From the NCBI RefSeq assembly GCF_003148475.1, contig NZ_QGGG01000011.1:62001-126000 (forward strand): a stretch of 64,000 nt of DNA, given 5' to 3'. The DNA comes from Pseudaminobacter salicylatoxidans (GTDB taxonomy: Bacteria; Pseudomonadota; Alphaproteobacteria; Rhizobiales; Rhizobiaceae). The translations under genes were made by a program, and so were the position numbers. Below, in pieces: positions 1 to 64,000 of the stretch (positions within the stretch are counted from its first letter, which is position 1; the number at the start of each line of letters is the position of its first letter). The notes under the pieces were generated by a model, which was not told the origin of the DNA, searched no databases, and worked only from the letters and a program-made list of their open reading frames with translations.

Positions 1-263
1 CGGTGAAGCTGTCGATCGCCGACGGCCAGGTGACGCTTGCCGTCAACAACCCGGATTCGGGCAGTGCCATCGAAGAGATCGCGGCGGATTATTCGGCCGA
101 TCCGATGGAAATCGGCTTCAACGCCAAATATCTGCTCGATGTCGCCGCACAGCTTTCCGGTAGCGAGGCCAAGTTCATGCTGGCGGACGCCGGTTCGCCA
201 ACACTGATCCACGACACCGCCGACGAGCATGCGCTCTACGTGCTCATGCCGATGCGTGTTTAG
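1..263 (+). CDS. dnaN: DNA polymerase III beta sliding clamp, C-terminal fragment
   Basis: This is the last 86 codons of a gene entering from the left edge, in the frame that starts at base 3. The product ends in YVLMPMRV, the usual tail of the beta clamp, and the preceding residues (FNAKYLLDVAAQL, then LIHDTADEHALYVLMPMRV) match the third clamp domain and its C-terminal peptide. The clamp is the ring that holds DNA polymerase III on DNA. recF follows after 46 bases on the same strand, as in many bacteria. The start and two of the three clamp domains are outside the window. Confidence 0.93.
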   Translation, partial: VKLSIADGQVTLAVNNPDSGSAIEEIAADYSADPMEIGFNAKYLLDVAAQLSGSEAKFMLADAGSPTLIHDTADEHALYVLMPMRV

Positions 264-309
264 GCTGCGCAGACGGCACTTCAATCCGGTCGATGAACGG
301 TAGGAAGAC

Positions 310-1446
310 GTGGCGTCGACCCATATCAACAGGCTTACGCTGACGAATTTCCGCAACTATGCGGCGCTGTCGCTTGAGTTGAGGCCCGGCACCGTCGTCT
401 TCACCGGCGACAATGGCGCAGGCAAGACCAATCTGCTTGAAGCCATATCCTTCCTGACGCCAGGGCGGGGCCTGCGCCGCGCGCCCTATGCCGACGTCGC
501 CCGCGAAGGCAGTGGCGGCAGCTTCAGCATCCATGCGGTGATCGGAGGCGAGTTCGGCGATGCCGAAATCGGCACCGGCACCTCCGGCATCGAAGGCGAA
601 GCCGGAAGGCGCGTGCGCATCAACGGAGCCAACGCCAAATCCGCCGACGACATGCTGGAATGGCTGCGCGTGCTGTGGCTGACGCCAGCTATGGATGCGC
701 TGTTCACTGGCCCGGCCGGCGACCGCCGCCGCTTCCTCGACCGTCTGGTGCTGGCGATCGACCCCAGCCACGGCCAGCGCGCCCTGGACTATGAAAAGGC
801 CATGCGCGGCCGCAACCGGCTGCTCGGCGAAGACCGCTACGACCGCCAATGGTTCGAGGCAATCGAAACACAGATGGCCGAGACCGGCGTGGCAATCGCT
901 GCCGCGCGCGCCGAAATGGTGCGGCTGCTCGCCGCCATGATTGAGAAACTGCCGGCTTCCAGCCCCTTTCCCCAGGCCGATATTTCCCTTTCCGGTACGC
1001 TGGAAAACCGGATCGGCCAGGAACCGGCGGTCGAAATCGAGGAAAGGTTTCGCCGCGCGCTGGCGGAAGGCCGCGACCGCGACCGCGCCGCCGGCCGCAC
1101 GCTGGAAGGCCCGCACCGCAGCGACCTGATCGTGACCCACAGACCGAAAGCCATGCCGGCGGAACTCTGCTCCACCGGCGAGCAGAAGGCGCTTCTGGTC
1201 GGCATCATCGTCTCGCATGCGCGGCTTTGCGGCGAGATGTCGGGCACCGTGCCGATCCTGCTGCTGGACGAGATCGCTGCCCATCTCGATGCCGGGCGGC
1301 GTGCAGCCCTTTTCGCAATTCTTGAGGAACTCGGCTGCCAGGCCTTCATGACCGGAACCGAGCCGGCGCTGTTTTCCAGCTTGCGTGGGAAGGCTCAGTT
1401 CCTCACCGTAGATCATGGCTCGGTGCGCCCTACCGAAGACCACTGA
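310..1446 (+). CDS. recF: DNA replication and repair protein RecF
   Basis: RecF is an SMC-like ATPase that loads RecA at single-strand gaps through RecOR. The 378-residue product has the family length. It shows Walker A at residues 33-41 (GDNGAGKTN), an ABC-type signature region near 288 (STGEQKALL) and Walker B near 317-327 (LLLDEIAAHLD). The N-terminal INRLTLTNFRNY segment is typical. The chosen start is the GTG at 310; the GTG starts MASTHINRLTL, which fits the family N-terminus. It sits directly after dnaN and is probably cotranscribed with it and with moeB. Confidence 0.96.
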   Translation: MASTHINRLTLTNFRNYAALSLELRPGTVVFTGDNGAGKTNLLEAISFLTPGRGLRRAPYADVAREGSGGSFSIHAVIGGEFGDAEIGTGTSGIEGEAGRRVRINGANAKSADDMLEWLRVLWLTPAMDALFTGPAGDRRRFLDRLVLAIDPSHGQRALDYEKAMRGRNRLLGEDRYDRQWFEAIETQMAETGVAIAAARAEMVRLLAAMIEKLPASSPFPQADISLSGTLENRIGQEPAVEIEERFRRALAEGRDRDRAAGRTLEGPHRSDLIVTHRPKAMPAELCSTGEQKALLVGIIVSHARLCGEMSGTVPILLLDEIAAHLDAGRRAALFAILEELGCQAFMTGTEPALFSSLRGKAQFLTVDHGSVRPTEDH

Positions 1447-1477
1447 CAAGCACAAGCCGGGCCGATATGATTGCATC

Positions 1478-2248
1478 ATGAATATCAGTCAGCCCGCCTC
1501 CCCTCTCTCGCCCGACGAACTCGAACGCTATGCGCGCCATATCGTGCTGCCGGAAATCGGCGGCGCCGGCCAGCAGAAACTGAAACGCGCGCGCGTGCTG
1601 GTGATCGGCGCGGGCGGGCTCGGTGCGCCGGTGCTGCAATATCTTGCCGCCGCAGGCGTCGGCACGCTCGGCATTATCGATGACGACACCGTTTCGCTTT
1701 CCAACCTGCAGCGGCAGGTCATCCACGACACCCCCTCGGTCGGCCTCTCCAAGCTCGAAAGCGCCAAGGCAGCGCTGTTGCGGATCAATCCCCACACGCG
1801 GATCGAACCGCATGGATGGCGGCTTACCGCCGAAAATGCCGAAGCACTGGTGGCGCAATACGACCTCGTGGTAGATGGCTCCGACAATTTCGCGACCCGC
1901 TACGCCGTGGCGGACGCCTGCGCGGCCGCCGGGCGGCCGCTTGTGCATGCCGCGGTCGGCCGTTTCGACGGATCGATCACCGTGCTGAAGCCGTTCGAGA
2001 CCGGCGCGGACGGCACCCCGAACCCGAGCTATCGCGATCTGTTTCCCGAGCCGCCACCGGCGGGGCTCGTGCCCTCCTGCGCGGAAGCCGGCATCGTCGG
2101 CGCGCTGACGGGGGTCATCGGCACGCTGCAAGCGATGGAGGCGATCAAGCTGATTACCGGCATCGGCGAGCCGCTGGTGGGCCGCATCCTGCTCTATGAC
2201 GCGCTTGCTGCCCGATTCGACACGATGCGCTACAAGAGGCGGACATGA
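1478..2248 (+). CDS. moeB: MoeB/ThiF-family E1-like adenylyltransferase
   Basis: This 256-residue protein belongs to the HesA/MoeB/ThiF family, which adenylates the C-terminus of MoaD or ThiS for sulfur transfer in molybdopterin or thiazole synthesis. The nucleotide-binding motif GAGGLGAPVLQYLAAAG, the following DDDTVSLSNLQRQ and the SCAEAGIVG segment are clear. ATG 1478 is chosen because an in-frame start at 1415 would lie inside recF. The zinc-binding CxxC pairs of E. coli MoeB are missing: the first region reads NPSYRDLFPEP and the C-terminus has no cysteines. A rhodanese domain is also absent. Whether it serves MoaD, ThiS or both cannot be told from sequence. Its stop overlaps the next gene's ATG. 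Confidence 0.85.
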   Translation: MNISQPASPLSPDELERYARHIVLPEIGGAGQQKLKRARVLVIGAGGLGAPVLQYLAAAGVGTLGIIDDDTVSLSNLQRQVIHDTPSVGLSKLESAKAALLRINPHTRIEPHGWRLTAENAEALVAQYDLVVDGSDNFATRYAVADACAAAGRPLVHAAVGRFDGSITVLKPFETGADGTPNPSYRDLFPEPPPAGLVPSCAEAGIVGALTGVIGTLQAMEAIKLITGIGEPLVGRILLYDALAARFDTMRYKRRT

Positions 2249-2736
2249 CGGCGGCCAACAAAGCCGTTTCCATCGAGCGGCTGCCCACGGGCTTCGACCG
2301 CTGGGACGAACTGCTCGCGCTGATCCTCAACGCCTTCGCCTATATGAACGGCGTCATCGACCCGCCCTCCTCCGCGCTCACGCTAACATCGGAGAATCTG
2401 GCTGAAAGGACGCGCGCGGAAACGGTCTTTCTGGCTACCGCCGGCAAAGAGTTGCTGGGCTGCGTCTTTGTCGCGGAGAAGGCGGATTATTTCTATGTCG
2501 GCAAGCTTGCGGTCGCGCCAACCGCGCAAGGAGCCGGAATCGGCAAGGGTCTGCTGGCGGCAGTGGAGCGCTTCGCGCGCGAAAGCGGCAGGTCCATTCT
2601 CGAATTGCAGACTCGCATAGAACTGACAGGCAACCAGCGGGCCTTTGGTCGTCTGGGCTTTGTGGAGACGGCGCGGACCGCCCATCCGGGCTTTGATCGA
2701 CCCACCGCCGTCACCATGCGCAAGGTGCTTGCGTGA
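2245..2736 (+). CDS. GNAT-family N-acetyltransferase
   Basis: The 163-residue product shows the acetyl-CoA binding core of GNAT enzymes. A beta-strand with KLAVAPTAQGAGIGKGLL (the Q/RxxGxG/A loop) is followed by a helix and a C-terminal LGFVETART segment. The substrate is unknown. The gene starts with an ATG overlapping the moeB TGA (ATGA) and ends overlapping the GTG of the aconitase X large subunit, so it is translationally coupled on both sides. Confidence 0.8.
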   Translation: MTAANKAVSIERLPTGFDRWDELLALILNAFAYMNGVIDPPSSALTLTSENLAERTRAETVFLATAGKELLGCVFVAEKADYFYVGKLAVAPTAQGAGIGKGLLAAVERFARESGRSILELQTRIELTGNQRAFGRLGFVETARTAHPGFDRPTAVTMRKVLA

Positions 2737-3974
2737 GCCTCGAACTCTCGGCCGGGGAACGCGCTGTCGCGGCTGGCAGCGACAGCAGGGCCATGGCCAT
2801 GCGCATCGTGGCCGACAGCGCTCGCCTGCTCGGCGCGCCGGGCCTGATCCCGATCGCCTCGGCGCATATCGACGGCGCGCTCTATCACGGCGATTCGGGT
2901 ACGCTGTTTGCAGAAAGGCTGGTGGCAGGCGGCGCCCGCGTGGCGGTGCGCGCCACGCTGAATGTCGGCGCGCTCGATCTGACCGGCTGCGCGCGCGTGC
3001 GGCTGGAAGAGCCGGCACGCAGCATGGCGCGCCGCATGATGGAGGCCTATCGCAAGCTCGGCTGCGAACAGAGCTGGACCTGCGCGCCCTACCAGGCGGG
3101 ACACAGGCCCGCATTCGGCACCGATGTGGCCTGGGGCGAATCGAACGCTGTCGTCTTCTGCAATTCGGTGCTCGGCGCGCGCACCAATCGTTACGGCGAT
3201 TTCCTCGACATTGCCTGCGCGATCAGCGGCCGCGCGCCCGACTATGGCCTGCACCGGCCCGAGAACCGCCGGCCGACGCTGACATTCGACGTGTCGGGCC
3301 TGCCGGCCGCCTTCCTCGCTGACGAAACGGCGTGGCCGGTGCTGGGCAGCCTTTACGGCCGCGAGGTGGGCAACGCCATCGGCATCGTCACCGGTGTTAA
3401 AAAGCATCCGGGCGAGGATGCGCTGAAAGCATTTGGCGCCGCGGCGGCATCCTCCGGCGCGGTCGGGCTGTTTCACATCGCTGGGGTAACGCCCGAGGCC
3501 GGAACCTTCGGCAAGATCGAGGCGGAAACGACCATCCACGTCACGCCTGAAATGGCAGCCGATGCGCGCAAGCGTCTTTCAACCGCACAGACCGTCGATC
3601 GGCTGGATGCCGTCGCCATCGGCAGCCCACACCTGTCGCTGGACGAGTTCGGCGCACTGGAGCGATTGCTGGCCGGTCGAAAGCTCTCGGTGCCGCTCTA
3701 TGCCTGCACCGGGCGGCACATTCTGACCGAACTGGACAAGGCCGGGCGTCGCAAGGCGCTGGAAAGCTGCGGCGTGACCATCGTGGCGGATACCTGCGTG
3801 GTGGTGACGCCGATCCTGGCTGACAGGCGGGATGGCGTGCTGATGACCAATTCGGGCAAGTTCGCGCAATATGCGCCCGGCAACACCGGCTATGGCGTGC
3901 TCTACGGCTCCCTTGCCGATTGCGTGGAAAGTGCTGTCGCCGGCAGGCCGTCGTTCGCGGAGATCGACCGATGA
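2733..3974 (+). CDS. Aconitase X catalytic (large) subunit
   Basis: This 413-residue protein belongs to the DUF521/AcnX branch of the aconitase superfamily. Markers are IPIASAHIDGALYHGDSG near the N-terminus, GCEQSWTCAPYQAGHRP near residues 110-127, the FCNSVLGARTNRYGD segment, and a C-terminal VVVTPILADRRDGVLMTNSGKFAQYAPG block containing conserved serine and asparagine positions. Characterised bacterial members dehydrate cis-3-hydroxy-L-proline; archaeal members act on mevalonate 5-phosphate. The first is the more likely activity here, but no proline-pathway gene is adjacent. The GTG start overlaps the upstream stop, and the small subunit gene starts inside its stop codon, so the two subunits are coupled. 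Confidence 0.85.
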   Translation: MSLELSAGERAVAAGSDSRAMAMRIVADSARLLGAPGLIPIASAHIDGALYHGDSGTLFAERLVAGGARVAVRATLNVGALDLTGCARVRLEEPARSMARRMMEAYRKLGCEQSWTCAPYQAGHRPAFGTDVAWGESNAVVFCNSVLGARTNRYGDFLDIACAISGRAPDYGLHRPENRRPTLTFDVSGLPAAFLADETAWPVLGSLYGREVGNAIGIVTGVKKHPGEDALKAFGAAAASSGAVGLFHIAGVTPEAGTFGKIEAETTIHVTPEMAADARKRLSTAQTVDRLDAVAIGSPHLSLDEFGALERLLAGRKLSVPLYACTGRHILTELDKAGRRKALESCGVTIVADTCVVVTPILADRRDGVLMTNSGKFAQYAPGNTGYGVLYGSLADCVESAVAGRPSFAEIDR

Positions 3975-4393
3975 GCGCCCGCGCCGGTGAAATTCTGGTG
4001 CCGGGCGCGGCAGGCGCGGGCAAGGCGCTGGTGCTGACGGCGCCAATTTCCTTCTGGGGCGGCGTCGATCCGAAAAGCGGACGCATCGCCGATGTGCGCC
4101 ACCCGCAGCATGGCGAGATCATTGCCGGACGCGTGCTGTTCCTGCCCGGAACGATCGGCTCTTCCTCGGCGTCCGCCGTGCTGATGGAGCTCGTTCACAG
4201 CAGCAATGCGCCGGCCGCGATGGTGTTGCACGAACCGGATGCGATCCTGCTGCTCGGCCTGATCGTGGCGCGCGAAATGGGCTGGCAAACGCCCGTGGCG
4301 ATGAAGCTCGACCGCCAACATTTTTCCGCTTTCGACGGTCATCGCGTGGAAGTCACCGCAGGGGGAATGATCAGAGCGGTGGCGGCCGCCTAA
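3971..4393 (+). CDS. Aconitase X swivel (small) subunit
   Basis: The 140-residue product is the DUF126 domain that makes up the mobile swivel subunit of aconitase X. Recognisable pieces are ISFWGGVDPKSGRIADVRHP, then GRVLFLPGTIGSSSASAVLMEL and the C-terminal HRVEVTAGGMIR. ATG 3971 overlaps the TGA of the large subunit. An upstream in-frame start at 3920 is unlikely because it would overlap the large subunit by 54 bases. In many organisms the two parts are fused; here they are separate adjacent genes. Confidence 0.87.
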   Translation: MSARAGEILVPGAAGAGKALVLTAPISFWGGVDPKSGRIADVRHPQHGEIIAGRVLFLPGTIGSSSASAVLMELVHSSNAPAAMVLHEPDAILLLGLIVAREMGWQTPVAMKLDRQHFSAFDGHRVEVTAGGMIRAVAAA

Positions 4394-4403
4394 ACCGCCA
4401 CCG
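4377..4403. terminator. Hairpin at the aconitase X / phosphodiesterase convergence
   Basis: A perfect 9-bp stem (CGGTGGCGG / CCGCCACCG) with a 9-base loop spans the stop codon of the aconitase X small subunit. It lies at the junction with a convergent gene ending at 4414. There is no T-run on either side, so it is a possible convergent terminator only. Confidence 0.35.
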
Positions 4404-4413
4404 GAGATGTGGG

Positions 4414-5403
4414 TCACAGACGCCAGTGGTCGCCCTGCTCGGGCACGATGAACTTTACCTTGAGATCGTTGGCCTCCTCCAGCTCGCGCAATATCTGCAC
4501 CTGCGGCTGCTCGCCCTTCTTCAGCGAATATTTGATGTGGCTGACGATGACCGGCAGACCGTCGAGCGCCTCGTTACCCGTCCTGGCCGCAAGGTCGTGC
4601 AGCGATTTCGTCAGCCAATTCGGCGTCAGATGGCCGAACAGCATCTCGTCGGGTTGCGCGTTCGTGTAGGAGGTCTCGATGATGATGCCCTTGAGGTGTC
4701 CCGCCTTGACCTTCTCCCCAACAGCCGCCCAGACGTCTGCGATGCGCGTGGTCTTTTCCACCGCGTCCGGCCCGGTGTCGCCGAAACACAGCAGCGCGTC
4801 ATCGCCGCTTTCAATGAGGAAGGCGGTCGATTCCACGCCACCATGGCTCAATGGAAACGCAGTAACCTCCATGGCCGTATCGGTCAGTGGCACCTTTTGC
4901 CCGGCCTGCAGATCGCGGTATTCGTATTTCTTGAGTTGAGGCGCCTTGCCCCTGTCGCCGAAATTCGGCCAGGCCTCCCAATTGAAATAGTTACGTTCGA
5001 TGCGCTCATTGACCGAGGGCAGCCCGTAGATCGGCTTCTTGCTGTCGTCCGGCGAGGCAGCGATCAGCCCGGCGATATGGTCCATATGCGCATGGCTGAT
5101 CAGGTAGCCCTTGATGCCTTCGGTCAGCACATGGCCGATACGTCCATTGGCAGCTCCCTCGGGCACCTTGATGTCATCGAAAACGCCCTTCTCGTCGGCA
5201 GCCTTGAGGCCGTTCACCAGTGCGCCCGCGTCGCACGTCACCGCGCGCTCGTCTCCGGCCGGGCGGATCAGGTAAGCGCTGAGATTGCCGTCCTGGATGC
5301 CACCGCGCGCGCCGAGCGCCACGACCTCGAAACCTTCGCCCGCCACGGCACATGCCGGCCACAGCAGCGCGGTCAGCACCAGACCACCAAGAAGCTTTTT
5401 CAT
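4414..5403 (-). CDS. Periplasmic class II 3',5'-cyclic nucleotide phosphodiesterase family protein
   Basis: The 329-residue protein is a metallo-beta-lactamase-fold hydrolase of the class II (CpdP/PDE1-like) cyclic nucleotide phosphodiesterase family. The metal site is visible at residues 103-110 (SHAHMDHI: H104, H106, D108, H109), with a later PLSHGGVESTAFLI and a CFGDTGPD segment supplying further ligands. Residues 1-21 form a signal peptide (KKLLGG, hydrophobic core, AVA cleavage), so it acts in the periplasm. The start at 5403 is preferred over one nine codons upstream because of the lysine-rich signal start and a purine-rich stretch just before it. Substrate (cAMP, cGMP or another cyclic phosphodiester) is inferred from family only. 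Confidence 0.78.
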   Translation of the reverse strand: MKKLLGGLVLTALLWPACAVAGEGFEVVALGARGGIQDGNLSAYLIRPAGDERAVTCDAGALVNGLKAADEKGVFDDIKVPEGAANGRIGHVLTEGIKGYLISHAHMDHIAGLIAASPDDSKKPIYGLPSVNERIERNYFNWEAWPNFGDRGKAPQLKKYEYRDLQAGQKVPLTDTAMEVTAFPLSHGGVESTAFLIESGDDALLCFGDTGPDAVEKTTRIADVWAAVGEKVKAGHLKGIIIETSYTNAQPDEMLFGHLTPNWLTKSLHDLAARTGNEALDGLPVIVSHIKYSLKKGEQPQVQILRELEEANDLKVKFIVPEQGDHWRL

Positions 5404-5517
5404 CCTGTTCCCCCATCCTTCGCTCGACAATGCGGGCAGCGTAGAACCACAGGCCAGGCTGCGTAAATGACATGGAAATGTCGGGGAGCAGTTTCGTGCC
5501 GGTGCCCCGGCTCGGGC

Positions 5518-6519
5518 TCAGAGACGCAGCGGCAGCACGCGGTCCGGCGGACGATGCCCGTCGATGAAGGTGCGGATGTTGATAATGACCTTCTCGCCCA
5601 TGTCGATGCGGCCTTCCATGGTGGCCGATCCCATATGCGGCAGGATGACCACCTTGCCCTTGGAGGCGAGTTTGACCAGCTTGGGATTGACCACGGGCTC
5701 GTTCTCGAACACGTCGAGTCCGGCACCGGCGATCTTGCCCTCCTGCAGCAGCTTGACCAGCGCATCCTCGTCGATGATGTCACCGCGCGCGGTGTTGACC
5801 AGATAGGCTTGCGGCTGCATCAGCGCCAGCCGGCGCGCGGAAAGCAGGTGGAAGGTGGCCGGCGTGGACGGGCAGTTGACCGAGATGATGTCCATGCGGG
5901 CCAGCATCTGGTCGAGGCTTTCCCAATAGGTCGCCTCCAGCTCATCCTCGACCTCGCGCAGGACGCGATTGCGGTTGTGGTAGTGGATGGAGAGGCCGAA
6001 GGCCTTGGCGCGACGGGCAACCGCCGTGCCGATCCGGCCCATGCCGACAATGCCCAGACGCTTGCCCCAGATTCGCCGGCCAAGCATCCAGGTCGGCGCC
6101 CAGCCCGCCCATTTGCCGCCGCTTTCCAGGAGGCTTGCGCCCTCGGTCAGCCGGCGCGGCACCGCCAGCAGCAGCGCCATGGTCATGTCGGCGGTATCCT
6201 CGGTCAGCACGTTGGGCGTGTTGGTGACGGTGATCCCCCGCTTGGCGGCCGCCGACACGTCGATCTTGTCGACGCCATTGCCGAAATTGGCGATCAGCTT
6301 CAGGTTTTCTCCGGCCTGCTCGATCAGGGCCGCGTCGATACGGTCGGTCACGGTCGGCACCAGCACGTCCGCTTCCTTTACCGCCGCCACCAGTTCCGGC
6401 TGGCTCATCGGCCGGTCCTCGAGGTTCAGCCGCGCATCGAAAAGCTCGCGCATACGGGTCTCGACCTGATCCGGGAGCTTGCGCGTAATCACCACGAGGG
6501 GCTTCTTTTTGCCGGACAT
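5518..6519 (-). CDS. D-isomer 2-hydroxyacid dehydrogenase, GyaR/glyoxylate reductase-like
   Basis: This 333-residue enzyme should reduce a 2-oxoacid such as glyoxylate or hydroxypyruvate with NAD(P)H. The Rossmann fingerprint GMGRIG is at residues 160-164. The catalytic set is arginine in VNTARGDIID (R245), glutamate in LDVFENEP (272-274) and histidine in LPHMGSAT (H295). The start at 6519 has a good GAGGAAG ribosome site. The frame stays open far upstream, but that part resembles no protein and overlaps the divergent gene. GyaR-like members occur widely in rhizobia; the exact substrate is not determined here. Confidence 0.85.
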   Translation of the reverse strand: MSGKKKPLVVITRKLPDQVETRMRELFDARLNLEDRPMSQPELVAAVKEADVLVPTVTDRIDAALIEQAGENLKLIANFGNGVDKIDVSAAAKRGITVTNTPNVLTEDTADMTMALLLAVPRRLTEGASLLESGGKWAGWAPTWMLGRRIWGKRLGIVGMGRIGTAVARRAKAFGLSIHYHNRNRVLREVEDELEATYWESLDQMLARMDIISVNCPSTPATFHLLSARRLALMQPQAYLVNTARGDIIDEDALVKLLQEGKIAGAGLDVFENEPVVNPKLVKLASKGKVVILPHMGSATMEGRIDMGEKVIINIRTFIDGHRPPDRVLPLRL

Positions 6520-6678
6520 TGCTTCCTCAAATCCAGATCCCGTTGAGACCTCTTTAACCAAGACGAGCGAAACTGCAAACCAGCCTTGGCGCGACTGCCT
6601 GTGTAACAAGCGGTGGTGCCGAAGACAAAGAAAAAGGGTGCGCACCGTCCCCCACGGCAGCGCGTTGCATACAGAGGA

Positions 6679-7242
6679 ATGAAGGTGTCTGGTTTCGTGT
6701 CGCTTCGTGCCGCGGCCGCCATCGTGGCTGGCCTTGCATTCATTTCGACGAGCGCCTCGATCACGGTCAGCGAGGCTGCCGCCGTCCAGCAGGCGACGCT
6801 GGGCCCGAGCGGCCTGCCGCTGCCGCGTTTCGTCAGCCTCAAATCGGCGAAGGTCAATTCCCGCATCGGTCCGGGACTGAACTATCCCGTCGACTGGCTC
6901 TATCTGAAGTCCGGCCTGCCGATGGAAATCATCCAGGAATATGACAACTGGCGGCGCGTGCGCGATGCCGAAGGCGCGGAAGGCTGGGTCAACCAGACAC
7001 TGCTTTCGGGCAAGCGCACGGCAATCGCAGCCCCCTGGCAACGCGGCAAGGACGCCAAGATCAACCTGCTTGCCAAGCCCGAAGCCGAAGCGCGTACCGT
7101 GGCCATCCTCGATCCCGGCGTGATCGGCAGGATCAAGTCCTGCAACGGCGACTGGTGCGAAATGACCTTCGACGGCGTGACCGGCTGGATCAGGCAGACG
7201 ATGGTGTGGGGCGCCTATCCGGGCGAGCAGGTCAAGGACTGA
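6679..7242 (+). CDS. Exported bacterial SH3-domain protein
   Basis: The 187-residue product has an N-terminal signal-like segment (AAAAIVAGLAFISTSASI) and two bacterial SH3 units. One starts around LKSAKVNSRIGPGLNYPVDWLY and one around KDAKINLLAKPEAEARTVAIL, each ending in a tryptophan-bearing strand (EGWVNQ, TGWIRQ). Such proteins act in the envelope, often on peptidoglycan. Start choice is uncertain: ATG 6679 follows AGAGGA very closely, while a GTG at 6613 would add 22 basic residues. The gene is divergent from the dehydrogenase gene. Confidence 0.75.
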   Translation: MKVSGFVSLRAAAAIVAGLAFISTSASITVSEAAAVQQATLGPSGLPLPRFVSLKSAKVNSRIGPGLNYPVDWLYLKSGLPMEIIQEYDNWRRVRDAEGAEGWVNQTLLSGKRTAIAAPWQRGKDAKINLLAKPEAEARTVAILDPGVIGRIKSCNGDWCEMTFDGVTGWIRQTMVWGAYPGEQVKD

Positions 7243-7307
7243 TCTTCAGCCGCGGTAACGGCTTGCGGACCGTTCGAGCCAGTCAGTTCAAACCTGATAA
7301 ATGGGAT

Positions 7308-7336
7308 CGGCCGGCGCGACCGGCCGCAACCGCTTT
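7308..7336 (+). terminator. Possible terminator of the SH3-domain gene
   Basis: A 7-bp stem CGGCCGG / CCGGCCG with a five-base loop is followed after a few bases by a short CTTTT run, 66 bases after the SH3 gene stop. The end of the convergent irr gene lies immediately after. The T-run is short, so confidence is moderate at best. Confidence 0.4.
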
Positions 7337-7753
7337 TCAGCGCACGCGCTTGGGGCGCAGCCTCACCACGATATCGACATTGGCGATTTCGAGACCTTCC
7401 GGGGGTTCGGGCAGGTTGAGCACCTTGACCGCGCCGGGATCGATGTCGAACACCTTGTTCTCGCCTTCGATGAAGAAGTGATGGTGGTCGGACGTATTCG
7501 TATCGAAATAGGTCTTCGACCCTTCAACCGCGAGAATGCGGAGCAGCCCCGCCTCGGTGAACTGATGCAGCGAATTGTAGACCGTTGCCAGCGAAACCGG
7601 CACACCGGCGGCCACAGCCTCTTCATGCAATTCCTCAGCGGAGAGATGCCGGTCGCCCTTGGCGAACAGCAGGCTGGCCAACGCGATGCGTTGACGCGTC
7701 GGGCGCAGGCCCGCTTCACGCACACGCTTTTCGATCGCCCCGTTCACATCCAT
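7337..7753 (-). CDS. irr: Iron response regulator Irr (Fur family)
   Basis: Irr is the haem-status regulator of Hyphomicrobiales, repressing or activating iron genes when iron is low. The 138-residue product has the Fur-type winged helix (LRPTRQRIALASLLF at 16-30; recognition helix VSLATVYNSLHQF at 53-65). It also has the Irr-specific histidine cluster TSDHHHFF (H90-H92) and ends with a DIVVRLRPKR tail as in other Irr proteins. The cysteine-proline haem motif of Bradyrhizobium Irr is absent, as in most rhizobial Irr proteins. The start at 7753 is chosen because a longer in-frame start at 7834 would fall within the apparent promoter. It is divergent from fabA. Confidence 0.9.
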   Translation of the reverse strand: MDVNGAIEKRVREAGLRPTRQRIALASLLFAKGDRHLSAEELHEEAVAAGVPVSLATVYNSLHQFTEAGLLRILAVEGSKTYFDTNTSDHHHFFIEGENKVFDIDPGAVKVLNLPEPPEGLEIANVDIVVRLRPKRVR

Positions 7754-7827
7754 CAGACTGCGGTATCCGTTTCTTCCTCGAGAAGGTCTTGCAACGATGC
7801 AATATATGCCGAAAACCTTTATATCCA

Positions 7828-7860
7828 CTGACATATATTCTGTCAGGAGCATGCGATCAA
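7828..7860 (-). promoter_or_regulatory. irr promoter with overlapping dyad (candidate operator)
   Basis: Reading the minus strand, TTGATC (7860-7855) and TATATG (7837-7832) are separated by 17 bases, a good sigma-70 type promoter for irr. A perfect inverted repeat CTGACA-N7-TGTCAG occupies 7828-7846 and covers the -10 element, as a repressor site would. In rhizobia irr is known to be repressed by RirA, whose usual box is TGA-N9-TCA; here the spacing is TGA-N11-TCA, so the regulator is not certain. The rest of the irr-fabA gap holds a weak forward promoter candidate (TTGACC at 7870, TTAATC at 7892) and a GTTTCC-gtgc-GGAAAC hairpin before fabA. Confidence 0.55.
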
Positions 7861-7986
7861 TAGGCGCAATTGACCCAGGCAAACCGGCAGGTTAATCGCA
7901 AACGTCGGTTTCCGTGCGGAAACAGACTGTGTTACTGAACGTGGCTGCGCGATTGGCGCGCGAAGGCCAGACAGGGAAAAGAATTC

Positions 7987-8502
7987 ATGGCGGTTTCGAA
8001 ATCCAGCTACGAGTATGAGGAGCTGCTTGCCTGCGCCCGCGGCGAACTGTTCGGCCCGGGCAATGCCCAGCTTCCTTATCCGCCGATGCTGATGTTCAAC
8101 CGGATCACCGAAATCAGCGAAAGCGGCGGCGAGTTCGACAAGGGTTTCGTGCGCGCCGAACTCGACATCACCCGCGATCTCTGGTTCTTCCCCTGCCATT
8201 TCATCAACGATCCGGTCATGCCCGGCTGTCTCGGCCTCGATGCGCTGTGGCAGCTTTCGGGCTTCTTCCTCGGATGGCTCGGCGAGCCCGGCAAGGGCCG
8301 CGCGCTTTCCACCGGCGAGGTGAAGTTCACCGGCATGGTCACTCCCGCCAACAAGAAGGTCGAGTACGGCGTCGATTTCAAGCGCGTGATGCGTGGACGC
8401 CTGGTGCTCGGTATCGGCGACGGCTGGCTGAAGGCCGACGGCGAAACCATCTATAAGGCCACCGACCTGCGCGTCGGCCTGTTCAAGGAAGCGGCCGCCT
8501 GA
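7987..8502 (+). CDS. fabA: 3-hydroxydecanoyl-ACP dehydratase/isomerase FabA
   Basis: FabA dehydrates 3-hydroxyacyl-ACP and isomerises the trans-2 to the cis-3 decenoyl intermediate, the entry to unsaturated fatty acids. The 171-residue protein has the active-site histidine at H71 in [10 protein letters not shown] and aspartate at D85 in [12 protein letters not shown], one residue offset from E. coli H70/D84. It begins a fabA-fabB-fabI operon closed by a terminator at 10611. Confidence 0.97.
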
Positions 8503-8539
8503 TCCCGCAGGGAGCACGGCGGGCCATCAAGGAGCATTC

Positions 8540-9760
8540 ATGAGACGTGTTGTTGTTACCGGCCTCGGCATCGTATCATCCATCGGGAACAACGCGGACG
8601 AGGTAACCGCCTCGCTGCGTGACGCGAAATCGGGCATCACGTTCTCCGATTCCTTTGCCGAACACGGCTTCCGCTCGCAGGTCTGGGGAGCGCCGACGCT
8701 CGACCCGACCGAGTTGGTCGACCGCCGCGCCATGCGCTTCCTGTCGCGCGGCGGTGCGTGGAACCATGTCGCCATGGAGCAGGCCATCGCCGACGCCGGC
8801 CTGGAGCAGGGCGACATCACCAATGAGCGCACCGGCATCGTCATGGGTTCGGGCGGTCCTTCCACCCGCACCATCGTGGAAGCGGCCGAAACCACGCTGA
8901 AGAACGGCAGCCCGAAGCGAATCGGGCCGTTTGCCGTGCCGAAGGCGATGTCGTCCACCGCCTCCGCCACGCTCGCCACCTGGTTCAAGATCCACGGCGT
9001 GAACTATTCGATCTCGTCGGCATGTTCGACCTCGGCGCATTGCATCGGCAACGCCGCCGAGCTCATCCAGTGGGGCAAGCAGGACGTGATGTTCGCGGGC
9101 GGCCACGAAGATCTCGACTGGACGATGTCGGACCTGTTCGACGCCATGGGCGCGATGTCTTCCAAGCACAACGATACGCCTTCGAGCGCCTCGCGCGCCT
9201 ATGACGTGACCCGTGACGGCTTCGTCATCGCCGGCGGCGCCGGCGTGCTGGTGCTTGAGGAACTGGAGCACGCCAAGGCGCGCGGCGCCAAGATTTACTG
9301 CGAACTCGTCGGCTACGGCGCGACCTCCGACGGCTACGACATGGTGGCGCTGTCGGGCGAAGGCGCGGTGCGCTGCATGAAGCAGGCCATGGCGACCGTT
9401 TCGGGCAAGATCGACTATATCAATACCCACGGCACTTCGACGCCGGTGGGCGATTCCGGCGAGATGAAGGCGGTGCGCGAGGTGTTCGGCAACGACATTC
9501 CGCCGATCCAGTCCACGAAGTCGCTGACGGGCCATTCCCTGGGCGCGGCAGGCGTACAGGAATCGATCTATTCGATCCTGATGATGCAGGCCGGCTTTAT
9601 CGGCGAAAGCGCCCATATCACCGAGCTGGACCCGGAATTCGAGGGCATGCCGATCGTGCGCAAGCGCATCGACAACGCAAAGATCGACACTGTGCTGTCG
9701 AACTCCTTCGGCTTCGGCGGCACCAATGCCACGCTGGTCTTCCAGCGCTTCAACGGCTGA
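8540..9760 (+). CDS. fabB: 3-oxoacyl-ACP synthase I FabB
   Basis: FabB elongates the cis-3-decenoyl-ACP made by FabA. The 406-residue protein carries the condensing-enzyme triad: C162 in [11 protein letters not shown]297 in [11 protein letters not shown] and H332 in [10 protein letters not shown], matching E. coli C163/H298/H333. The C-terminal [14 protein letters not shown] is canonical. It lies 37 bases after fabA with AAGGAG before the ATG. Confidence 0.97.
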
Positions 9761-9773
9761 GGGTATTCTTCCG

Positions 9774-10583
9774 ATGGAAGGTTTGATGAAAGGCAAGCGC
9801 GGCCTCGTCATGGGCGTCGCGAACGACCACTCGATCGCCTGGGGCATCGCCCGCCGGCTGCACGAACACGGCGCGGAGATGGCCTTCACCTATCAGGGCG
9901 AGGCGTTCGGCCGCCGCGTGAAACCACTGGCCGATCAGGTCAACGCTTCGCTGGTGTTGCCCTGTGACGTGGAGGACAGCGCCTCTGTGGCCTCCGTGTT
10001 CGAGACGCTGGGCGACAAATGGGGCGGGCTGGACTTCATCGTCCACGCCATCGGCTTCTCCGACAAGAACGAGCTGAAGGGCCTCTACGCCAACACCACG
10101 CGCGAGAATTTCATCCGCACGATGGTGATCTCCTGCTATTCCTTCACCGAAGTCGCGCGCCATGCCGCCGGCCTGATGAAGCAAGGCGGCTCAATGCTGA
10201 CGCTCACCTATGCCGGCTCCACGCGCGTCATGCCCAACTATAACGTCATGGGCGTGGCCAAGGCCGGGCTGGAAGCCAGCGTCCGCTACCTCGCCGACGA
10301 CTATGGCCCCAACGGCATCCGCGTCAACGCCATTTCGGCCGGCCCGGTGCGCACGCTGGCGGGCGCGGGCATTGCCGACGCGCGCCACATGTTCTCCTAC
10401 CAGCAGCGCAATTCGCCGCTGCGCCGCACCGTCACGCTCGACGAGGTCGGCGGCTCGGCGCTCTATCTCTTGTCCGACCTGTCCTCCGGCGTGACCGGCG
10501 AAATCCATTATGTGGATTCCGGCTATCACATCGTCTCCATGCCGACGCTGGACGAGCTGAAGCAGAGCGACCACGGCGAATAA
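9774..10583 (+). CDS. fabI: Enoyl-ACP reductase (NADH) FabI
   Basis: FabI performs the last reduction of each fatty acid elongation round. The 269-residue product has the FabI-type nucleotide loop GVANDHSIAWGIA and the catalytic residues Y146, Y156 and K163 (TYAGS; NYNVMGVAKAG), at the same numbers as E. coli. It also has the ISAGPVRTLAG loop that binds triclosan and diazaborines in relatives. ATG 9774 (MEGLMKGKRG) is preferred; ATG 9786 is an alternative. It is the last gene of the fab operon. Confidence 0.96.
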   Translation: MEGLMKGKRGLVMGVANDHSIAWGIARRLHEHGAEMAFTYQGEAFGRRVKPLADQVNASLVLPCDVEDSASVASVFETLGDKWGGLDFIVHAIGFSDKNELKGLYANTTRENFIRTMVISCYSFTEVARHAAGLMKQGGSMLTLTYAGSTRVMPNYNVMGVAKAGLEASVRYLADDYGPNGIRVNAISAGPVRTLAGAGIADARHMFSYQQRNSPLRRTVTLDEVGGSALYLLSDLSSGVTGEIHYVDSGYHIVSMPTLDELKQSDHGE

Positions 10584-10610
10584 GCCGGGCGGAAAATACT
10601 CAGTACGACA

Positions 10611-10640
10611 AACGGCCGGTCAAACCGGCCGTTTTCTTTT
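10611..10640 (+). terminator. Rho-independent terminator of fabA-fabB-fabI
   Basis: A 10-bp perfect stem AACGGCCGGT / ACCGGCCGTT with a CAA loop is followed by TTCTTTT, 28 bases after the fabI stop. Confidence 0.9.
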
Positions 10641-10702
10641 ACGGCCTGCGCAAATTCCCGCCTGGGAAGCATCAAGCACGCCGCCGAGCGCGACCATGCC
10701 AA

Positions 10703-10736
10703 ACGAAAACGGGCGTCACCTTGCGGTGACGCCCGT
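10703..10736 (-). terminator. Rho-independent terminator of pnp
   Basis: On the minus strand a 12-bp perfect stem ACGGGCGTCACC / GGTGACGCCCGT with a four-base loop (10709-10736) is followed by TTTCGTTT. It lies 25 bases beyond the pnp stop and ends the rimP-to-pnp block. Confidence 0.88.
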
Positions 10737-10760
10737 TCGATTGTCAGGATGTCGTCGCTA

Positions 10761-12908
10761 TCAGGCGACGGTTTCCTCGTCCTCGGACTTCTTTTCCTTG
10801 ACGATTTCCTTGCCGGTCTCCTGATCGACGACCTTCATCGACAGGCGAACCTTGCCGCGCTCGTCGAAGCCCATGAGCTTGACGTAGACCTTGTCGCCTT
10901 CCTTGACGACATCGGTGGTCTTGGCGACGCGCTCGCCGGAGAGCTGCGAGATGTGAACCAGACCGTCACGCGGGCCGAAGAAGTTGACGAAGGCGCCGAA
11001 GTCGGCGGTCTTGACGACCGTGCCCTCGTAGATTTCGCCGACTTCCGGCTCGGCCACGATGGTGTGGATCCACTTCTTGGCCGCCTCGATCTCCTTGGCG
11101 CTGGCCGAAGCGATCTTGACGGTGCCGTCGTCCTCGATGTTGATCTTGGCGCCGGTCTTTTCCACGATCTCGCGGATGACCTTGCCGCCCGAGCCGATCA
11201 CGTCGCGGATCTTGTCGGTCGGGATATGCATGACCTCGATGCGCGGCGCGAATTCGCCGAGTTCCTTGCGGCCCTCGGTGATGGCCTTCGACATTTCACC
11301 CAGGATATGGATGCGGCCATCCTTGGCCTGGTCGAGGGCGATCTTCATGATCTCCTCGGTGATGCCGCTGATCTTGATGTCCATCTGCAGCGAGGTGATG
11401 CCACCGGCAGTGCCGGCCACCTTGAAGTCCATGTCGCCGAGATGGTCCTCGTCGCCGAGGATGTCGGAGAGAACCGCAAAGCGCTCTTCTTCCTTGATCA
11501 GGCCCATGGCGATGCCGGCAACCGGCTTGGCCAGCGGCACGCCGGCATCCATCAGCGCCAGCGAGGTGCCGCACACGGTCGCCATCGAGGACGAACCGTT
11601 GGACTCGGTGATCTCCGAGACGGCGCGCAGCGTGTAGGGGAACTGCTCCGCGCTCGGCAGCATCGGGTGGATGGCGCGCCAGGCCAGCTTGCCATGGCCG
11701 ATTTCGCGGCGGCCGGGCGAGCCCATGCGGCCCGTCTCACCCACCGAATAGGGCGGGAAGTTGTAGTGGAGCAGGAAGGTTTCCTTGCGGGTGCCGGTCA
11801 GCTCGTCCACAAACTGCTCGTCCTCGCCGGTCCCGAGCGTGGCGACCACGATCGCCTGCGTCTCACCACGGGTGAACAGCGCCGAGCCGTGGGTGCGCGG
11901 CAGAAGGCCGACTTCCGCAACGATCGGGCGAACCGTCTTGAGATCGCGACCATCGATGCGCGAGCCGGTGTCGAGGATGTTCCAGCGCACGATCTTGGCC
12001 TGGAGTTCCTTGAACACGGTGGCGACCTGCTCGGAAGCCCATTTCGGAGCTTCTTCGCCCTCGGCGGCGAAGGCGGCCTTGACCTTGGCCTTGGCAGCGT
12101 CGACGGCGGCGTAGCGGGCCTGCTTGTCGGTGATCTTGTAGGCTTCGCGCAGATCGCTCTCGGCGATCGCCAGCATTTCCTTCTCGAGTTCCGAGAGGTC
12201 TTCGGCGGCGTGCTCGCGCGGCTCCTTGGCGGCAGCCTCGGCCAGCTTGATGATGGCGTCGATCACCGGCTGGAAGCCCTTGTGGCCGAACATGACGGCG
12301 CCGAGCATGACGTCTTCGTCAAGCTCCCGGGCTTCCGACTCGACCATCAGCACGGCATCGCCGGTGCCGGCCACGACGAGATCGAGCTTGGACTCGGGCA
12401 TCTCGTCGATGTAGGGGTTGAGCACATATTCGCCATTGATGTAGCCGACGCGCGCACCGCCGATCGGGCCCATGAAGGGCACGCCCGAAAGCGTCAGCGC
12501 CGCCGAGGCCGCAACCATCGACACGATGTCCGGATTGTTCTCCAGATCGTGCTGCATGACGGTGATGATGACCTGCGTGTCGTTCTTGTAGCCGTCGGCG
12601 AAAAGCGGACGGATCGGGCGGTCGATGAGGCGCGAAACCAGCGTTTCGTTCTCGCTCGGACGGCCTTCACGCTTGAAATAGCCGCCCGGGATCTTGCCGG
12701 CGGCATAGGTCTTTTCCTGATAGTTGACGGTCAGCGGGAAGAAATCCTGGCCCGGCTTCGGCTCCTTGGCCGAAACGATGGTGGCCAGCACGACGGTCTC
12801 GCCATAGGTGGCAAGCACGGCGCCGTCGGCCTGACGGGCGATCTTGCCGGTTTCGAGCTTGAGCGGCCGACCCGCCCACTCGATTTCAACGGAGTGATGA
12901 TTGAACAT
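10761..12908 (-). CDS. pnp: Polyribonucleotide nucleotidyltransferase (PNPase)
   Basis: PNPase degrades RNA 3' to 5' by phosphorolysis and is part of the degradosome. The 715-residue protein has two RNase PH domains (from [21 protein letters not shown], and from [13 protein letters not shown]), the helical linker between them, and a KH domain with [11 protein letters not shown] near 560. An S1 domain follows ([20 protein letters not shown]) with an acidic tail. The start at 12908 has an AAGGACAGG site. The frame is open about 104 codons further upstream, but that part is non-conserved and lies in the pnp leader. Confidence 0.97.
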
Positions 12909-13115
12909 GTCCTGTCCTTCAAATACGGGAGGACGCGCGCGGGGCGCGCATCCCTCCCTGGCTTGTTCCGGACGAGCCACGGGCAAGACAACGGGAGGTC
13001 TGGACTTCAAGCGCCAGTGAAAGGCGCGCCAGGCATCCTGCAATCCTGCCCCATGACCAGTCCCATGGTCGGTCTCGGCCGGCCCTCGCCTCGCCGAAAC
13101 TGATGGCGCCTGATT

Positions 13116-13144
13116 TGCCGGAAGAAATTCATGCATTTCCGGCA
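13116..13144 (-). promoter_or_regulatory. Hairpin in the pnp leader
   Basis: A perfect 8-bp stem TGCCGGAA / TTCCGGCA with a 13-base loop lies in the rpsO-pnp spacer, about 210 bases before the pnp start. It lacks a T-run, so it is more likely a processing or regulatory hairpin than a terminator. Confidence 0.45.
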
Positions 13145-13188
13145 TCTGGACGCTCGCGAACCCGGCGCGAAGCCGGACCCGGATGGCA

Positions 13189-13218
13189 GACCGGCGGACC
13201 TTCGAAGGTCCGCCGGTC
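13189..13218 (-). terminator. 30-bp perfect palindrome just after rpsO
   Basis: GACCGGCGGACCTTC joined to its exact complement GAAGGTCCGCCGGTC gives a 15-bp arm palindrome starting 7 bases beyond the rpsO stop. There is no T-run. It could be an attenuating terminator, an RNase III site or a 3'-end stabiliser for rpsO mRNA. Confidence 0.55.
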
Positions 13219-13224
13219 AAGATA

Positions 13225-13494
13225 TTAACGACGCAGGCCGAGCTTCTCGATCAGCGTCTGGTAACGGGCCTCATCCTTGCGCTTGAGATAGTCAAGCAGG
13301 CTGCGGCGCTGCGAAACCAGAGCCAGAAGACCACGGCGGGAATGGTTGTCCTTCTTGTGGTCCTTGAAGTGCTCGGTCAGGTTCTTGATGCGCTCCGAGA
13401 GAACGGCAACCTGAACCTCGGGCGAACCCGTATCACCCTTGGCGGTGGCGAACTCGGCAAGCAATTCCTTCTTGCGTTCGGCAGTGATCGACAT
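13225..13494 (-). CDS. rpsO: 30S ribosomal protein S15
   Basis: The 89-residue product has the full family length and the conserved core ([46 protein letters not shown]). S15 binds 16S rRNA early in small-subunit assembly. The ATG at 13494 follows GAAAGGA. The gene lies between truB and pnp as in most proteobacteria. Confidence 0.98.
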
Positions 13495-13657
13495 CGTGTT
13501 TTTCCTTTCGATCTGGAGGAAACGAGATGCCCGCAGCCGGGATGTCGTCCAGCAGGGGCCGATGCACATTGCGCCCCGTTGGCACAATGCTGCGGGGCGT
13601 ATAGTCCAAAACGCGCGAAAAGACCAGCGTTATTGCAAAATGGCTGCCAAAGCCCGC

Positions 13658-14608
13658 TCAAACGCTGAAAACGCGCCGCGGCTTGAACATGCCAGCCTCG
13701 ATCGCGCCGATGGCCACCAGCTTGCCGCGCGCGGTGACGCAGGCCTCCTCGGCCTCCACCGGCGCATCGCGGCCGCGGATGATGACGGGATTGCCGAGCC
13801 GCACCTTCGTGGCGGCATCGTCGCTCAGCGCCACCTGCGGCAGACAATCGAGCGCCGCGCCGGTGTCGATCAGGAAATCGTCGAGAGCGTGAAAATCGAG
13901 GGCAACGCCCGCATTCCTGTCCTCGGCGGAAGGGGCGGCAGCCTCCATGTCCGGCAGCGTGACGAAATCCTCTTCTGTGAAGGGATCGACCTCGACACGG
14001 CGCAATGCCGCGATATGGCCATAGCAGCCGAGATCGCGGCCCATGTCGCGCGCCAGCGAGCGGACATAGGTGCCCTTGCCGCATTCGATTTCGAACACGG
14101 TATGTCCTTCAGGCGTGGTTTCGACGATGTCGAGCCGGCCGATCTCGATCTCACGCGCCGGAATCTCGACCTTCTCGCCTTCGCGAGCCAGGTCGTAGGC
14201 GCGCTCGCCCGCGATCTTGATTGCCGAGAACTGCGGCGGCGTTTGCATGATCACGCCCGTATATTTGGGCAGCAGCGCGCGGATTTCCGCCTCGGTCGGC
14301 CGCTTGTCGGAGGTTTCTGTGACCGGGCCTTCAAGGTCGTCGGTCGAGCGCTCCTCGCCCCAGGCGACGGTGAACCGGTAAACCTTGGCGCCATCCATCA
14401 CATAGGGCACCGTCTTGGTGGCCTCGCCCAGAGCGATCGGGAGCATGCCGGAAGCGAGCGGATCGAGCGTGCCGGCATGTCCCGCCTTCTCGGCCTGGAA
14501 CAGCCACTTGATCTTGGACACGGCCTCGGTCGAGCCCATGCCGACCGGTTTGTCGAGGATTACCCAGCCGGAAACCGGCCGGCCCTTCTTCTTGCCTCGG
14601 CGACCCAT
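13658..14608 (-). CDS. truB: tRNA pseudouridine(55) synthase TruB
   Basis: TruB makes pseudouridine 55 in the T-loop of tRNAs. The 316-residue product shows the catalytic aspartate in [14 protein letters not shown], the KxYxF-like [10 protein letters not shown] and the [12 protein letters not shown] motif. The start [21 protein letters not shown] lies one base after the rbfA stop, so the two are coupled. Confidence 0.96.
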
Positions 14609-14609
14609 C

Positions 14610-15023
14610 TTACTGTTCCTGCTCCTTGTCGTCGTCGGCATCCAAATCCCGGCTCACTTCGGGGGATTTGAGCAGTTCATTGATCCTGGTGAAGTTGTCG
14701 AAGCTCGTATCGAGCCGGAAACGGAATTCGGGCATGTATTTCATCTGCCGCAGCGCCGGCGATACGCGGCCGCGAATGAAACGCGTGTGACGGTTGAGCG
14801 CCTCGACCACGGCATTGTCGTCGGGTGCGCCCAGCGGCGAAACGAACGCGGTGGCGATTTTCAGGTCGGGCGACATGCGCACCTCCGAGATCGAGATCAC
14901 CGTCGCTTCGATCAGATCGTCGCGCACCTCGCCGCGCTGGAGCAACTCGGAAAGGGCATGACGCACCTGCTCGCCGACGCGCAACATACGCTGGGAGGGG
15001 CCGGAAGAATGGGAACGTGACAT
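14610..15023 (-). CDS. rbfA: 30S ribosome-binding factor RbfA
   Basis: RbfA is a late 30S maturation factor. The 137-residue protein has the KH-like fold markers [41 protein letters not shown] and the P-E-F-R-F-x-x-D-T-S-F-D pattern near residue 105, with an acidic tail typical of alphaproteobacteria. It sits between infB and truB as expected. Confidence 0.95.
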
Positions 15024-15143
15024 TGTCTGGTGCAATCCTGAATGATCATGGACCGCGGGATCAAACCGCGAGCACAAAACCGGCCGGCCGACGGCGGTGC
15101 GAGGCACCACCGTCCAGCAAGCCGGTCAGTTCATTATGCGCGC

Positions 15144-17771
15144 TTAGAGCGTGCGGGTCACCATCTCGACGCGGAAGCACTCGATGATGTCGCCCTGGCG
15201 GATGTCTTCGTAGTTCTGGAAGGCCATACCGCATTCCTGGCCACCCGGCACTTCCGAGACCTCGTCCTTGAAGCGCTTCAGCGTCTTTAGCGTGCCTTCG
15301 TGGATGACGACGTTGTCGCGGATCAGGCGTACGCCAGCACCACGCTCCACCTTGCCCTCGGTCACGCGGCAGCCGGCAACCTTGCCGACCTTGGTGATGT
15401 GGAACACCTCGAGGATCTCGGCATTGCCGATGAAGGTCTCGCGACGCTCCGGCGACAGCAGGCCCGACATGGCGTCCTTGATGTCATCCACAAGGCTGTA
15501 GATGATGCTGTAGTAGCGGATGTCGATGCCCGCAGCTTCGGCTGCCTGGCGCGCCTGCGGATTGGCGCGAACGTTGAAGCCGATGACGACGGCACCGGAC
15601 GTCTCGGCCAGCGAGATGTCGCTTTCCGTGATACCGCCGGCGCCGGCATGCACGATGCGCGCGCGAACCTCGTCGGTGCCGAGCTTGTCGAGCGCGGCCA
15701 CGATGGCCTCCACCGAGCCCTGCACGTCGCCCTTGATGACCAGCGGAAATTCCTTCAGGCCGCTGGACTGGAGCTGCGACATCATATGTTCGAGCGAACC
15801 GCGCTGACCGGCATGCTTGGCGGCAGCCTTGTCGCGCGCCTTGCGCTGGCGGTATTCGGTGATCTCGCGCGCCCTGGCCTCGTCGTGGACCACAGCGAAG
15901 CGGTCGCCCGCCTGCGGCGTGCCCTGAAGGCCAAGGATTTCCACCGGCGTGGAAGGCAGAGCTTCCTTGATATGGTCGCCGCGATCGGTCACCAGCGCAC
16001 GCACGCGGCCCCATTCGTTGCCGGCCACGACGATGTCGCCGACCAGCAGCGTACCGGTCTGCACCAGTGCAGTGGCGACAGGACCACGGCCCTTGTCGAG
16101 CTTGGCCTCGATGATCGCGCCTTCGGCCGTGCGGTTCGGGTTGGCCTGAAGGTCGAGCACCTCCGCTTGCAGAAGCACCGCTTCGAGCAGCTTGTCGAGA
16201 TTGGTTCCCTTGGTGGCGGAAACCTCGACCTCGAGCACGTCGCCGCCCATCGACTCCACGAAGACTTCGTGCTGCAGAAGCTGCGTGCGCACCTTCTGCG
16301 GATCGGCGCTCGGCTTGTCGATCTTGTTGATCGCAACGATGATCGGCACGCCCGCAGCCTTGGCATGGCTGATCGACTCGATCGTCTGCGGCATGACCGA
16401 GTCGTCGGCCGCCACCACCAGGATGGCGATATCAGTCACCTGTGCGCCGCGCGCACGCATCGCAGTAAAGGCGGCGTGGCCGGGCGTGTCGATGAAGGTG
16501 ATTTTCTGGCCGTTCTTCTCGACCTGATAGGCGCCGATATGCTGGGTGATGCCACCGGCCTCGCCCGACACGACATTGGCGTTGCGGATGGCGTCCAGCA
16601 GCGAGGTCTTGCCGTGATCGACGTGGCCCATGATGGTGACCACCGGCGGACGCGGCAGCATGTCTTCCGGACGGTCGGCGATGTCGAACAGGCCTTCCTC
16701 GATGTCGGATTCGGCAACGCGGCGCACGGTGTGGCCGAATTCGGCCGCGACCAGTTCGGCCGTGTCGGCGTCGATAACGTCGCCCGGCTTGAGGATCTGG
16801 CCCTGCTTCATGAAGAACTTCACCACGTCCACGGCGCGCTCGGCCATACGACCGGCAAGCTCCTGAACGGTGATGGTTTCGGGCAGCACGACCTCACGCG
16901 AAATCTTCTCGCGCGGCTCCTGATGCATGGCCCGCTTGAACTTCTCCTGGCGGCGACGCATGGCCGACAGCGAACGTGCACGCGCATCACCGTCCTCGGA
17001 CAGCGCGCTGTTGAGCGTCAGCTTGCCGCGACGGCGATCTTCCTCGCCGCGCGTCTTGGCCGGGCGCGCGACCTCGGGGGTCACAGGGCGCTTGACCGGG
17101 ATGCCGCTGCGCGGCGACGGCGTGCTCTTGCTCTTGGCCTTCGGCTCCTCGACATCGGCCTCTTCCGCGACCGCGGCCTGCGGGGCGCGGCGGCGGGCAT
17201 CTTCCTCGGCCCGATGACGAGCTTCGGCCTCGGCCTTCAGGCGCGCTTCTTCCTCTGCCTGACGGCGTGCCGATTCCTCGCGCTCGCGACGGCGACGCTC
17301 ATCCTCTTCCTGACGGCGCTTGGATTCCTCGGCCGCACGGGCGCGGTCCTCGGCTTCGCGGGCGACGGCGTCCTCCAGCGCACGGCGACGCGCTTCCATC
17401 TCGCTCGACGACAGCTCGTTCAGTACCATGCCGGGACGTTCGGAAGGCGGAGCCGGCCGCGGCGCGGGGCGCGGGGCTTCGCGCCGGGCGACCGGAGCAG
17501 CAGGCGCGGCCTGTGTCTGAGGCTGAGGCTTGGGTGCTGCCGGCGCGGGGGCGGGCGTGGGCGCAGGAGCGGGCGCGGCGGCGACAGGCTCATGCTTCTC
17601 GCCGGGTATGGTGAACTTGCGCTTCTTTGTCTCGACGACGACCGACTTGGTGCGTCCGTGCGAGAAGTTCTGACGCACAGTACCCTGCTCCAGGCCGGGC
17701 CGCTTCAACGTCAAAGTCTTCTTCGTGTTGACGCTCAAAGTGTTGTCGTCTCCCGATTTCGTATCGCTCAT
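15144..17771 (-). CDS. infB: Translation initiation factor IF-2
   Basis: IF-2 is the GTPase that places initiator tRNA on the ribosome. The 875-residue product has an alphaproteobacterial N-terminus, then a long Ala/Pro-rich and Glu/Arg-rich low-complexity linker (about 75-240). The G domain follows, with GHVDHGKTS near 382, DTPGHAAF and NKID, and then domains II-IV. The start is [10 protein letters not shown], overlapping the end of the ylxR-like gene by four bases. Confidence 0.97.
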
Positions 17772-18433
17772 TCCAAATCCTCTGCGGCCTCATCTTCGTC
17801 AGCAATCGCCGCAAACATTGCCCGATCTTCCGAGGATCCGCCCCGGTAACGGTCAAGCGCAACCATGCGCTTCTGCACCGCACGTCCCGCGTCCTGCGCG
17901 AGAACGGCTGCATGTATCACATTTGTGCCCCCCAATGCCAAACTCAAATCGGCTTCCGAAAAAAGTTTATAGGCATGGATGGCAGGTCCGCCCGCATAGG
18001 CAGTGGCCTTGCGTGCCTGGGTTATCTTGCGCAGACCGTCTTCCGACGCTTCCTCGGCATGCAGGACGAGAAGCGCCTGCCCGCTGCGGACTGCACTGTC
18101 GACCTTGGCCGCGCCCAGCGCGACCGCGCCGGCCTTTCGCGCCAACCCCAATGCGCCCAATGCCGTCCTGGCCAGAAGGCCATCCACCATCGCGCCGAGA
18201 TCCGGCACAACCGTGACATCCTTCCTGAAGGCACGCGCAAAGAGACTCTTACCGGCCGCCTTGTCTACATGTAGGCGATCGGCAGTGACCCAGCAACCAC
18301 GTCCGGGCAGCTTTCTTTTGAGATCCGGAACGACAGCACCGTCCGGCCCGACGACGAAACGAATCAGATCATCCGGTTCGGCGGTCTTGCGCGTAACGAT
18401 GCATGTGCGATCGTTCATCTCGTCGGGCGACAT
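17768..18433 (-). CDS. YlxR-family RNA-binding protein with C-terminal L7Ae-like domain
   Basis: The 221-residue protein joins two RNA-binding modules. Residues about 5-90 form a YlxR/DUF448 domain ([22 protein letters not shown], then PGRGCWV). Residues about 95-195 resemble the L7Ae/L30e fold ([24 protein letters not shown]). The fusion is usual in alphaproteobacteria, and the gene is always between nusA and infB. YlxR proteins have been linked to RNase P and to transcription control, but the role here is unknown. Start 18433 is used; a second ATG at 18418 is possible. Confidence 0.87.
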
Positions 18434-18456
18434 ATCCTGTTTGATGCGTGGTCACC

Positions 18457-20049
18457 TCACGCATCCTGGGCTTCGGCGTCGCCTTCTTCGGCGGCAGCCT
18501 CTTCCTCGGTGATCCAGCCGGCCTTGAGGCGGGCGGCCACGACCATCTGCTCGGCATCGGCGCGGGTGACGCCGAAGCTTGCCAGAACGCCCGGATAGAA
18601 CTTGGTCTCGCCGTCCTTGCGCTCCTTCCAGCCGACGAGATCGTCGGCGGCGTAGCCGGCGAAATCCTCGACCGTCTTCACACCATCCTCACCCAGCGCC
18701 ACAAGCATGGCGGTGGTGATACCCGGCAGTTCGCGCAGTTCGTCGGCAACGCCGAGTTCGAGGCGCTTGGCGTCGTGCTCGGCCTCGATGCGGTCGAGAT
18801 ACTCGCGGGCGCGGGTCTGGATCTCTTCGGCGGTATCCTCGTCGAAGCCGTCGATCGACGAAATCTCGTCGGCATCGACATAGGCCACTTCCTCGACGCT
18901 GGTGAAGCCTTCCGAGGCCAGCACCTGGCCGACCATCTCGTCGACATTGAGCGCGTCCATGAACAGGGTCGAACGCTCGGTGAATTCCTTCTGGCGGCGC
19001 TCGCTCTCTTCCTGCTCGGTCAGGATATCGATGTCCCAGCCGGTGAGTTGCGAGGCCAGGCGCACATTCTGACCGCGGCGGCCGATGGCCAGCGACAGCT
19101 GATCGTCCGGCACCACCACCTCGATGCGCTCGGCATCCTCGTCAAGCACCACCTTGGCGACTTCGGCCGGCTGCAGCGCATTGACGATGAAGGAGGCAGC
19201 CGAAGGCGACCACGGAATGATGTCGATCTTCTCGCCCTGCAATTCGCCGACCACGGCCTGCACACGCGAACCGCGCATACCGACGCAGGCGCCCACCGGA
19301 TCGATGGAGCTGTCGCGGCTGACCACGGCGATCTTGGCGCGCGAGCCCGGATCGCGGGCCACCGACTTGATCTCGATGATGCCGTCGTAGATTTCCGGCA
19401 CTTCCATGGTGAACAGCTTGGCCATGAACTGCGGATGCGTGCGCGACAGGAAAATCTGCGGGCCGCGCTGTTCGCGGCGCACGTCGTAGACATAGGCACG
19501 GACGCGGTCGCCATACTTGTAGTTCTCGCGCGGGATCAGTTCGTCGCGGCGGATGATCGCCTCGCCACGGCCGAGATCGACGATGACATTGCCATATTCC
19601 ACGCGCTTGACCGTGCCGTTGACGATCTCGCCGATGCGATCCTTGTATTCGTCATACTGCCGGTCGCGCTCGGCCTCGCGCACCTTCTGCACGATGACCT
19701 GCTTGGCCGACTGGGCGGCGATGCGGCCGAAATCCATCGGCGGAAGCTGCTCGGCGATGAAGTCGCCGAACTGCGCATCGGGGTTGCGCTCGCGCGCTTC
19801 CTGCAGGGAGATCTGCGTCGCGTAATCCTCGACGTTCTCGACCACTTCCATCAGCCGCTGCAGCTTCATCTCGCCCGTCTGCGGGTTGATGTCGGCACGG
19901 ATGTTGGTTTCCTGGCCGTAGCGGGAGCGCGCCGCCTTCTGGATGGCATCGGCCATGGCGGCGATGACGATCTGCTTGTCGATCGACTTTTCACGCGCGA
20001 CCGCATCGGCGATCTGCAGCAGTTCAAGTCTGTTCGCACTGACTACCAT
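18457..20049 (-). CDS. nusA: Transcription termination/antitermination factor NusA
   Basis: NusA binds RNA polymerase and nascent RNA and affects pausing, termination and rRNA antitermination. The 530-residue product has the N-terminal polymerase-binding domain (SANRLELLQIADAVAREKSID), an S1 domain (EIVNGTVKRVEYGNVIVDLG) and two KH domains (GACVGMRGSRVQAVVGELQGEKID and later). Two acidic helix-hairpin-helix repeats close the protein. The start at 20049 follows GGGAGACCATT; an in-frame codon six residues upstream is less likely. Confidence 0.96.
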   Translation of the reverse strand: MVVSANRLELLQIADAVAREKSIDKQIVIAAMADAIQKAARSRYGQETNIRADINPQTGEMKLQRLMEVVENVEDYATQISLQEARERNPDAQFGDFIAEQLPPMDFGRIAAQSAKQVIVQKVREAERDRQYDEYKDRIGEIVNGTVKRVEYGNVIVDLGRGEAIIRRDELIPRENYKYGDRVRAYVYDVRREQRGPQIFLSRTHPQFMAKLFTMEVPEIYDGIIEIKSVARDPGSRAKIAVVSRDSSIDPVGACVGMRGSRVQAVVGELQGEKIDIIPWSPSAASFIVNALQPAEVAKVVLDEDAERIEVVVPDDQLSLAIGRRGQNVRLASQLTGWDIDILTEQEESERRQKEFTERSTLFMDALNVDEMVGQVLASEGFTSVEEVAYVDADEISSIDGFDEDTAEEIQTRAREYLDRIEAEHDAKRLELGVADELRELPGITTAMLVALGEDGVKTVEDFAGYAADDLVGWKERKDGETKFYPGVLASFGVTRADAEQMVVAARLKAGWITEEEAAAEEGDAEAQDA

Positions 20050-20089
20050 AATGGTCTCCCTGAACATTGCCGGAGGGCCGGCCGTTCAA

Positions 20090-20722
20090 TCACTCTTCTG
20101 TTTCGTTTTCGTCTTCGGCGCTGTCGTCGTCGGGTTCGCCACGACGCTTCTTGGCTTCCTTGCGCGCCTTGTTGTCCTTGCTCAGCGCATCGCGGATCAG
20201 GTCGTCGGTCAGGATCAGCCGCGCATCGGCGATCGTCTCGAACGGTATCCGCACCCGCGGCTCCTCGCCATAGGCCGGCTGATCGCGCTCGATCACGACG
20301 CCGTCCTCGTCCGATTCGCCGATCCGGCCGCGAAAGCGCTTGCGGTCGGCAACGAGGATCGAGGTCTCCAGCTTGACCAGATGGCCGGCCCATGTCGTGA
20401 AATCGGACTTGCGCACCAGCGGACGGTCGATGCCGGGCGACGAAACCTCCAGATGATAGGCTTTATCGATCGGATCGTCGACATCGAGAACGGGCGAGAC
20501 AGCGCGGCTGACCTCTTCGCAATCCTCGACGGTCATGGTGCCGTCCTCGCGCTCGACCATGATCTGCAGCGTCAGGCCGTTCTGGCCGGACAGGCGCACA
20601 CGCACGAGCCGGAAATCCATGGCGCGCAGCACCGGCGCGATCATGGCCGCCACGCGCGCATCCACACCGCTTTCGCGGATGATGCGATCATCACCTTCGA
20701 TATTGGCAGTTTCTTCTGTCAT
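20090..20722 (-). CDS. rimP: Ribosome maturation factor RimP
   Basis: RimP assists 30S assembly. The 210-residue protein shows the two-domain family pattern: [20 protein letters not shown], then [20 protein letters not shown] and [14 protein letters not shown], followed by an SH3-like part with [20 protein letters not shown]. It has an extended charged C-terminus common in rhizobia. It is the first gene of the nusA operon; the operon promoter should lie in 20723-20880. Confidence 0.93.
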
Positions 20723-20967
20723 TCCCGACCCAGGCTGGGGCCGGTAACAAAAAAGAGCGGGACCGGATGGACCCACTCTTCGTCATACCGACCAAGAATT
20801 TGGAATTTACTTAGCTCAACGACCCGCCATTTTCAAGTCAATACGGTTCGGCCGGCGGTAGAAATGCACCATGAGCGCGCGGCATGGCTGCCCTGCGCGA
20901 GCCGCTCTGGCATTTGCGGCCCGCATGCACTATCTATGCTGCAGTGCAACATCCAAAGGAAATCATC

Positions 20968-21132
20968 ATGTCTACCCGCCAGCACCACTCCAGGCTGGGC
21001 GAACTCTTCATGCTTCTCGGCAATGCGATCGCTGCCGCCTCGGCGGTTTCACACGGTCGCCAGCCCTATGCCGGCAATCTCCATCGCCTCGGCATCGATC
21101 CGGAAGAATTCCGCAGGATCAACCGCTTCTAA
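20968..21132 (+). CDS. Small hypothetical protein, 54 residues
   Basis: The product begins MSTRQHHSRLGELFMLLGNA and ends in FRRINRF. ATG 20968 has an AAAGGA site seven bases upstream, and the reading frame is the only plausible one between the divergent rimP operon and tctA. It looks like a short amphipathic protein: a central helix LGELFMLLGNAIAAASAV, then a basic C-terminus with LHRLGIDPEEFRRI. I recall similar short proteins in Mesorhizobium-like genomes but no function. It could be a small regulator or membrane-associated peptide. Confidence 0.6.
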   Translation: MSTRQHHSRLGELFMLLGNAIAAASAVSHGRQPYAGNLHRLGIDPEEFRRINRF

Positions 21133-21156
21133 CAACCAGCCACCGCCGCGCGCGGA

Positions 21157-22674
21157 TCAATCCTCGTCGGCGGCCAATTGCGCCAGCACCTTGCCCTTGC
21201 CCCGCGCCCGCAAAATGAGCGGCACGATAACGGCGGCAGCGGCAAGCAACAGCAGCACGATCGCGATCGGCGAGTGCACCAGCACCGTCGGATCGCCCTG
21301 GCTGATGGCCAGCGCGCGCCGCAACTGCTGCTCGGCGAGCGGCCCGAGGATCAACCCCACCACCACCGGCGCGATCGGATAGCCGAAGCGCCGCAGCAGG
21401 TAGCCGAGCAGGCCGAACGCCAGCAGCATGCCGAGTTCGAAGCTCGACGGATTGGCGCCGACGGTGCCAAGCGTGGCGAACACCAGAATGCCGGCATAAA
21501 GCCATGGCTTGGGGATCGACAGCAGCCGCACCCACAGGCCGATCAGCGGCAGATTGAGCACCAGCAGCATCAGGTTGGCCACCAGCAGGCTGGCGATCAA
21601 TCCCCAGACGAGTTGCGGATTGTTGGCGAAAAGCAGCGGTCCCGGCTGCAACCCGAACTGCTGGAAGCCGGCCAGCATGATCGCCGCCGTCGCGGTCGTC
21701 GGCAGGCCAAGCGTCAATAGCGGCACCAGCGTTCCCGCCGCCGAGGCGTTGTTGGCGGCTTCCGGCCCCGCGACGCCCTCGATGGCGCCATTGCCGAATT
21801 CTTCCGGCTTGCGGGCAAGCTGTTTTTCCACCGAGTAGGACAGGAAGGTGCCGATCTCGGCGCCGCCGGCCGGCATGGCGCCAATCGGAAAACCGATCGC
21901 CGTGCCGCGCAGCCAGGGTTTCCACGAGCGCGACCAATCCTCCCGGCTCATCCAGACCGATCCCTTCACCGGCTCGATCTTCTCGTCGGCGGACCTTTTC
22001 GATGCCGCAACCGACAGCGTTTCGCCGACCGCGAACATCGCCACCGCCAGCGTCGTCACCTCGATACCGTCGAGCAGGTCGGGAATGCCGAAGGCAAGCC
22101 GCGCCTGACCGGTCTGCAGGTCGATGCCGACGAGACCGAGCGTCAACCCGATGAACAGCGCCGTCAGCCCGCGCAGGGTCGAATCGCCGAAAGCGGCCGA
22201 GACGGTCATGAAGGCCAGCACCATCAGCGCGAAATATTCGGCCGGGCCGAAGGACAGCGCAAAGCGCACGATGGTCGGCGCAATCAGCGCAAGTCCCATC
22301 GTGGCGATCAGCCCCGCGACGAAGGACCCGATGGCCGAGGTCGCCAGCGCCGGACCGCCACGCCCCTTGCGGGCCATCTTGTTGCCCTCCAGCGCGGTGA
22401 CGATGGAGGCGCTTTCGCCCGGCGTGTTGAGCAGGATCGAGGTGGTCGAGCCGCCATACATGCCGCCATAATAGATGCCGGCGAACATGATGAGCGAGCC
22501 GGCCGGATCGAGCTTGTAGGTGACAGGCAGAAGCAGCGCCACCGTCAGCGCCGGGCCGATGCCGGGCAGCACCCCCACCGCCGTGCCGAGCGTGACGCCG
22601 ATCAGCGCATAGAGAAGGTTTTGCAGTTCGAAGGCGACCAGAAAACCCTGGCCGAGAAGGAGGAATGTGTCCAT
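21157..22674 (-). CDS. tctA: Tripartite tricarboxylate transporter permease TctA
   Basis: This 505-residue integral membrane protein is the large permease of a TctABC-type secondary transporter. It shows the family signatures [24 protein letters not shown] and [22 protein letters not shown] near residues 38-90, repeated in part near 265-300 ([18 protein letters not shown]). There are many hydrophobic helices and a basic C-terminus. It is last in a tctC-tctB-tctA operon. The substrate is a carboxylate, possibly citrate or a related acid; family alone does not decide it. Confidence 0.92.
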
Positions 22675-22684
22675 GGCCTTGGCT

Positions 22685-23185
22685 TCAGAGCAGGTTTTCC
22701 AGCGGGCCTGCCGGCAGCGAAAGCTGCAGTCCCCTGGAGAAGATGAACCAGATGGCGAGCGAGATCACGATGCCGATGGGCACTGTCTTCCACAACGGCC
22801 CGCGACCAAAGCCACGGGCCGTCAGCGCGAACAGAAGCCCGGTGGCGATCGAGAAACCGGCAACCTTCAACAACAGCATCTGAGCCGCCAGCCCGCCGAC
22901 GATCCAGAGGATCGGCGGGATATTGTCCGCCTCGCGCTCGGGAAAATCGCCGCGCCATGCTTCCACGGCAGTCCATATCGCCAGCACGAACAGCACCGCC
23001 GCAATGGCATAGGGAAAGGCGGTCGGCCCGACGCGGGAATAGGAAGCAACCCCGCCCATCGTGGCCGTGTTCCAGGCGATCACGACGGAAATGATCGCCA
23101 GTCCGGCTGCAATGGCCAGAGCGCCCATGTCCGGGCGACGCTCCTGCCCCGGCCGGTCGGCTTCGGATGGGCGGGTATCACTCAT
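22685..23185 (-). CDS. tctB: Tripartite tricarboxylate transporter small membrane subunit TctB
   Basis: The 166-residue protein has four predicted membrane helices and the TctB layout ([21 protein letters not shown], then [24 protein letters not shown]). It starts with an ATG overlapping the tctC stop by four bases and is followed by tctA after 10 bases, so the three genes form one operon. Confidence 0.88.
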
Positions 23186-24129
23186 TTGACGAGACCGATC
23201 TCTTTCAGGATCGCGGTGGTGGAATCGATGTCCTGCTTGAGCTGCGCGGCGAACGCATCACCGGCCAGATAGGTGTCGGCCCAGCCCTTGTCGGCCAGGA
23301 TCTTCTTCCAGGCATCGGACTGCGCCATCTTCTCGACATCGGCTCCGACCGCAGCCTTCTGCTCGTCGCTGAGGCCCGGCGCGGCGGCGACCATGCGCCA
23401 GTTCTGGATCGCAACGTCCACGCCGCTCTCCTTGAAGGTCGGCGCATCGATGCCCTCCAGCCGCTCGTCGCTCGAAATGCCGATCAGGCGGAGTTGCCCG
23501 GCCTTGATCTGCGACTCGAACTCGCCATAGCCCGAAATGCCGGCCGTGACCTGCCCGCCGAGGATTGCTGCCAGCGCCTCGCCGCCACCGGAAAATGCGA
23601 TGTAGTTCACCTTGGTCGGATCGACGCCCACGGCCTTGGCGATCAGGCCCGCCGTGATGTGGTCGGTGCCGCCGGCAGAGCCACCACCCCAGGAAACCGA
23701 GCCCGGATCGGCCTTCAGCTTCTCGACGAGGCCGGCCATATCCTTGATGTCGGAATTGGCCGGCACCACCAGCGCCTCATATTCGCCGGTGAGACGGGCA
23801 ATCGGCGTGACCTGATCGAGCGTGACCGGCGAGTTGTTGGTGAGCAGCGCGCCGACCATGACGAAACCGCTGATCATCAACTGTGAAGGGTCGCCCTTGG
23901 CGGTGTTGACGAATTGCGCGATGCCGATGGCGCCGCCGGCGCCCGGCACGTTGGTGACCTGCACGCTGTTGGAGATCTTCTCGTCCTGCAGCACCGTCTG
24001 CATGGCGCGCGCGGTCTGGTCCCAGCCGCCGCCCGGGGCGGCTGGCGCCATGATCTTGTAATCGGTGGCAGAGGCCTGTGCGGCCGACATCGCGACGACA
24101 CCCGCCAGGGCGAACAACAATTTGCGCAT
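23182..24129 (-). CDS. tctC: Tripartite tricarboxylate transporter substrate-binding protein TctC
   Basis: This 315-residue periplasmic binding protein has a signal peptide ([20 protein letters not shown]) and the TctC/Bug family pattern. The pattern includes [35 protein letters not shown] and the [20 protein letters not shown] block that surrounds the ligand carboxylates. The start at 24129 has a strong GGAGGAAG site. Unlike the many orphan Bug proteins, it is adjacent to its permease genes. Confidence 0.92.
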
Positions 24130-24232
24130 GAACTTCCTCCCTCTGGGCGACCCGTGGCGTTCCCACGCCGACGTCCGCATTCGATCAACTTTCCTCTGCC
24201 CTGCGCAGAGCGAAACCGGCCAATCGAAAACA

Positions 24233-24261
24233 GATAAGCGTTCGCTGCGACATCTTGTCAA
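24233..24261 (-). promoter_or_regulatory. Promoter for tctCBA
   Basis: On the minus strand TTGACA (24261-24256) and CTTATC (24238-24233) are 17 bases apart, about 100 bases before the tctC start. The -35 box is consensus; the -10 box is a partial match. The remaining bases between here and trmB (24262-24322) show nothing else clear. Confidence 0.5.
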
Positions 24262-24322
24262 CAGCGCCACTCATGGAATTGTGGATGAGGAATTCGCCTC
24301 CGGGATCGACCCGCGGGCAGAT

Positions 24323-25039
24323 CTAGGCCGTCACCTTGCGGAAGGTCAGATAAGCCGGACGACGCCCCTCGCGGACCGCCTTGGCCTCGTAGCGCGTGCG
24401 GATCCAGCCATCATAGGGCGTGTGCCAGTCGGCCGCGCTTTCGGCCTGCCACTCAAAAGCCGGATGCGCGCCGCAGTGCAGCAGCGTCCAGTTGACATAG
24501 GTATCGATGTCGGAGGCGAAGCGAAACTTCGCGTCCTCGGCCATGACGCGCGCGAAGCGGTCGAGATTGGCCCTGCCGACGAAGCGCCGCTTCCAGTGCC
24601 GTTTCTTGGGCCAGGGATCGGGATAGAGCAGATCGATACCGGAAATGGAGCCGGCCGGCAGCCAGTCCAGCACGCGCACGGCATCATCGTCATAGACCCG
24701 CAGGTTCGGCAGCGGATTTTCCGCAAGCCGCGTCAGCAGGCGCGCCATGCCGTTGACGAAGGGCTCGACACCGATGAAGCCGGTGCCGGGATGCTGCAGC
24801 GCCATATGGTAGAGGTGCTCGCCGCCGCCGAAGCCGATTTCCAGCCGCACACCGTCGACGGGCTCGGCAAACAGGGTTCGCGGATCGAGGGGGGCGGGCT
24901 CGGCAAGGTCGAGCCCGTATTTCGTCAGGCCGGCCTTCAGCGCGGCGGCCTGCTGCGGGCGGATGGTCTTGCCATGCCGCCGGCCAAAAAAGGCTTCGGT
25001 TGAACGGCTGCGCCGTGTTTCAGCGGTCATGGCAAGCAT
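24323..25039 (-). CDS. trmB: tRNA (guanine-N7-)-methyltransferase TrmB
   Basis: TrmB methylates G46 of tRNAs using SAM. The 238-residue product has the SAM-binding motif [11 protein letters not shown], the family signature [14 protein letters not shown] and the C-terminal RTRYEAKA block. [11 protein letters not shown] begins at 25039, with an internal ATG at 25030 as an alternative; neither has a strong ribosome site. It directly follows metK, which supplies the methyl donor. Confidence 0.94.
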
Positions 25040-25065
25040 ATCCGGTAGTCGTGGCGGCCCGTGGA

Positions 25066-26346
25066 TCAGGCCGCCAGTGCGTCCTCGGCCGCAATCGCGT
25101 CCTTGATGGCCTTGACCAGATCGGTCTTCTCCCAGGAGAAGGAACCGTCGCGGCCCGGCTTGCGGCCGAAATGACCGTAGGCGGTGGTCTTGGCGTAGAT
25201 CGGCTTGTTGAGATCGAGGTGGCGGCGGATGCCCGAGGGCGACAGGTCCATCACCTCGCGCAGAGCCTTCTCCAGTACACCCTCGTCCACCTTGCCCGTG
25301 CCGTGCAGATCGACATAGATCGACAGCGGCTGGGCCACGCCGATGGCGTAGGAAAGCTGGATGGTGCAGCGGTCGGCAAGCTTTGCGGCAACCACGTTCT
25401 TGGCCAGATAGCGCGCGGCATAGGCAGCCGAGCGGTCGACCTTGGTGGTGTCCTTGCCAGAGAACGCACCGCCGCCATGCGGGGCCGCGCCGCCATAGGT
25501 ATCGACGATGATCTTGCGACCGGTGAGGCCGGCGTCGCCATCCGGGCCGCCGATCACGAACTTGCCGGTCGGATTGATGTACCAGTTGCAATTGGCTGCA
25601 ATCCGCAAGTCGCCCAGGGCTTCGCGGATATAGGGCTCGACGACGGAACGGACCTTCCTGGAATCCCAGCTCGGATCGAGATGCTGCGTCGACAGCACGA
25701 TCTGCGTGACTTCCGTGGGCTTGCCGTCGACATAGCGCACGGTGACCTGGCTCTTGGCATCGGGGCCAAGCCCGGCGACCTCGCCCTTGCCTTCGCGACG
25801 CGCGGCCGAAAGCAGTTCGAGGATCTTGTGGCTGTAATAGATCGGGGCCGGCATCAGGTCCGGGGTCTCGCGGCAGGCGTAGCCGAACATGATGCCCTGG
25901 TCGCCAGCGCCTTCGGTGTTGGCGTCGGCAGCCTTGTCAACGCCCTGCGCGATGTCGGCCGACTGGGCATGCAGCAGAACGTCGACCTTGGCATGCTTCC
26001 AGTGGAAGCCGTCCTGTTCATAGCCGATCGCGCGGATCGCGCGGCGCGCGGCGGAACGGAATTTCGACGGGTTGATGACGGGATTGCCCTTGGCGTCGAG
26101 GACCTGCTTGCCGTCCTTGCCGGTCTTCAGGAGCGTGGCCGGAACCCGGACCTCGCCTGCGATGATTACGCGGTTGGTGGTGGCCAGCGTTTCGCACGCC
26201 ACGCGCACGTCCCACGCATTCATGCCAGACTTCTTGGCCTCGCGGTAAACCAGGTCCACGATCTCGTCGGAGATACGATCGCAGACCTTGTCCGGATGGC
26301 CTTCGGAAACGGATTCACTGGTGAAGAGGTAATTCTGACGTGCCAC
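25066..26346 (-). CDS. metK: S-adenosylmethionine synthetase
   Basis: MetK makes SAM from ATP and methionine. The 426-residue product is longer than the 384-residue E. coli enzyme, as usual in Hyphomicrobiales. It contains the ATP motif [16 protein letters not shown], the P-loop-like [22 protein letters not shown] and the N-terminal [19 protein letters not shown]. Translation starts at GTG 26346 with AGAGGGG upstream. It is flanked by the praR-like regulator gene and trmB. Confidence 0.97.
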
Positions 26347-26400
26347 GGGTGTCCCCTCTAGAAGATAAAAGCGGCAGGATGCCGCATTCGGCAGGACACC
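26347..26400 (-). promoter_or_regulatory. Structured metK 5' leader (candidate cis-regulatory element)
   Basis: Just before the metK GTG the minus strand holds GGTGTCC (26400-26394) and its exact complement GGACACC (26354-26348). The second arm lies between the AGAGG ribosome site and the start codon. Inside, a CGGCA segment (26393-26389 region) can pair with either an upstream or a downstream TGCCG, giving two mutually exclusive hairpins. I do not recognise a known SAM riboswitch class in it. If transcription starts where the promoter at 26400-26428 predicts, the first arm would be just upstream of +1 and only the switching hairpins would remain. Confidence 0.3.
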
Positions 26401-26428
26401 GTTAGCGAACGCATGCAGAGCCCGTCAA
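26400..26428 (-). promoter_or_regulatory. Promoter for metK
   Basis: TTGACG (26428-26423) and CTAACG (26405-26400) on the minus strand are separated by 17 bases. The -35 box is close to consensus; the -10 box is of the weak alphaproteobacterial kind. It lies within the gap after the praR-like gene. Confidence 0.5.
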
Positions 26429-26511
26429 GGCCGGTTGTTCCTTGGATCAAGCCCTTTCGGGAATTGGCGACCTCATGTCGATATCGCCCCGCGCGTCGCC
26501 GGCAACCAGGG

Positions 26512-26928
26512 TCAGTCTTCTTCTGCAGCAAGCGTCTTGACCAGTTCGATGATCTTGCGGCGCACCTTGGCGTCGGTAATCTTTACAAAGGCGCGGTTGA
26601 GTTGGAGCCCTTCGGGGCTGGTCACGAAATCCAGGCCGAAATTCGGGGATTCTTCCGCAAACCCCCTGCCAACCGTGCTTTCCTGTGAGGGAAACTCCTC
26701 GAAGAAGAAGGAAACCGGCACGCCGAGAACCGAAGAGATCGCCTGAAGGCGGCTTGCGCCGACCCGGTTCGTGCCCTTCTCGTATTTCTGGATTTGCTGG
26801 AAAGTTATTCCAAGCTGTTCGCCAAGGCTTTCCTGGCTCATTCCAAGCATGTTTCGGCGCAGCCTGATCCTGCTGCCGACATAGATGTCGGTCGGATTAG
26901 GCTTCTTCTTGTTTTCCTTTTCTATCAT
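26512..26928 (-). CDS. praR: XRE-family helix-turn-helix regulator, PraR/PhrR-like
   Basis: The 138-residue protein has an N-terminal XRE helix-turn-helix (VGSRIRLRRNMLGMSQESLG, then ITFQQIQKYEKGTNRVGASR) and an all-helical C-terminal part ending VRRKIIELVKTLAAEED. This pattern, and the position between lnt and metK, matches the rhizobial PraR/PhrR regulators, reported to affect biofilm, quorum and stress genes. The start at 26928 (MIEKENKKKPNPTDIYVG) is chosen over a longer basic extension. The symbol is by resemblance only. Confidence 0.75.
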   Translation of the reverse strand: MIEKENKKKPNPTDIYVGSRIRLRRNMLGMSQESLGEQLGITFQQIQKYEKGTNRVGASRLQAISSVLGVPVSFFFEEFPSQESTVGRGFAEESPNFGLDFVTSPEGLQLNRAFVKITDAKVRRKIIELVKTLAAEED

Positions 26929-27026
26929 CCTGTCCTCGCCGCGCTCCGGCATTCTTCTAATTTCTTTTTCAACCCGGCGGCGAGAGCCCCCACTCTCACC
27001 TGATCGCTTCCTTTCAAGGCGGCGCA

Positions 27027-27055
27027 CTATGATTCTCTAATATACCAACTGTCAA
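27027..27055 (-). promoter_or_regulatory. Candidate promoter of the praR-like gene
   Basis: TTGACA (27055-27050) and TCATAG (27032-27027) lie 17 bases apart on the minus strand, with the -35 box overlapping the last codons of lnt. An AT-rich stretch with CTCTAATAT lies between them and could bind the regulator itself. The -10 match is poor. Confidence 0.4.
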
Positions 27056-28647
27056 TTCCAGCGCTGGCGTTGTCCCAATCCCAGTGCCGCGCCAAACACG
27101 CCAAGCAGGAACAATATGACCAAACCGCTAATGCGGGGACTGCCGAAACCGTTCTCCCCGCCCTGCGGCGAGAGCGGAATCACGGCATCCACGATGCCAC
27201 GAGTATTCATCGACAAGGCGTCAACAATACGGCCTCGCTGATCGACCACCCCCGAAATCCCTGTGTTGGCGGCTCGTATCAGCGGAAGCCCGGTTTCAAC
27301 GGCGCGTATCTGCGCCTGACGGAAATGCTGATAGGGGCCCGGCGTATCGCCAAACCACGCGTCGTTCGTAACGTTTAGAATAATATCGGTTGACGCAACG
27401 TCAACGGCAACCAGATCGGGAAAAATGATTTCATAGCAGATGAACGGCACCGCGCGGACATTGCCCGGCACAGCTATTGCATGGCGGCTATTGCCGGGCG
27501 TCAGGTTCATCGGCCCGGCCACGAACTGCTCAAGCCCGAAACGGGCGAACAGATCGGCAAAAGGGATATATTCCCCGAACGGGACGAGGTGGACCTTGTC
27601 GACCGCATCGACGATTTCGCCCGAACCGTCGATGGCCACGACCGAATTGTAGTAGCGCGTATCGGCCCGGGACGGGTTTCCGCCCTCTTCGCGCATCGCG
27701 CCGGCAACCAGCGTCTGCCCGTCATCCAGCACCTCGCCGAGCGCCACCAGCGCATCCGGCCGGTCGGTGAAGAAAAACGGCACCGAGGTTTCCGGCCAAA
27801 GGATCATTTGCGGCGCCGGCCGGCCGTTTTGTGCCGGCTGCGCGGAAAGGTCGAGCATCGTGCGGAAGATGCGGTCGCGAACGGCGGCGTCCCACTTCTC
27901 GCTGAGGTCGATCGAGGGCTGCACGATCCGTACCGAAAGGTTGCGTCCGTCCACCGGAATCGGCGTGGAAATGCGATAATAACCGAAGCCGACATGCGCG
28001 GCGACGAGCACCGCCGCAAGCGCCAGTCCGAGCCGCAGGTGCCGCCGGCCGGCCAAGAGCGCCGGCATGGCGAAGACGAACACCGCAAGCACATTCATAC
28101 CGGTCATGCCGATCACGGAAACGCTCTGCATCAAAAGCGGCACCGGCATGGCCGCATAGCCGATGGCGTTCCATGGAAAGCCACTGAACAGGAAGGTGCG
28201 CAGCCACTCCGCCAGCCCGAAGCCGAAGGCGAGCGCGGCGATACGGCCTATGCCGTCGCTCCACATCAGGCGGGCGACGAGGCAGGCGAAGGCGTAGAAA
28301 AATGCAAGCAGAAGCGGAATGCCCACCACCGCCAGCGGCAGCGCCCAGGCAAAGCTGTCGGCTTCCACCAGAACGGCCCCGCCGATCCACCACAGGCCGG
28401 TCAGGAAATAGCCGAAGCCGAACCACCAGCCGATGGCGAAGGCCGGCAGCATGCGCCGCAACGGTCCGGCCGCAACCGGCGCCGCCGCTCCATCGAGCAA
28501 CCAGACAAGAACCGGGAAGGAGATGAAACAGGCCGCGAAGAAATCGTAAGGCGCCTGAGCCAGTGTGGCGAACGCCCCCGCCAGGAAGGCGACGAGCGCG
28601 CGTCGCCAGCCCCACAGCAAAATTATCCGCCCTGCAAGGCGCTCCAT
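27052..28647 (-). CDS. lnt: Apolipoprotein N-acyltransferase Lnt
   Basis: Lnt adds the third acyl chain to lipoproteins in the inner membrane. The 531-residue product has about six N-terminal membrane helices followed by a nitrilase-type periplasmic domain. The catalytic triad is visible: Glu near 284 ([10 protein letters not shown]), Lys near 350 ([14 protein letters not shown]) and Cys near 404 (CYEIIFPD). ATG 28647 (MERLAGRII) gives the normal length. The gene follows corC in the same orientation. Confidence 0.94.
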
Positions 28648-28715
28648 GCACAGCCCCCCGTCGCGAGAATCACGCGAGAGGTTTAGCAGCAAGAGACCCG
28701 TGCTCCAAACACGGG

Positions 28716-29786
28716 TCAGCCCTGCTCGGCGCGAGCGGCGCGACGGCGGCGTTCGGCCTTCTGCATATGGACGATCCGCACCCGCTTGACGCGCCGCGGA
28801 TCGGCATCCAGCACGTGGAACTCGAATCCCGGGATCGCCTGCACGACCTCGCCGCGGGTCGGCACGCGGCCCAGCGTGTTGAAGATCATGCCGCCGATGG
28901 TGTCGACATATTCGCCGTGCTCGCCGGGCGCGAAATCGTCACCGATCATCTTGGCGACGTCATCGATCTCGGCCTTGGCATCGACGACGAAATTGCCGTC
29001 GGGCGTCTGCGTGATCAGCGGCTCTTCGTCGTCATGCTCGTCCTCGATGTCGCCGACGACCATCTCGACGATGTCCTCCAGCGAAACAAGCCCGTCGGTG
29101 CCGCCATATTCATCGATGACCAGCGCCATCTGCGTGCGCGAGGCCTGCATGCGGGCCATCAGTTCCGAGGCCGCCATGGATGGCGGCACGAACAGCACGG
29201 TGCGGATCAGGCTGAGGTCGCCCACGGTGCGCGCGAGATCGACATGGGAGAGGTCCAGCGACGCCCCGGTGACAACCTTCTTCGAGCGCCCCTTCCTGGC
29301 ACGGGCCATGCGCGTGACATGGGCCAGCACGTCGCGGATGTGAACCATGCCGCGCGGATCGTCCAGCGTTTCGGAATAGACCGGCATGCGCGAATGGCCG
29401 GACTGTTCGAAAAGCACCATGAGATCGCCGAGGCTGGTGGAAATCTCGATCGCCTCGATATCGGCGCGCGGCACCATCACGTCTTCGACGCGAACCTCGC
29501 GCAGCCGCAGGATATTGTTGAGCATCGCCCGTTCGCCGGGCGAAAAGCCTTCCGCTTCCGGCGCGCTTTCAGCCAGCGCATCGGTGAGGTCGTCACGCAG
29601 GCTCGATCCGTTACGGGGCTTGAAGAGGCTGCTCAGGCGTCCGAGCAGCGATGGACGTTCATGCGAATGCTCGTCCGAAACGCTGCTTGGCGAGCTACTG
29701 GGACTAGGTCCCTCTTCCGCATTTTCAGGCGCCTGCGGCGCACTGCCGGCATCCGATCTGGCGGCAGTTTCTTGTCTCTCGTTCAT
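28716..29786 (-). CDS. CorC/HlyC-family CBS-domain protein
   Basis: The 356-residue protein has a low-complexity Ser/Glu-rich N-terminus (1-60) and a pair of CBS domains, about 98-220 ([13 protein letters not shown] and [19 protein letters not shown]). A C-terminal transporter-associated CorC_HlyC domain ends it ([19 protein letters not shown]). There is no membrane domain, so it is the soluble type. Such proteins accompany ybeY and lnt in most proteobacteria and have been linked to magnesium and cobalt efflux. ATG 29786 follows TGGAAG; a TTG 21 bases upstream is less likely. Confidence 0.87.
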
Positions 29787-29813
29787 TATCTTCCAGTTGG
29801 TTTCCAAGGTCGG

Positions 29814-30323
29814 TTACGCGTAGGGGTCGGGGATGGCAAGTCTTGCCAGCGCCCTTCGCTCCAGCCCTTCCATCTCTTCCGCCTCCGCGTCAGTCTCGTG
29901 ATCATAGCCCATGAGATGCAGGAGGCCATGAATCACCAGATGAGTAATATGATTATCGAGCGGCTTTTCTTCCAGTGCCGCCTCTCGCTCAACCGTCTCG
30001 GCGGCGAGGATTATATCGCCCATCATCGGCGGCAAGGGCGCGCCAGGCTCGGTCGGGAAAGCGGGAAAGGACAACACATTGGTCGGCTTGTCCTTGCCGC
30101 GCCACTCCGCATTCAGCACCTGGATATGGGCATCGTCAGAGAAGACGAGGCTGAGTTCGGTGCCGTTCGGGGCGCTCGCGCCGGTTTCGGCCAGCACGGC
30201 GCGGACGGAATCGTGCGCAAGCGCCTCCAGATGCGCCTCGGCGGGCCACTTCCCCGCCTCGACCATGAGGTCGATCGCCACCGGAAGCTCCGGCTGGTCG
30301 TGCTGGGCAGTGTTTTCCATCAT
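29814..30323 (-). CDS. ybeY: Endoribonuclease / rRNA maturation factor YbeY
   Basis: YbeY is a zinc enzyme needed for 16S rRNA 3'-end maturation and ribosome quality control. The 169-residue product has the zinc motif [11 protein letters not shown] at residues 132-142 (H132, H136, H142) and the conserved NVLSFPAF segment. It overlaps neither neighbour, and lies 14 bases after phoH. Confidence 0.94.
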
Positions 30324-30337
30324 GCGCTCGCGGCCAA

Positions 30338-31375
30338 TCAGTTTTCGGAACCGCCAAGGCCGCGCTCGATCTTGCCGTCGCGCTCATAGGCCTTGACGAT
30401 CTCGGCAACCAGCGGATGGCGCACCACGTCGCTGTCGTTGAAGCGCACCGTGACCACGCCCGGCACGCCGTCGAGAATGCGTAGCGCCTCGACCAACCCG
30501 GACCGCGTATTCGGCGGCAAGTCGATCTGGCTCGGATCGCCGGTGACGATCATGCGCGAGTTCTCGCCCAGACGGGTGAGAAACATCTTCATCTGCATGG
30601 AGGTGGTGTTTTGCGCCTCATCGAGGATCACCGCGGCATGGGCCAGCGTGCGACCGCGCATGAAGGCGAGCGGCGCGATCTCGATCACCTCGGCGGCAAT
30701 CGCGCGCTCGACCTTGTCGGCCGGCATCATGTCATAGAGCGCGTCATAGAGCGGGCGCAGATAGGGGTCGACCTTTTCCTTCATGTCGCCCGGCAGGAAG
30801 CCCAGCCGCTCACCCGCCTCCACCGCCGGCCGCGACAGGACGATGCGCTCGACAAGGCCGCGTTCCAGCAGCATGGCCGCATGCGCCACCGCCAGATAGG
30901 TCTTGCCGGTGCCGGCCGGGCCGATGCCGAACACCAGTTCGGCGCGCTCCAGCGCGCGCATATAGGCGTCCTGATTGGCCGAACGGGCATAGATGGTGCG
31001 CTTGCGCGTGGAAATCTGCGCGGCCGCCACCTTGCCCTTGCGCTCCAGCGTGGGCAGGATCAACTGGTCGTCCGTGGCAATGGCCATGCGGATTGCACCA
31101 TCGACATCGGATTGCCCGATCTCCGCGCCCTTCTGCAATATGCCGTAGAGCTGGTCGAGCGTGCGCCGCGCCTGCTCGGCGGCCACCGGATCACCCTTGA
31201 CGGTCAGCCGGTTGCCGCGTGAGTTGATGCTGACGCCGAGCTTCTGCTCGATGCGGGCAAGGTTCTCGTCGAACTGCCCGTATAAAGCGCTGGCAAGCTT
31301 GTTGTTGTCGAAGGTCAGAACGATATGCGCCATGTCCGAGGCCCCGGAGGGCACATTTTTCGCGTCGGCGTTCAA
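30338..31375 (-). CDS. PhoH-like ATPase
   Basis: The 345-residue protein contains the PhoH ATPase core. Walker A is [13 protein letters not shown] at about 150-162 and Walker B is VILDEAQN near 250, with an N-terminal KH-like segment ([24 protein letters not shown]). It is thought to act in RNA metabolism with its constant neighbour ybeY. The TTG at 31375 has a clear GAGGAG site six bases upstream and is preferred over ATG 31333 ([11 protein letters not shown]). Confidence 0.9.
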
Positions 31376-31401
31376 CCGTGTCTCCTCATCTGACGGTGCC
31401 G

Positions 31402-32796
<1,395 letters not shown>

Positions 32797-32849
32797 GGGC
32801 GGGCTTCTAACGCTTTTCGGTGACAAAAAACAGACGAATCTTGGCCGCT

Positions 32850-33644
32850 TCAGCGGCGAGGATCGCGCAATGCCTTGTTCATCATGGTGCGCACGCGCTC
32901 TTCTACCCTGCGCGCGGTCTCCTTGCGGCTGCTGCCGGCGGAAAACTCGATCGGCTCGCCGAAGTGAACTTCGACGTCGATCGCCCCTTCGGCGAGCAGG
33001 TCCTTCAGGTGCGGCACGAGATCCTGATCGCCGATCCAGGCGGCGACCGCGCGATGCTGGCGCCCCATCGGCAGGCCCTGCAAGCGGGTGTAGCCGACCG
33101 CGACGGGCTGGATGAAAACCCTGTCCACATCGCCCTCACCTATCGCCAGCTCGGCCGCGCCAAACAGCGTGCTTTTGAACGGCAATATCAGGTTGCCGTC
33201 GCCGGTCGTGCCTTCGGCAAACAGCACCATGGCGTCGCCGGCGGCCAGCCGGCTGGCAATCTCGCTCGCCTGCGCGCCCGACTTCCTCCTGCGGTCGCGC
33301 TCGACGAAAACGCAGCGCTGCAGCCGCGTCAGCCAGCCGATCAGCGGCCAGCCGGCCATTTCCGACTTGGCGATGAAGGAGACGTTGTTGAACGACGCCA
33401 GCACCATGACGTCGGTCCACGAAATATGGTTCGACGCCACGAGCAGCGGACGCTGTGGCGCCAGCGCGCCATGCACATGCACGCGAAAGCCGAGGGCGCG
33501 CAGGATGAGACTGTGGCACCAGCGACGGATGCGCCAGGGCTCATAGAGCCCGGTTCTCATGCCCAGATAGAGCCACGGCACCAGAAGGGACAGTCCGACG
33601 ACCACCCAGAGAAGCCCCAGCCCGATACGGATCCTGCTGACCAT
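32850..33644 (-). CDS. plsC: 1-acyl-sn-glycerol-3-phosphate acyltransferase (PlsC family)
   Basis: The 264-residue membrane enzyme has an N-terminal hydrophobic helix ([21 protein letters not shown]) and the acyltransferase motif NHISWTD at 72-78. A later FAEGTTGDG block marks the substrate site. It should make phosphatidic acid or a related lipid such as an ornithine lipid. The start at 33644 is chosen because the open frame upstream runs through rimI. The gene lies between rimI and miaB, as commonly seen in rhizobia. Confidence 0.82.
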
Positions 33645-33678
33645 GCGTTGCTTGCCTGCCTGCAACCGATAGTGACGG

Positions 33679-34173
33679 CTAGCGAAGGTCGCGGCGCATG
33701 ACAAGCGCACCGTTGGCGCCGCTGCCGCCGGTGCGGTAGTAGTCCGGCCGCTTGCCGACCTGAATGAAGCCGAGTCGGCGATAAAGCGCGATCGCCGGCG
33801 CATTGGTTTCGTCCACTTCGAGGAACAGCGCTTCGGCGCGCTGGGCATGCAGCTCGCGCAGCACTGCATCCATCAGCCGCCAGCCGAGACCGAGGCGCCG
33901 GTGCGAGCGCGCCACCGCGATGGTGAGGATTTCAGCCTCGCCGGCCACCAGCCGCGCCAGCACGAAACCCGCCGGCGCTTCATGGCCGCGCCCGACCGCG
34001 CGCGCCGCATAGCCGAAAACCGTGTCCTGCTCCAGAAGATCGGCGAATTCGCTGCCCGTCCACGGCCGCGCGAAACCCTCGCGATGGAGATGGAACAGGG
34101 CGTCGCCGTCCTCGACCGTCAGCGGCTCCAGCGAGAAATCCCTTTGCCGCGCTGTGACGAAGGGGATGCGCAT
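33679..34173 (-). CDS. rimI: Ribosomal-protein-alanine N-acetyltransferase RimI
   Basis: The 164-residue GNAT protein carries the acetyl-CoA loop SHRRLGLGWRLMDAVL and the RimI-like EVDETNAPAIALYRRLGFIQVGKRPDYY block. RimI acetylates the N-terminal alanine of ribosomal protein S18 and related proteins. It starts on the last base of tsaB, the usual partner. Confidence 0.88.
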   Translation of the reverse strand: MRIPFVTARQRDFSLEPLTVEDGDALFHLHREGFARPWTGSEFADLLEQDTVFGYAARAVGRGHEAPAGFVLARLVAGEAEILTIAVARSHRRLGLGWRLMDAVLRELHAQRAEALFLEVDETNAPAIALYRRLGFIQVGKRPDYYRTGGSGANGALVMRRDLR

Positions 34174-34850
34174 TACCTGCTCCTCGGAAGGATGAAGCCG
34201 GCTTGAGGCTTGGCGTCGGGCTCGCGCAGATAGAGCGGCTTCGGCCGCTCGCCGGCCTGCCTGCCAACTGCCAGCCGGGCATAGGTGCCAATGTCGGCCG
34301 TGGCCGCGACAGGGCCCACCGGCCCCGCTTCGGCGCCGATGGCTTCGGCGATCATGCGCGCTGCCGTGCCGGCAAGAGCCGCATCATATTCCGTTGCGAG
34401 CAGGATTGCCTTGTCGAGCTGGATCACCGCAGGCTCGAACAGCGCCATGCCGGCATTGTCGTAGACGGCCGCCTGCAGATCGCCGCGCCCGCCATCGAGC
34501 GCGGCCAGCACGGTACGTGGTTCGTAGCGCGCGCGTGCCTCGGCCGCCAGCGCCTCCAGCGTGTTGACGCCGATGGCCGGAATGTCGAGCGCCAGCGCCA
34601 GCCCGCGCGCCGCCGAAACCGCGACCCGCACGCCGGTGAAGGACCCGGGGCCGACAGAGACGGCAACCGCATAGAGACCGGAAAAGCCGAGACCGGCCGC
34701 CTGCATGGCCGCATCGATCACGCCCATCAGGTGTTCGGCATGGCCTTTGTCGAGGTCGAGCACCTCACGGCCAAGCTCCCTGCCGGCATCGGCGTCATAA
34801 ACGCTTGCAGCGCAGAGTTTCGCGGCGGTATCGATTGCAAGTATCTTCAT
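34173..34850 (-). CDS. tsaB: tRNA threonylcarbamoyladenosine biosynthesis protein TsaB
   Basis: TsaB forms a complex with TsaD and TsaE to make t6A37 in tRNAs that read ANN codons. The 225-residue product has the ASKHA-fold start MKILAIDTAAKLCAASVYD and the TsaB signature VSVGPGSFTGVRVAVSAARG. The start at 34850 is the only one giving this N-terminus. It is coupled to rimI downstream. Confidence 0.93.
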   Translation of the reverse strand: MKILAIDTAAKLCAASVYDADAGRELGREVLDLDKGHAEHLMGVIDAAMQAAGLGFSGLYAVAVSVGPGSFTGVRVAVSAARGLALALDIPAIGVNTLEALAAEARARYEPRTVLAALDGGRGDLQAAVYDNAGMALFEPAVIQLDKAILLATEYDAALAGTAARMIAEAIGAEAGPVGPVAATADIGTYARLAVGRQAGERPKPLYLREPDAKPQAGFILPRSR

Positions 34851-34900
34851 GAGTTCATCGCTAGCCGAACCGCGCGGGCCGGGCAAGCGATCGCGGGCCC

Positions 34901-35347
34901 CTATAGATCGATCCTGAGCCGGGGCAGGAAGCGGCCGGCAATCGAGGCGGACGATACCTGACCTATCTCCACCGCGCCCATACGCAGGTAGAAGTCGCGC
35001 GCGCCTGGATCGGAATCGATGAACATCGCGCGTGCGCCGACGGCAACGGCTTTCTCTTTGGCCCAATCAAGCAGCAGGCGGCCAACGCCCTTGCCGAGAT
35101 GGGAAGGCTCGACGAACAATTTGTCGAGTTCGCATGCGTCGCCAGCAACGGAGATTTCGGCGAAACCGACAGGCGTCCCGTCATCGACCGCGACCATCAT
35201 GCGCCCATCCGCCGCCGGTTTCACCATCAGTTCGGCGCGACAGGCCTCCATGAAGGCCGCGTCATATCCATGCACGGCCTTGGAGCGCAGGCAGAGCCCG
35301 CTCAAAGGCTCCGCCTCGTCGTCCCGCGGCACCCTAAGCTTCAGCAC
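34901..35347 (-). CDS. GNAT-family N-acetyltransferase
   Basis: The 148-residue product shows the GNAT core with [24 protein letters not shown] (acetyl-CoA loop HLGKGVG) and [17 protein letters not shown]. The substrate is unknown. It begins with GTG inside the last codons of glcB, overlapping by 14 bases, so its translation may depend on that of glcB. Confidence 0.78.
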
Positions 35348-37505
35348 TATGTCGATCCTTCGCCTTCAGCTCCAGCCGGCGTGCATGCAGCACCGGCTCG
35401 GTGTAGCCGTTGGGCTGCTCGCGGCCCTTGAAAACGAGGTCGCAGGCGGCCTGGAAGGCGATCGAATTGTCGAAGTCGGGCGCCATCGGCCGGTACAGCG
35501 GGTCGCCCGCATTCTGCCGGTCCACCACTGCCGCCATGCGCCGCATCGTCTCCATCACCTGCTCGTGCGAGACGACGCCATGGTGCAGCCAGTTGGCGAG
35601 GTGCTGCGAGGAGATGCGCAGCGTTGCGCGGTCCTCCATCAGCCCGACATCGTTGATGTCCGGCACCTTGGAGCAGCCGACACCCTGGTCGACCCAGCGC
35701 ACGACATAGCCGAGGATGCCCTGGGCGTTGTTGTCGATCTCCTGCTGGATTTCCTCCGGGGTCCAGTTCGGCCGCGCCGCCACCGGCACCGAGAGGATGT
35801 CGTCGAGTTTCGCGCGCGGGCGGCTCTTCAGCTTTTCCTGCACCGCATGGACATCGACCCTGTGATAATGCGTGGCGTGCAGCGTGGCTGCCGTCGGCGA
35901 CGGCACCCAGGCAGTGTTGGCGCCGGCCTGCGGATGCGCGATCTTCTCAACCAGCATCGCCGCCATCAGGTCGGGCATGGCCCACATGCCCTTGCCGATC
36001 TGGGCGTGGCCGGACAGACCGCATGCCAGACCGGTATCGACGTTCCACGCCTCATAGGCTGCAATCCACGGCGCCTGCTTCATGTCGCCCTTGCGGATCA
36101 TCGGCCCGGCTTCCATCGCGGTGTGGATTTCGTCGCCGGTGCGGTCGAGGAAGCCGGTGTTGATGAACACCACGCGCTCGCTGGCCGCGCGGATGCACTC
36201 CTTGAGATTGACGGTGGTGCGCCGCTCCTCGTCCATGACACCCATCTTGAGCGTGTTCTTTTCCATGCCGAGCAACTTTTCGACGCGCTCGAACAGCTCC
36301 ACCGCGAAGGCCACTTCCTGCGGCCCGTGCATCTTGGGCTTGACCACATAGACCGATCCGGCGCGCGAATTCTTGCGCACGCCGTTGGGGCCGACATCGT
36401 GCAGCGCGATCAGCCCGGTGATGGCGGCATCCATGATGCCCTCCGGCACCTCGTTGCCGTCGCGGTCGAGGATCGCCGGATTGGTGGTCAGATGGCCGAC
36501 ATTGCGCACCAGCATCAGCGAACGGGCCGGCAACACCAGCTTCCCGCCCTCTGGCGCGGTGTATTCGCGGTCGGCGTTGAGCTTGCGGGTAACGCTCCTG
36601 CCGCCCTTGTCGAAGGTTTCGGCAAGGTCGCCCTTCATCAGCCCGAGCCAGTTGCGATAGGCCAGAACCTTGTCCTCGGCGTCCACCGCCGCGACCGAAT
36701 CCTCGCAATCCTGGATCGTCGTCAGCGCCGCCTCGAGCACAAGGTCGGCGATACCGGCCGCATCGGTCTTGCCGATGGTGTGGCTGCGGTCGATGACGAT
36801 CTCGACATGCAGGCCGTTCTTGACCAGCAGCACCGCCGACGGCGCCGCCGCCTCGCCGCGATAGCCGACGAACTGCGCCGGATCGGCAAGGCCGGTCGTG
36901 CCCACGGCCAGCCTGCCGTCCCTGACCGACAGCGCCCCGGCTGCGGCCCAGGAGCCGTCCTTCAGCGGCGCGGACGCGTCGAGGAAATCGCGCCCCCAGG
37001 CGATGACCTTCTCGCCGCGCTTGGGGTTGTAACCCTTGCCCTTCTCCGCGCCATCGGTCTCGGGGATGGCGTCGGTGCCATAGAGCGCGTCATAGAGCGA
37101 GCCCCAGCGAGCGTTGGCGGCGTTGAGCGCATAGCGCGCATTCATCACCGGCACGACGAGCTGCGGGCCGGCAAGCACGGCGATCTCGGGATCGACATTC
37201 TCCGTGGTGATCTGGAAGTCCGGACCTTCCTCGACCAGATAGCCGATCTCGGTCAGGAAGGCGCGATAGGCGGCCAGATCCGCCGGCGCGCCGTTGGCAC
37301 GGTGCCAGGCGTCGATCTTTTCCTGCAGGGCAGCGCGTTTGGCCAGCAGCTCGGCGTTTTTGGGCGCAAGGTCCTGGACGATCGCGGCAAGCCCGGTCCA
37401 GAAAGCGGCAGCCTCCACCCCAGTCCCAGGCAGCGCCTCCCCCACAACGAAATCATGAAGCTCACGGGCAACCGACAGACCCGATGCTTCCACCATATCG
37501 CTCAT
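35334..37505 (-). CDS. glcB: Malate synthase G
   Basis: The enzyme condenses glyoxylate and acetyl-CoA to malate in the glyoxylate and glycolate pathways. The 723-residue length is that of isoform G. Conserved parts include [21 protein letters not shown] near 145, the [16 protein letters not shown] segment, MHGPQEVAF around 390, [16 protein letters not shown] near 450 and a C-terminal [18 protein letters not shown] block. No glycolate oxidase genes are adjacent in this window, but the GyaR-like dehydrogenase at 5518 may feed from the same glyoxylate pool. Confidence 0.96.
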
Positions 37506-37673
37506 AGTATTTCTCCTGGCACCCTATCCCTACGGATGTTTGCGGCCTTTGACCACGTTGGGATGGCAGGGTCAATTCATCCCTAAGTTCCACACCACTC
37601 CGGAGCACGAAAACCCGGCTTGCGACACCGTACGCGGGCGCCGAAGCCGGTTTCCACGTACCGGTGTCATGTT

Positions 37674-39707
37674 CTATGCGGCAATTCGCGGCCTGCCCGT
37701 GGCAACTGCCAGAATATGGGCCTCGATGAACATGCGCCGCCCGTCCACCATCGAGGCGCGCACATCATGCGTCACTTCGATCTCGGCGGCGTCCGTACCG
37801 GCTTCCAGAGCGCGTTGCGCGGCAAGCTTGCGGATTTCGGTGTCGGCCACGCGGATGGCCTCCTCCTCGTCGAGGAAATCCTGGATCTCGTCGCCCGAGG
37901 CGACACGGAACACGCCTTCCTTGGGCTGGCTGACGCGCGCCTCGGCCGAAATACGCACCTGCCCGACCACGGCGCCGAGCGCGTTGGCCACGTCGGTGTC
38001 GCGCGGCACCACGCATTCATTGCCGACGAAGCCGTGCAGGCTGGCATAGTGCAGCGGCGCGGATGCACCGAGCCCGATTACCGGGCGGTCGAGCGCCACC
38101 GCAAACCGGGCGATGCCTTCATGTCCGTCGACGGCGCGCTGCACCAGCGCATGCGCGACCGCTGACGCTCCATCCAGCCCATCCTCGGCAAAGGCGGTTT
38201 CGAGGATCGCCTCCGCTGAATTGCGGGTGACGGCACGCAGCACCCGCTCGGCCAGCGCTTCGGGCGTCTCGGCGATCAACTGGCCGCGACCGTCGCGCTT
38301 GCGGGCAAACAGTTCGGCACCAAGGCGGGCAGCCCCGGCATTCCAGTTCGCCTGGCGCCCGAGCGCGTGGGCGGCATCCGACGGCGTGAAGCCGACCACA
38401 TGCACCAGTCCACGCCCGACCAGCCGGTTGAGTGTCGCGAGCTGCGCCGTCGACATCAGCAAGCCGTCGAGCGCCAGCGGGACCGCGCCGATGGTTTCGT
38501 AGAGCTTCGCTTCCGAACTGCTCAGCCCCGATGCCAGCCGCTCCGGCACGCCGGTGCGCATGGCGAAGCGGCCGTCCAGACGCCCCGCATTGGGCGCGCG
38601 AAGCTGACGTTCGAGCTGACTGACCACCGCCTCCTCATGGGCGACCGCAGCCAGCGCCAGCGGCACGACGCGGCGCGGGCCAAGCATGATGCGCGGGGCC
38701 AGCCCGCTATCCTGCAACGCAACTTCCGAATCCCCGCCAAGGCCGAAGGTGCGCATGGCGACCGCCTCCACCATGGTGCGGAAACCGCCAACGGTTGCGC
38801 CTTCGGGATCGAGCCGCGGCCGCCCGTGATCGAGCACGGCCACGTCCGTGGTAGTGCCGCCGATGTCCGAAACGACCGCATTGTCGAGGCCGGTGAGATG
38901 ACGGGCGCCAACGAGGCTGGCGGCCGGACCCGACAGGATCGTCTCGATCGGCCGCTGCCGGGCGAAGCCGGCCGAAACCAGCGCGCCGTCACCGCGCACG
39001 ACCATCAACGGAGCCTTGATCCGCCGCGCCTCCAGAAACCCCTCCGTCGCCGCGACCAACCGGTCGATCATCGAGATCAGCCGTGCATTGAGCAGCGTGG
39101 TGAGCGCCCGGCGCGGGCCCCCGAGCTTGGCCGACAGTTCGTGGCTGGCGGTGACGGGCAGGCCGGTCCTTTCGCGGATCAGTTCGCGCGCGGCGATCTC
39201 GTGGGCCGGATTGCGCGTGGCGAAATAGGCGCAGACCGCAAAGCCCGACACCGATTTCTCCAGCTCCGGCAGCGCAGCCTCCAGCTCGGCAAGGTCCAAC
39301 GGCCTGGCATTGCCATGCACGTCATGCCCGCCGCCGCAGAACACCACGGGATCGGTGCCAAGCGCGGTCTTCAGCCCGTCGCGGGCGAGATCCTCTTCGG
39401 AAAAGCCGATCATGACCAGCGCCACACGCCCGCCCTGCCCCTCGACCAGCGCATTGGTGGCAAGCGTGGTGGACATCGACACCAGCTTTATCGCGGCAGG
39501 ATCGGCCTTCGCCTCGGACAGCACCGCATCGACCGCGCCCGAGATGCCGACCGCCAGATCGTGCCGCGTGGTGAGCGACTTGGCCTTGGCGGTGACGCCG
39601 GCGCTCTCCGACCACAGAACCGCATCGGTATAGGTGCCGCCTGTATCGATACCGAGAAACAGCGGACCGGAAACCTGCGGTGACGATGGCATGGGCTTTT
39701 CGGTCAT
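37674..39707 (-). CDS. Hydantoinase/oxoprolinase family protein, HyuA-like
   Basis: The 677-residue protein has the two ASKHA-fold ATPase halves of hydantoinase A/5-oxoprolinase. The phosphate loop is FLGIDTGGTYTDAVLW near residue 17, with SMSTTLATNALVEGQGG near 78 and the second loop VVSDIGGTTTDVAVLDHGRP near 285. A C-terminal domain follows. Members hydrolyse cyclic amides with ATP (N-methylhydantoin, 5-oxoproline, acetophenone carboxylation), normally with a HyuB subunit. No HyuB gene is adjacent, so the substrate and partner are unknown. Confidence 0.78.
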   Translation of the reverse strand: MTEKPMPSSPQVSGPLFLGIDTGGTYTDAVLWSESAGVTAKAKSLTTRHDLAVGISGAVDAVLSEAKADPAAIKLVSMSTTLATNALVEGQGGRVALVMIGFSEEDLARDGLKTALGTDPVVFCGGGHDVHGNARPLDLAELEAALPELEKSVSGFAVCAYFATRNPAHEIAARELIRERTGLPVTASHELSAKLGGPRRALTTLLNARLISMIDRLVAATEGFLEARRIKAPLMVVRGDGALVSAGFARQRPIETILSGPAASLVGARHLTGLDNAVVSDIGGTTTDVAVLDHGRPRLDPEGATVGGFRTMVEAVAMRTFGLGGDSEVALQDSGLAPRIMLGPRRVVPLALAAVAHEEAVVSQLERQLRAPNAGRLDGRFAMRTGVPERLASGLSSSEAKLYETIGAVPLALDGLLMSTAQLATLNRLVGRGLVHVVGFTPSDAAHALGRQANWNAGAARLGAELFARKRDGRGQLIAETPEALAERVLRAVTRNSAEAILETAFAEDGLDGASAVAHALVQRAVDGHEGIARFAVALDRPVIGLGASAPLHYASLHGFVGNECVVPRDTDVANALGAVVGQVRISAEARVSQPKEGVFRVASGDEIQDFLDEEEAIRVADTEIRKLAAQRALEAGTDAAEIEVTHDVRASMVDGRRMFIEAHILAVATGRPRIAA

Positions 39708-39940
39708 GTCTGGGGCAATCCGGGACGGTTGAACTCGCCCCTGCCCTTAGCCCATAAGCCCCTGCCACGGAAGCACCGGAAGGTGAGCCAGACGCCGGGT
39801 CAACCCGGTTGCAACGCCTGTGACAAGCCAAAAGAAAGAATAGCAACCCTCACCCCGAGACGGTGGCGCAAGCTGCCGCCTCGAAGGAGAGCAATGGTGA
39901 TATTTTCCGCCGGGTTCAAGCGCGGCGATTTTTCAACGCC

Positions 39941-40882
39941 TCAGTACGGCCAATCGCCCTTTCCAAGCGCGCGCACCGCTTCCACGATCCGGGTAAAGCT
40001 TTCACGCGCGCGGCCGACCGAATGGCGCGCGCGCAGATGGCCATGGACCAGACCCGGCTCGTCGAACCACCAGGCCTTGCCGCCGGCCGCCTGGATGCGG
40101 TCGCGGTAATCGCGGCCGTCGTCCGACAATGGATCGCATTCGGCAGTGATAACAGCCGTCGGCGGCAGATCGGAATAATCCTCATCATTGAACGGCGCGA
40201 AGGTGGCGTCCTTCGAAATGTCCCGGCCGCCCGCGCGCATGTCGCGGTAATAATCCATGTCGCGCACGCTCAGCAGCGGCGCGTCGTAATGGGTCACGTA
40301 AGAGCCCTGCCCCAACTTGCCGCCGAGACCCGGATAAATCAGCACCTGGCCGATCGCGGCACGTGCGTGGCCGCGCGTGGTGTGCGAAACCGCCGCCGCC
40401 AGATTGCCGCCGGCGGAATCGCCGCACAGCACGATGGGCTGCGCATAAGTCTTTGTCGCCCATTCGAAGGCCGCACGGCAGTCGTCATAGGCGGCGGGAT
40501 GCGTGTGCTCCGGCACCAGGCGGTAGTCGACCGAGACCACCTCATAGCCGGTGCGCTCGCAGATTTCGGCGCAGACATCGTCGTGGCTGTCGAGCCCGCC
40601 AAGGATAAAACCGCCGCCGTGGAAATAGAGCACCATGGCCGCGTCGTTCGGCTCGGCATTGCGATAGATGCGGACCGGGATTTTGTGGGTCGGCGTCTCA
40701 ACCGCAGAGTCCGTCGCCGTCACTCCGGCCGGATAGCCGGCATGGAACTCGCGGCACATCCGGTCATAAGTGCGGCGCTGCTCGTCCACGCTATGGTCGA
40801 CCGCGTCCGGCGGATAAAAGCTGTTGGTGCGGTCGATGAAGGCCCATGTCTCCGCATCGATCAGCTTGCTGTAGTCGGTCAT
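39941..40882 (-). CDS. Alpha/beta hydrolase, hormone-sensitive-lipase-type esterase
   Basis: The 313-residue protein has the HSL family oxyanion motif HGGGF at 88-92 and the nucleophile elbow GDSAGG with S156. The likely acid is D250 (ECDPL) and the base H280 (LVHGHL). There is no signal peptide. It ends the carnitine gene cluster, 24 bases downstream of the caiD-like gene in the same direction. By context it may hydrolyse acylcarnitine esters or stand in for a betainyl-CoA thioesterase, but the sequence alone supports only a carboxylesterase. Confidence 0.8.
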   Translation of the reverse strand: MTDYSKLIDAETWAFIDRTNSFYPPDAVDHSVDEQRRTYDRMCREFHAGYPAGVTATDSAVETPTHKIPVRIYRNAEPNDAAMVLYFHGGGFILGGLDSHDDVCAEICERTGYEVVSVDYRLVPEHTHPAAYDDCRAAFEWATKTYAQPIVLCGDSAGGNLAAAVSHTTRGHARAAIGQVLIYPGLGGKLGQGSYVTHYDAPLLSVRDMDYYRDMRAGGRDISKDATFAPFNDEDYSDLPPTAVITAECDPLSDDGRDYRDRIQAAGGKAWWFDEPGLVHGHLRARHSVGRARESFTRIVEAVRALGKGDWPY

Positions 40883-40906
40883 CGGTCGTCCTCCTGCACT
40901 GCTATG

Positions 40907-41689
40907 CTATTTGCCCTTCCACACCGGGTCGCGCTTTTCGGCGAAGGCGCGGAAGCCTTCCATGTTGTCGTCCGAGGCGTAGAGCTCGTCGACGGTGCGG
41001 AACTTGCGCTTGGTGATCCAGTTCATGGCGTCCTGGAACTCCATCGCCTCGGCCTTGCGGGCCACTTCCTTGATCGAGGCGAAGACCAGCGGCGGGCCGC
41101 CGGCGAGCAGGCGGGCGATCTCCCAGACTCGGTCCTCGAGCTTGTCGGCCGGCAGAACCTCGTTGACGAGGCCCCAGCGATGCGCCTCGGCCACGTCCAT
41201 CCAGCGACCGGTGAGCAGCAGGTCCATGGCGACATGATAGGGAATGCGCTTGGGCAGCTTGATCGTCGCGGCATCGGCCAGCGTACCTGCCTTGATCTCC
41301 GGCAGCGCGAAAGAAGAATGCTCGGAGGCGTAGATCAGGTCGCAGGACAGCGCCAGTTCGAAGCCGCCGCCCACCGCCATGCCGTTGACGCAGGCGATGA
41401 CCGGCTTGTTCATGTCGCGCAACTCCTGCAGGCCGGCAAAGCCGCCGACGCCATAGTCGCCGTCCACCGCATCGCCGTTTGCCGCGGCCTTGAGGTCCCA
41501 GCCGGCCGAGAAGAACTTGTCGCCGGCCGTCTTCACGATGCAGACGCGCAGTTCGGGGTCGTCGCGGAAGGCCTGAAAAGTCAAACCCAGCAGGCGCGAC
41601 GTGGCGAGGTCGATGGCATTGGCTTTCGGCCGGTCGAGCGTCACTTCGAGGATTGTGCCTTCGCGGCGGGTCTTTACGACATCGGACAT
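40907..41689 (-). CDS. caiD: Crotonobetainyl-CoA hydratase-like enoyl-CoA hydratase (CaiD-like)
   Basis: The 260-residue crotonase-family protein resembles E. coli CaiD along its whole length. Shared parts are the start GTILEVTLDRPKANAID, FFSAGWDLKAAA at 59-70, and the ending FAEKRDPVWKGK. The two catalytic glutamates lie at E111 (GGGFELAL) and E131 (FALPEIKAG), the CaiD positions. It should hydrate crotonobetainyl-CoA to L-carnitinyl-CoA. Neighbours are the synthetase gene upstream and the esterase gene downstream, all on the minus strand. Confidence 0.82.
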   Translation of the reverse strand: MSDVVKTRREGTILEVTLDRPKANAIDLATSRLLGLTFQAFRDDPELRVCIVKTAGDKFFSAGWDLKAAANGDAVDGDYGVGGFAGLQELRDMNKPVIACVNGMAVGGGFELALSCDLIYASEHSSFALPEIKAGTLADAATIKLPKRIPYHVAMDLLLTGRWMDVAEAHRWGLVNEVLPADKLEDRVWEIARLLAGGPPLVFASIKEVARKAEAMEFQDAMNWITKRKFRTVDELYASDDNMEGFRAFAEKRDPVWKGK

Positions 41690-41710
41690 TTTTGGAACCT
41701 CCCTGGCGGC

Positions 41711-43900
41711 TCAGCCTTCGACTGAAACCACAGCCTTCTTCTCGTGGGAAACGGACGCCGCCGCTTCGCCTTCGTTTGTCACCAGCAGCGCATCGGCGAT
41801 CCAGGCGCCCTTGCCCTCGCCGCAGACGATGAGCGGGTTCACGTCGAGCTCCTCGATCGTGTGCGCGTTTTCCTGCACGAAGCGCGAAATGGCAAGGATC
41901 GCATCCACGGCAGCCGACACATCGGCCCTGGCGCGGCCGCGATAACCGTCGAGCAGCGGATAGAGCCTGAGATTCTTCAGCGCCGCCTCGACTTCGTCGC
42001 GCGATGCCGGCAGAAGCAGCGTCGCGCTGTCCTGGAGCAGTTCGACCAGCACGCCGCCGGTGCCCACGGTCATGACCGGGCCAAACAGTGCATCGCGCGT
42101 GACGCCGACGATCAGCTCGGCAACGCCGCCTTCCACCATGCGCTCGACATAGAGGCCGGTGCCGAGCGGCAGCAAGGCTTCGGCCGTCGCTCGCACTTCT
42201 TCGGGAGATTTGAGGTTCAGCTTCACCGCGCCGAGTTCGCTCTTGTGGGCCACGCCCAGCGCCTTGAGCGCCACCGGGAACCCAAGCTTCTCGGCGGCCG
42301 CAACAGCCTCGGCCACACTGGCCGCGCAAGCTCCTTGCGGCACGGCGAGACCGGCAGAACGCAACAGCGCCTTGGCTTCGGCCTCGTCGGGTACCACCTT
42401 ACCCTCCCCCTTGTGGGGAGGGTCGGCGCGAAGCGCCGGGTTGGGAGTTGCATCACCGGCCTTACCCCCACCCCCGCATTCGGCGCGACCTCCCCACAAG
42501 GGGGAGGTAGAGGGTTGGCTCCACGCCTCGCCGATGAACGCCGCCGCTTCGGCCGCATCCATCGCCTCGACGATGCCCTGCAAGGGCACGATGCCGCGCT
42601 TGAACAGCTCCGCCGCATGCGCCTCGGCCACGTTTTCCAGCATGGAGGCGACGATGGCGCCGCGCGCCTTGCTGGTCTTCAGCGCCGCCTCGAAGGCGCG
42701 CACCGTCGGCCACCAGTCGGCATCCGAGCAGCGGTCGCCGCGCGGGAAATCGAGCACCAGCATGTTGAGGTCGAAGCCGCCCGACACCATCGCGGTGAAC
42801 GTGTCGGTCATGGCCGGTTCGTTGTTCCAGATGAAGGTGTGGTAGTCGAGCGGATTGGCCACGGCCACGAAGGAGCCAAGCGTCGATTTTACCCGCGACC
42901 AATGCTCCTGCGTCAGTGCCGGGAAGCGGACCTTGCGGCCCTCGGCCGTATCGGCCATGACCGAGGCTTCGCCGCCCGAACAGCTCATCGAAGACAGCGT
43001 GTCGCCGGGAAGCGGGCCGAAGGCGTGCAAGAGCTTCAGCGTTTCGAGAAGCGAGGGGATCGAATTCACCCGCGCAATGCCGAGCCGCTTGAGGAAGGCG
43101 TCGGACGCCGCATCGGAACCGGCAAGCGAGGCGGTATGCGAAACCGTCGCCGCGCGCGCCTGTTCGGAGCGGCCGACCTTCATCGCCACGATCGGCTTGC
43201 TCAACTCGCGTGCCCGCGCCGCCAGCCGCTCGAAACCGTCGACCTTGTCAAAACCCTCGATATGCAGGCCGAGACAGGAAACGCGCTCGTCCTCGATCAG
43301 GCCGAGCGCCATTTCGGAGAGGCCCGTCTGCGCCTGGTTGCCGGCCGTCATCAGGAACGAAATTGGCAGGCCGCGCTGCTGCATGGTGATGTTGCAGGCG
43401 ATGTTGGACGACTGCGTGATGATCGCCACACCACGCGTGCCGGGCTCCAGCCGCTGGCCGCCATGCTGGTCGGGCCACAAAAGCGCACCATCGGCATAAT
43501 TGATCAGGCCGTAGCAGTTCGGCCCGATGACCGGCATCGAGCCCGCCGCCGCGACCAGCTCGGCCTGAAGCCGCTCGCCATCCTCGTCGTCGGCACCGGC
43601 TTCGAGGAAGCCCGAGGCAAAGCAGATCGCCCCGCCCGCGCCGCGCTCGGAAAGCTCGCGCACAATGTCGATGGTGGCGAAGCGGTTGACGCCGATGAAC
43701 ACGGCATCCGGCGCGCCCGGCAGGTCTGCCACCGAGGCATAGGCCTTCACGCCCTCCACCTCGTCGCGCTTGGGGTGCACCGGCCAGATGTCGCCCACAA
43801 AGCCCATTTTCAGCGACTGCTTGACGACATTGGGCGCAAACGCGCCGCCGCCGATGACCGCGATGGATTTCGGGCGCAGGAGCCGTTCGAGACGCAGCAT
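41711..43900 (-). CDS. ADP-forming acyl-CoA synthetase with a repeat-encoded insert
   Basis: This 729-residue protein is of the acetyl-CoA synthetase (ADP-forming)/Pat-like family. It has a CoA-binding domain (1-130, IAVIGGGAFAPNVVKQSL), succinyl-CoA-ligase-like domains (150-450) with the phospho-histidine H255 in VSHTASLAGSD, and a C-terminal ATP-grasp domain from about 504. Residues 462-502 (SPLWGGRAECGGGG, PPHKGEG) are translated from a palindromic repeat lying in frame at 42401-42516, between the two halves. In this cluster the likely substrate is gamma-butyrobetaine or carnitine, activated to its CoA ester; that is inference. Confidence 0.82.
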   Translation of the reverse strand: MLRLERLLRPKSIAVIGGGAFAPNVVKQSLKMGFVGDIWPVHPKRDEVEGVKAYASVADLPGAPDAVFIGVNRFATIDIVRELSERGAGGAICFASGFLEAGADDEDGERLQAELVAAAGSMPVIGPNCYGLINYADGALLWPDQHGGQRLEPGTRGVAIITQSSNIACNITMQQRGLPISFLMTAGNQAQTGLSEMALGLIEDERVSCLGLHIEGFDKVDGFERLAARARELSKPIVAMKVGRSEQARAATVSHTASLAGSDAASDAFLKRLGIARVNSIPSLLETLKLLHAFGPLPGDTLSSMSCSGGEASVMADTAEGRKVRFPALTQEHWSRVKSTLGSFVAVANPLDYHTFIWNNEPAMTDTFTAMVSGGFDLNMLVLDFPRGDRCSDADWWPTVRAFEAALKTSKARGAIVASMLENVAEAHAAELFKRGIVPLQGIVEAMDAAEAAAFIGEAWSQPSTSPLWGGRAECGGGGKAGDATPNPALRADPPHKGEGKVVPDEAEAKALLRSAGLAVPQGACAASVAEAVAAAEKLGFPVALKALGVAHKSELGAVKLNLKSPEEVRATAEALLPLGTGLYVERMVEGGVAELIVGVTRDALFGPVMTVGTGGVLVELLQDSATLLLPASRDEVEAALKNLRLYPLLDGYRGRARADVSAAVDAILAISRFVQENAHTIEELDVNPLIVCGEGKGAWIADALLVTNEGEAAASVSHEKKAVVSVEG
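42401..42516. repeat. Rhizobial palindromic repeat inserted in frame in a coding region
   Basis: Two perfect 19-bp inverted copies of CCTCCCCCTTGTGGGGAGG lie at 42403-42421 and 42489-42507, with GC-rich sequence between them. Each copy is itself a near palindrome. This is the common type of intergenic mosaic repeat of Mesorhizobium and its relatives, and its translation gives the familiar PLWGG/PPHKGEG peptide. Its length keeps the host acyl-CoA synthetase frame open, and it falls in the linker between the ligase and ATP-grasp parts. Confidence 0.85.
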
Positions 43901-43903
43901 GGC

Positions 43904-45067
43904 TCAGCCCCCGACGGCGCGCAGCAGCGCGCGGGAAATAATATGCCGCTGGATTTCCGACGTGCCTTCCCAGATGCGCTCGACGCGGGCGTCGCGCCAG
44001 ATGCGTTCCAGTGGCAGGTCGTCCATCAGGCCCATGCCGCCGTGGATCTGGATCGCCTCGTCGGCGATGAAGGCCAGAACCTCGGTGGCCTTGAGCTTGG
44101 CCATGGCCATATCCTGATCGGTCACGGTGCCCTGGTCGTATTTCCAGGCGGCCTCACGGGTAAGCAGCTCCGCCGCCTTCAGCTCGGTCGCCATGTCGGC
44201 GAGCTTGAAGGAAACGCCCTGGAACTTGCCGATCTGCTGGCCGAACTGCTCTCGGCTAGCGGCATATTCGATGGCATGGCCAAGCGCGCGCTCGGCACGT
44301 CCGAGACAGGTCGAAGCGACCTGCAGCCGGGTCGCGCCCAGCCAGCTGTTGGCGACCTCAAAGCCCTTGTGGACCTCGCCCAGCACCTGGCTCTTTGGCA
44401 GGCGACAGTTGTCGAATTCGAGGATGGCGTTGGTGTAGCCGCGATGCGAGACATTGCGATAGCCGTCGCGCACCGTGAAGCCCGGCGTACCCTTGTCGAC
44501 GAAGAACGCGGTGATCTTCTTGCGTTTGCCGCGCGGGGTATCCTCTTCGCCCGAGGCCATGAAGACAATGGCGAAGTCGGCGATGTCGGCGTGGGAGATA
44601 AAATGCTTGGTGCCGTTGAGGACAAAATCGTCGCCGTCCTGCATGGCGGTCGCCTTCATGCCGCGCAGGTCGGAGCCCGCACCCGGCTCAGTCATCGCCA
44701 GGCAATCCCACGTCTCGCCGCGAATGCAGGGATAAAGGTACTTTTCCTTCTGCTCGTCGGTGCCGGCGAGCAGGATGTTGGACGGGCGCGCCACGCAGGT
44801 CCAGTGCAGCGCATAATTGGCGCGGCCGAGTTCCTTTTCATAGAGCAGCCACGACACCGTATCGAGGCCCGCGCCACCGACTTCGGCCGGCATGTTGGCG
44901 GCATAAAGACCGGCCTCGATCGCCTTGGCCTGAATCTCCTCGATCAGTTCACGGCGCAGATGTCCGGTGCGCTCCACTTCCGCCTCATGCGGATAAAGCT
45001 CGTTTTCGACAAAGGCCCGCGTCGTGTCGACGATCAGGCGCTGTTCTTCGGTAAGCCCGAAATCCAT
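43904..45067 (-). CDS. Acyl-CoA dehydrogenase (carnitine cluster)
   Basis: The 387-residue flavoprotein has the acyl-CoA dehydrogenase signatures AMTEPGAGSDLRGMK near 125-138 and REQFGQQIGKFQGV. The catalytic-base glutamate is in the expected C-terminal position, E367 in IWEGTSEIQ. In this cluster it could oxidise gamma-butyrobetainyl-CoA to crotonobetainyl-CoA, the reverse of the reduction by CaiA. It ends 3 bases before the synthetase gene begins. The start at 45067 (MDFGLTEEQRL) is chosen; upstream in-frame sequence belongs to another gene. Confidence 0.83.
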   Translation of the reverse strand: MDFGLTEEQRLIVDTTRAFVENELYPHEAEVERTGHLRRELIEEIQAKAIEAGLYAANMPAEVGGAGLDTVSWLLYEKELGRANYALHWTCVARPSNILLAGTDEQKEKYLYPCIRGETWDCLAMTEPGAGSDLRGMKATAMQDGDDFVLNGTKHFISHADIADFAIVFMASGEEDTPRGKRKKITAFFVDKGTPGFTVRDGYRNVSHRGYTNAILEFDNCRLPKSQVLGEVHKGFEVANSWLGATRLQVASTCLGRAERALGHAIEYAASREQFGQQIGKFQGVSFKLADMATELKAAELLTREAAWKYDQGTVTDQDMAMAKLKATEVLAFIADEAIQIHGGMGLMDDLPLERIWRDARVERIWEGTSEIQRHIISRALLRAVGG

Positions 45068-45185
45068 CAGTAACCTCCCATACAGGCGACATGGCCGCCC
45101 AAATCCGTCCCCGTCCGGTCTGCTTCGTGCAACGGAGCAGGAGCGAAACACGGCGGCGCCCAACCTGGCGCCGCCGCGTCTCTCC

Positions 45186-46205
45186 TCAGCTCTCGACCTT
45201 GTCCTTGGCGGCGAGCGCGGACAGGCGGCTGGTGTATTCGTTGTAAAGCGCGCCAGCGCCCCAGCCTTCACCCTTGTTCTGCTTGCCCAGTGCTTCCATG
45301 ATCGCGACGAGGTTGTCGTCGCGAATCTTTTCCAACTCGCGGATCGACCATTTATCGGACTGCTCGTCGGACTGGCCGGCAATCAGATCGACCAGTTCGT
45401 CGTTGAATTCCGGCACGTCCATCAGCTTCGTCCACGGCCAGCTGAGGCACGGGCCGAACTGGGCCATGAAGTGGCGCATACCCGCCTCGCCGCCGGCGAT
45501 GCGGTAGACCTGGAACATACCCATCTGCGCCCAGCGCAGGCCGAAGGAGTAGCGCATGATGTCGTCGAGTTCCTCGACCGAGCAGATGCCGTCCTTGATC
45601 AGCCACAGCGCCTCGCGCCATGCGGCCTCCAGCAGGCGGTCGCCGACGAAGGCCTCGATCTCCTTGCGGATCACCACCGGCTTCATGCCGATCGAGGCGT
45701 AGAGCGCACGCGCCTTTTCGATGACGGCCGGCGTCGTCTTCTCGCCGCCGACGATCTCGACCAGCGGCAGCAAGTAGACCGGATTGAACGGATGGGCGAC
45801 GACCAGGCGCTCCGGATGCTTCAGCGCCGGCTGCATATCGGTCGGCTTGATGCCGGAGGTGGACGAGCCGATCAGCGCGTCGGCCGGGGCATGGACGTCG
45901 ATCTCGGCCAACACCTTGTGCTTGATGTCGAGCCGCTCCGGCACGCTTTCCTGGATGAAGTCGGCGCCCGTCACCGCCTCGGCGAGGGTCTTGGCGAAGG
46001 TCAGCTTGCCTTCCCGGGGCAGGCCGCCGGGCAGCATCTGCTTGTAGGCGCGCCGCGCGCCTTCCATCACCTCGTCGACCTTGCGCGAGGCCTCCGGATC
46101 GGGATCGTAGATGGAAACGTCGATGCCGTTCAGCAACAGACGCGCGACCCAGCCCGCGCCGATAACACCGCCGCCGATAGCGGCTGCTTTCTTGATACTG
46201 CTCAT
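45186..46205 (-). CDS. cdhA: L-carnitine 3-dehydrogenase (CdhA-like)
   Basis: The 339-residue enzyme is of the 3-hydroxyacyl-CoA dehydrogenase fold with an N-terminal NAD fingerprint IGGGVIGAGWVARLLLNGIDV. The motif AHPFNPVYLLPLVEIVGG carries the catalytic histidine, and the helical C-terminal domain includes the EAAWREALWLIKDG segment seen in carnitine dehydrogenases. It oxidises L-carnitine to 3-dehydrocarnitine. Some rhizobial versions carry a fused C-terminal thioesterase; this one does not. It overlaps the HD-domain gene by four bases. Confidence 0.86.
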   Translation of the reverse strand: MSSIKKAAAIGGGVIGAGWVARLLLNGIDVSIYDPDPEASRKVDEVMEGARRAYKQMLPGGLPREGKLTFAKTLAEAVTGADFIQESVPERLDIKHKVLAEIDVHAPADALIGSSTSGIKPTDMQPALKHPERLVVAHPFNPVYLLPLVEIVGGEKTTPAVIEKARALYASIGMKPVVIRKEIEAFVGDRLLEAAWREALWLIKDGICSVEELDDIMRYSFGLRWAQMGMFQVYRIAGGEAGMRHFMAQFGPCLSWPWTKLMDVPEFNDELVDLIAGQSDEQSDKWSIRELEKIRDDNLVAIMEALGKQNKGEGWGAGALYNEYTSRLSALAAKDKVES

Positions 46206-46831
46206 GCGGATGCTCCCGCTCTTTGGCTAGCTGTTTGGGGATTGACGAGCGCGACGCGCTCGCCGACGCGGATGACGGCGGGATCGTAGGCCTGGCGGGA
46301 GAACACTTTTTCCACCATGGGCCGGAAGAAATCGAGCGGCAGGGTCTCGTACCCGGGATCGAAGCTCGACTGGTCCCACCGCTCGCAGAACTGGTCGCAG
46401 TCGTCGTAGTAGGGATGCCCGGCGAACTTATCGCGCGCATGGCGATTGCCGCCAACGTGATGCGCATAATAGAGCCGCTGGAAATCCCCGTGCTTCTCGA
46501 CCACCCAGTGGCACTGTTCGCGAACGAACGGCCGCAGGATCGCGGCCGCATATTCGTCGTGGTTGTAGGGTGCGTAGATGTCGCCGATATCGTGCAGGAG
46601 GGCGCAGACGACCCAGTCGTCGTCGGCGCCGTCGCGCCAGGCACGGGTGGCCGCCTGCACCGAGTGGCCAAGCCGCGTGACCTTGTAGCCCGACAGGCTC
46701 TCGTCAAGCTTTACCAGGGCGTCGAGAAGACGCCCCCCGGTCTTGGTGGCAAACTCGATCTCGTGCTCGGTGAGGAAGGCATAGTCCTCGCGGTCGCCAT
46801 CCTTCATCGCCGTGAACTTGACCGTTTCCAT
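46202..46831 (-). CDS. HD-domain protein, candidate PhnZ/TmpB-type diiron oxygenase
   Basis: The 209-residue protein is an HD-fold protein that can be laid over PhnZ. Its metal-ligand residues line up as H56 (LGHSVQA), H80-D81 (CALLHDIGD), H91 (YNHDEY), H114 (VVEKHGD) and D153 (CERWDQSSF), the six ligands of the mixed-valent diiron centre in PhnZ. The Tyr/Glu pair that gates PhnZ is not clear; Y49 lies nearby. It sits between the beta-keto acid cleavage enzyme and carnitine dehydrogenase genes, overlapping the latter. A phosphohydrolase role is the alternative. Substrate unknown. Confidence 0.72.
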   Translation of the reverse strand: METVKFTAMKDGDREDYAFLTEHEIEFATKTGGRLLDALVKLDESLSGYKVTRLGHSVQAATRAWRDGADDDWVVCALLHDIGDIYAPYNHDEYAAAILRPFVREQCHWVVEKHGDFQRLYYAHHVGGNRHARDKFAGHPYYDDCDQFCERWDQSSFDPGYETLPLDFFRPMVEKVFSRQAYDPAVIRVGERVALVNPQTASQRAGASA

Positions 46832-46869
46832 GGCGTCCTCTCCCTTTTCCGCCTGGAACTATTGCCGGC

Positions 46870-47787
46870 TTAGACCGCCACCGGCGCGCGCTTGGTGAGG
46901 TTCAGCTTCTGGCGCACCTCTTCCGGCCCGATCACACGGGCACCCATGTTCTCGACGATGGTGACCGCACGCTCGACGAGCTGCGCATTGGTGGCCAGCA
47001 CGCCCTTGTCGAGCCACAGATTGTCCTCGAGGCCTACACGAACGTTGCCGCCGGCCAGGACCGCAGCGGCCGCATAGGCCATCTGGTTGCGGCCAAGCGA
47101 GAAGGCCGAGAAGGTCCATTCCTGCGGCACATTGTTGACCATGGCCATGAAGGTGTTCAGGTCGTCCGGCGCGCCCCACGGCACGCCCATGCAGAGCTGC
47201 ACCAGGGCATCCGGCTTGAGAACGCCTTCCTTCACGAGTTCCTTGGCAAACCAGAGATGACCGGTGTCGAAAGCTTCGATCTCCGGCTTGACGCCCATTT
47301 CGGTCATCATCGAGCCCATGGCGCGCAGCATGCCGGGGGTGTTGGTCATCACATAGTCGGCTTCGTTGAAGTTCATCGTGCCGCAGTCCAGCGTGCAGAT
47401 TTCCGGCAGGCACTGGCGCACATGCTCCACGCGCTCGGCGGCACCGGCCATGTCGGTGCCCTGCTCCTTCAGCGGCAGCGGCGCCTCGGTGGACCCGAAC
47501 ACCATGTCGCCGCCCATCCCGGCGGTGAGGTTCAGCACCACGTCGACATTGGCGTCGCGGATGCGCTCGGTCACTTCGCGATAGAGGTGGACGTCGCGGC
47601 GCGGCTTGCCCGTCTCGGGGTCGCGCACATGGCAGTGCACGACGGCCGCGCCCGCCTTCGCCGCCTCGATGGCCGAATCGGCGATCTGCTTGGGCGAGCG
47701 GGGCACGTGCGGGCTGCGGTCCTGCGTTCCCCCCGAGCCGGTCACGGCACAGGTGATGAAGACCTCGCGGTTCATGGAAAGCGGCAT
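46870..47787 (-). CDS. Beta-keto acid cleavage enzyme, 3-dehydrocarnitine-type (CdhC/BKACE-like)
   Basis: The 305-residue DUF849 protein shows the zinc motif HCHVRD (H51, H53), an N-terminal FITCAVTGSG and the VRVGLEDNLWLDKG block of this family. It should cleave 3-dehydrocarnitine with acetyl-CoA to betainyl-CoA and acetoacetate. The start at 47787 has a strong GGAGGAA site. It is the first gene of the cluster, read away from the divergent CdhR-like regulator. Confidence 0.85.
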   Translation of the reverse strand: MPLSMNREVFITCAVTGSGGTQDRSPHVPRSPKQIADSAIEAAKAGAAVVHCHVRDPETGKPRRDVHLYREVTERIRDANVDVVLNLTAGMGGDMVFGSTEAPLPLKEQGTDMAGAAERVEHVRQCLPEICTLDCGTMNFNEADYVMTNTPGMLRAMGSMMTEMGVKPEIEAFDTGHLWFAKELVKEGVLKPDALVQLCMGVPWGAPDDLNTFMAMVNNVPQEWTFSAFSLGRNQMAYAAAAVLAGGNVRVGLEDNLWLDKGVLATNAQLVERAVTIVENMGARVIGPEEVRQKLNLTKRAPVAV

Positions 47788-47914
47788 AAATTCCTCCAAT
47801 CGACCGGCGCGCGCACTTCTCATCCGGCTCCAGTGCCCGGACATCGCGCCGTTTCTCGCAAGGGATCATGGCGGACTTGCCTGAAACTGCTTTGCACTTT
47901 ACGAACCTGAATTG
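47788..47914. promoter_or_regulatory. Divergent promoter region of the carnitine cluster
   Basis: These 127 bases separate the BKACE gene (leftward) from the CdhR-like regulator (rightward) and must hold both promoters and any CdhR site. I see no consensus -35/-10 pair and no long perfect dyad. The regulator's ATG lacks a good Shine-Dalgarno sequence. Confidence 0.5.
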
Positions 47915-48892
47915 ATGAAAAGCGAAAAGCCTTCAATCTTTCTTCCCGACCGTTCGCCGCTCAGGGTGACGATGCTGGTTTTCTCCGGCTGCTCCATCAT
48001 GTGCGTGGCCTCCGCCGTCGATCCGCTGCGCGCGGCCAACCGCGTATCTGGCGAAACGCTGTTCGACTGGAAGCTGGTTTCGATGGACGGCGCGCCACCG
48101 GTGACGACCTCGGGCCTGCCCGTGGCGGTCGGCGGAAAGTTCGATCCGGGCGAAAAAACCGACGTACTGGCCATCATCGGCGGCTTCGGCACAAGAATGC
48201 AGGGAACGTCCGCCCTGCTGGCCGGCCTGCGGCGCGTGGCGCGCTCGGCGCGCGCGGTGGGCGGCATCGAGGCCGGCACCTGGCTCGTCGCCCGCGCGGG
48301 GCTGCTGGAAGGCCGCAGCGCCACCACCCACTGGGAGGACTTGGAGGATTTCACCGCCGCCTTCCCGGGCGTGGATGTGCGGCCGGACCGCTACATCATC
48401 GACGGGCCGGTCTTCACCTCCGGCGGCGCCTCACCCACCTTCGACCTGATGCTGCACCTCATCCGTTCGCGGCTCGGCATGGCGGTGGCGCTCGATGTCG
48501 CCAGCGTCTTCATCTACGATCAGGCGCGCGCGGCGACCGACGCGCAGCCGCTCGTCTCGCTCGGCAGGCTCGATGGCTACGACCCGCGACTGGCACAGGC
48601 AATCCGCCTCATGGAAGCGCATATCGACCAGCCGCTGACGATCTCGGCCATCGCCCGGCGCACCGGCCTGACGACACGCGCGCTGGAAAAAATCTTCGGC
48701 AAGTCGATCGGCGAGACGCCCGGCGCCTACTATCTGCGCCTGCGCCTCAGCGCGGCGCGGCGGCTGGTGGTGGACACGGCCGTGCCCATGGCCGACATTG
48801 CCGCGCGCACCGGCTTTTCCAGCGCCGCTGGCTTTTCGCGTGCGTTTGCCAAGACATTCGGCATGTCGCCGACGCAGCTGAGACGACGCTGA
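47915..48892 (+). CDS. GlxA-type AraC regulator, CdhR-like
   Basis: The 325-residue protein combines an N-terminal DJ-1/PfpI-like sensor domain (VTMLVFSGCSIMCVASAVDPLRAANR, then FTSGGASPTFDLMLHLI) with a C-terminal AraC DNA-binding domain. The first helix-turn-helix is LTISAIARRTGLTTRALEKIF and the second is ADIAARTGFSSAAGFSRAFAK. This is the architecture of CdhR and GbdR, which control carnitine and betaine genes in Pseudomonas. Divergent orientation to the BKACE gene supports a role as its activator. ATG 47915 is used; the TTG just before is unlikely. Confidence 0.78.
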   Translation: MKSEKPSIFLPDRSPLRVTMLVFSGCSIMCVASAVDPLRAANRVSGETLFDWKLVSMDGAPPVTTSGLPVAVGGKFDPGEKTDVLAIIGGFGTRMQGTSALLAGLRRVARSARAVGGIEAGTWLVARAGLLEGRSATTHWEDLEDFTAAFPGVDVRPDRYIIDGPVFTSGGASPTFDLMLHLIRSRLGMAVALDVASVFIYDQARAATDAQPLVSLGRLDGYDPRLAQAIRLMEAHIDQPLTISAIARRTGLTTRALEKIFGKSIGETPGAYYLRLRLSAARRLVVDTAVPMADIAARTGFSSAAGFSRAFAKTFGMSPTQLRRR

Positions 48893-49660
48893 CTACCGGT
48901 GAGCCAGAATCCAGTCCGCAGCCGCCGCTATGTCCTCGACCACCCCGGTCGGTTGCGGTTCGAAACGCGTCTCGTCGCCATCGCGATATTTGCCCGTGCG
49001 CACCAGCAACGCCACGGAAAACCCGGCCCGCATGGCCCCGGCAACATCGCTTTCGGCATCGTCGCCGACCATCACCGCCGCGCCGGGCGGACAATCCATG
49101 CTGGCTAGCGCGGAAAGGAAGAATTCTCGCGCCGGCTTGCCGAGCACGGTCGCCTTGCGCCCACAGGCGAATTCGAGTGCCCGCACAAACGGCCCGGCAT
49201 CAAGGCTGAGCTTGCCATCGGCATCCTTGAACACGCGGTTGTCGGCCAGCGCCAGAAACGCCGCGCCGTCGCTTAGCAGGCGGAAGGCTGCGTTGAGGCT
49301 CGCATAGTCGAAGGCATCGGCTGCATCGCCGATTACGACCGCAATACCGCTGCCTGATGGCAGATCGCGAAAATCGGGTTCGAGTTCCGGATGGATCAAA
49401 AGATGCGCCGAGCAATCATGCGTCTTCAGCCAGTCGCGCGCGGCCTGCACGGGCGTAAAAAGCTCGTCGGCGCCGACCTTTATGCCAAGCCTGCCAAGGC
49501 GCACGAGAATTTCGCTTTTTGCTGACCGCGTGGTGTTGCTGACGAAGCGCAGCGGCAGCCCGGCATCGCGCAAGCGCCGGACGGAGGCGGCAGCCTGCTG
49601 GATAGGGCTGCCGCCGTCATAGAGCACCCCGGACAGGTCCAGAAGCACGCCGTTGATCAT
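48893..49660 (-). CDS. HAD-family phosphatase, LHPP-like
   Basis: The 255-residue hydrolase resembles mammalian phospholysine/phosphohistidine inorganic pyrophosphate phosphatase. It has the nucleophile motif LLDLSGVLYDG (D8), the motif-II threonine in VSNTTRS, lysine in GKPAREFF and the acidic pair in MVGDDAESDVAGA. The family type with DxSG instead of DxDG is kept. It lies 77 bases downstream of xylA in the same direction and ends next to the CdhR-like gene. The physiological substrate is unknown; a sugar-phosphate or phosphohistidine role is possible. Confidence 0.8.
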   Translation of the reverse strand: MINGVLLDLSGVLYDGGSPIQQAAASVRRLRDAGLPLRFVSNTTRSAKSEILVRLGRLGIKVGADELFTPVQAARDWLKTHDCSAHLLIHPELEPDFRDLPSGSGIAVVIGDAADAFDYASLNAAFRLLSDGAAFLALADNRVFKDADGKLSLDAGPFVRALEFACGRKATVLGKPAREFFLSALASMDCPPGAAVMVGDDAESDVAGAMRAGFSVALLVRTGKYRDGDETRFEPQPTGVVEDIAAAADWILAHR

Positions 49661-49737
49661 GGCCGAAGGATGCCGCGCAGGCGTGGCCACGTCAAATGGC
49701 GACAGCGGCTGCGAGCTTTTCCGCCGCCGCTTGAGCG

Positions 49738-51048
49738 TCAGACGTAACGGTTAACGACGTTTTCGAGATATTCCTGCCGGCCCGACTTCGGCTGCGGCTC
49801 GATCCCGTCTTTCACCACGCGCGCGGCGATGTCCTCCAGCGAACGCTGTCCCGACAGCATCGCCTGCGCCTCGGCCGAGTTCCAGCCGGCATAGCGCGCC
49901 TCAAGCGGGGCCGAAAGCGCCTTGTCCTCGATCATCCTGGCCGCAGCCTTCAGCCCGCGCGCGCAGCAATCCATGCCGCCGATATGGGCGACCAACAGGT
50001 CTTCGGGATCGAGCGACTGGCGGCGCAGCTTGGCGTCGAAATTGGTGCCGCCGGTCCTGAAGCCGCCATGGGCGAGGATCTGGTAATAGGCCAGCGCCAT
50101 TTCCGGCACGTTGTTGGGGAACTGGTCGGTGTCCCAGCCCGACTGGTAGTCGTTGCGGTTCATGTCGATGGAACCGAAGATGCCCAGCGCATTGGCAAGC
50201 GCCAACTCGTGCTCGAAGGAATGGCCGGCGAGGATCGCATGGCCCTGCTCGATATTGACCTTCACCTCGTTCTCGAGACCATAGCGCTTGAGGAAGCCGT
50301 AAACGGTGGCGACGTCGAAATCATACTGGTGCTTTGTCGGCTCCTGCGGCTTCGGCTCGATCAGGATCGTGCCGGTGAAACCAATCTTGTGCTTGTAGTC
50401 GACCACCAGCGACAGGAAGCGGCCCATCTGGTCGAGCTCGCGGCCCATGTCGGTGTTGAGCAGCGTCTCATAGCCCTCGCGCCCGCCCCACAGCACATAG
50501 TTCTCGCCGTTCAGGCGCTTGGTGACGTCGATACAGTGCTTGACCGTCGCGGCGGCATAGGCAAACACATCCGGGTCTGGATTGGTCGCCGCGCCCGCCA
50601 TGTAGCGGCGGTTGGAGAAGAGGTTGGCGGTACCCCACAAGAGCCTGACGCCCGTCTCGCTCATCTTGCCGGCAAAATAGTCGGCGATCTCGTCGAGGCG
50701 CGCAGCACTTTCGGCGAAGGTATCGGCCTCGGGGCGCACATCGGCATCGTGGAAGCAGAAATAGGGAGCACCGAGCAGCGAGAACATCTCGAAGGCGACA
50801 TCGGCCTTGCGCTTGGCCTGCTCCATCGTGTCGCCGAACCACGGGCGCTCGAAGGTCTGCCCGCCGAACGGATCGCCGCCCGGCCAGGTGAAGGAATGCC
50901 AGTAGGCGACAGCGAAGCGCAGATGGTCCTCCATGCGCTTGCCGAGCACGATCTCGTCGGGATTGTAGAAGCGATAGGCCAGCGGATTGGTGCTCTCCGG
51001 GCCCTCATACCCGACAGGCTTGATGTCGCCGAAAAATCCGGTGCTCAT
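49738..51048 (-). CDS. xylA: Xylose isomerase
   Basis: The enzyme converts D-xylose to D-xylulose. The 436-residue class II isomerase has the active-site HDADVRPE segment (H100, D103), matching E. coli H101/D104. The metal ligands are in the [17 protein letters not shown] and [17 protein letters not shown] segments and the aspartates in [19 protein letters not shown] 51048 has a GGGAGGAG site. It follows xylB by 28 bases. Confidence 0.97.
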
Positions 51049-51076
51049 GACAAAACTCCTCCCTCGCTCGAAAAGC

Positions 51077-52528
51077 TCACATCGTGCTCCTGACCGCCGG
51101 ATAGAGGGCGCGATAGCGCCCATAGGCCTCGGCATAGGTATCGGCCAGCGCCGTGTCGGGCTCGATGGTTTCGGCCGTCGCCGGCGCGGTGCAGACCGCA
51201 AAGGGGTCGGCGGCCTCGGCCGCGATCAGGCCAAGCCGCGCCGCACCGAAAGCCGCGCCGAAATCGCCATCGGCCGGAAGATCGACCGGAAGCCCGAGCG
51301 CGGTGGCAATCGCCTTCAGCCAGTAGCGCGAACGCGACCCGCCGCCGATCGCCGTCACGCGCGTCAGGGTCGTGCCGGCTGCGGCCAAGGCTTCAAGGCT
51401 GTCGCGGAAGGCGAAGGCAACGCCTTCCAGCACCGCCTGGGTGAGCGCGGCACGGTCGGACTCACGGTCGAGTCCGCTGAACACGCCACGGATGGCCGCA
51501 TCATTGTGCGGCGTGCGCTCGCCGGAAATATAGGGCAGGAAGGTAACACCCGAAGGCGCGTGCAAGGCATCGCCAAGCTCGCCGGTCAGTTCGCTTGCGC
51601 TGCGGCCGATGATGCCGGCCAGCCAGTTCAGCGAATCCGTCGCGGCGAGGATGACGCCCATCTGATGCCAGGTCTCCGGCAGCGCGTGGCAGAATGTGTG
51701 CACCGCACTTTCCGGATTGGGCAGATAGGCTCCGTTGGCGGCGAACAACACGCCCGAGGTGCCGAGCGAGGCAAAGGCATGGCCGGGCCTGACCGTACCC
51801 ATGCCGCAGGCGGAAGCCGCATTGTCGCCCGCGCCGCCGGCAATCACCACGCCCGAGCCCATGCCCCATTCGGCCGCCAGCTCGGCGCGAAGCTGGCCGG
51901 CCCGTTCCGACCCTTCGACCAGACGCGGCATCTGTCCCTCGTCCAGATCGGTCGCGGCCAGAAGCTCCGGCGACCAGCGCCGCCCCGCGACATCCAGCCA
52001 TGAGGTGCCGGCCGAATCCGACATTTCAGAAATGTGCTCGCCCGCCAGCCACAGCCGCAGATAGTCCTTCGGCAGCAAGACCTTGGCCACCTTGGCGAAA
52101 AGCTCCGGCTCGTTGTTCTTCACCCATGCCAGCTTGGGCGCGGTGAAGCCGGGAAACACGATGTTTCCGGTGATCTTGCGAAAGCGCGGATCGGCATCGA
52201 GTTTTTCGGCTTCGGCAAAGCTGCGCGTGTCGTTCCACAGAATGCACGGGCGCAGCACTTCATCGCGCGCATCGAGCAGCGTGGCGCCATGCATCTGGCC
52301 GGAAAGGCCGATGCCCTTCACCGCCGCCAGTTCCTGTGGATGTTCGGCCTTGAGCGCGGAGACGGCCTGCCGGGTCGCGCGGATCCAATCGGCCGGCGCC
52401 TGCTCGGACCAGCCCATATGCGGGCGCGAAACGTCGAGCGCGCCATTGGCCGAGCCGACGATGCGCTGCGCATCATCCATCAGCAGCGCCTTGACGCCGG
52501 AGGTGCCGATATCGAGTCCCAGATACAT
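51077..52528 (-). CDS. xylB: Xylulokinase
   Basis: The FGGY-family kinase phosphorylates D-xylulose. The 483-residue product has the N-terminal phosphate loop [19 protein letters not shown], the substrate segment with QMHGATLLD, and the C-terminal ATP motif [20 protein letters not shown]. It is the first gene of a xylB-xylA-phosphatase operon. No xylose transporter or XylR gene is present in the window. Confidence 0.94.
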
Positions 52529-52582
52529 TTCATTTCCCTCCCGGTCTCTGCTTCATAACAAATATGGCAGCGCAGGAAAGGT

Positions 52583-52606
52583 ATTTTTTCGGAACTCGTA
52601 AAAAAT
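52583..52606. promoter_or_regulatory. Candidate operator upstream of xylB
   Basis: The AT-rich dyad ATTTTTTCGG / CGTAAAAAAT (7-bp outer arms, near match inside) stands out in GC-rich surroundings, 55 bases before the xylB start. It could be a repressor site for a XylR-type regulator encoded elsewhere. Its T-run also serves as the tail of the hairpin at 52614-52641, so it may be only part of a terminator. Confidence 0.35.
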
Positions 52607-52641
52607 AGAGTGCTGTCCGGCGTGCAAAGCCATGCCGGACA
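52598..52641 (-). terminator. Possible terminator of the RhtB-like gene
   Basis: On the minus strand an 8-bp stem TGTCCGGC / GCCGGACA (52614-52641) follows the exporter stop, with a TATTTTTT run eight bases beyond the stem. The gap between stem and T-run makes it a weak candidate. Confidence 0.4.
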
Positions 52642-52664
52642 AAATCACATGCCGGACAAAATCA
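52631..52664 (-). repeat. 17-bp perfect tandem duplication at the end of the RhtB-like gene
   Basis: CATGCCGGACAAAATCA occurs twice in direct tandem, at 52631-52647 and 52648-52664. The second copy ends exactly at the stop codon of the exporter gene, and the first copy repeats an in-phase TGA just after it. It looks like a recent slippage or duplication that left the protein unchanged. Confidence 0.8.
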
Positions 52665-53285
52665 ATTGCCGGAACGAACCGCCACGGTGGCAATGCCGGC
52701 GCCGACCAGAAGCGTACCGCCGGCCTTGTTGAAGAAGCCGATGGCGCGCGGATTGCGCACCAGTTCGCGCGCCCGCGCGGCCACCAGCGCGTAGCCGAAG
52801 GCATTGAGGAAGGCGAGCGTCAGGAAGGTCGCCTCGAAGATCGCCATCTGCGTCCAGAAATCGGCATGGCGGTCGATGAACTGCGGCAGGAAGGCCACGA
52901 AGAAGGTGATGCTTTTGGGATTGAGCGCCGTGACCAGCCAGGCATGCGCCATCATGCGGAGCGATGACGCGGCCGTCTTGCGCGGCTCTGCCTGCAGCGC
53001 ACCGCCAGCGCGAAACAGCTTTATGCCGAGGTAGATGAGATAGGCGGCACCTATCCATTTCAGCAGGGTGAAGACGGTGGCCGAAGCCGCCAGCAACGCG
53101 CCGATGCCGAGCATGGACAGCGTCATGGCGGTGAAGTCGCCGAGCGCGACCCCGACAGACATCGGCAGGGCGGTGCGCCAGCCCTGCCCGAGCGCATAGG
53201 AAACCACCAGCAGGATGGTGGGTCCGGGGATGATCAGCAGGACCGCCGATGCGACTGCGAAAGCTGCCCAGGTTTCAAGCGGCAT
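52662..53285 (-). CDS. LysE/RhtB-family amino-acid exporter
   Basis: The 207-residue membrane protein has six predicted helices and the family marks: IIPGPTILLVVSYALGQGWRTALP near the N-terminus, IGAAYLIYLGIKLFR, and NPKSITFFVAFLPQF around 120-135. It should export a neutral or basic amino acid or homoserine lactone. It stands alone between the xyl genes and a divergent L,D-transpeptidase gene. Confidence 0.87.
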   Translation of the reverse strand: MPLETWAAFAVASAVLLIIPGPTILLVVSYALGQGWRTALPMSVGVALGDFTAMTLSMLGIGALLAASATVFTLLKWIGAAYLIYLGIKLFRAGGALQAEPRKTAASSLRMMAHAWLVTALNPKSITFFVAFLPQFIDRHADFWTQMAIFEATFLTLAFLNAFGYALVAARARELVRNPRAIGFFNKAGGTLLVGAGIATVAVRSGN

Positions 53286-53678
53286 GGATGTCTCCTTTGC
53301 TCAAAGGAAAGGATAAATCCCTGCCAGCACGGCGAAGTAAAGTACAAAGTTTGCGGCGCCTCGGAGGCGTGCCGGGGCCGCGTCGTCATGATGCCGCCTT
53401 CGTCAAGATCGTGAATATGGTGCGCATGAAAATCCCTCTCGAACTGCGCTTCGGGAGCTATGCGAAGGGCTGGTCGAGATTGTGACCCAGGCGCGCTCTT
53501 GTCGCGTTCGCCTCCGGTTAAAAGCCGGTCATCCACAGGCCGTCCAGAGCTCGATCCCGCCAAGCCATTGCAGACAAATCGCTTTCGGCGGTTCACGCTT
53601 TATCAACCATGATTGCGGAAAATACGAATGGCGTGATCGCAGGGTTTTCGCGATTGCCGAAACGCTTCTGGTTCAACC
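53286..53678. other. Non-coding gap between divergent exporter and L,D-transpeptidase genes
   Basis: These 393 bases hold the promoters of both flanking genes. I see no tRNA, strong dyad or convincing promoter pair. A short frame around 53398-53484 (ending KIPLELRFGSYAKGWSRL) starts with closely spaced start codons but has no good ribosome site, so I do not call it. Confidence 0.5.
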
Positions 53679-54440
53679 ATGGAATCGTATCCCGTGTCGC
53701 AAAACCCCGCATCGATCGACACCGTCTCCGGCGAGACGGAACAACCCGCCCAAATCTCACGTCGCACTGCCCTGCTCGGCCTCGGCTCGGCCCTGCTCGG
53801 CACCGCCGGATGCTCGCGGTCGATCGACCTTGCCGCAGTGCAGGTGGACGACTTCACCACCGGCTCGATCCGGCCGCGCATCAGCGTCGACAAGCAGGTG
53901 ACGACACCCGATCTGATGTATGCCTCCCTCACCGACAGCGGCTATGCGCTGCCCGAGGTTCCCTTTGCCAAGATCAATCCGAAATTCCGCCGCCAGATCG
54001 TGGTGGATCCGACCGGCGAGCGGCCGGGCACGATCGTCGTGCATCTGCAGGAGCGCTTCCTGTTCCTCGTTCAGCCGGGCGGCGATGCCATCCGCTATGG
54101 CGTCGGCATTGGCAAGGAGGGCTTCGTCTGGTCGGGCCGCGCCAACATCCAGTACAAGAAGGAATGGCCGACCTGGACGCCGCCGGCCGAGATGATCGCC
54201 CGCAAGCCGGAGCTGGAGAAATATCGCGGCGGCCAACCGGGCGGCCTCACCAACCCGCTCGGCGCACGGGCGCTCTACATCTTCAAGGACGGTCGCGACA
54301 CGCTGTTTCGCGTTCATGGCTCGCCCGAATGGTGGTCGATCGGCACGGCCGTCTCGTCGGGCTGCGTGCGCATGATCAATCAGGACGTGATCGACCTCTA
54401 TAGCCGCGTGCCATCGGGAACGCCGATCGTCGTGGTGTGA
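53679..54440 (+). CDS. L,D-transpeptidase (YkuD domain), Tat/lipoprotein signal
   Basis: The 253-residue protein has a twin-arginine-like signal SRRTALLGLGSALLGTAGC, whose cysteine may be lipidated. The YkuD domain runs from about 115 to the C-terminus. The catalytic motif is H213-GSPEWWSIGTAVSSGC-V with C229. Such enzymes form 3-3 peptidoglycan crosslinks or attach proteins to the wall. The central strand IVVHLQERFLFLVQPGGDAIRYGVGIG is typical. The start at 53679 lacks a strong ribosome site; a GTG at 53694 is possible. A terminator follows. Confidence 0.87.
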   Translation: MESYPVSQNPASIDTVSGETEQPAQISRRTALLGLGSALLGTAGCSRSIDLAAVQVDDFTTGSIRPRISVDKQVTTPDLMYASLTDSGYALPEVPFAKINPKFRRQIVVDPTGERPGTIVVHLQERFLFLVQPGGDAIRYGVGIGKEGFVWSGRANIQYKKEWPTWTPPAEMIARKPELEKYRGGQPGGLTNPLGARALYIFKDGRDTLFRVHGSPEWWSIGTAVSSGCVRMINQDVIDLYSRVPSGTPIVVV

Positions 54441-54475
54441 TCGGCTGGAAAGCCGCCTTCGAACCCTCAATTGAA

Positions 54476-54516
54476 AAGCGCCCGGCCGAGCTTCGACCGG
54501 GCGCTTCCTTTTTTCA
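54476..54516. terminator. Bidirectional terminator between the transpeptidase gene and gabT
   Basis: A 10-bp stem AAGCGCCCGG / CCGGGCGCTT with an 11-base loop is followed by CCTTTTTT on the plus strand and TTTTCAATT on the minus strand. It fits both convergent genes. Confidence 0.88.
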
Positions 54517-54531
54517 GCTATCCCGCAAGCC

Positions 54532-55818
54532 TCAGGCGTTGGCCGCGACCAGCGCCTTCTCCAGCTTGGCCATGCCCTCGTCGAGCAGCGCGTCGGAGAT
54601 GGTGAGCGGCATCAGCAGGCGTACGGTGTTGCCGTAGACGCCGCAGGACAAGAGCACCAGCCCCTCGGCGAGGGCTGCCGCCAGCACCCGCCTGGTGGCC
54701 TCGGCATCCGGCTCCTGGCCACCGCGGCTCTTTACGATGTCGAAGGCGATCATGGCGCCGGGACCACGGATGGAGGCCATCGCGACAGTGTCGTTGCGCT
54801 GGGCAAAGCGCGTCAGTTCGCCCTTGATGCGGTCGCCCAGCGCATTGGCGCGCTCGATCAGCTTCTCATCCCTGATGACGTCCAGCACGGCCAGCGCCGC
54901 CACGCAGGCAAGCGGGTTGCCGGCATAAGTGCCGCCCAGGCCGCCCGGCTCGGGCGCATCCATGATCTCGGCGCGGCCGACCACGCCCGAAAGCGGGAAG
55001 CCGCCGGCAAGCGACTTGGCGATGGTTATGAGGTCGGGCTCGACGCCGCTGTTTTCGATGCCGAACATCTTGCCGGTACGGGCAAAGCCGGTCTGCACCT
55101 CGTCGGCGATGAGCAGGATGCCGTGCTGGTCGCACAGCTTGCGCAGCGCCTCCAGCAGCTCGACCGGAGCCGGGTTGAAGCCGCCCTCGCCCTGCACGGG
55201 CTCGATGATGAAGGCTGCGACATTGACCGGATCGACATCGGCGCGGAACAGATATTCGATGGCCTTCAGCGTATCGGCGACCGTCACGCCGTCCTGCGGC
55301 ATCGGGAACGGCACGTGCCAGACGCCGGCGGGCATCGGGCCGAACTTCTTCTTGTAGGGCGCGACCTTGCCCGTCAGCGCGCTGGTCATCAGCGTGCGGC
55401 CGTGGAAGGCGCCGGTGAAGGCGATGACATTGGTGCGGCCGGTGTGGGCGCGCGCGATCTTGACGGCGTTCTCGACGGCTTCGGCGCCAGTGGAGAACAG
55501 GATCGACTTGGCCGGCCCCTTGAACGGCGCGATCTCGTTCAGGCGCTCGCACAGCGCCACATAGGGTTCATACGGTACTATCTGGAAAGCGGTGTGGGTG
55601 TAGGCATCAAGCTGCTCGCGCACGGCGGCGATGACCTTCGGGTGGCGATGGCCGGTGTTGAGCACGGCAATGCCGCCGCCGAAATCGATGTAGCGCCTGT
55701 CGTCGGCATCCCACAGCTCCGAGCCTTCCGCGCGCTTGGCGAAAACCGGGTTGGCGGTCGATACGCCGCGCGGAATGGCCGCGACACGGCGCGACTGGAG
55801 GGAAGCGTTGTTTGTCAT
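54532..55818 (-). CDS. gabT: 4-aminobutyrate transaminase
   Basis: The class III aminotransferase converts GABA and 2-oxoglutarate to succinate semialdehyde and glutamate. The 428-residue product has the PLP-binding lysine in LITIAKSLAGGFPLSG. It also has the cofactor aspartate in LLIADEVQTGFARTGKMF and the GabT-like TGAEAVENAVKIARAHTGR and QGEGGFNPAP segments. Start 55818 (MTNNASLQSR) follows a GAGGA site at some distance. No gabD is adjacent. A closely related diaminobutyrate or 5-aminovalerate role cannot be excluded. Confidence 0.88.
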   Translation of the reverse strand: MTNNASLQSRRVAAIPRGVSTANPVFAKRAEGSELWDADDRRYIDFGGGIAVLNTGHRHPKVIAAVREQLDAYTHTAFQIVPYEPYVALCERLNEIAPFKGPAKSILFSTGAEAVENAVKIARAHTGRTNVIAFTGAFHGRTLMTSALTGKVAPYKKKFGPMPAGVWHVPFPMPQDGVTVADTLKAIEYLFRADVDPVNVAAFIIEPVQGEGGFNPAPVELLEALRKLCDQHGILLIADEVQTGFARTGKMFGIENSGVEPDLITIAKSLAGGFPLSGVVGRAEIMDAPEPGGLGGTYAGNPLACVAALAVLDVIRDEKLIERANALGDRIKGELTRFAQRNDTVAMASIRGPGAMIAFDIVKSRGGQEPDAEATRRVLAAALAEGLVLLSCGVYGNTVRLLMPLTISDALLDEGMAKLEKALVAANA

Positions 55819-56019
55819 CTGAGGGGTCCTCACGCGAGACTGATTATGCGTCATCTATCCGACAAAAACAGGGTCGCAGCAACGCAATCGGCTGCAGCCA
55901 GAACGAAAGATCGCATGGCTCAGCCGCCTGTGCATGGCCACATACGAACACCGCGCCATATTGCACGAAAGCGATGGGTACGCATAAAAGCGACAACGCA
56001 TGCGGAGGGAAGATCAGCC

Positions 56020-57183
56020 ATGACAACATTCGTGATCGCGCAGGGCGGCGGGCCGACCGCCGTCATCAACCAGACGCTGGCGGGCGCGGTGCTGGAAATC
56101 CGCAAGCGGCACAAGGGTGCGCGCGTGCTTGGCGCGCGCTTCGGCGTGCGCGGCATTCGCGACGGCGACTATGTCGATCTGTCGGCGGTGCCGGAGGACG
56201 AATTGCGCCTCGTGGCGGCCACGCCGAGCGCGGCCCTCGGCAGCACGCGCGACAAGCCGGACGCGGCCTATTGCGCACAGGTTCTTGCCGGCTTGAGGAA
56301 GGAAGGCGCGGACGCCTTCATCTATATCGGCGGCAATGATACGTCCGGCACGCAGGAAATCCTCGCCGAAGCCTCGGGCGGCTCCATCGCCTTCGTGCAT
56401 GCGCCCAAGACCATCGACAACGATCTGGTGGAGAACGACCACACGCCGGGCTTCATCTCGGCCGCCGATTTCGTGGCCGGCGCCTTCCTCAGCGTCGACC
56501 TGGATTTCCGCGCCCTGCCCGGCGTCTATGTCGGCATCGTCATGGGCCGCAATGCTGGCTTCCTCACCGCCGCCTCGGCCGCGTGGCGTCTCGACGACGA
56601 GAGCGGCCCGCATCTGGTCTATGTGCCTGAACGGGCATTCTCGGTGCCGCGTTTCATCGACGATGTGCGCGCCACGCTGGACAGGCACAAGCGCTGCATC
56701 GTCGCCGTCTCCGAAGGCGTGACGACGGCGGATGGGAAGCCGCTGGTGGAAAGCCTCGTATCGCCCGACCGGCTGGAGCGCGACGCGCATGGCAATCTGA
56801 AGCTTTCGGGCGGCGATCTCGGCATGGCCTTCGAACAGGCATTGCGCGACGGCCTGCCCGGCAAGCGCGCGCGCGTCGACACGCTGGGCTACATGCCGCG
56901 CGGCAATGTCGCCACGATCAGCCCGGTTGACGCCGCCGAAGCCTTCCAGGCGGGCAGCTACGCGGTCGATCTCGCGGCACGGGGCGGAGGCTCGGTGGCC
57001 TTGCAGTTCGACGGGGAAAAGACCGTCATGCGGCGCGTGCCGCTGGGCGACGTGGCCGGCAAAACCCGCCACATGCCGGACGATTTCCTGGAGCCCAAGG
57101 CAAACCGGCTTTCGCGGAAGGGCATGGCCTATCTGGAAAGGCTCGTGCCGAAAAAATTCAAGGTCGGAAAACCCTTCGTTTGA
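56020..57183 (+). CDS. Pyrophosphate-dependent 6-phosphofructokinase
   Basis: The 387-residue phosphofructokinase has GGND at 104-107 in IYIGGNDTSGT; the aspartate after GGN (instead of GGDG) marks use of pyrophosphate. The catalytic PKTIDND is at 129-135 and the MGR motif follows in VGIVMGRNAGFL. The enzyme runs reversibly between fructose 6-phosphate and fructose 1,6-bisphosphate. ATG 56020 follows GGAGGGA. The gene stands alone, divergent from gabT. Confidence 0.92.
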   Translation: MTTFVIAQGGGPTAVINQTLAGAVLEIRKRHKGARVLGARFGVRGIRDGDYVDLSAVPEDELRLVAATPSAALGSTRDKPDAAYCAQVLAGLRKEGADAFIYIGGNDTSGTQEILAEASGGSIAFVHAPKTIDNDLVENDHTPGFISAADFVAGAFLSVDLDFRALPGVYVGIVMGRNAGFLTAASAAWRLDDESGPHLVYVPERAFSVPRFIDDVRATLDRHKRCIVAVSEGVTTADGKPLVESLVSPDRLERDAHGNLKLSGGDLGMAFEQALRDGLPGKRARVDTLGYMPRGNVATISPVDAAEAFQAGSYAVDLAARGGGSVALQFDGEKTVMRRVPLGDVAGKTRHMPDDFLEPKANRLSRKGMAYLERLVPKKFKVGKPFV

Positions 57184-57259
57184 CGCGTCGGGCGCGCCCC
57201 CGCTGAAGCGGCAAGCCGCGCGGGCGGCGCCGACAACACCGGACTCAAGGCCGCAGGGA

Positions 57260-57655
57260 TCATTTCGCCTTATGCACAGCCAGCCAATCCTGAAGCTGCC
57301 TGATCTCGGCTTCCTGCGCCTTGATGATCTCCTCAGACAGCTTGCGGATTTCCGGATCCTTGCCATATTCGAGCTGCACCCTGGCCATGTCGATCGCCGC
57401 CTGATGATGCGGGATCATGCCGATGGCGAAATCGACATCCGGGTCACCCGTATATTCAGCCTTGCCCATCGCCTCGTGCATCTTGTCCATGGCTTCCGTA
57501 TAGCCCTTGGCGGCGGGTGAGGACGCTTCCTTCGACATGCTCATGCCGCTCATGTCATGACCGCTGTGACTTTCCTGCGCCATCGCGATACCTGTGCTGC
57601 CGACGCCCAGGATCAAGGCCGCCGTGGCGACCGCAAGCTTGCGTTGAAGGGTCAT
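57260..57655 (-). CDS. Periplasmic DUF305 protein, copper-tolerance type
   Basis: The 131-residue protein has a signal peptide (ATAALILGVGSTGIAMA) and a His/Met-rich region ESHSGHDMSGMSMS. A DUF305 helical domain follows with the motif MIPHHQAAIDMARV. These features suit binding of copper in the periplasm, as in CopM. It is directly downstream of cueR in the same direction, which supports a copper role. Its stop converges on the phosphofructokinase gene. Confidence 0.83.
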   Translation of the reverse strand: MTLQRKLAVATAALILGVGSTGIAMAQESHSGHDMSGMSMSKEASSPAAKGYTEAMDKMHEAMGKAEYTGDPDVDFAIGMIPHHQAAIDMARVQLEYGKDPEIRKLSEEIIKAQEAEIRQLQDWLAVHKAK

Positions 57656-57684
57656 TTCACGTTTCCTTTCTGTGGCGGGGGGAT

Positions 57685-58092
57685 TTATGCGACGACGGGT
57701 TGCTCGCGTTCACCGGCCAGTTCCTCCAGGATCGGGCAATCCGGGCGATGATCGCCGTGGCAGCTTTTCACCAGATGGCGCAGCGTTGCGCGCAGGCTCT
57801 GCAATTCGGCGATCTTGCGGTCGATCTCGGTCAGCTTGACCTGCGCCAACGCCTTGACGTCGGCGCTCTCGCGATGCGTGTCGCCATAAAGCGACAGCAA
57901 CTGCCGGCATTCCTCGACCGAGAAGCCGAGGCTGCGCGACCGTTGCAGAAAACGCAGACGATGCACGTCGCTCATCGAATAATCGCGATAGCCGTTCTCC
58001 GAGCGATCGGGTTTCAGCAATCCGATCTCTTCATAGTAGCGGATGGTCTTGGCCGGCAGGCTGGAACGTTCGGCCGCTTCACCGATATTCAT
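57685..58092 (-). CDS. cueR: Cu(I)-responsive MerR-family regulator CueR/HmrR
   Basis: The 135-residue MerR protein has the N-terminal winged helix (MNIGEAAERSSLPAKTIRYYEEIGLL), the dimerisation helix and the C-terminal metal loop CHGDHRPDC. The two cysteines with seven residues between them match the CueR Cu(I)/Ag(I)/Au(I) site. Start 58092 is chosen for the MNIGEAA N-terminus. It forms a two-gene operon with the DUF305 gene and reads from the promoter at 58162-58192. No copA lies in the window. Confidence 0.9.
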   Translation of the reverse strand: MNIGEAAERSSLPAKTIRYYEEIGLLKPDRSENGYRDYSMSDVHRLRFLQRSRSLGFSVEECRQLLSLYGDTHRESADVKALAQVKLTEIDRKIAELQSLRATLRHLVKSCHGDHRPDCPILEELAGEREQPVVA

Positions 58093-58161
58093 GAAAAATC
58101 TCCCTTTGGATGGCAATTGTCGCCATGCCATCGACTCGTTTCCCCCTTCATATGGAGACTC

Positions 58162-58192
58162 AGACTAGGGTTTCCAGCAACTGGAAGGTCAA
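58162..58192 (-). promoter_or_regulatory. CueR-type promoter/operator of cueR-DUF305
   Basis: TTGACC (58192-58187) and TAGTCT (58167-58162) on the minus strand are separated by 19 bases, the overlong spacing used by MerR-family activators. The spacer carries the dyad ACCTTCCAG-ttg-CTGGAAACC (58169-58189), close to the CueR box. It lies 70 bases upstream of the cueR start, so the operon should be copper-induced and self-regulated. Confidence 0.85.
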
Positions 58193-58363
58193 GGCACGGT
58201 TGACAAAAAGGACAACTTGCCTCTTCCAAGGAGAACCTCAAATCACCCGCGGCGCGGCCGGCCGGCGCATCAGCCTCTTGTCCGAACGTGCCCGCGCGAT
58301 CTGAATTCAGCGCAGATCGTCGCTCTCAAATCTCGCGGGTGAAACGCTGGGAAAGGAGTGCCG

Positions 58364-58564
58364 ATGAAACGCGTCGAGCTGCTTGCTCGCCTCAAGACCG
58401 CGCAGCAACACGATCTGATCAGGGGCAGGGACATCACCACCCTGACCGCCTTCATGAACAACACGGCGCTCGAAGAGCACGTAGAACACTTCGAGCAGAT
58501 CATCGAAGAACATCGGAAGAAGGCGCAGGGCGGTTCGTTTTCCACCGCGTCCCACGCCAACTGA
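58364..58564 (+). CDS. Small hypothetical protein, 66 residues
   Basis: The frame begins MKRVELLARLKTAQQHDLIR and ends FSTASHAN. ATG 58364 follows a strong GAAAGGAG at the right distance. The product is hydrophilic and mostly helical, with no signal peptide or membrane segment; a glutamate-rich stretch EEHVEHFEQIIEEHRKK could form a coiled coil. It is divergent from cueR and convergent with kynU. I recognise no family. The ribosome site and protein-like composition make it likely real. Confidence 0.6.
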   Translation: MKRVELLARLKTAQQHDLIRGRDITTLTAFMNNTALEEHVEHFEQIIEEHRKKAQGGSFSTASHAN

Positions 58565-58597
58565 GGCTCCGCTGATCTATGCGGGGCAGCGCCTCCG

Positions 58598-59845
58598 TCA
58601 GGTAACGGCGGCGCGCACCGCAAAGCGCGTGTCCTGCCAGGCGCCGGTCGCGAGGATGTCGCGCAGCGTCGCCACGGCCTCCCACACGTCGCGATAGCCG
58701 ACATAGAGCGGCGTGAAGCCGAAACGCATGACGTTTGGCGCGCGGAAATCGCCGATCACGCCCCGGTCGATCAGCGCCTGCATGATCTCGTAGGCGTTCT
58801 CGTGCGAGAACGAGACCTGGCTGCCACGCCGGTTGGGATCGCGTGTGCCTTCGAGCTTCACGCCGAACTCGCCGCAGGTCGCCTCGACCAGCTCGATGAA
58901 CAATTCGGTCAGCTCGATGCTTTTCTTGCGCAGCGCGTTGAGATCGACCTCGTCCCACACGTCGAGCGAACCTTTCAGTGCCCTCAGCGACAGGACCGGC
59001 TGCGTGCCGCACAGGAAGCGCGTGATGCCGGCGCCGGGCTCATAGCCTTGCGTGAAGGCGAAGGGGCGCGCATGGCCCCACCAGCCCGACAAGGGCTGCC
59101 GGATCTGCTCGTGATGACGCCTTGCGGCATAGATGAAGGCCGGCGCGCCCGGCCCGCCATTCAGATATTTGTAGGTGCAGCCCACCGCCATGTCGGCATT
59201 GGCGGCGTTGAGTTCCACCGGCAGGGCGCCGGCCGTGTGGCAAAGATCCCAGACGATCAGCGCGCCGGCCGCATGCGCCTTGGCGGTGAGCGCCGCCATG
59301 TCGCGCAATATGCCCGACTTGTAGTTGACGTGGTTGACCAGAACCACGGCAACGCTGTCGTCGATCAGGTCCTCGATATTGTCGGCATCGACGCCTTCGA
59401 GGCGGATTTTCACATCCGGCCGGGTCGAGGCCACGCCCTCGGCCATATAGAGATCGGTCGGGAAGCTGTCGCCCTCGGCCACGATCACCGAGCGCCCCGG
59501 ACGCATCGAAAGTGCCGCCTGCAGCGCCTTGTAGATGTTGGTGGAGGTGGTGTCGCACACCACCGTCTCGCCCGGCCCGGCACCGATCAGCCGGCCGACC
59601 TTGTCGCCCAGTTGCAGGGCGAGGTCGAACCAGCCGGCGTGGTTCCAGCTCCGGATCAACCCTTGCGCCCACTCCTCCTTCGCCGCCTTGTCAAGTTCGG
59701 CGAAGGCTTCCTTCGGTGCCGCTCCCAGCGAATTGCCGTCCAGATAGATCACGCCTTGTGGCAGCACGAAACGGTCGCGCATGTGGCGCAGCGGGTCGGC
59801 GGCGTCACGCGCCTCGATGGCGGCAAGGTCTGGCATGGCTGTCAT
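58598..59845 (-). CDS. kynU: Kynureninase
   Basis: The PLP enzyme cleaves L-kynurenine to anthranilate and alanine. The 415-residue protein has the PLP lysine in AVGCTYKYLNGGPGAPAF, the cofactor aspartate in LIVWDLCHTAGALPVEL, and the kynureninase-specific QPLSGWWGHARPFAF segment. The start at 59845 is MTAMPDLAAI. It is the last gene of an operon with three transporter genes, which suggests uptake of kynurenine, tryptophan or a relative. No kynA or kynB is in the window. Confidence 0.93.
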   Translation of the reverse strand: MTAMPDLAAIEARDAADPLRHMRDRFVLPQGVIYLDGNSLGAAPKEAFAELDKAAKEEWAQGLIRSWNHAGWFDLALQLGDKVGRLIGAGPGETVVCDTTSTNIYKALQAALSMRPGRSVIVAEGDSFPTDLYMAEGVASTRPDVKIRLEGVDADNIEDLIDDSVAVVLVNHVNYKSGILRDMAALTAKAHAAGALIVWDLCHTAGALPVELNAANADMAVGCTYKYLNGGPGAPAFIYAARRHHEQIRQPLSGWWGHARPFAFTQGYEPGAGITRFLCGTQPVLSLRALKGSLDVWDEVDLNALRKKSIELTELFIELVEATCGEFGVKLEGTRDPNRRGSQVSFSHENAYEIMQALIDRGVIGDFRAPNVMRFGFTPLYVGYRDVWEAVATLRDILATGAWQDTRFAVRAAVT

Positions 59846-59864
59846 GGTCTGCAATCCTTGGACA

Positions 59865-60794
59865 TTATTCGCGGAAGGCTTCGCGGGCCGGGGCGGCAGC
59901 GCCGCGGCTGCGGCGCAGGCTCGGCAAGGCCAGCATGGCCAGCACGAACAGGCCCGTCGCCAGCTTGAGATCCGGGGGCGGCATCCCCGCGGCAAGGCAG
60001 AGCGAGACGAGCTGGTAATAGACGATGGCGCCGACGAAGGGCGCCAGAAGCTGGCGAAACACCGTCTGCTTGCCCACCAGCGCCTCGCCGATCATCAGCG
60101 CCGCCAGGCCGTTGATGAGGATGCCGAGGCCCATATTGACGTCGGCAAAGCCCTGCGACTGCACCATCACCGCGCCGCTGAGCGCGGAGAATGCACCCGC
60201 CAGGCCCACACCGCCGATGGTCGCGGCCCAGACATTGATACCCTGCGCCTCGGCCATGTCGGGATTGGCGCCCACGGCGCGCACGGCCGTGCCCTGTTCG
60301 GTCTTGAAGAACAGATTGAGCACGATGAACACCACCAGTGCGATCAGGCCGGCGGCCATGATCTTGCTGACCGGGAAGCCCGGCTGCACGAAGGGCACCC
60401 AGTCGAACACGGTGGGCGCGCCGAACACCGACAGGTTGGACTTGCCCATGATGCGCAGGTTGATGCTGTAGAGCATCGTCATCATGAGAATGCCGGCCAG
60501 CAGCGTGTGGATGCGGAAGCGCAGATGGATAAAGGCCGTGCAGCAGCCCGCCACGAAGCCGGCGAGCAACGCGACCGCGATAGCCACCACAGGCGAAGCC
60601 CCCGCCGCAAGCAGCACGCCGCACACGCAGCCGCCGAGCGGGAACGCGCCTTCGCTGGTCAGGTCGGGGAAGCTCAGCATGCGGAACGGGATCATGATGC
60701 CGAGCACCACGAAACTGAGGATCAGGCTCTGCGCGAGCGTGACCGGAATGAGCGAGACGAAGCTCGCGAAAGTGGTTTGAACGAAATCCATCAT
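59865..60794 (-). CDS. ABC transporter permease, TrpY-like
   Basis: The 309-residue protein belongs to the branched-chain amino-acid-type permease superfamily that partners PF04392 binding proteins. It has about eight to nine membrane helices and the sequence RMLSFPDLTSEGAFPLGG near the N-terminus, with GAVMVQSQGFADVNMGLGILINGLAALMIGEAL in the second half. The gene overlaps neither neighbour. It lies between the ATPase and kynU genes. The substrate may be an aromatic amino acid or kynurenine (inference from context). Confidence 0.83.
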   Translation of the reverse strand: MMDFVQTTFASFVSLIPVTLAQSLILSFVVLGIMIPFRMLSFPDLTSEGAFPLGGCVCGVLLAAGASPVVAIAVALLAGFVAGCCTAFIHLRFRIHTLLAGILMMTMLYSINLRIMGKSNLSVFGAPTVFDWVPFVQPGFPVSKIMAAGLIALVVFIVLNLFFKTEQGTAVRAVGANPDMAEAQGINVWAATIGGVGLAGAFSALSGAVMVQSQGFADVNMGLGILINGLAALMIGEALVGKQTVFRQLLAPFVGAIVYYQLVSLCLAAGMPPPDLKLATGLFVLAMLALPSLRRSRGAAAPAREAFRE

Positions 60795-60797
60795 CGG

Positions 60798-61583
60798 TCA
60801 ACTCGCCAGAAGCATACGGTCGGTCTTGACGGCGAAATGGCCGATGAGGTCGGCGACCGTGGTGTTCGCCTTTTCCTCGCCGGCGATCTCCAGGCGCACC
60901 TTGCCGGCATCCAGCATGATGACGCGATGACCGAAATCGACCGCGTGCTGCATGTTGTGGGTCACCATCAGCGTGGTCAGCTTCAGCGCCTCCACGGCGC
61001 GCACGGTTGCGGCCATGACGATGTCGGCCGTGCGCGGATCGAGCGCTGCCGTGTGCTCGTCGAGCAGCAGCAGGTCGGGCGAGCCGCCCACCGCCATGAT
61101 AAGCGACAGCGACTGCCGCTGGCCGCCCGAAAGCAGCTCGACGCGGGTGTCCATGCGGCTTTCAAGCCCCAGCCCGAGAATGGCAAGACGCTCGCGGTAA
61201 TCGGCGATGCGGGCAGGCGTGAGACCACGCCGCAGCGTGCGCTTGCTGCTGCGCAGTTCTGCCAGCAGCATGTTTTCGGCCACCGTCATCGAGGCGGCGG
61301 TGCCCTTCATCGGGTCCTGGAAAACGCGTGCGAGCCGCACCGCCCGCTTGTGGACGGGCATGTTCGACACGTCCTGGCCGTTGACGAGTATCTGCCCGGA
61401 ATCGAGACTCAGCGAGCCGGAAATCGCGTTCAACATGCTGCTCTTGCCGGCGCCGTTGGAGCCGATGACGACCCCGAACTCGCCGGTGGCAAGCTTGAGG
61501 TTCAGCCTGTCGAGGGCAATCTTCTCGTCTGCCTGGCCGCGGTAGAATGTTTTTTGCGCCGACCGGATTTCCAGCACGGGCAC
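60798..61583 (-). CDS. ABC transporter ATP-binding protein, TrpZ-like
   Basis: The 261-residue ATPase has Walker A GSNGAGKSSML, signature LSGGQRQSLSL and Walker B LLLLDEHTAALDP in normal order. The LLDEHTAALDP form with histidine is typical of this transporter subfamily. It begins after a 127-base gap containing a repeat and hairpin, and is followed by the permease gene after 3 bases. Confidence 0.88.
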   Translation of the reverse strand: MPVLEIRSAQKTFYRGQADEKIALDRLNLKLATGEFGVVIGSNGAGKSSMLNAISGSLSLDSGQILVNGQDVSNMPVHKRAVRLARVFQDPMKGTAASMTVAENMLLAELRSSKRTLRRGLTPARIADYRERLAILGLGLESRMDTRVELLSGGQRQSLSLIMAVGGSPDLLLLDEHTAALDPRTADIVMAATVRAVEALKLTTLMVTHNMQHAVDFGHRVIMLDAGKVRLEIAGEEKANTTVADLIGHFAVKTDRMLLAS

Positions 61584-61589
61584 CTCCCT

Positions 61590-61642
61590 TAGACCATGAT
61601 GCCGAAAAGTGTGAAGCGGTTTTCGGATGACATCGTGGTCTA
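61590..61642. repeat. Rhizobial intergenic palindrome (REP-like) inside an operon
   Basis: The 53-bp element begins TAGACCATGATGCCGAAAA and ends TTTTCGGATGACATCGTGG plus TCTA. Its arms pair with one mismatch in the outer 12 bases and match again at CCGAAAA/TTTTCGG. It is the widespread rhizobial palindrome seen in hundreds of intergenic gaps in this order. Here it lies between the binding-protein gene and the ATPase gene of one operon. Confidence 0.82.
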
Positions 61643-61663
61643 TCTAATTGATTTTGCTGCATG

Positions 61664-61690
61664 TGCGGCGGCGCGAACCGCGCCGCCGCA
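61664..61690 (-). terminator. Strong intercistronic hairpin after the binding-protein gene
   Basis: A perfect 12-bp stem TGCGGCGGCGCG / CGCGCCGCCGCA with a three-base loop lies 20 bases beyond the binding-protein stop. There is no T-run after it on the minus strand. It may partly terminate or, more likely with the nearby repeat, protect the 3' end of the binding-protein message. Confidence 0.6.
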
Positions 61691-61710
61691 CACTGTTCGA
61701 TGGCGACTAA

Positions 61711-62697
61711 TCAGTCGACGAAGCAGTTGCAGTTTTCGAGATCCGCCGGCAGTTCGGCGCCAAAGGCCTTCAGCGTGGCCTTGTTGATCAGCGGAGCATG
61801 GTCCTGATAGGCCGGCTTGCTCGGAGCGATGGTCTTCGGGTCCGCACCCTTCAGGATCTCGACCGCGATCTTGCCGGCATTGATGCCGACCTGCGTGTAG
61901 TTGACGGCGAAGCTGGCCGGCACGATACCCTTGCGCACGGCGTCGTCGTCTGAGTTGACGATCGGGATGCCGGCCTGACGGGCGGCGGCGGCGACGGCCG
62001 GGATCGCCGGCTGCAGCAGGTTGGACGCGGGCGTGTAGATCACGTCGGCCTTGCCGGCGAGGGAAGCGATGCGCTGCTGGATGTCGTTGACGTTGTCGAC
62101 GCCGACCGGAACGACTTCGAAACCGGCGGCCGGCGCGGCTTCCTTGACCTTGTCGAGCAGGGCCACGTCATTGGCCTCGCCCGGATTGTAAGGCTGGCCG
62201 AAGCGCTTGGCGTTGGGTAGCAGTTTGTGGGTGAATTCCATGACCGCGGCGATGTCCTGCAGGTCGGTGGCGCCCGTGATGCCCTCGTCGCCGGCATCCC
62301 ACGACGGGACCAGCTTGGCCGCGACCGGATCGGTGACGGCAGTGAAGACAATCGGGATGCCGGAGCCGGCAAGCGCCTTCTTGGCGATCTGCGAAACCGG
62401 CGTGGTGACGGTGTAGACCAGCTTCGGGTTTTCCGCCTGCAGCTTGGCGATCATCTGCGGCACCAGCGAGGCGTCGAAATTGGTGTGGCTCTCGGTGTAA
62501 ACGACGTCCTTGCCTTCGACATAGCCGGCGTCGGTCAGCGCCTTCTTGAAGCCGTCGATCGAGGCGTTGAGCTGAGGATGCTCGCCGAAATTGGCGATGC
62601 CGATCTTGATCGGGTCGGCGAGAGCGGAGCCCATACCCGCCACGAAAACGCCAGCCGCGACGATGCCGCGCAACCAGCCGGTCCTTGCCTTGTTCAT
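61711..62697 (-). CDS. ABC transporter substrate-binding protein, TrpX-like (PF04392)
   Basis: The 328-residue protein has a signal peptide (GIVAAGVFVAGMGSALA) and the fold of the ABC_sub_bind family. Typical pieces are IGIANFGEHPQLNASIDGFKKAL, VYTVTTPVSQIAKKAL and the VYTPASNLLQPAIPAVAAAAR region. In firmicutes these proteins bind tryptophan. Grouping with kynU suggests an aromatic substrate. The ending ENCNCFVD carries two cysteines that could form a disulfide. It is the first gene of the operon. Confidence 0.85.
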   Translation of the reverse strand: MNKARTGWLRGIVAAGVFVAGMGSALADPIKIGIANFGEHPQLNASIDGFKKALTDAGYVEGKDVVYTESHTNFDASLVPQMIAKLQAENPKLVYTVTTPVSQIAKKALAGSGIPIVFTAVTDPVAAKLVPSWDAGDEGITGATDLQDIAAVMEFTHKLLPNAKRFGQPYNPGEANDVALLDKVKEAAPAAGFEVVPVGVDNVNDIQQRIASLAGKADVIYTPASNLLQPAIPAVAAAARQAGIPIVNSDDDAVRKGIVPASFAVNYTQVGINAGKIAVEILKGADPKTIAPSKPAYQDHAPLINKATLKAFGAELPADLENCNCFVD

Positions 62698-62769
62698 GTC
62701 AATCCTCCCAGTCCTGAGACATGCCGCGACGAGCGCGGAAACGCAGCGCCCTGCTGCGATTGGGAAGGG

Positions 62770-62797
62770 ATCATAACCGGAGCAATTTACCTGTCAA
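62770..62797 (-). promoter_or_regulatory. Promoter of the ABC transporter-kynU operon
   Basis: On the minus strand a perfect TTGACA (62797-62792) and TATGAT (62775-62770) are separated by 16 bases, about 70 bases before the binding-protein start. Confidence 0.7.
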
Positions 62798-62799
62798 AC

Positions 62800-62813
62800 A
62801 ATTATATATAATT
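62800..62813. promoter_or_regulatory. Candidate GntR operator
   Basis: AATTATATATAATT is a perfect 14-bp palindrome just upstream of the -35 box of the ABC operon promoter and close to the divergent gntR promoter. A similar ATGATATATAA segment follows at 62830. GntR/FadR-type regulators often bind such AT-rich dyads, so it may control both directions. Confidence 0.5.
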
Positions 62814-62881
62814 CTTGCGAAGAGGCTCCATGATATATAACCCTTGCTGTCGAAGGATCGTCCCAGCAAGGAGCGAGCCGG

Positions 62882-63655
62882 ATGCAGAACGGCGAACACA
62901 CGACCAAGACGGAGACCGCCTACCGCACGCTTCGTCGCGACATACTGGCGACGCGCCTGCGTCCCGGCGCGCCGTTGAAGCTGGGCGATCTGCGCACGGC
63001 CTACGGCCTGGGCTGGACGCCGCTGCGCGAGGCGCTGTCGCGGCTGGAGGCCGAACGCCTCGTCACCGCCGTCAGCAATCGCGGCTTTGCCGTCGCGCCC
63101 GTTTCGCGTGCCGAACTGGAAGACCTTACCCGCGCCCGACAGGTCGTGGAAGTCCCGCTTTTCATCGAGTCGATCGAAAATGGAGGCAGCGAATGGGAGG
63201 AGGCCGTGGTGACGGCGCACTTCCGGCTCTCACGCTGCAAGCTTGCCGTGGACGACCCCTCCGATGCCGCCGTCAACGAATGGGATGAAAAGCATCAGGC
63301 CTTCCACGCCGCGCTGCTGAGTGCCGCCCGCTCGCGCTGGCTGCTGCGCTTCCGCGAGACCATTGCCGACCAGTTGCGCCGGCACCATCGCTTCCTCGGC
63401 CTTGCGCCGACGCTGCGGGCTGCCGCCGGGCTCAAGACCGGCTATGAGGAGGCCGTGGCGGCACTGCGCGAGGCCATGGCGCTGGAGCACCATACCGCCC
63501 TGATGGAAGCCGCGCTCGACCGCGACGTGGAGCGCGCAAGCGCACTGATGGCCGAGCACATCGGCTATACGCTTCATGTCTATGTCCATGCAGAGGAAGA
63601 GCACGCCGTCGGCGCGCCCGCCCCCGCGGCCGAACTGACGACGCTCAAGGCATGA
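62882..63655 (+). CDS. GntR-family regulator with FCD domain
   Basis: The 257-residue protein has an N-terminal GntR winged helix (TETAYRTLRRDILATRLRPGAPL, then WTPLREALSRLEAERLVTAVSNRGFAVAPV) and an all-helical FCD effector domain with conserved acidic and histidine residues that normally hold a metal (DEKHQAFHAALLSAARSRWLL). ATG 62882 follows AAGGAG. It is divergent from the ABC transporter-kynU operon and likely controls it. Its stop overlaps the next gene's ATG. Confidence 0.85.
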   Translation: MQNGEHTTKTETAYRTLRRDILATRLRPGAPLKLGDLRTAYGLGWTPLREALSRLEAERLVTAVSNRGFAVAPVSRAELEDLTRARQVVEVPLFIESIENGGSEWEEAVVTAHFRLSRCKLAVDDPSDAAVNEWDEKHQAFHAALLSAARSRWLLRFRETIADQLRRHHRFLGLAPTLRAAAGLKTGYEEAVAALREAMALEHHTALMEAALDRDVERASALMAEHIGYTLHVYVHAEEEHAVGAPAPAAELTTLKA

Positions 63656-64000
63656 CCGCGCCACGCCACCCGACCCTCGACGAAATCCGTGCCGCGCGGC
63701 AGCGGCTTGCGCCGCTTCTGGCCCGCACGCCGCTGGTGCATTTCGACCTCGGCCTGCCGGACCGGAAGATATTCCTGAAACTCGAAACCTTCTCGCCCAT
63801 CGGCGCCTTCAAGATCAGGCCGGCGCTCAATGCGGTGCTGACGCGCGATCCGGCAGCGCTGCGCAATGGGGTCGCCACCATCAGCTCCGGCAACATGGCC
63901 TATGGCATGGCCTGGGCCGCGCGCCACGTCGGCGTGCCGATGGCCGCCTACATGTATGCCGATGCGCCCAGAACGAAGATCGAGGGCGTGCAGAAGCTCG
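63652..64000 (+). CDS. PLP-dependent threonine/serine dehydratase-like enzyme, N-terminal part
   Basis: The gene runs off the right edge; 116 codons are visible. The product starts MTAPRHPTLDEIRAARQRL and has the fold-type II PLP motif IFLKLETFSPIGAFKIRPALNAV, in which the lysine binds PLP. This is followed by VATISSGNMAYGMAWAARHVG, the SSGN phosphate-binding motif. It resembles catabolic threonine dehydratase and 3-hydroxyaspartate dehydratase. It overlaps the GntR gene by four bases, so they are cotranscribed. Confidence 0.85.
   Translation, partial: MTAPRHPTLDEIRAARQRLAPLLARTPLVHFDLGLPDRKIFLKLETFSPIGAFKIRPALNAVLTRDPAALRNGVATISSGNMAYGMAWAARHVGVPMAAYMYADAPRTKIEGVQKL

Follow-up and report, generated by a model that had tools for sequence, protein, structure and literature searches.

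The 64,000-nucleotide stretch of the Pseudaminobacter salicylatoxidans genome analysed here (the window) carries, inside an operon for carnitine catabolism, the gene of a 209-residue HD-domain protein that we favour, with some reserve, as an O2-dependent diiron oxygenase with a subfamily of its own, accessory to the pathway and most likely acting on a carnitine-like hydroxylated trimethylammonium acid. Its being an oxygenase of the MIOX/PhnZ kind is very likely, and a hydroxylated trimethylammonium acid as its substrate is somewhat probable. A 2020 review lists no more than three HD-domain oxygenases, of which two act on phosphonates (PMC8177086), and NCBIfam adds a hydroxymethylphosphonate enzyme. 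Among the literature matches listed (titles and the starts of abstracts, with most subscription journals outside the scope), none describes an HD protein in a carnitine operon.

The HD open reading frame occupies positions 46202–46831 of the minus strand (209 codons, ATG to TGA), as given in an earlier note on this DNA that left the strand unstated; the plus strand of the same interval is an open yet unrelated frame. It is a real gene, since relatives are encoded at 77 named loci (49–96% identical in the best segment, from a scan of genome contigs). The gene starts 38 bp past the stop of a gene for a beta-keto acid cleavage enzyme (BKACE), and its TGA overlaps the ATG of cdhA by 4 bp (ATGA), so that both neighbour relations described earlier are borne out. 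The numbering of the six ligand positions (H56, H80, D81, H91, H114 and D153) was also correct. The motif that they form, H..HD..H..H..D, is invariant in all 58 sequences of alignment A2, which includes the window protein and members 27–79% identical to it and represents 58 of the 155 proteins in our tree; the complete list of invariant columns is H56, A61, L78, H80, D81, H91, H114, F117 and D153. A second alignment, A1, represents 38 of the 77 loci. The tree and alignments exclude two loci whose HD frame is interrupted (L035 and L161), through either a sequencing error or decay of the gene, and the tree also excludes L115 and L116, which share their contigs with L125 and L126.

The presence of all six ligands does not by itself mark an oxygenase: the same extended motif occurs in YqeK, a diiron phosphatase (PMC8177086). 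One plasmid record annotates a family member as ‘phosphohydrolase’. Both observations would suit a hydrolase, either an HD phosphohydrolase or a stand-in for a betainyl-CoA thioesterase domain missing from CdhA (see below), which we nevertheless judge very improbable. The structure of the HD protein is predicted with a pLDDT of 92.3 and its top fold matches are PhnZ, TmpB and MIOX; in the structure comparison, hydrolases are placed below all listed oxygenases, so that its closest structural relatives are not hydrolases.

Kinship is not identity, as comparison with each characterized oxygenase indicates. Against PhnZ (2-amino-1-hydroxyethylphosphonate oxygenase; PDB 4N71, 4MLN, 4N6W, 4MLM), the protein scores 37.1 bits on TIGR03276 where the cut-off is 214.6, HDLGH is changed to HDIGD84, and the YxxE motif, part of the substrate loop of PhnZ and TmpB (PMC8177086), is replaced (Y24 by L46, E27 by Y49). 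Against TmpB ((R)-1-hydroxy-2-trimethylaminoethylphosphonate oxygenase; PDB 6NPA), it reaches 29.5 bits on NF049941 (cut-off 300). MIOX (myo-inositol oxygenase) has longer chains, 241–258 residues in the structures listed, and the HD protein scores 21.9 bits on PF05153, below the 25-bit gathering cut-off. Moreover, the window genome has at least one further HD oxygenase, encoded on G000:C1, with 360 bits on the TmpB model (cut-off 300) and placed directly after a TauD protein with 599 bits on the TmpA model (cut-off 400). This true TmpB is 27% identical to the carnitine-operon protein, has YLGE and HVAAK motifs that the latter lacks, and has 22 rather than 11 residues from the HD histidine to the next ligand histidine. 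Because the genome holds a real TmpA–TmpB pair, the carnitine-operon protein is a different enzyme, and orthology to TmpB or PhnZ is ruled out by that pair together with the scores and the missing YxxE. Of the earlier assignment to a PhnZ/TmpB type, then, the kinship with PhnZ, TmpB and MIOX over phosphohydrolases stands on the fold matches and the membership does not: the assignment was right in kind and is thus partly supported, and the protein represents a new subfamily of predicted HD-domain diiron oxygenases distinct from all three. The TmpA and TmpB genes themselves (L232, 278–2079) lie on a separate contig and overlap by ATGA, and an opposite-strand frame beside them resembles, by eye, an FMN alpha-hydroxy-acid oxidase.

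The operon runs in the order BKACE, HD, CdhA, acyl-CoA dehydrogenase, NDP-forming acyl-CoA synthetase, CaiD-like hydratase and alpha/beta hydrolase, all on the minus strand, with a GbdR-like regulator divergent. The BKACE gene (46870–47844; Pfam PF05853, E = 6e-100), whose product is expected to cleave 3-dehydrocarnitine, probably starts near 47787, as judged by eye, because homologues begin at the MPL.MNREVF stretch. Carnitine 3-dehydrogenase (CdhA; 45186–46205; 339 aa) scores 597.6 bits on NF005716 against a cut-off of 592, so that the names given earlier to these two neighbours hold. The remaining genes comprise an acyl-CoA dehydrogenase (43904–45067; Pfam E = 1e-51), which reaches 189.7 bits on the crotonobetainyl-CoA dehydrogenase model (cut-off 540, not its best match); the acyl-CoA synthetase (41711–43900; ATP-grasp_5, Succ_CoA_lig and CoA_binding_2); the CaiD-like enoyl-CoA hydratase (40907–41689), with the crotonobetainyl-CoA hydratase model as best match (307.6 bits, below the cut-off of 500); an alpha/beta hydrolase of the hormone-sensitive-lipase type (39941–40882; domain search), retained at the operon end in most Mesorhizobium loci; and, on the plus strand, an AraC/DJ-1 type regulator (47912–48892), whose best match is NF052371 (216.7 bits, below the cut-off of 480) and which is divergent in most BKACE-linked loci. 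Though below curated cut-offs, these genes other than cdhA fit a gamma-butyrobetaine/carnitine route, and the HD protein is probably an accessory enzyme of it, translationally coupled to cdhA.

In the relatives at the 77 named loci, BKACE lies upstream of HD in 45 and CdhA downstream in 43; at L160 the contig ends after HD and at L163 no CdhA was found at the locus. Of the 45 loci, 28 have an HD-to-cdhA gap of −4, and in 38 the gap does not exceed 10 bp. The linkage spans Mesorhizobium, Pseudaminobacter, Oricola, Hoeflea, Defluviimonas, Ahrensia and Rubellimicrobium, and requires two changes of the carnitine-linked label on the tree of 155 proteins, whose bootstrap is not fully settled; a single origin is still conceivable. 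L117, which lacks carnitine genes, is placed immediately next to the main linked group and not within it. The second, distant linkage is found in a 1.6 Mb genome (L050), whose HD protein is 53–55% identical and falls outside the 81-sequence clade described below; its genes are HD, an opposite-strand thioesterase that matches positions 345–480 of the carnitine 3-dehydrogenase model, BKACE and CdhA. The place between BKACE and cdhA is thus conserved in a set of close relatives but not across the class, where, in an unselected survey, BKACE was found only at L050 among the 60 homologue loci fetched. The earlier note had named, as what would refute it, homologues that are known phosphohydrolases lacking such links; the BKACE link is indeed missing at the other 59, and none of their products is a known phosphohydrolase.

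The gene is also optional. One operon from the same genus (L212) and five from the same family (L213–L217) have BKACE followed by CdhA and no HD gene, and their genomes gave no HD match at E ≤ 1e-8; among 61 relatives examined, 28 have CdhA and 12 have HD. A required step of carnitine use is thereby ruled out. The same loci bear on a hydrolytic role, which CdhA might invite: the CdhA of the window covers only positions 1–334 of the 495-position model and, as the match ends there, lacks the C-terminal thioesterase part. This is also true of CdhA in Mesorhizobium and near relatives; the part is present in Hoeflea (L153), and a Sinorhizobium meliloti homologue has been reported with both dehydrogenase and thioesterase activities (cited in PMC12482172). 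HD and the thioesterase domain, however, occur in all four combinations, with both in L152 and L153 and neither in L212–L217, where no thioesterase-domain homologue was found in the loci; some of the HD-less loci in this comparison belong to genomes with an HD homologue elsewhere. Replacement of the thioesterase domain by HD is thus ruled out.

In an evenly drawn set of alphaproteobacterial genomes, 82 of 289 have an HD homologue (E ≤ 1e-8): 38 of the 55 that are CdhA-positive and 44 of the other 234, an odds ratio of 9.7, compared with 3.1 for xylose isomerase and 4.1 for the alpha/beta hydrolase, two other window genes that constitute the whole control for phylogeny and genome size, the hydrolase being an operon member itself and counted at a loose threshold. 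The share of genomes that have CdhA is 17 of 21 where the HD homologue is close (a threshold chosen after the data were seen), 21 of 61 where it is distant and 17 of 207 where there is none. This gradient, the second linkage in L050 and the retention of linkage across Hyphomicrobiales and Rhodobacterales all argue against an oxygenase for some substrate other than a quaternary ammonium compound, such as an alpha-hydroxy acid, with the carnitine linkage due to an intermediate in common or to an accidental cluster passed down within a single clade. We regard such a role as quite unlikely, although the small number of changes on the tree would suit it, as would the diversity of neighbours in the wider family, which include urate oxidase, class II aldolases, zinc dehydrogenases and DIOX_N oxygenases.

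What the earlier note did not foresee is that family members often adjoin hydroxylases, several of them tied to trimethylammonium metabolism. Among 59 loci examined, 47 have a co-directional gene within 150 bp of HD, and nine of these 62 neighbours are 2OG oxygenases: three TauD, three PhyH and three DIOX_N (two of the latter from one genus). The control consisted of 112 of 222 genes three to four places from HD; TauD, PhyH and DIOX_N are absent from the 25 families listed for it, the last of which has two members, so that each has there at most one member, or two weak ones, and the Fisher p for the enrichment is 0.009 with a control count of 3 and 6e-5 with a count of 0. Rieske ring hydroxylases show no such enrichment (one beside HD, two in the control), and fatty-acid-hydroxylase/sterol-desaturase-type neighbours number two. 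These context counts rest on a codon-model gene caller and single-linkage clusters. Five TauD neighbours were scored: for four the best model is TmpA (334–353 bits; cut-off 400), and for that of L038, divergent rather than co-directional, it is gamma-butyrobetaine dioxygenase (326; cut-off 415). A P. aeruginosa plasmid carries, in this order, TauD, HD, choline-binding protein, choline dehydrogenase and aldehyde dehydrogenase genes. Zinc dehydrogenases make up six of the 62 neighbours, and in three genomes of one genus (L078, L079, L081) the HD homologue is flanked by two such alcohol dehydrogenase genes. Class II aldolases account for four; at L056, L059, L068 and L083 class II aldolase/adducin genes directly adjoin HD homologues that possibly represent another substrate class of the family.

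In an 81-sequence clade, which holds the carnitine-linked proteins and their nearest paralogues, 80 of 209 positions show no more than one exception, among them the six ligands, D84, N90–Y94 and Q118; 17 positions, including H124, shift between the carnitine-linked proteins and the rest, which leaves one common substrate for the clade uncertain. One subclade comprises 17 loci, for the most part from Mesorhizobium and otherwise from Rhizobium, Ensifer and Pseudaminobacter; an amidohydrolase-fold protein occurs in 15 of them, a small Rieske protein in 14 and the order amidohydrolase, Rieske, HD in 13. The best PDB matches of the amidohydrolase-fold protein at L173 are 8SM7 (1.7e-82) and SfbO (8SM6; 2.8e-79), described as amidohydrolase-related dinuclear oxygenases, to which a Rieske neighbour had led (PMC10811679; PMC10401708); the likeness to SfbO/AibH2 is that of this neighbour, with its Rieske ferredoxin as described for such enzymes, and not of the HD protein. 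The native substrate of SfbO is given as unknown by its authors (PMC10811679). The subclade also shows an MTTB cluster at five loci, a BetI-type regulator at four, and choline dehydrogenase and a choline-binding protein at two each, compared with three, none, four and one among 87 other loci; four of the MTTB loci belong to closely related Mesorhizobium and so do not count as independent. At L173 (6518–12746), L175, L184 and L200 the amidohydrolase-type oxygenase/Rieske ferredoxin/HD unit recurs in the vicinity of an MTTB methyltransferase and an FMN oxidoreductase, and such units likely represent a catabolic pathway. A weakly supported, mostly Rhodobacterales subclade of 12 has PhyH at six loci, and five further Hyphomicrobiales sequences adjoin a CbiX gene with no hydroxylase seen. 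By contrast, the 45 carnitine-linked loci, as fetched with up to 8 kb on either side, have no member of the TauD, PhyH and amidohydrolase clusters, the SfbO/AibH2-type among them: pairing with a hydroxylase, as for PhnZ and TmpB, is seen in part of the relatives and not in the carnitine-linked loci. A strongly conserved enzyme whose hydroxylases vary, and are missing where the pathway supplies the hydroxyl, would agree with PhnY–PhnZ logic.

By analogy with PhnZ, TmpB and MIOX, a mixed-valent diiron centre would be held by H56, H80, D81, H91, H114 and D153; the substrate hydroxyl, with a neighbouring acid group, would bind one iron and O2 the other, the carbinol hydrogen would be removed and the bond beside the hydroxylated carbon broken, to yield a carboxylate without an external reductant. 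In other genomes the hydroxyl would be supplied by the neighbouring TmpA/BBOX-like TauD, PhyH or Rieske-linked amidohydrolase-type oxygenase; none would be needed in the window operon, because carnitine already bears a hydroxyl. Several observations weigh against this explanation: a hydroxylase is missing from the operon, in which L-carnitine has its own dehydrogenase; the ligand motif occurs in YqeK as well, and the YxxE loop of PhnZ and TmpB is missing; six operons dispense with HD, almost all class-survey loci lack BKACE and some neighbours (urate oxidase, CbiX, valyl-tRNA synthetase, class II aldolase and zinc dehydrogenases) lack an evident betaine tie; and Rieske enzymes are not enriched, with MTTB and choline dehydrogenase also among the other loci.

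A specific reaction can be written, L-carnitine + O2 giving glycine betaine + glycolate by cleavage of C2–C3, and the equation balances (C7H15NO3 + O2 = C5H11NO2 + C2H4O3). A CIP analysis finds that (R)-OH-TMAEP and (R)-carnitine share their spatial arrangement, with PO3 in place of CH2COO, and a PhnZ structure with citrate (from the entry title) suggests that a hydroxy-acid can probably occupy the site. We consider this reaction doubtful nonetheless, as the bond cut leads to an unactivated CH2 and CdhA of the same operon already uses L-carnitine. If true, it would be a CoA-free bypass of the dehydrogenase/BKACE route and, together with BBOX-like, PhyH or amidohydrolase-type hydroxylases, would let relatives finish an O2-dependent conversion of gamma-butyrobetaine into glycine betaine in two steps, as the carbon counterpart of TmpA–TmpB. 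Alternatively, the enzyme might remove an off-pathway or wrong-handed compound rather than a main-line intermediate, such as D-carnitine, or trimethylaminoacetone (a decarboxylation product) or its reduced form. Its patchy, accessory presence between BKACE and cdhA would suit such a clean-up role. Metabolomics of another bacterium is reported to tie trimethylaminoacetone to carnitine (PMC12482172). The close paralogues, alike at those 80 positions and often beside hydroxylases and away from carnitine genes, speak against the clean-up role, and we think it unlikely.

The family is large and many of its members have hydroxylase neighbours; it may therefore be a module of general use that works in two steps, ‘hydroxylate, then cut’, and goes unnoticed behind the annotations phosphohydrolase and inositol oxygenase family protein, both of which family members carry. 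Activity on carnitine-type betaines would give the metabolism of this widespread nutrient a further branch that depends on oxygen, and would suggest candidate substrates for AibH2/SfbO-like oxygenases, most of which lack an assigned one (PMC10401708; PMC10811679).

A few loci depart from the usual gene order. At L163 and L168, BKACE and HD are about 650 bp apart with other frames between; those of L163 (7357–7915) are two small frames that resemble a BrnT/BrnA toxin–antitoxin pair by eye, the first having no NCBIfam match. The slot between BKACE and CdhA is taken elsewhere by a lipocalin-like frame (L225, L226) or an acetyltransferase-like frame (L230), names again by eye, and no functional hint was gained from these three. 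In two genomes of one genus (L039, 7199–10292, and L040) the gene of the HD homologue comes after one for an AlkZ-like glycosylase and overlaps one for urate oxidase. Finally, a SelT/SelW/SelH family gene (L153, 12012–12299) lies within the Hoeflea carnitine operon, between the acyl-CoA dehydrogenase and the acyl-CoA synthetase.
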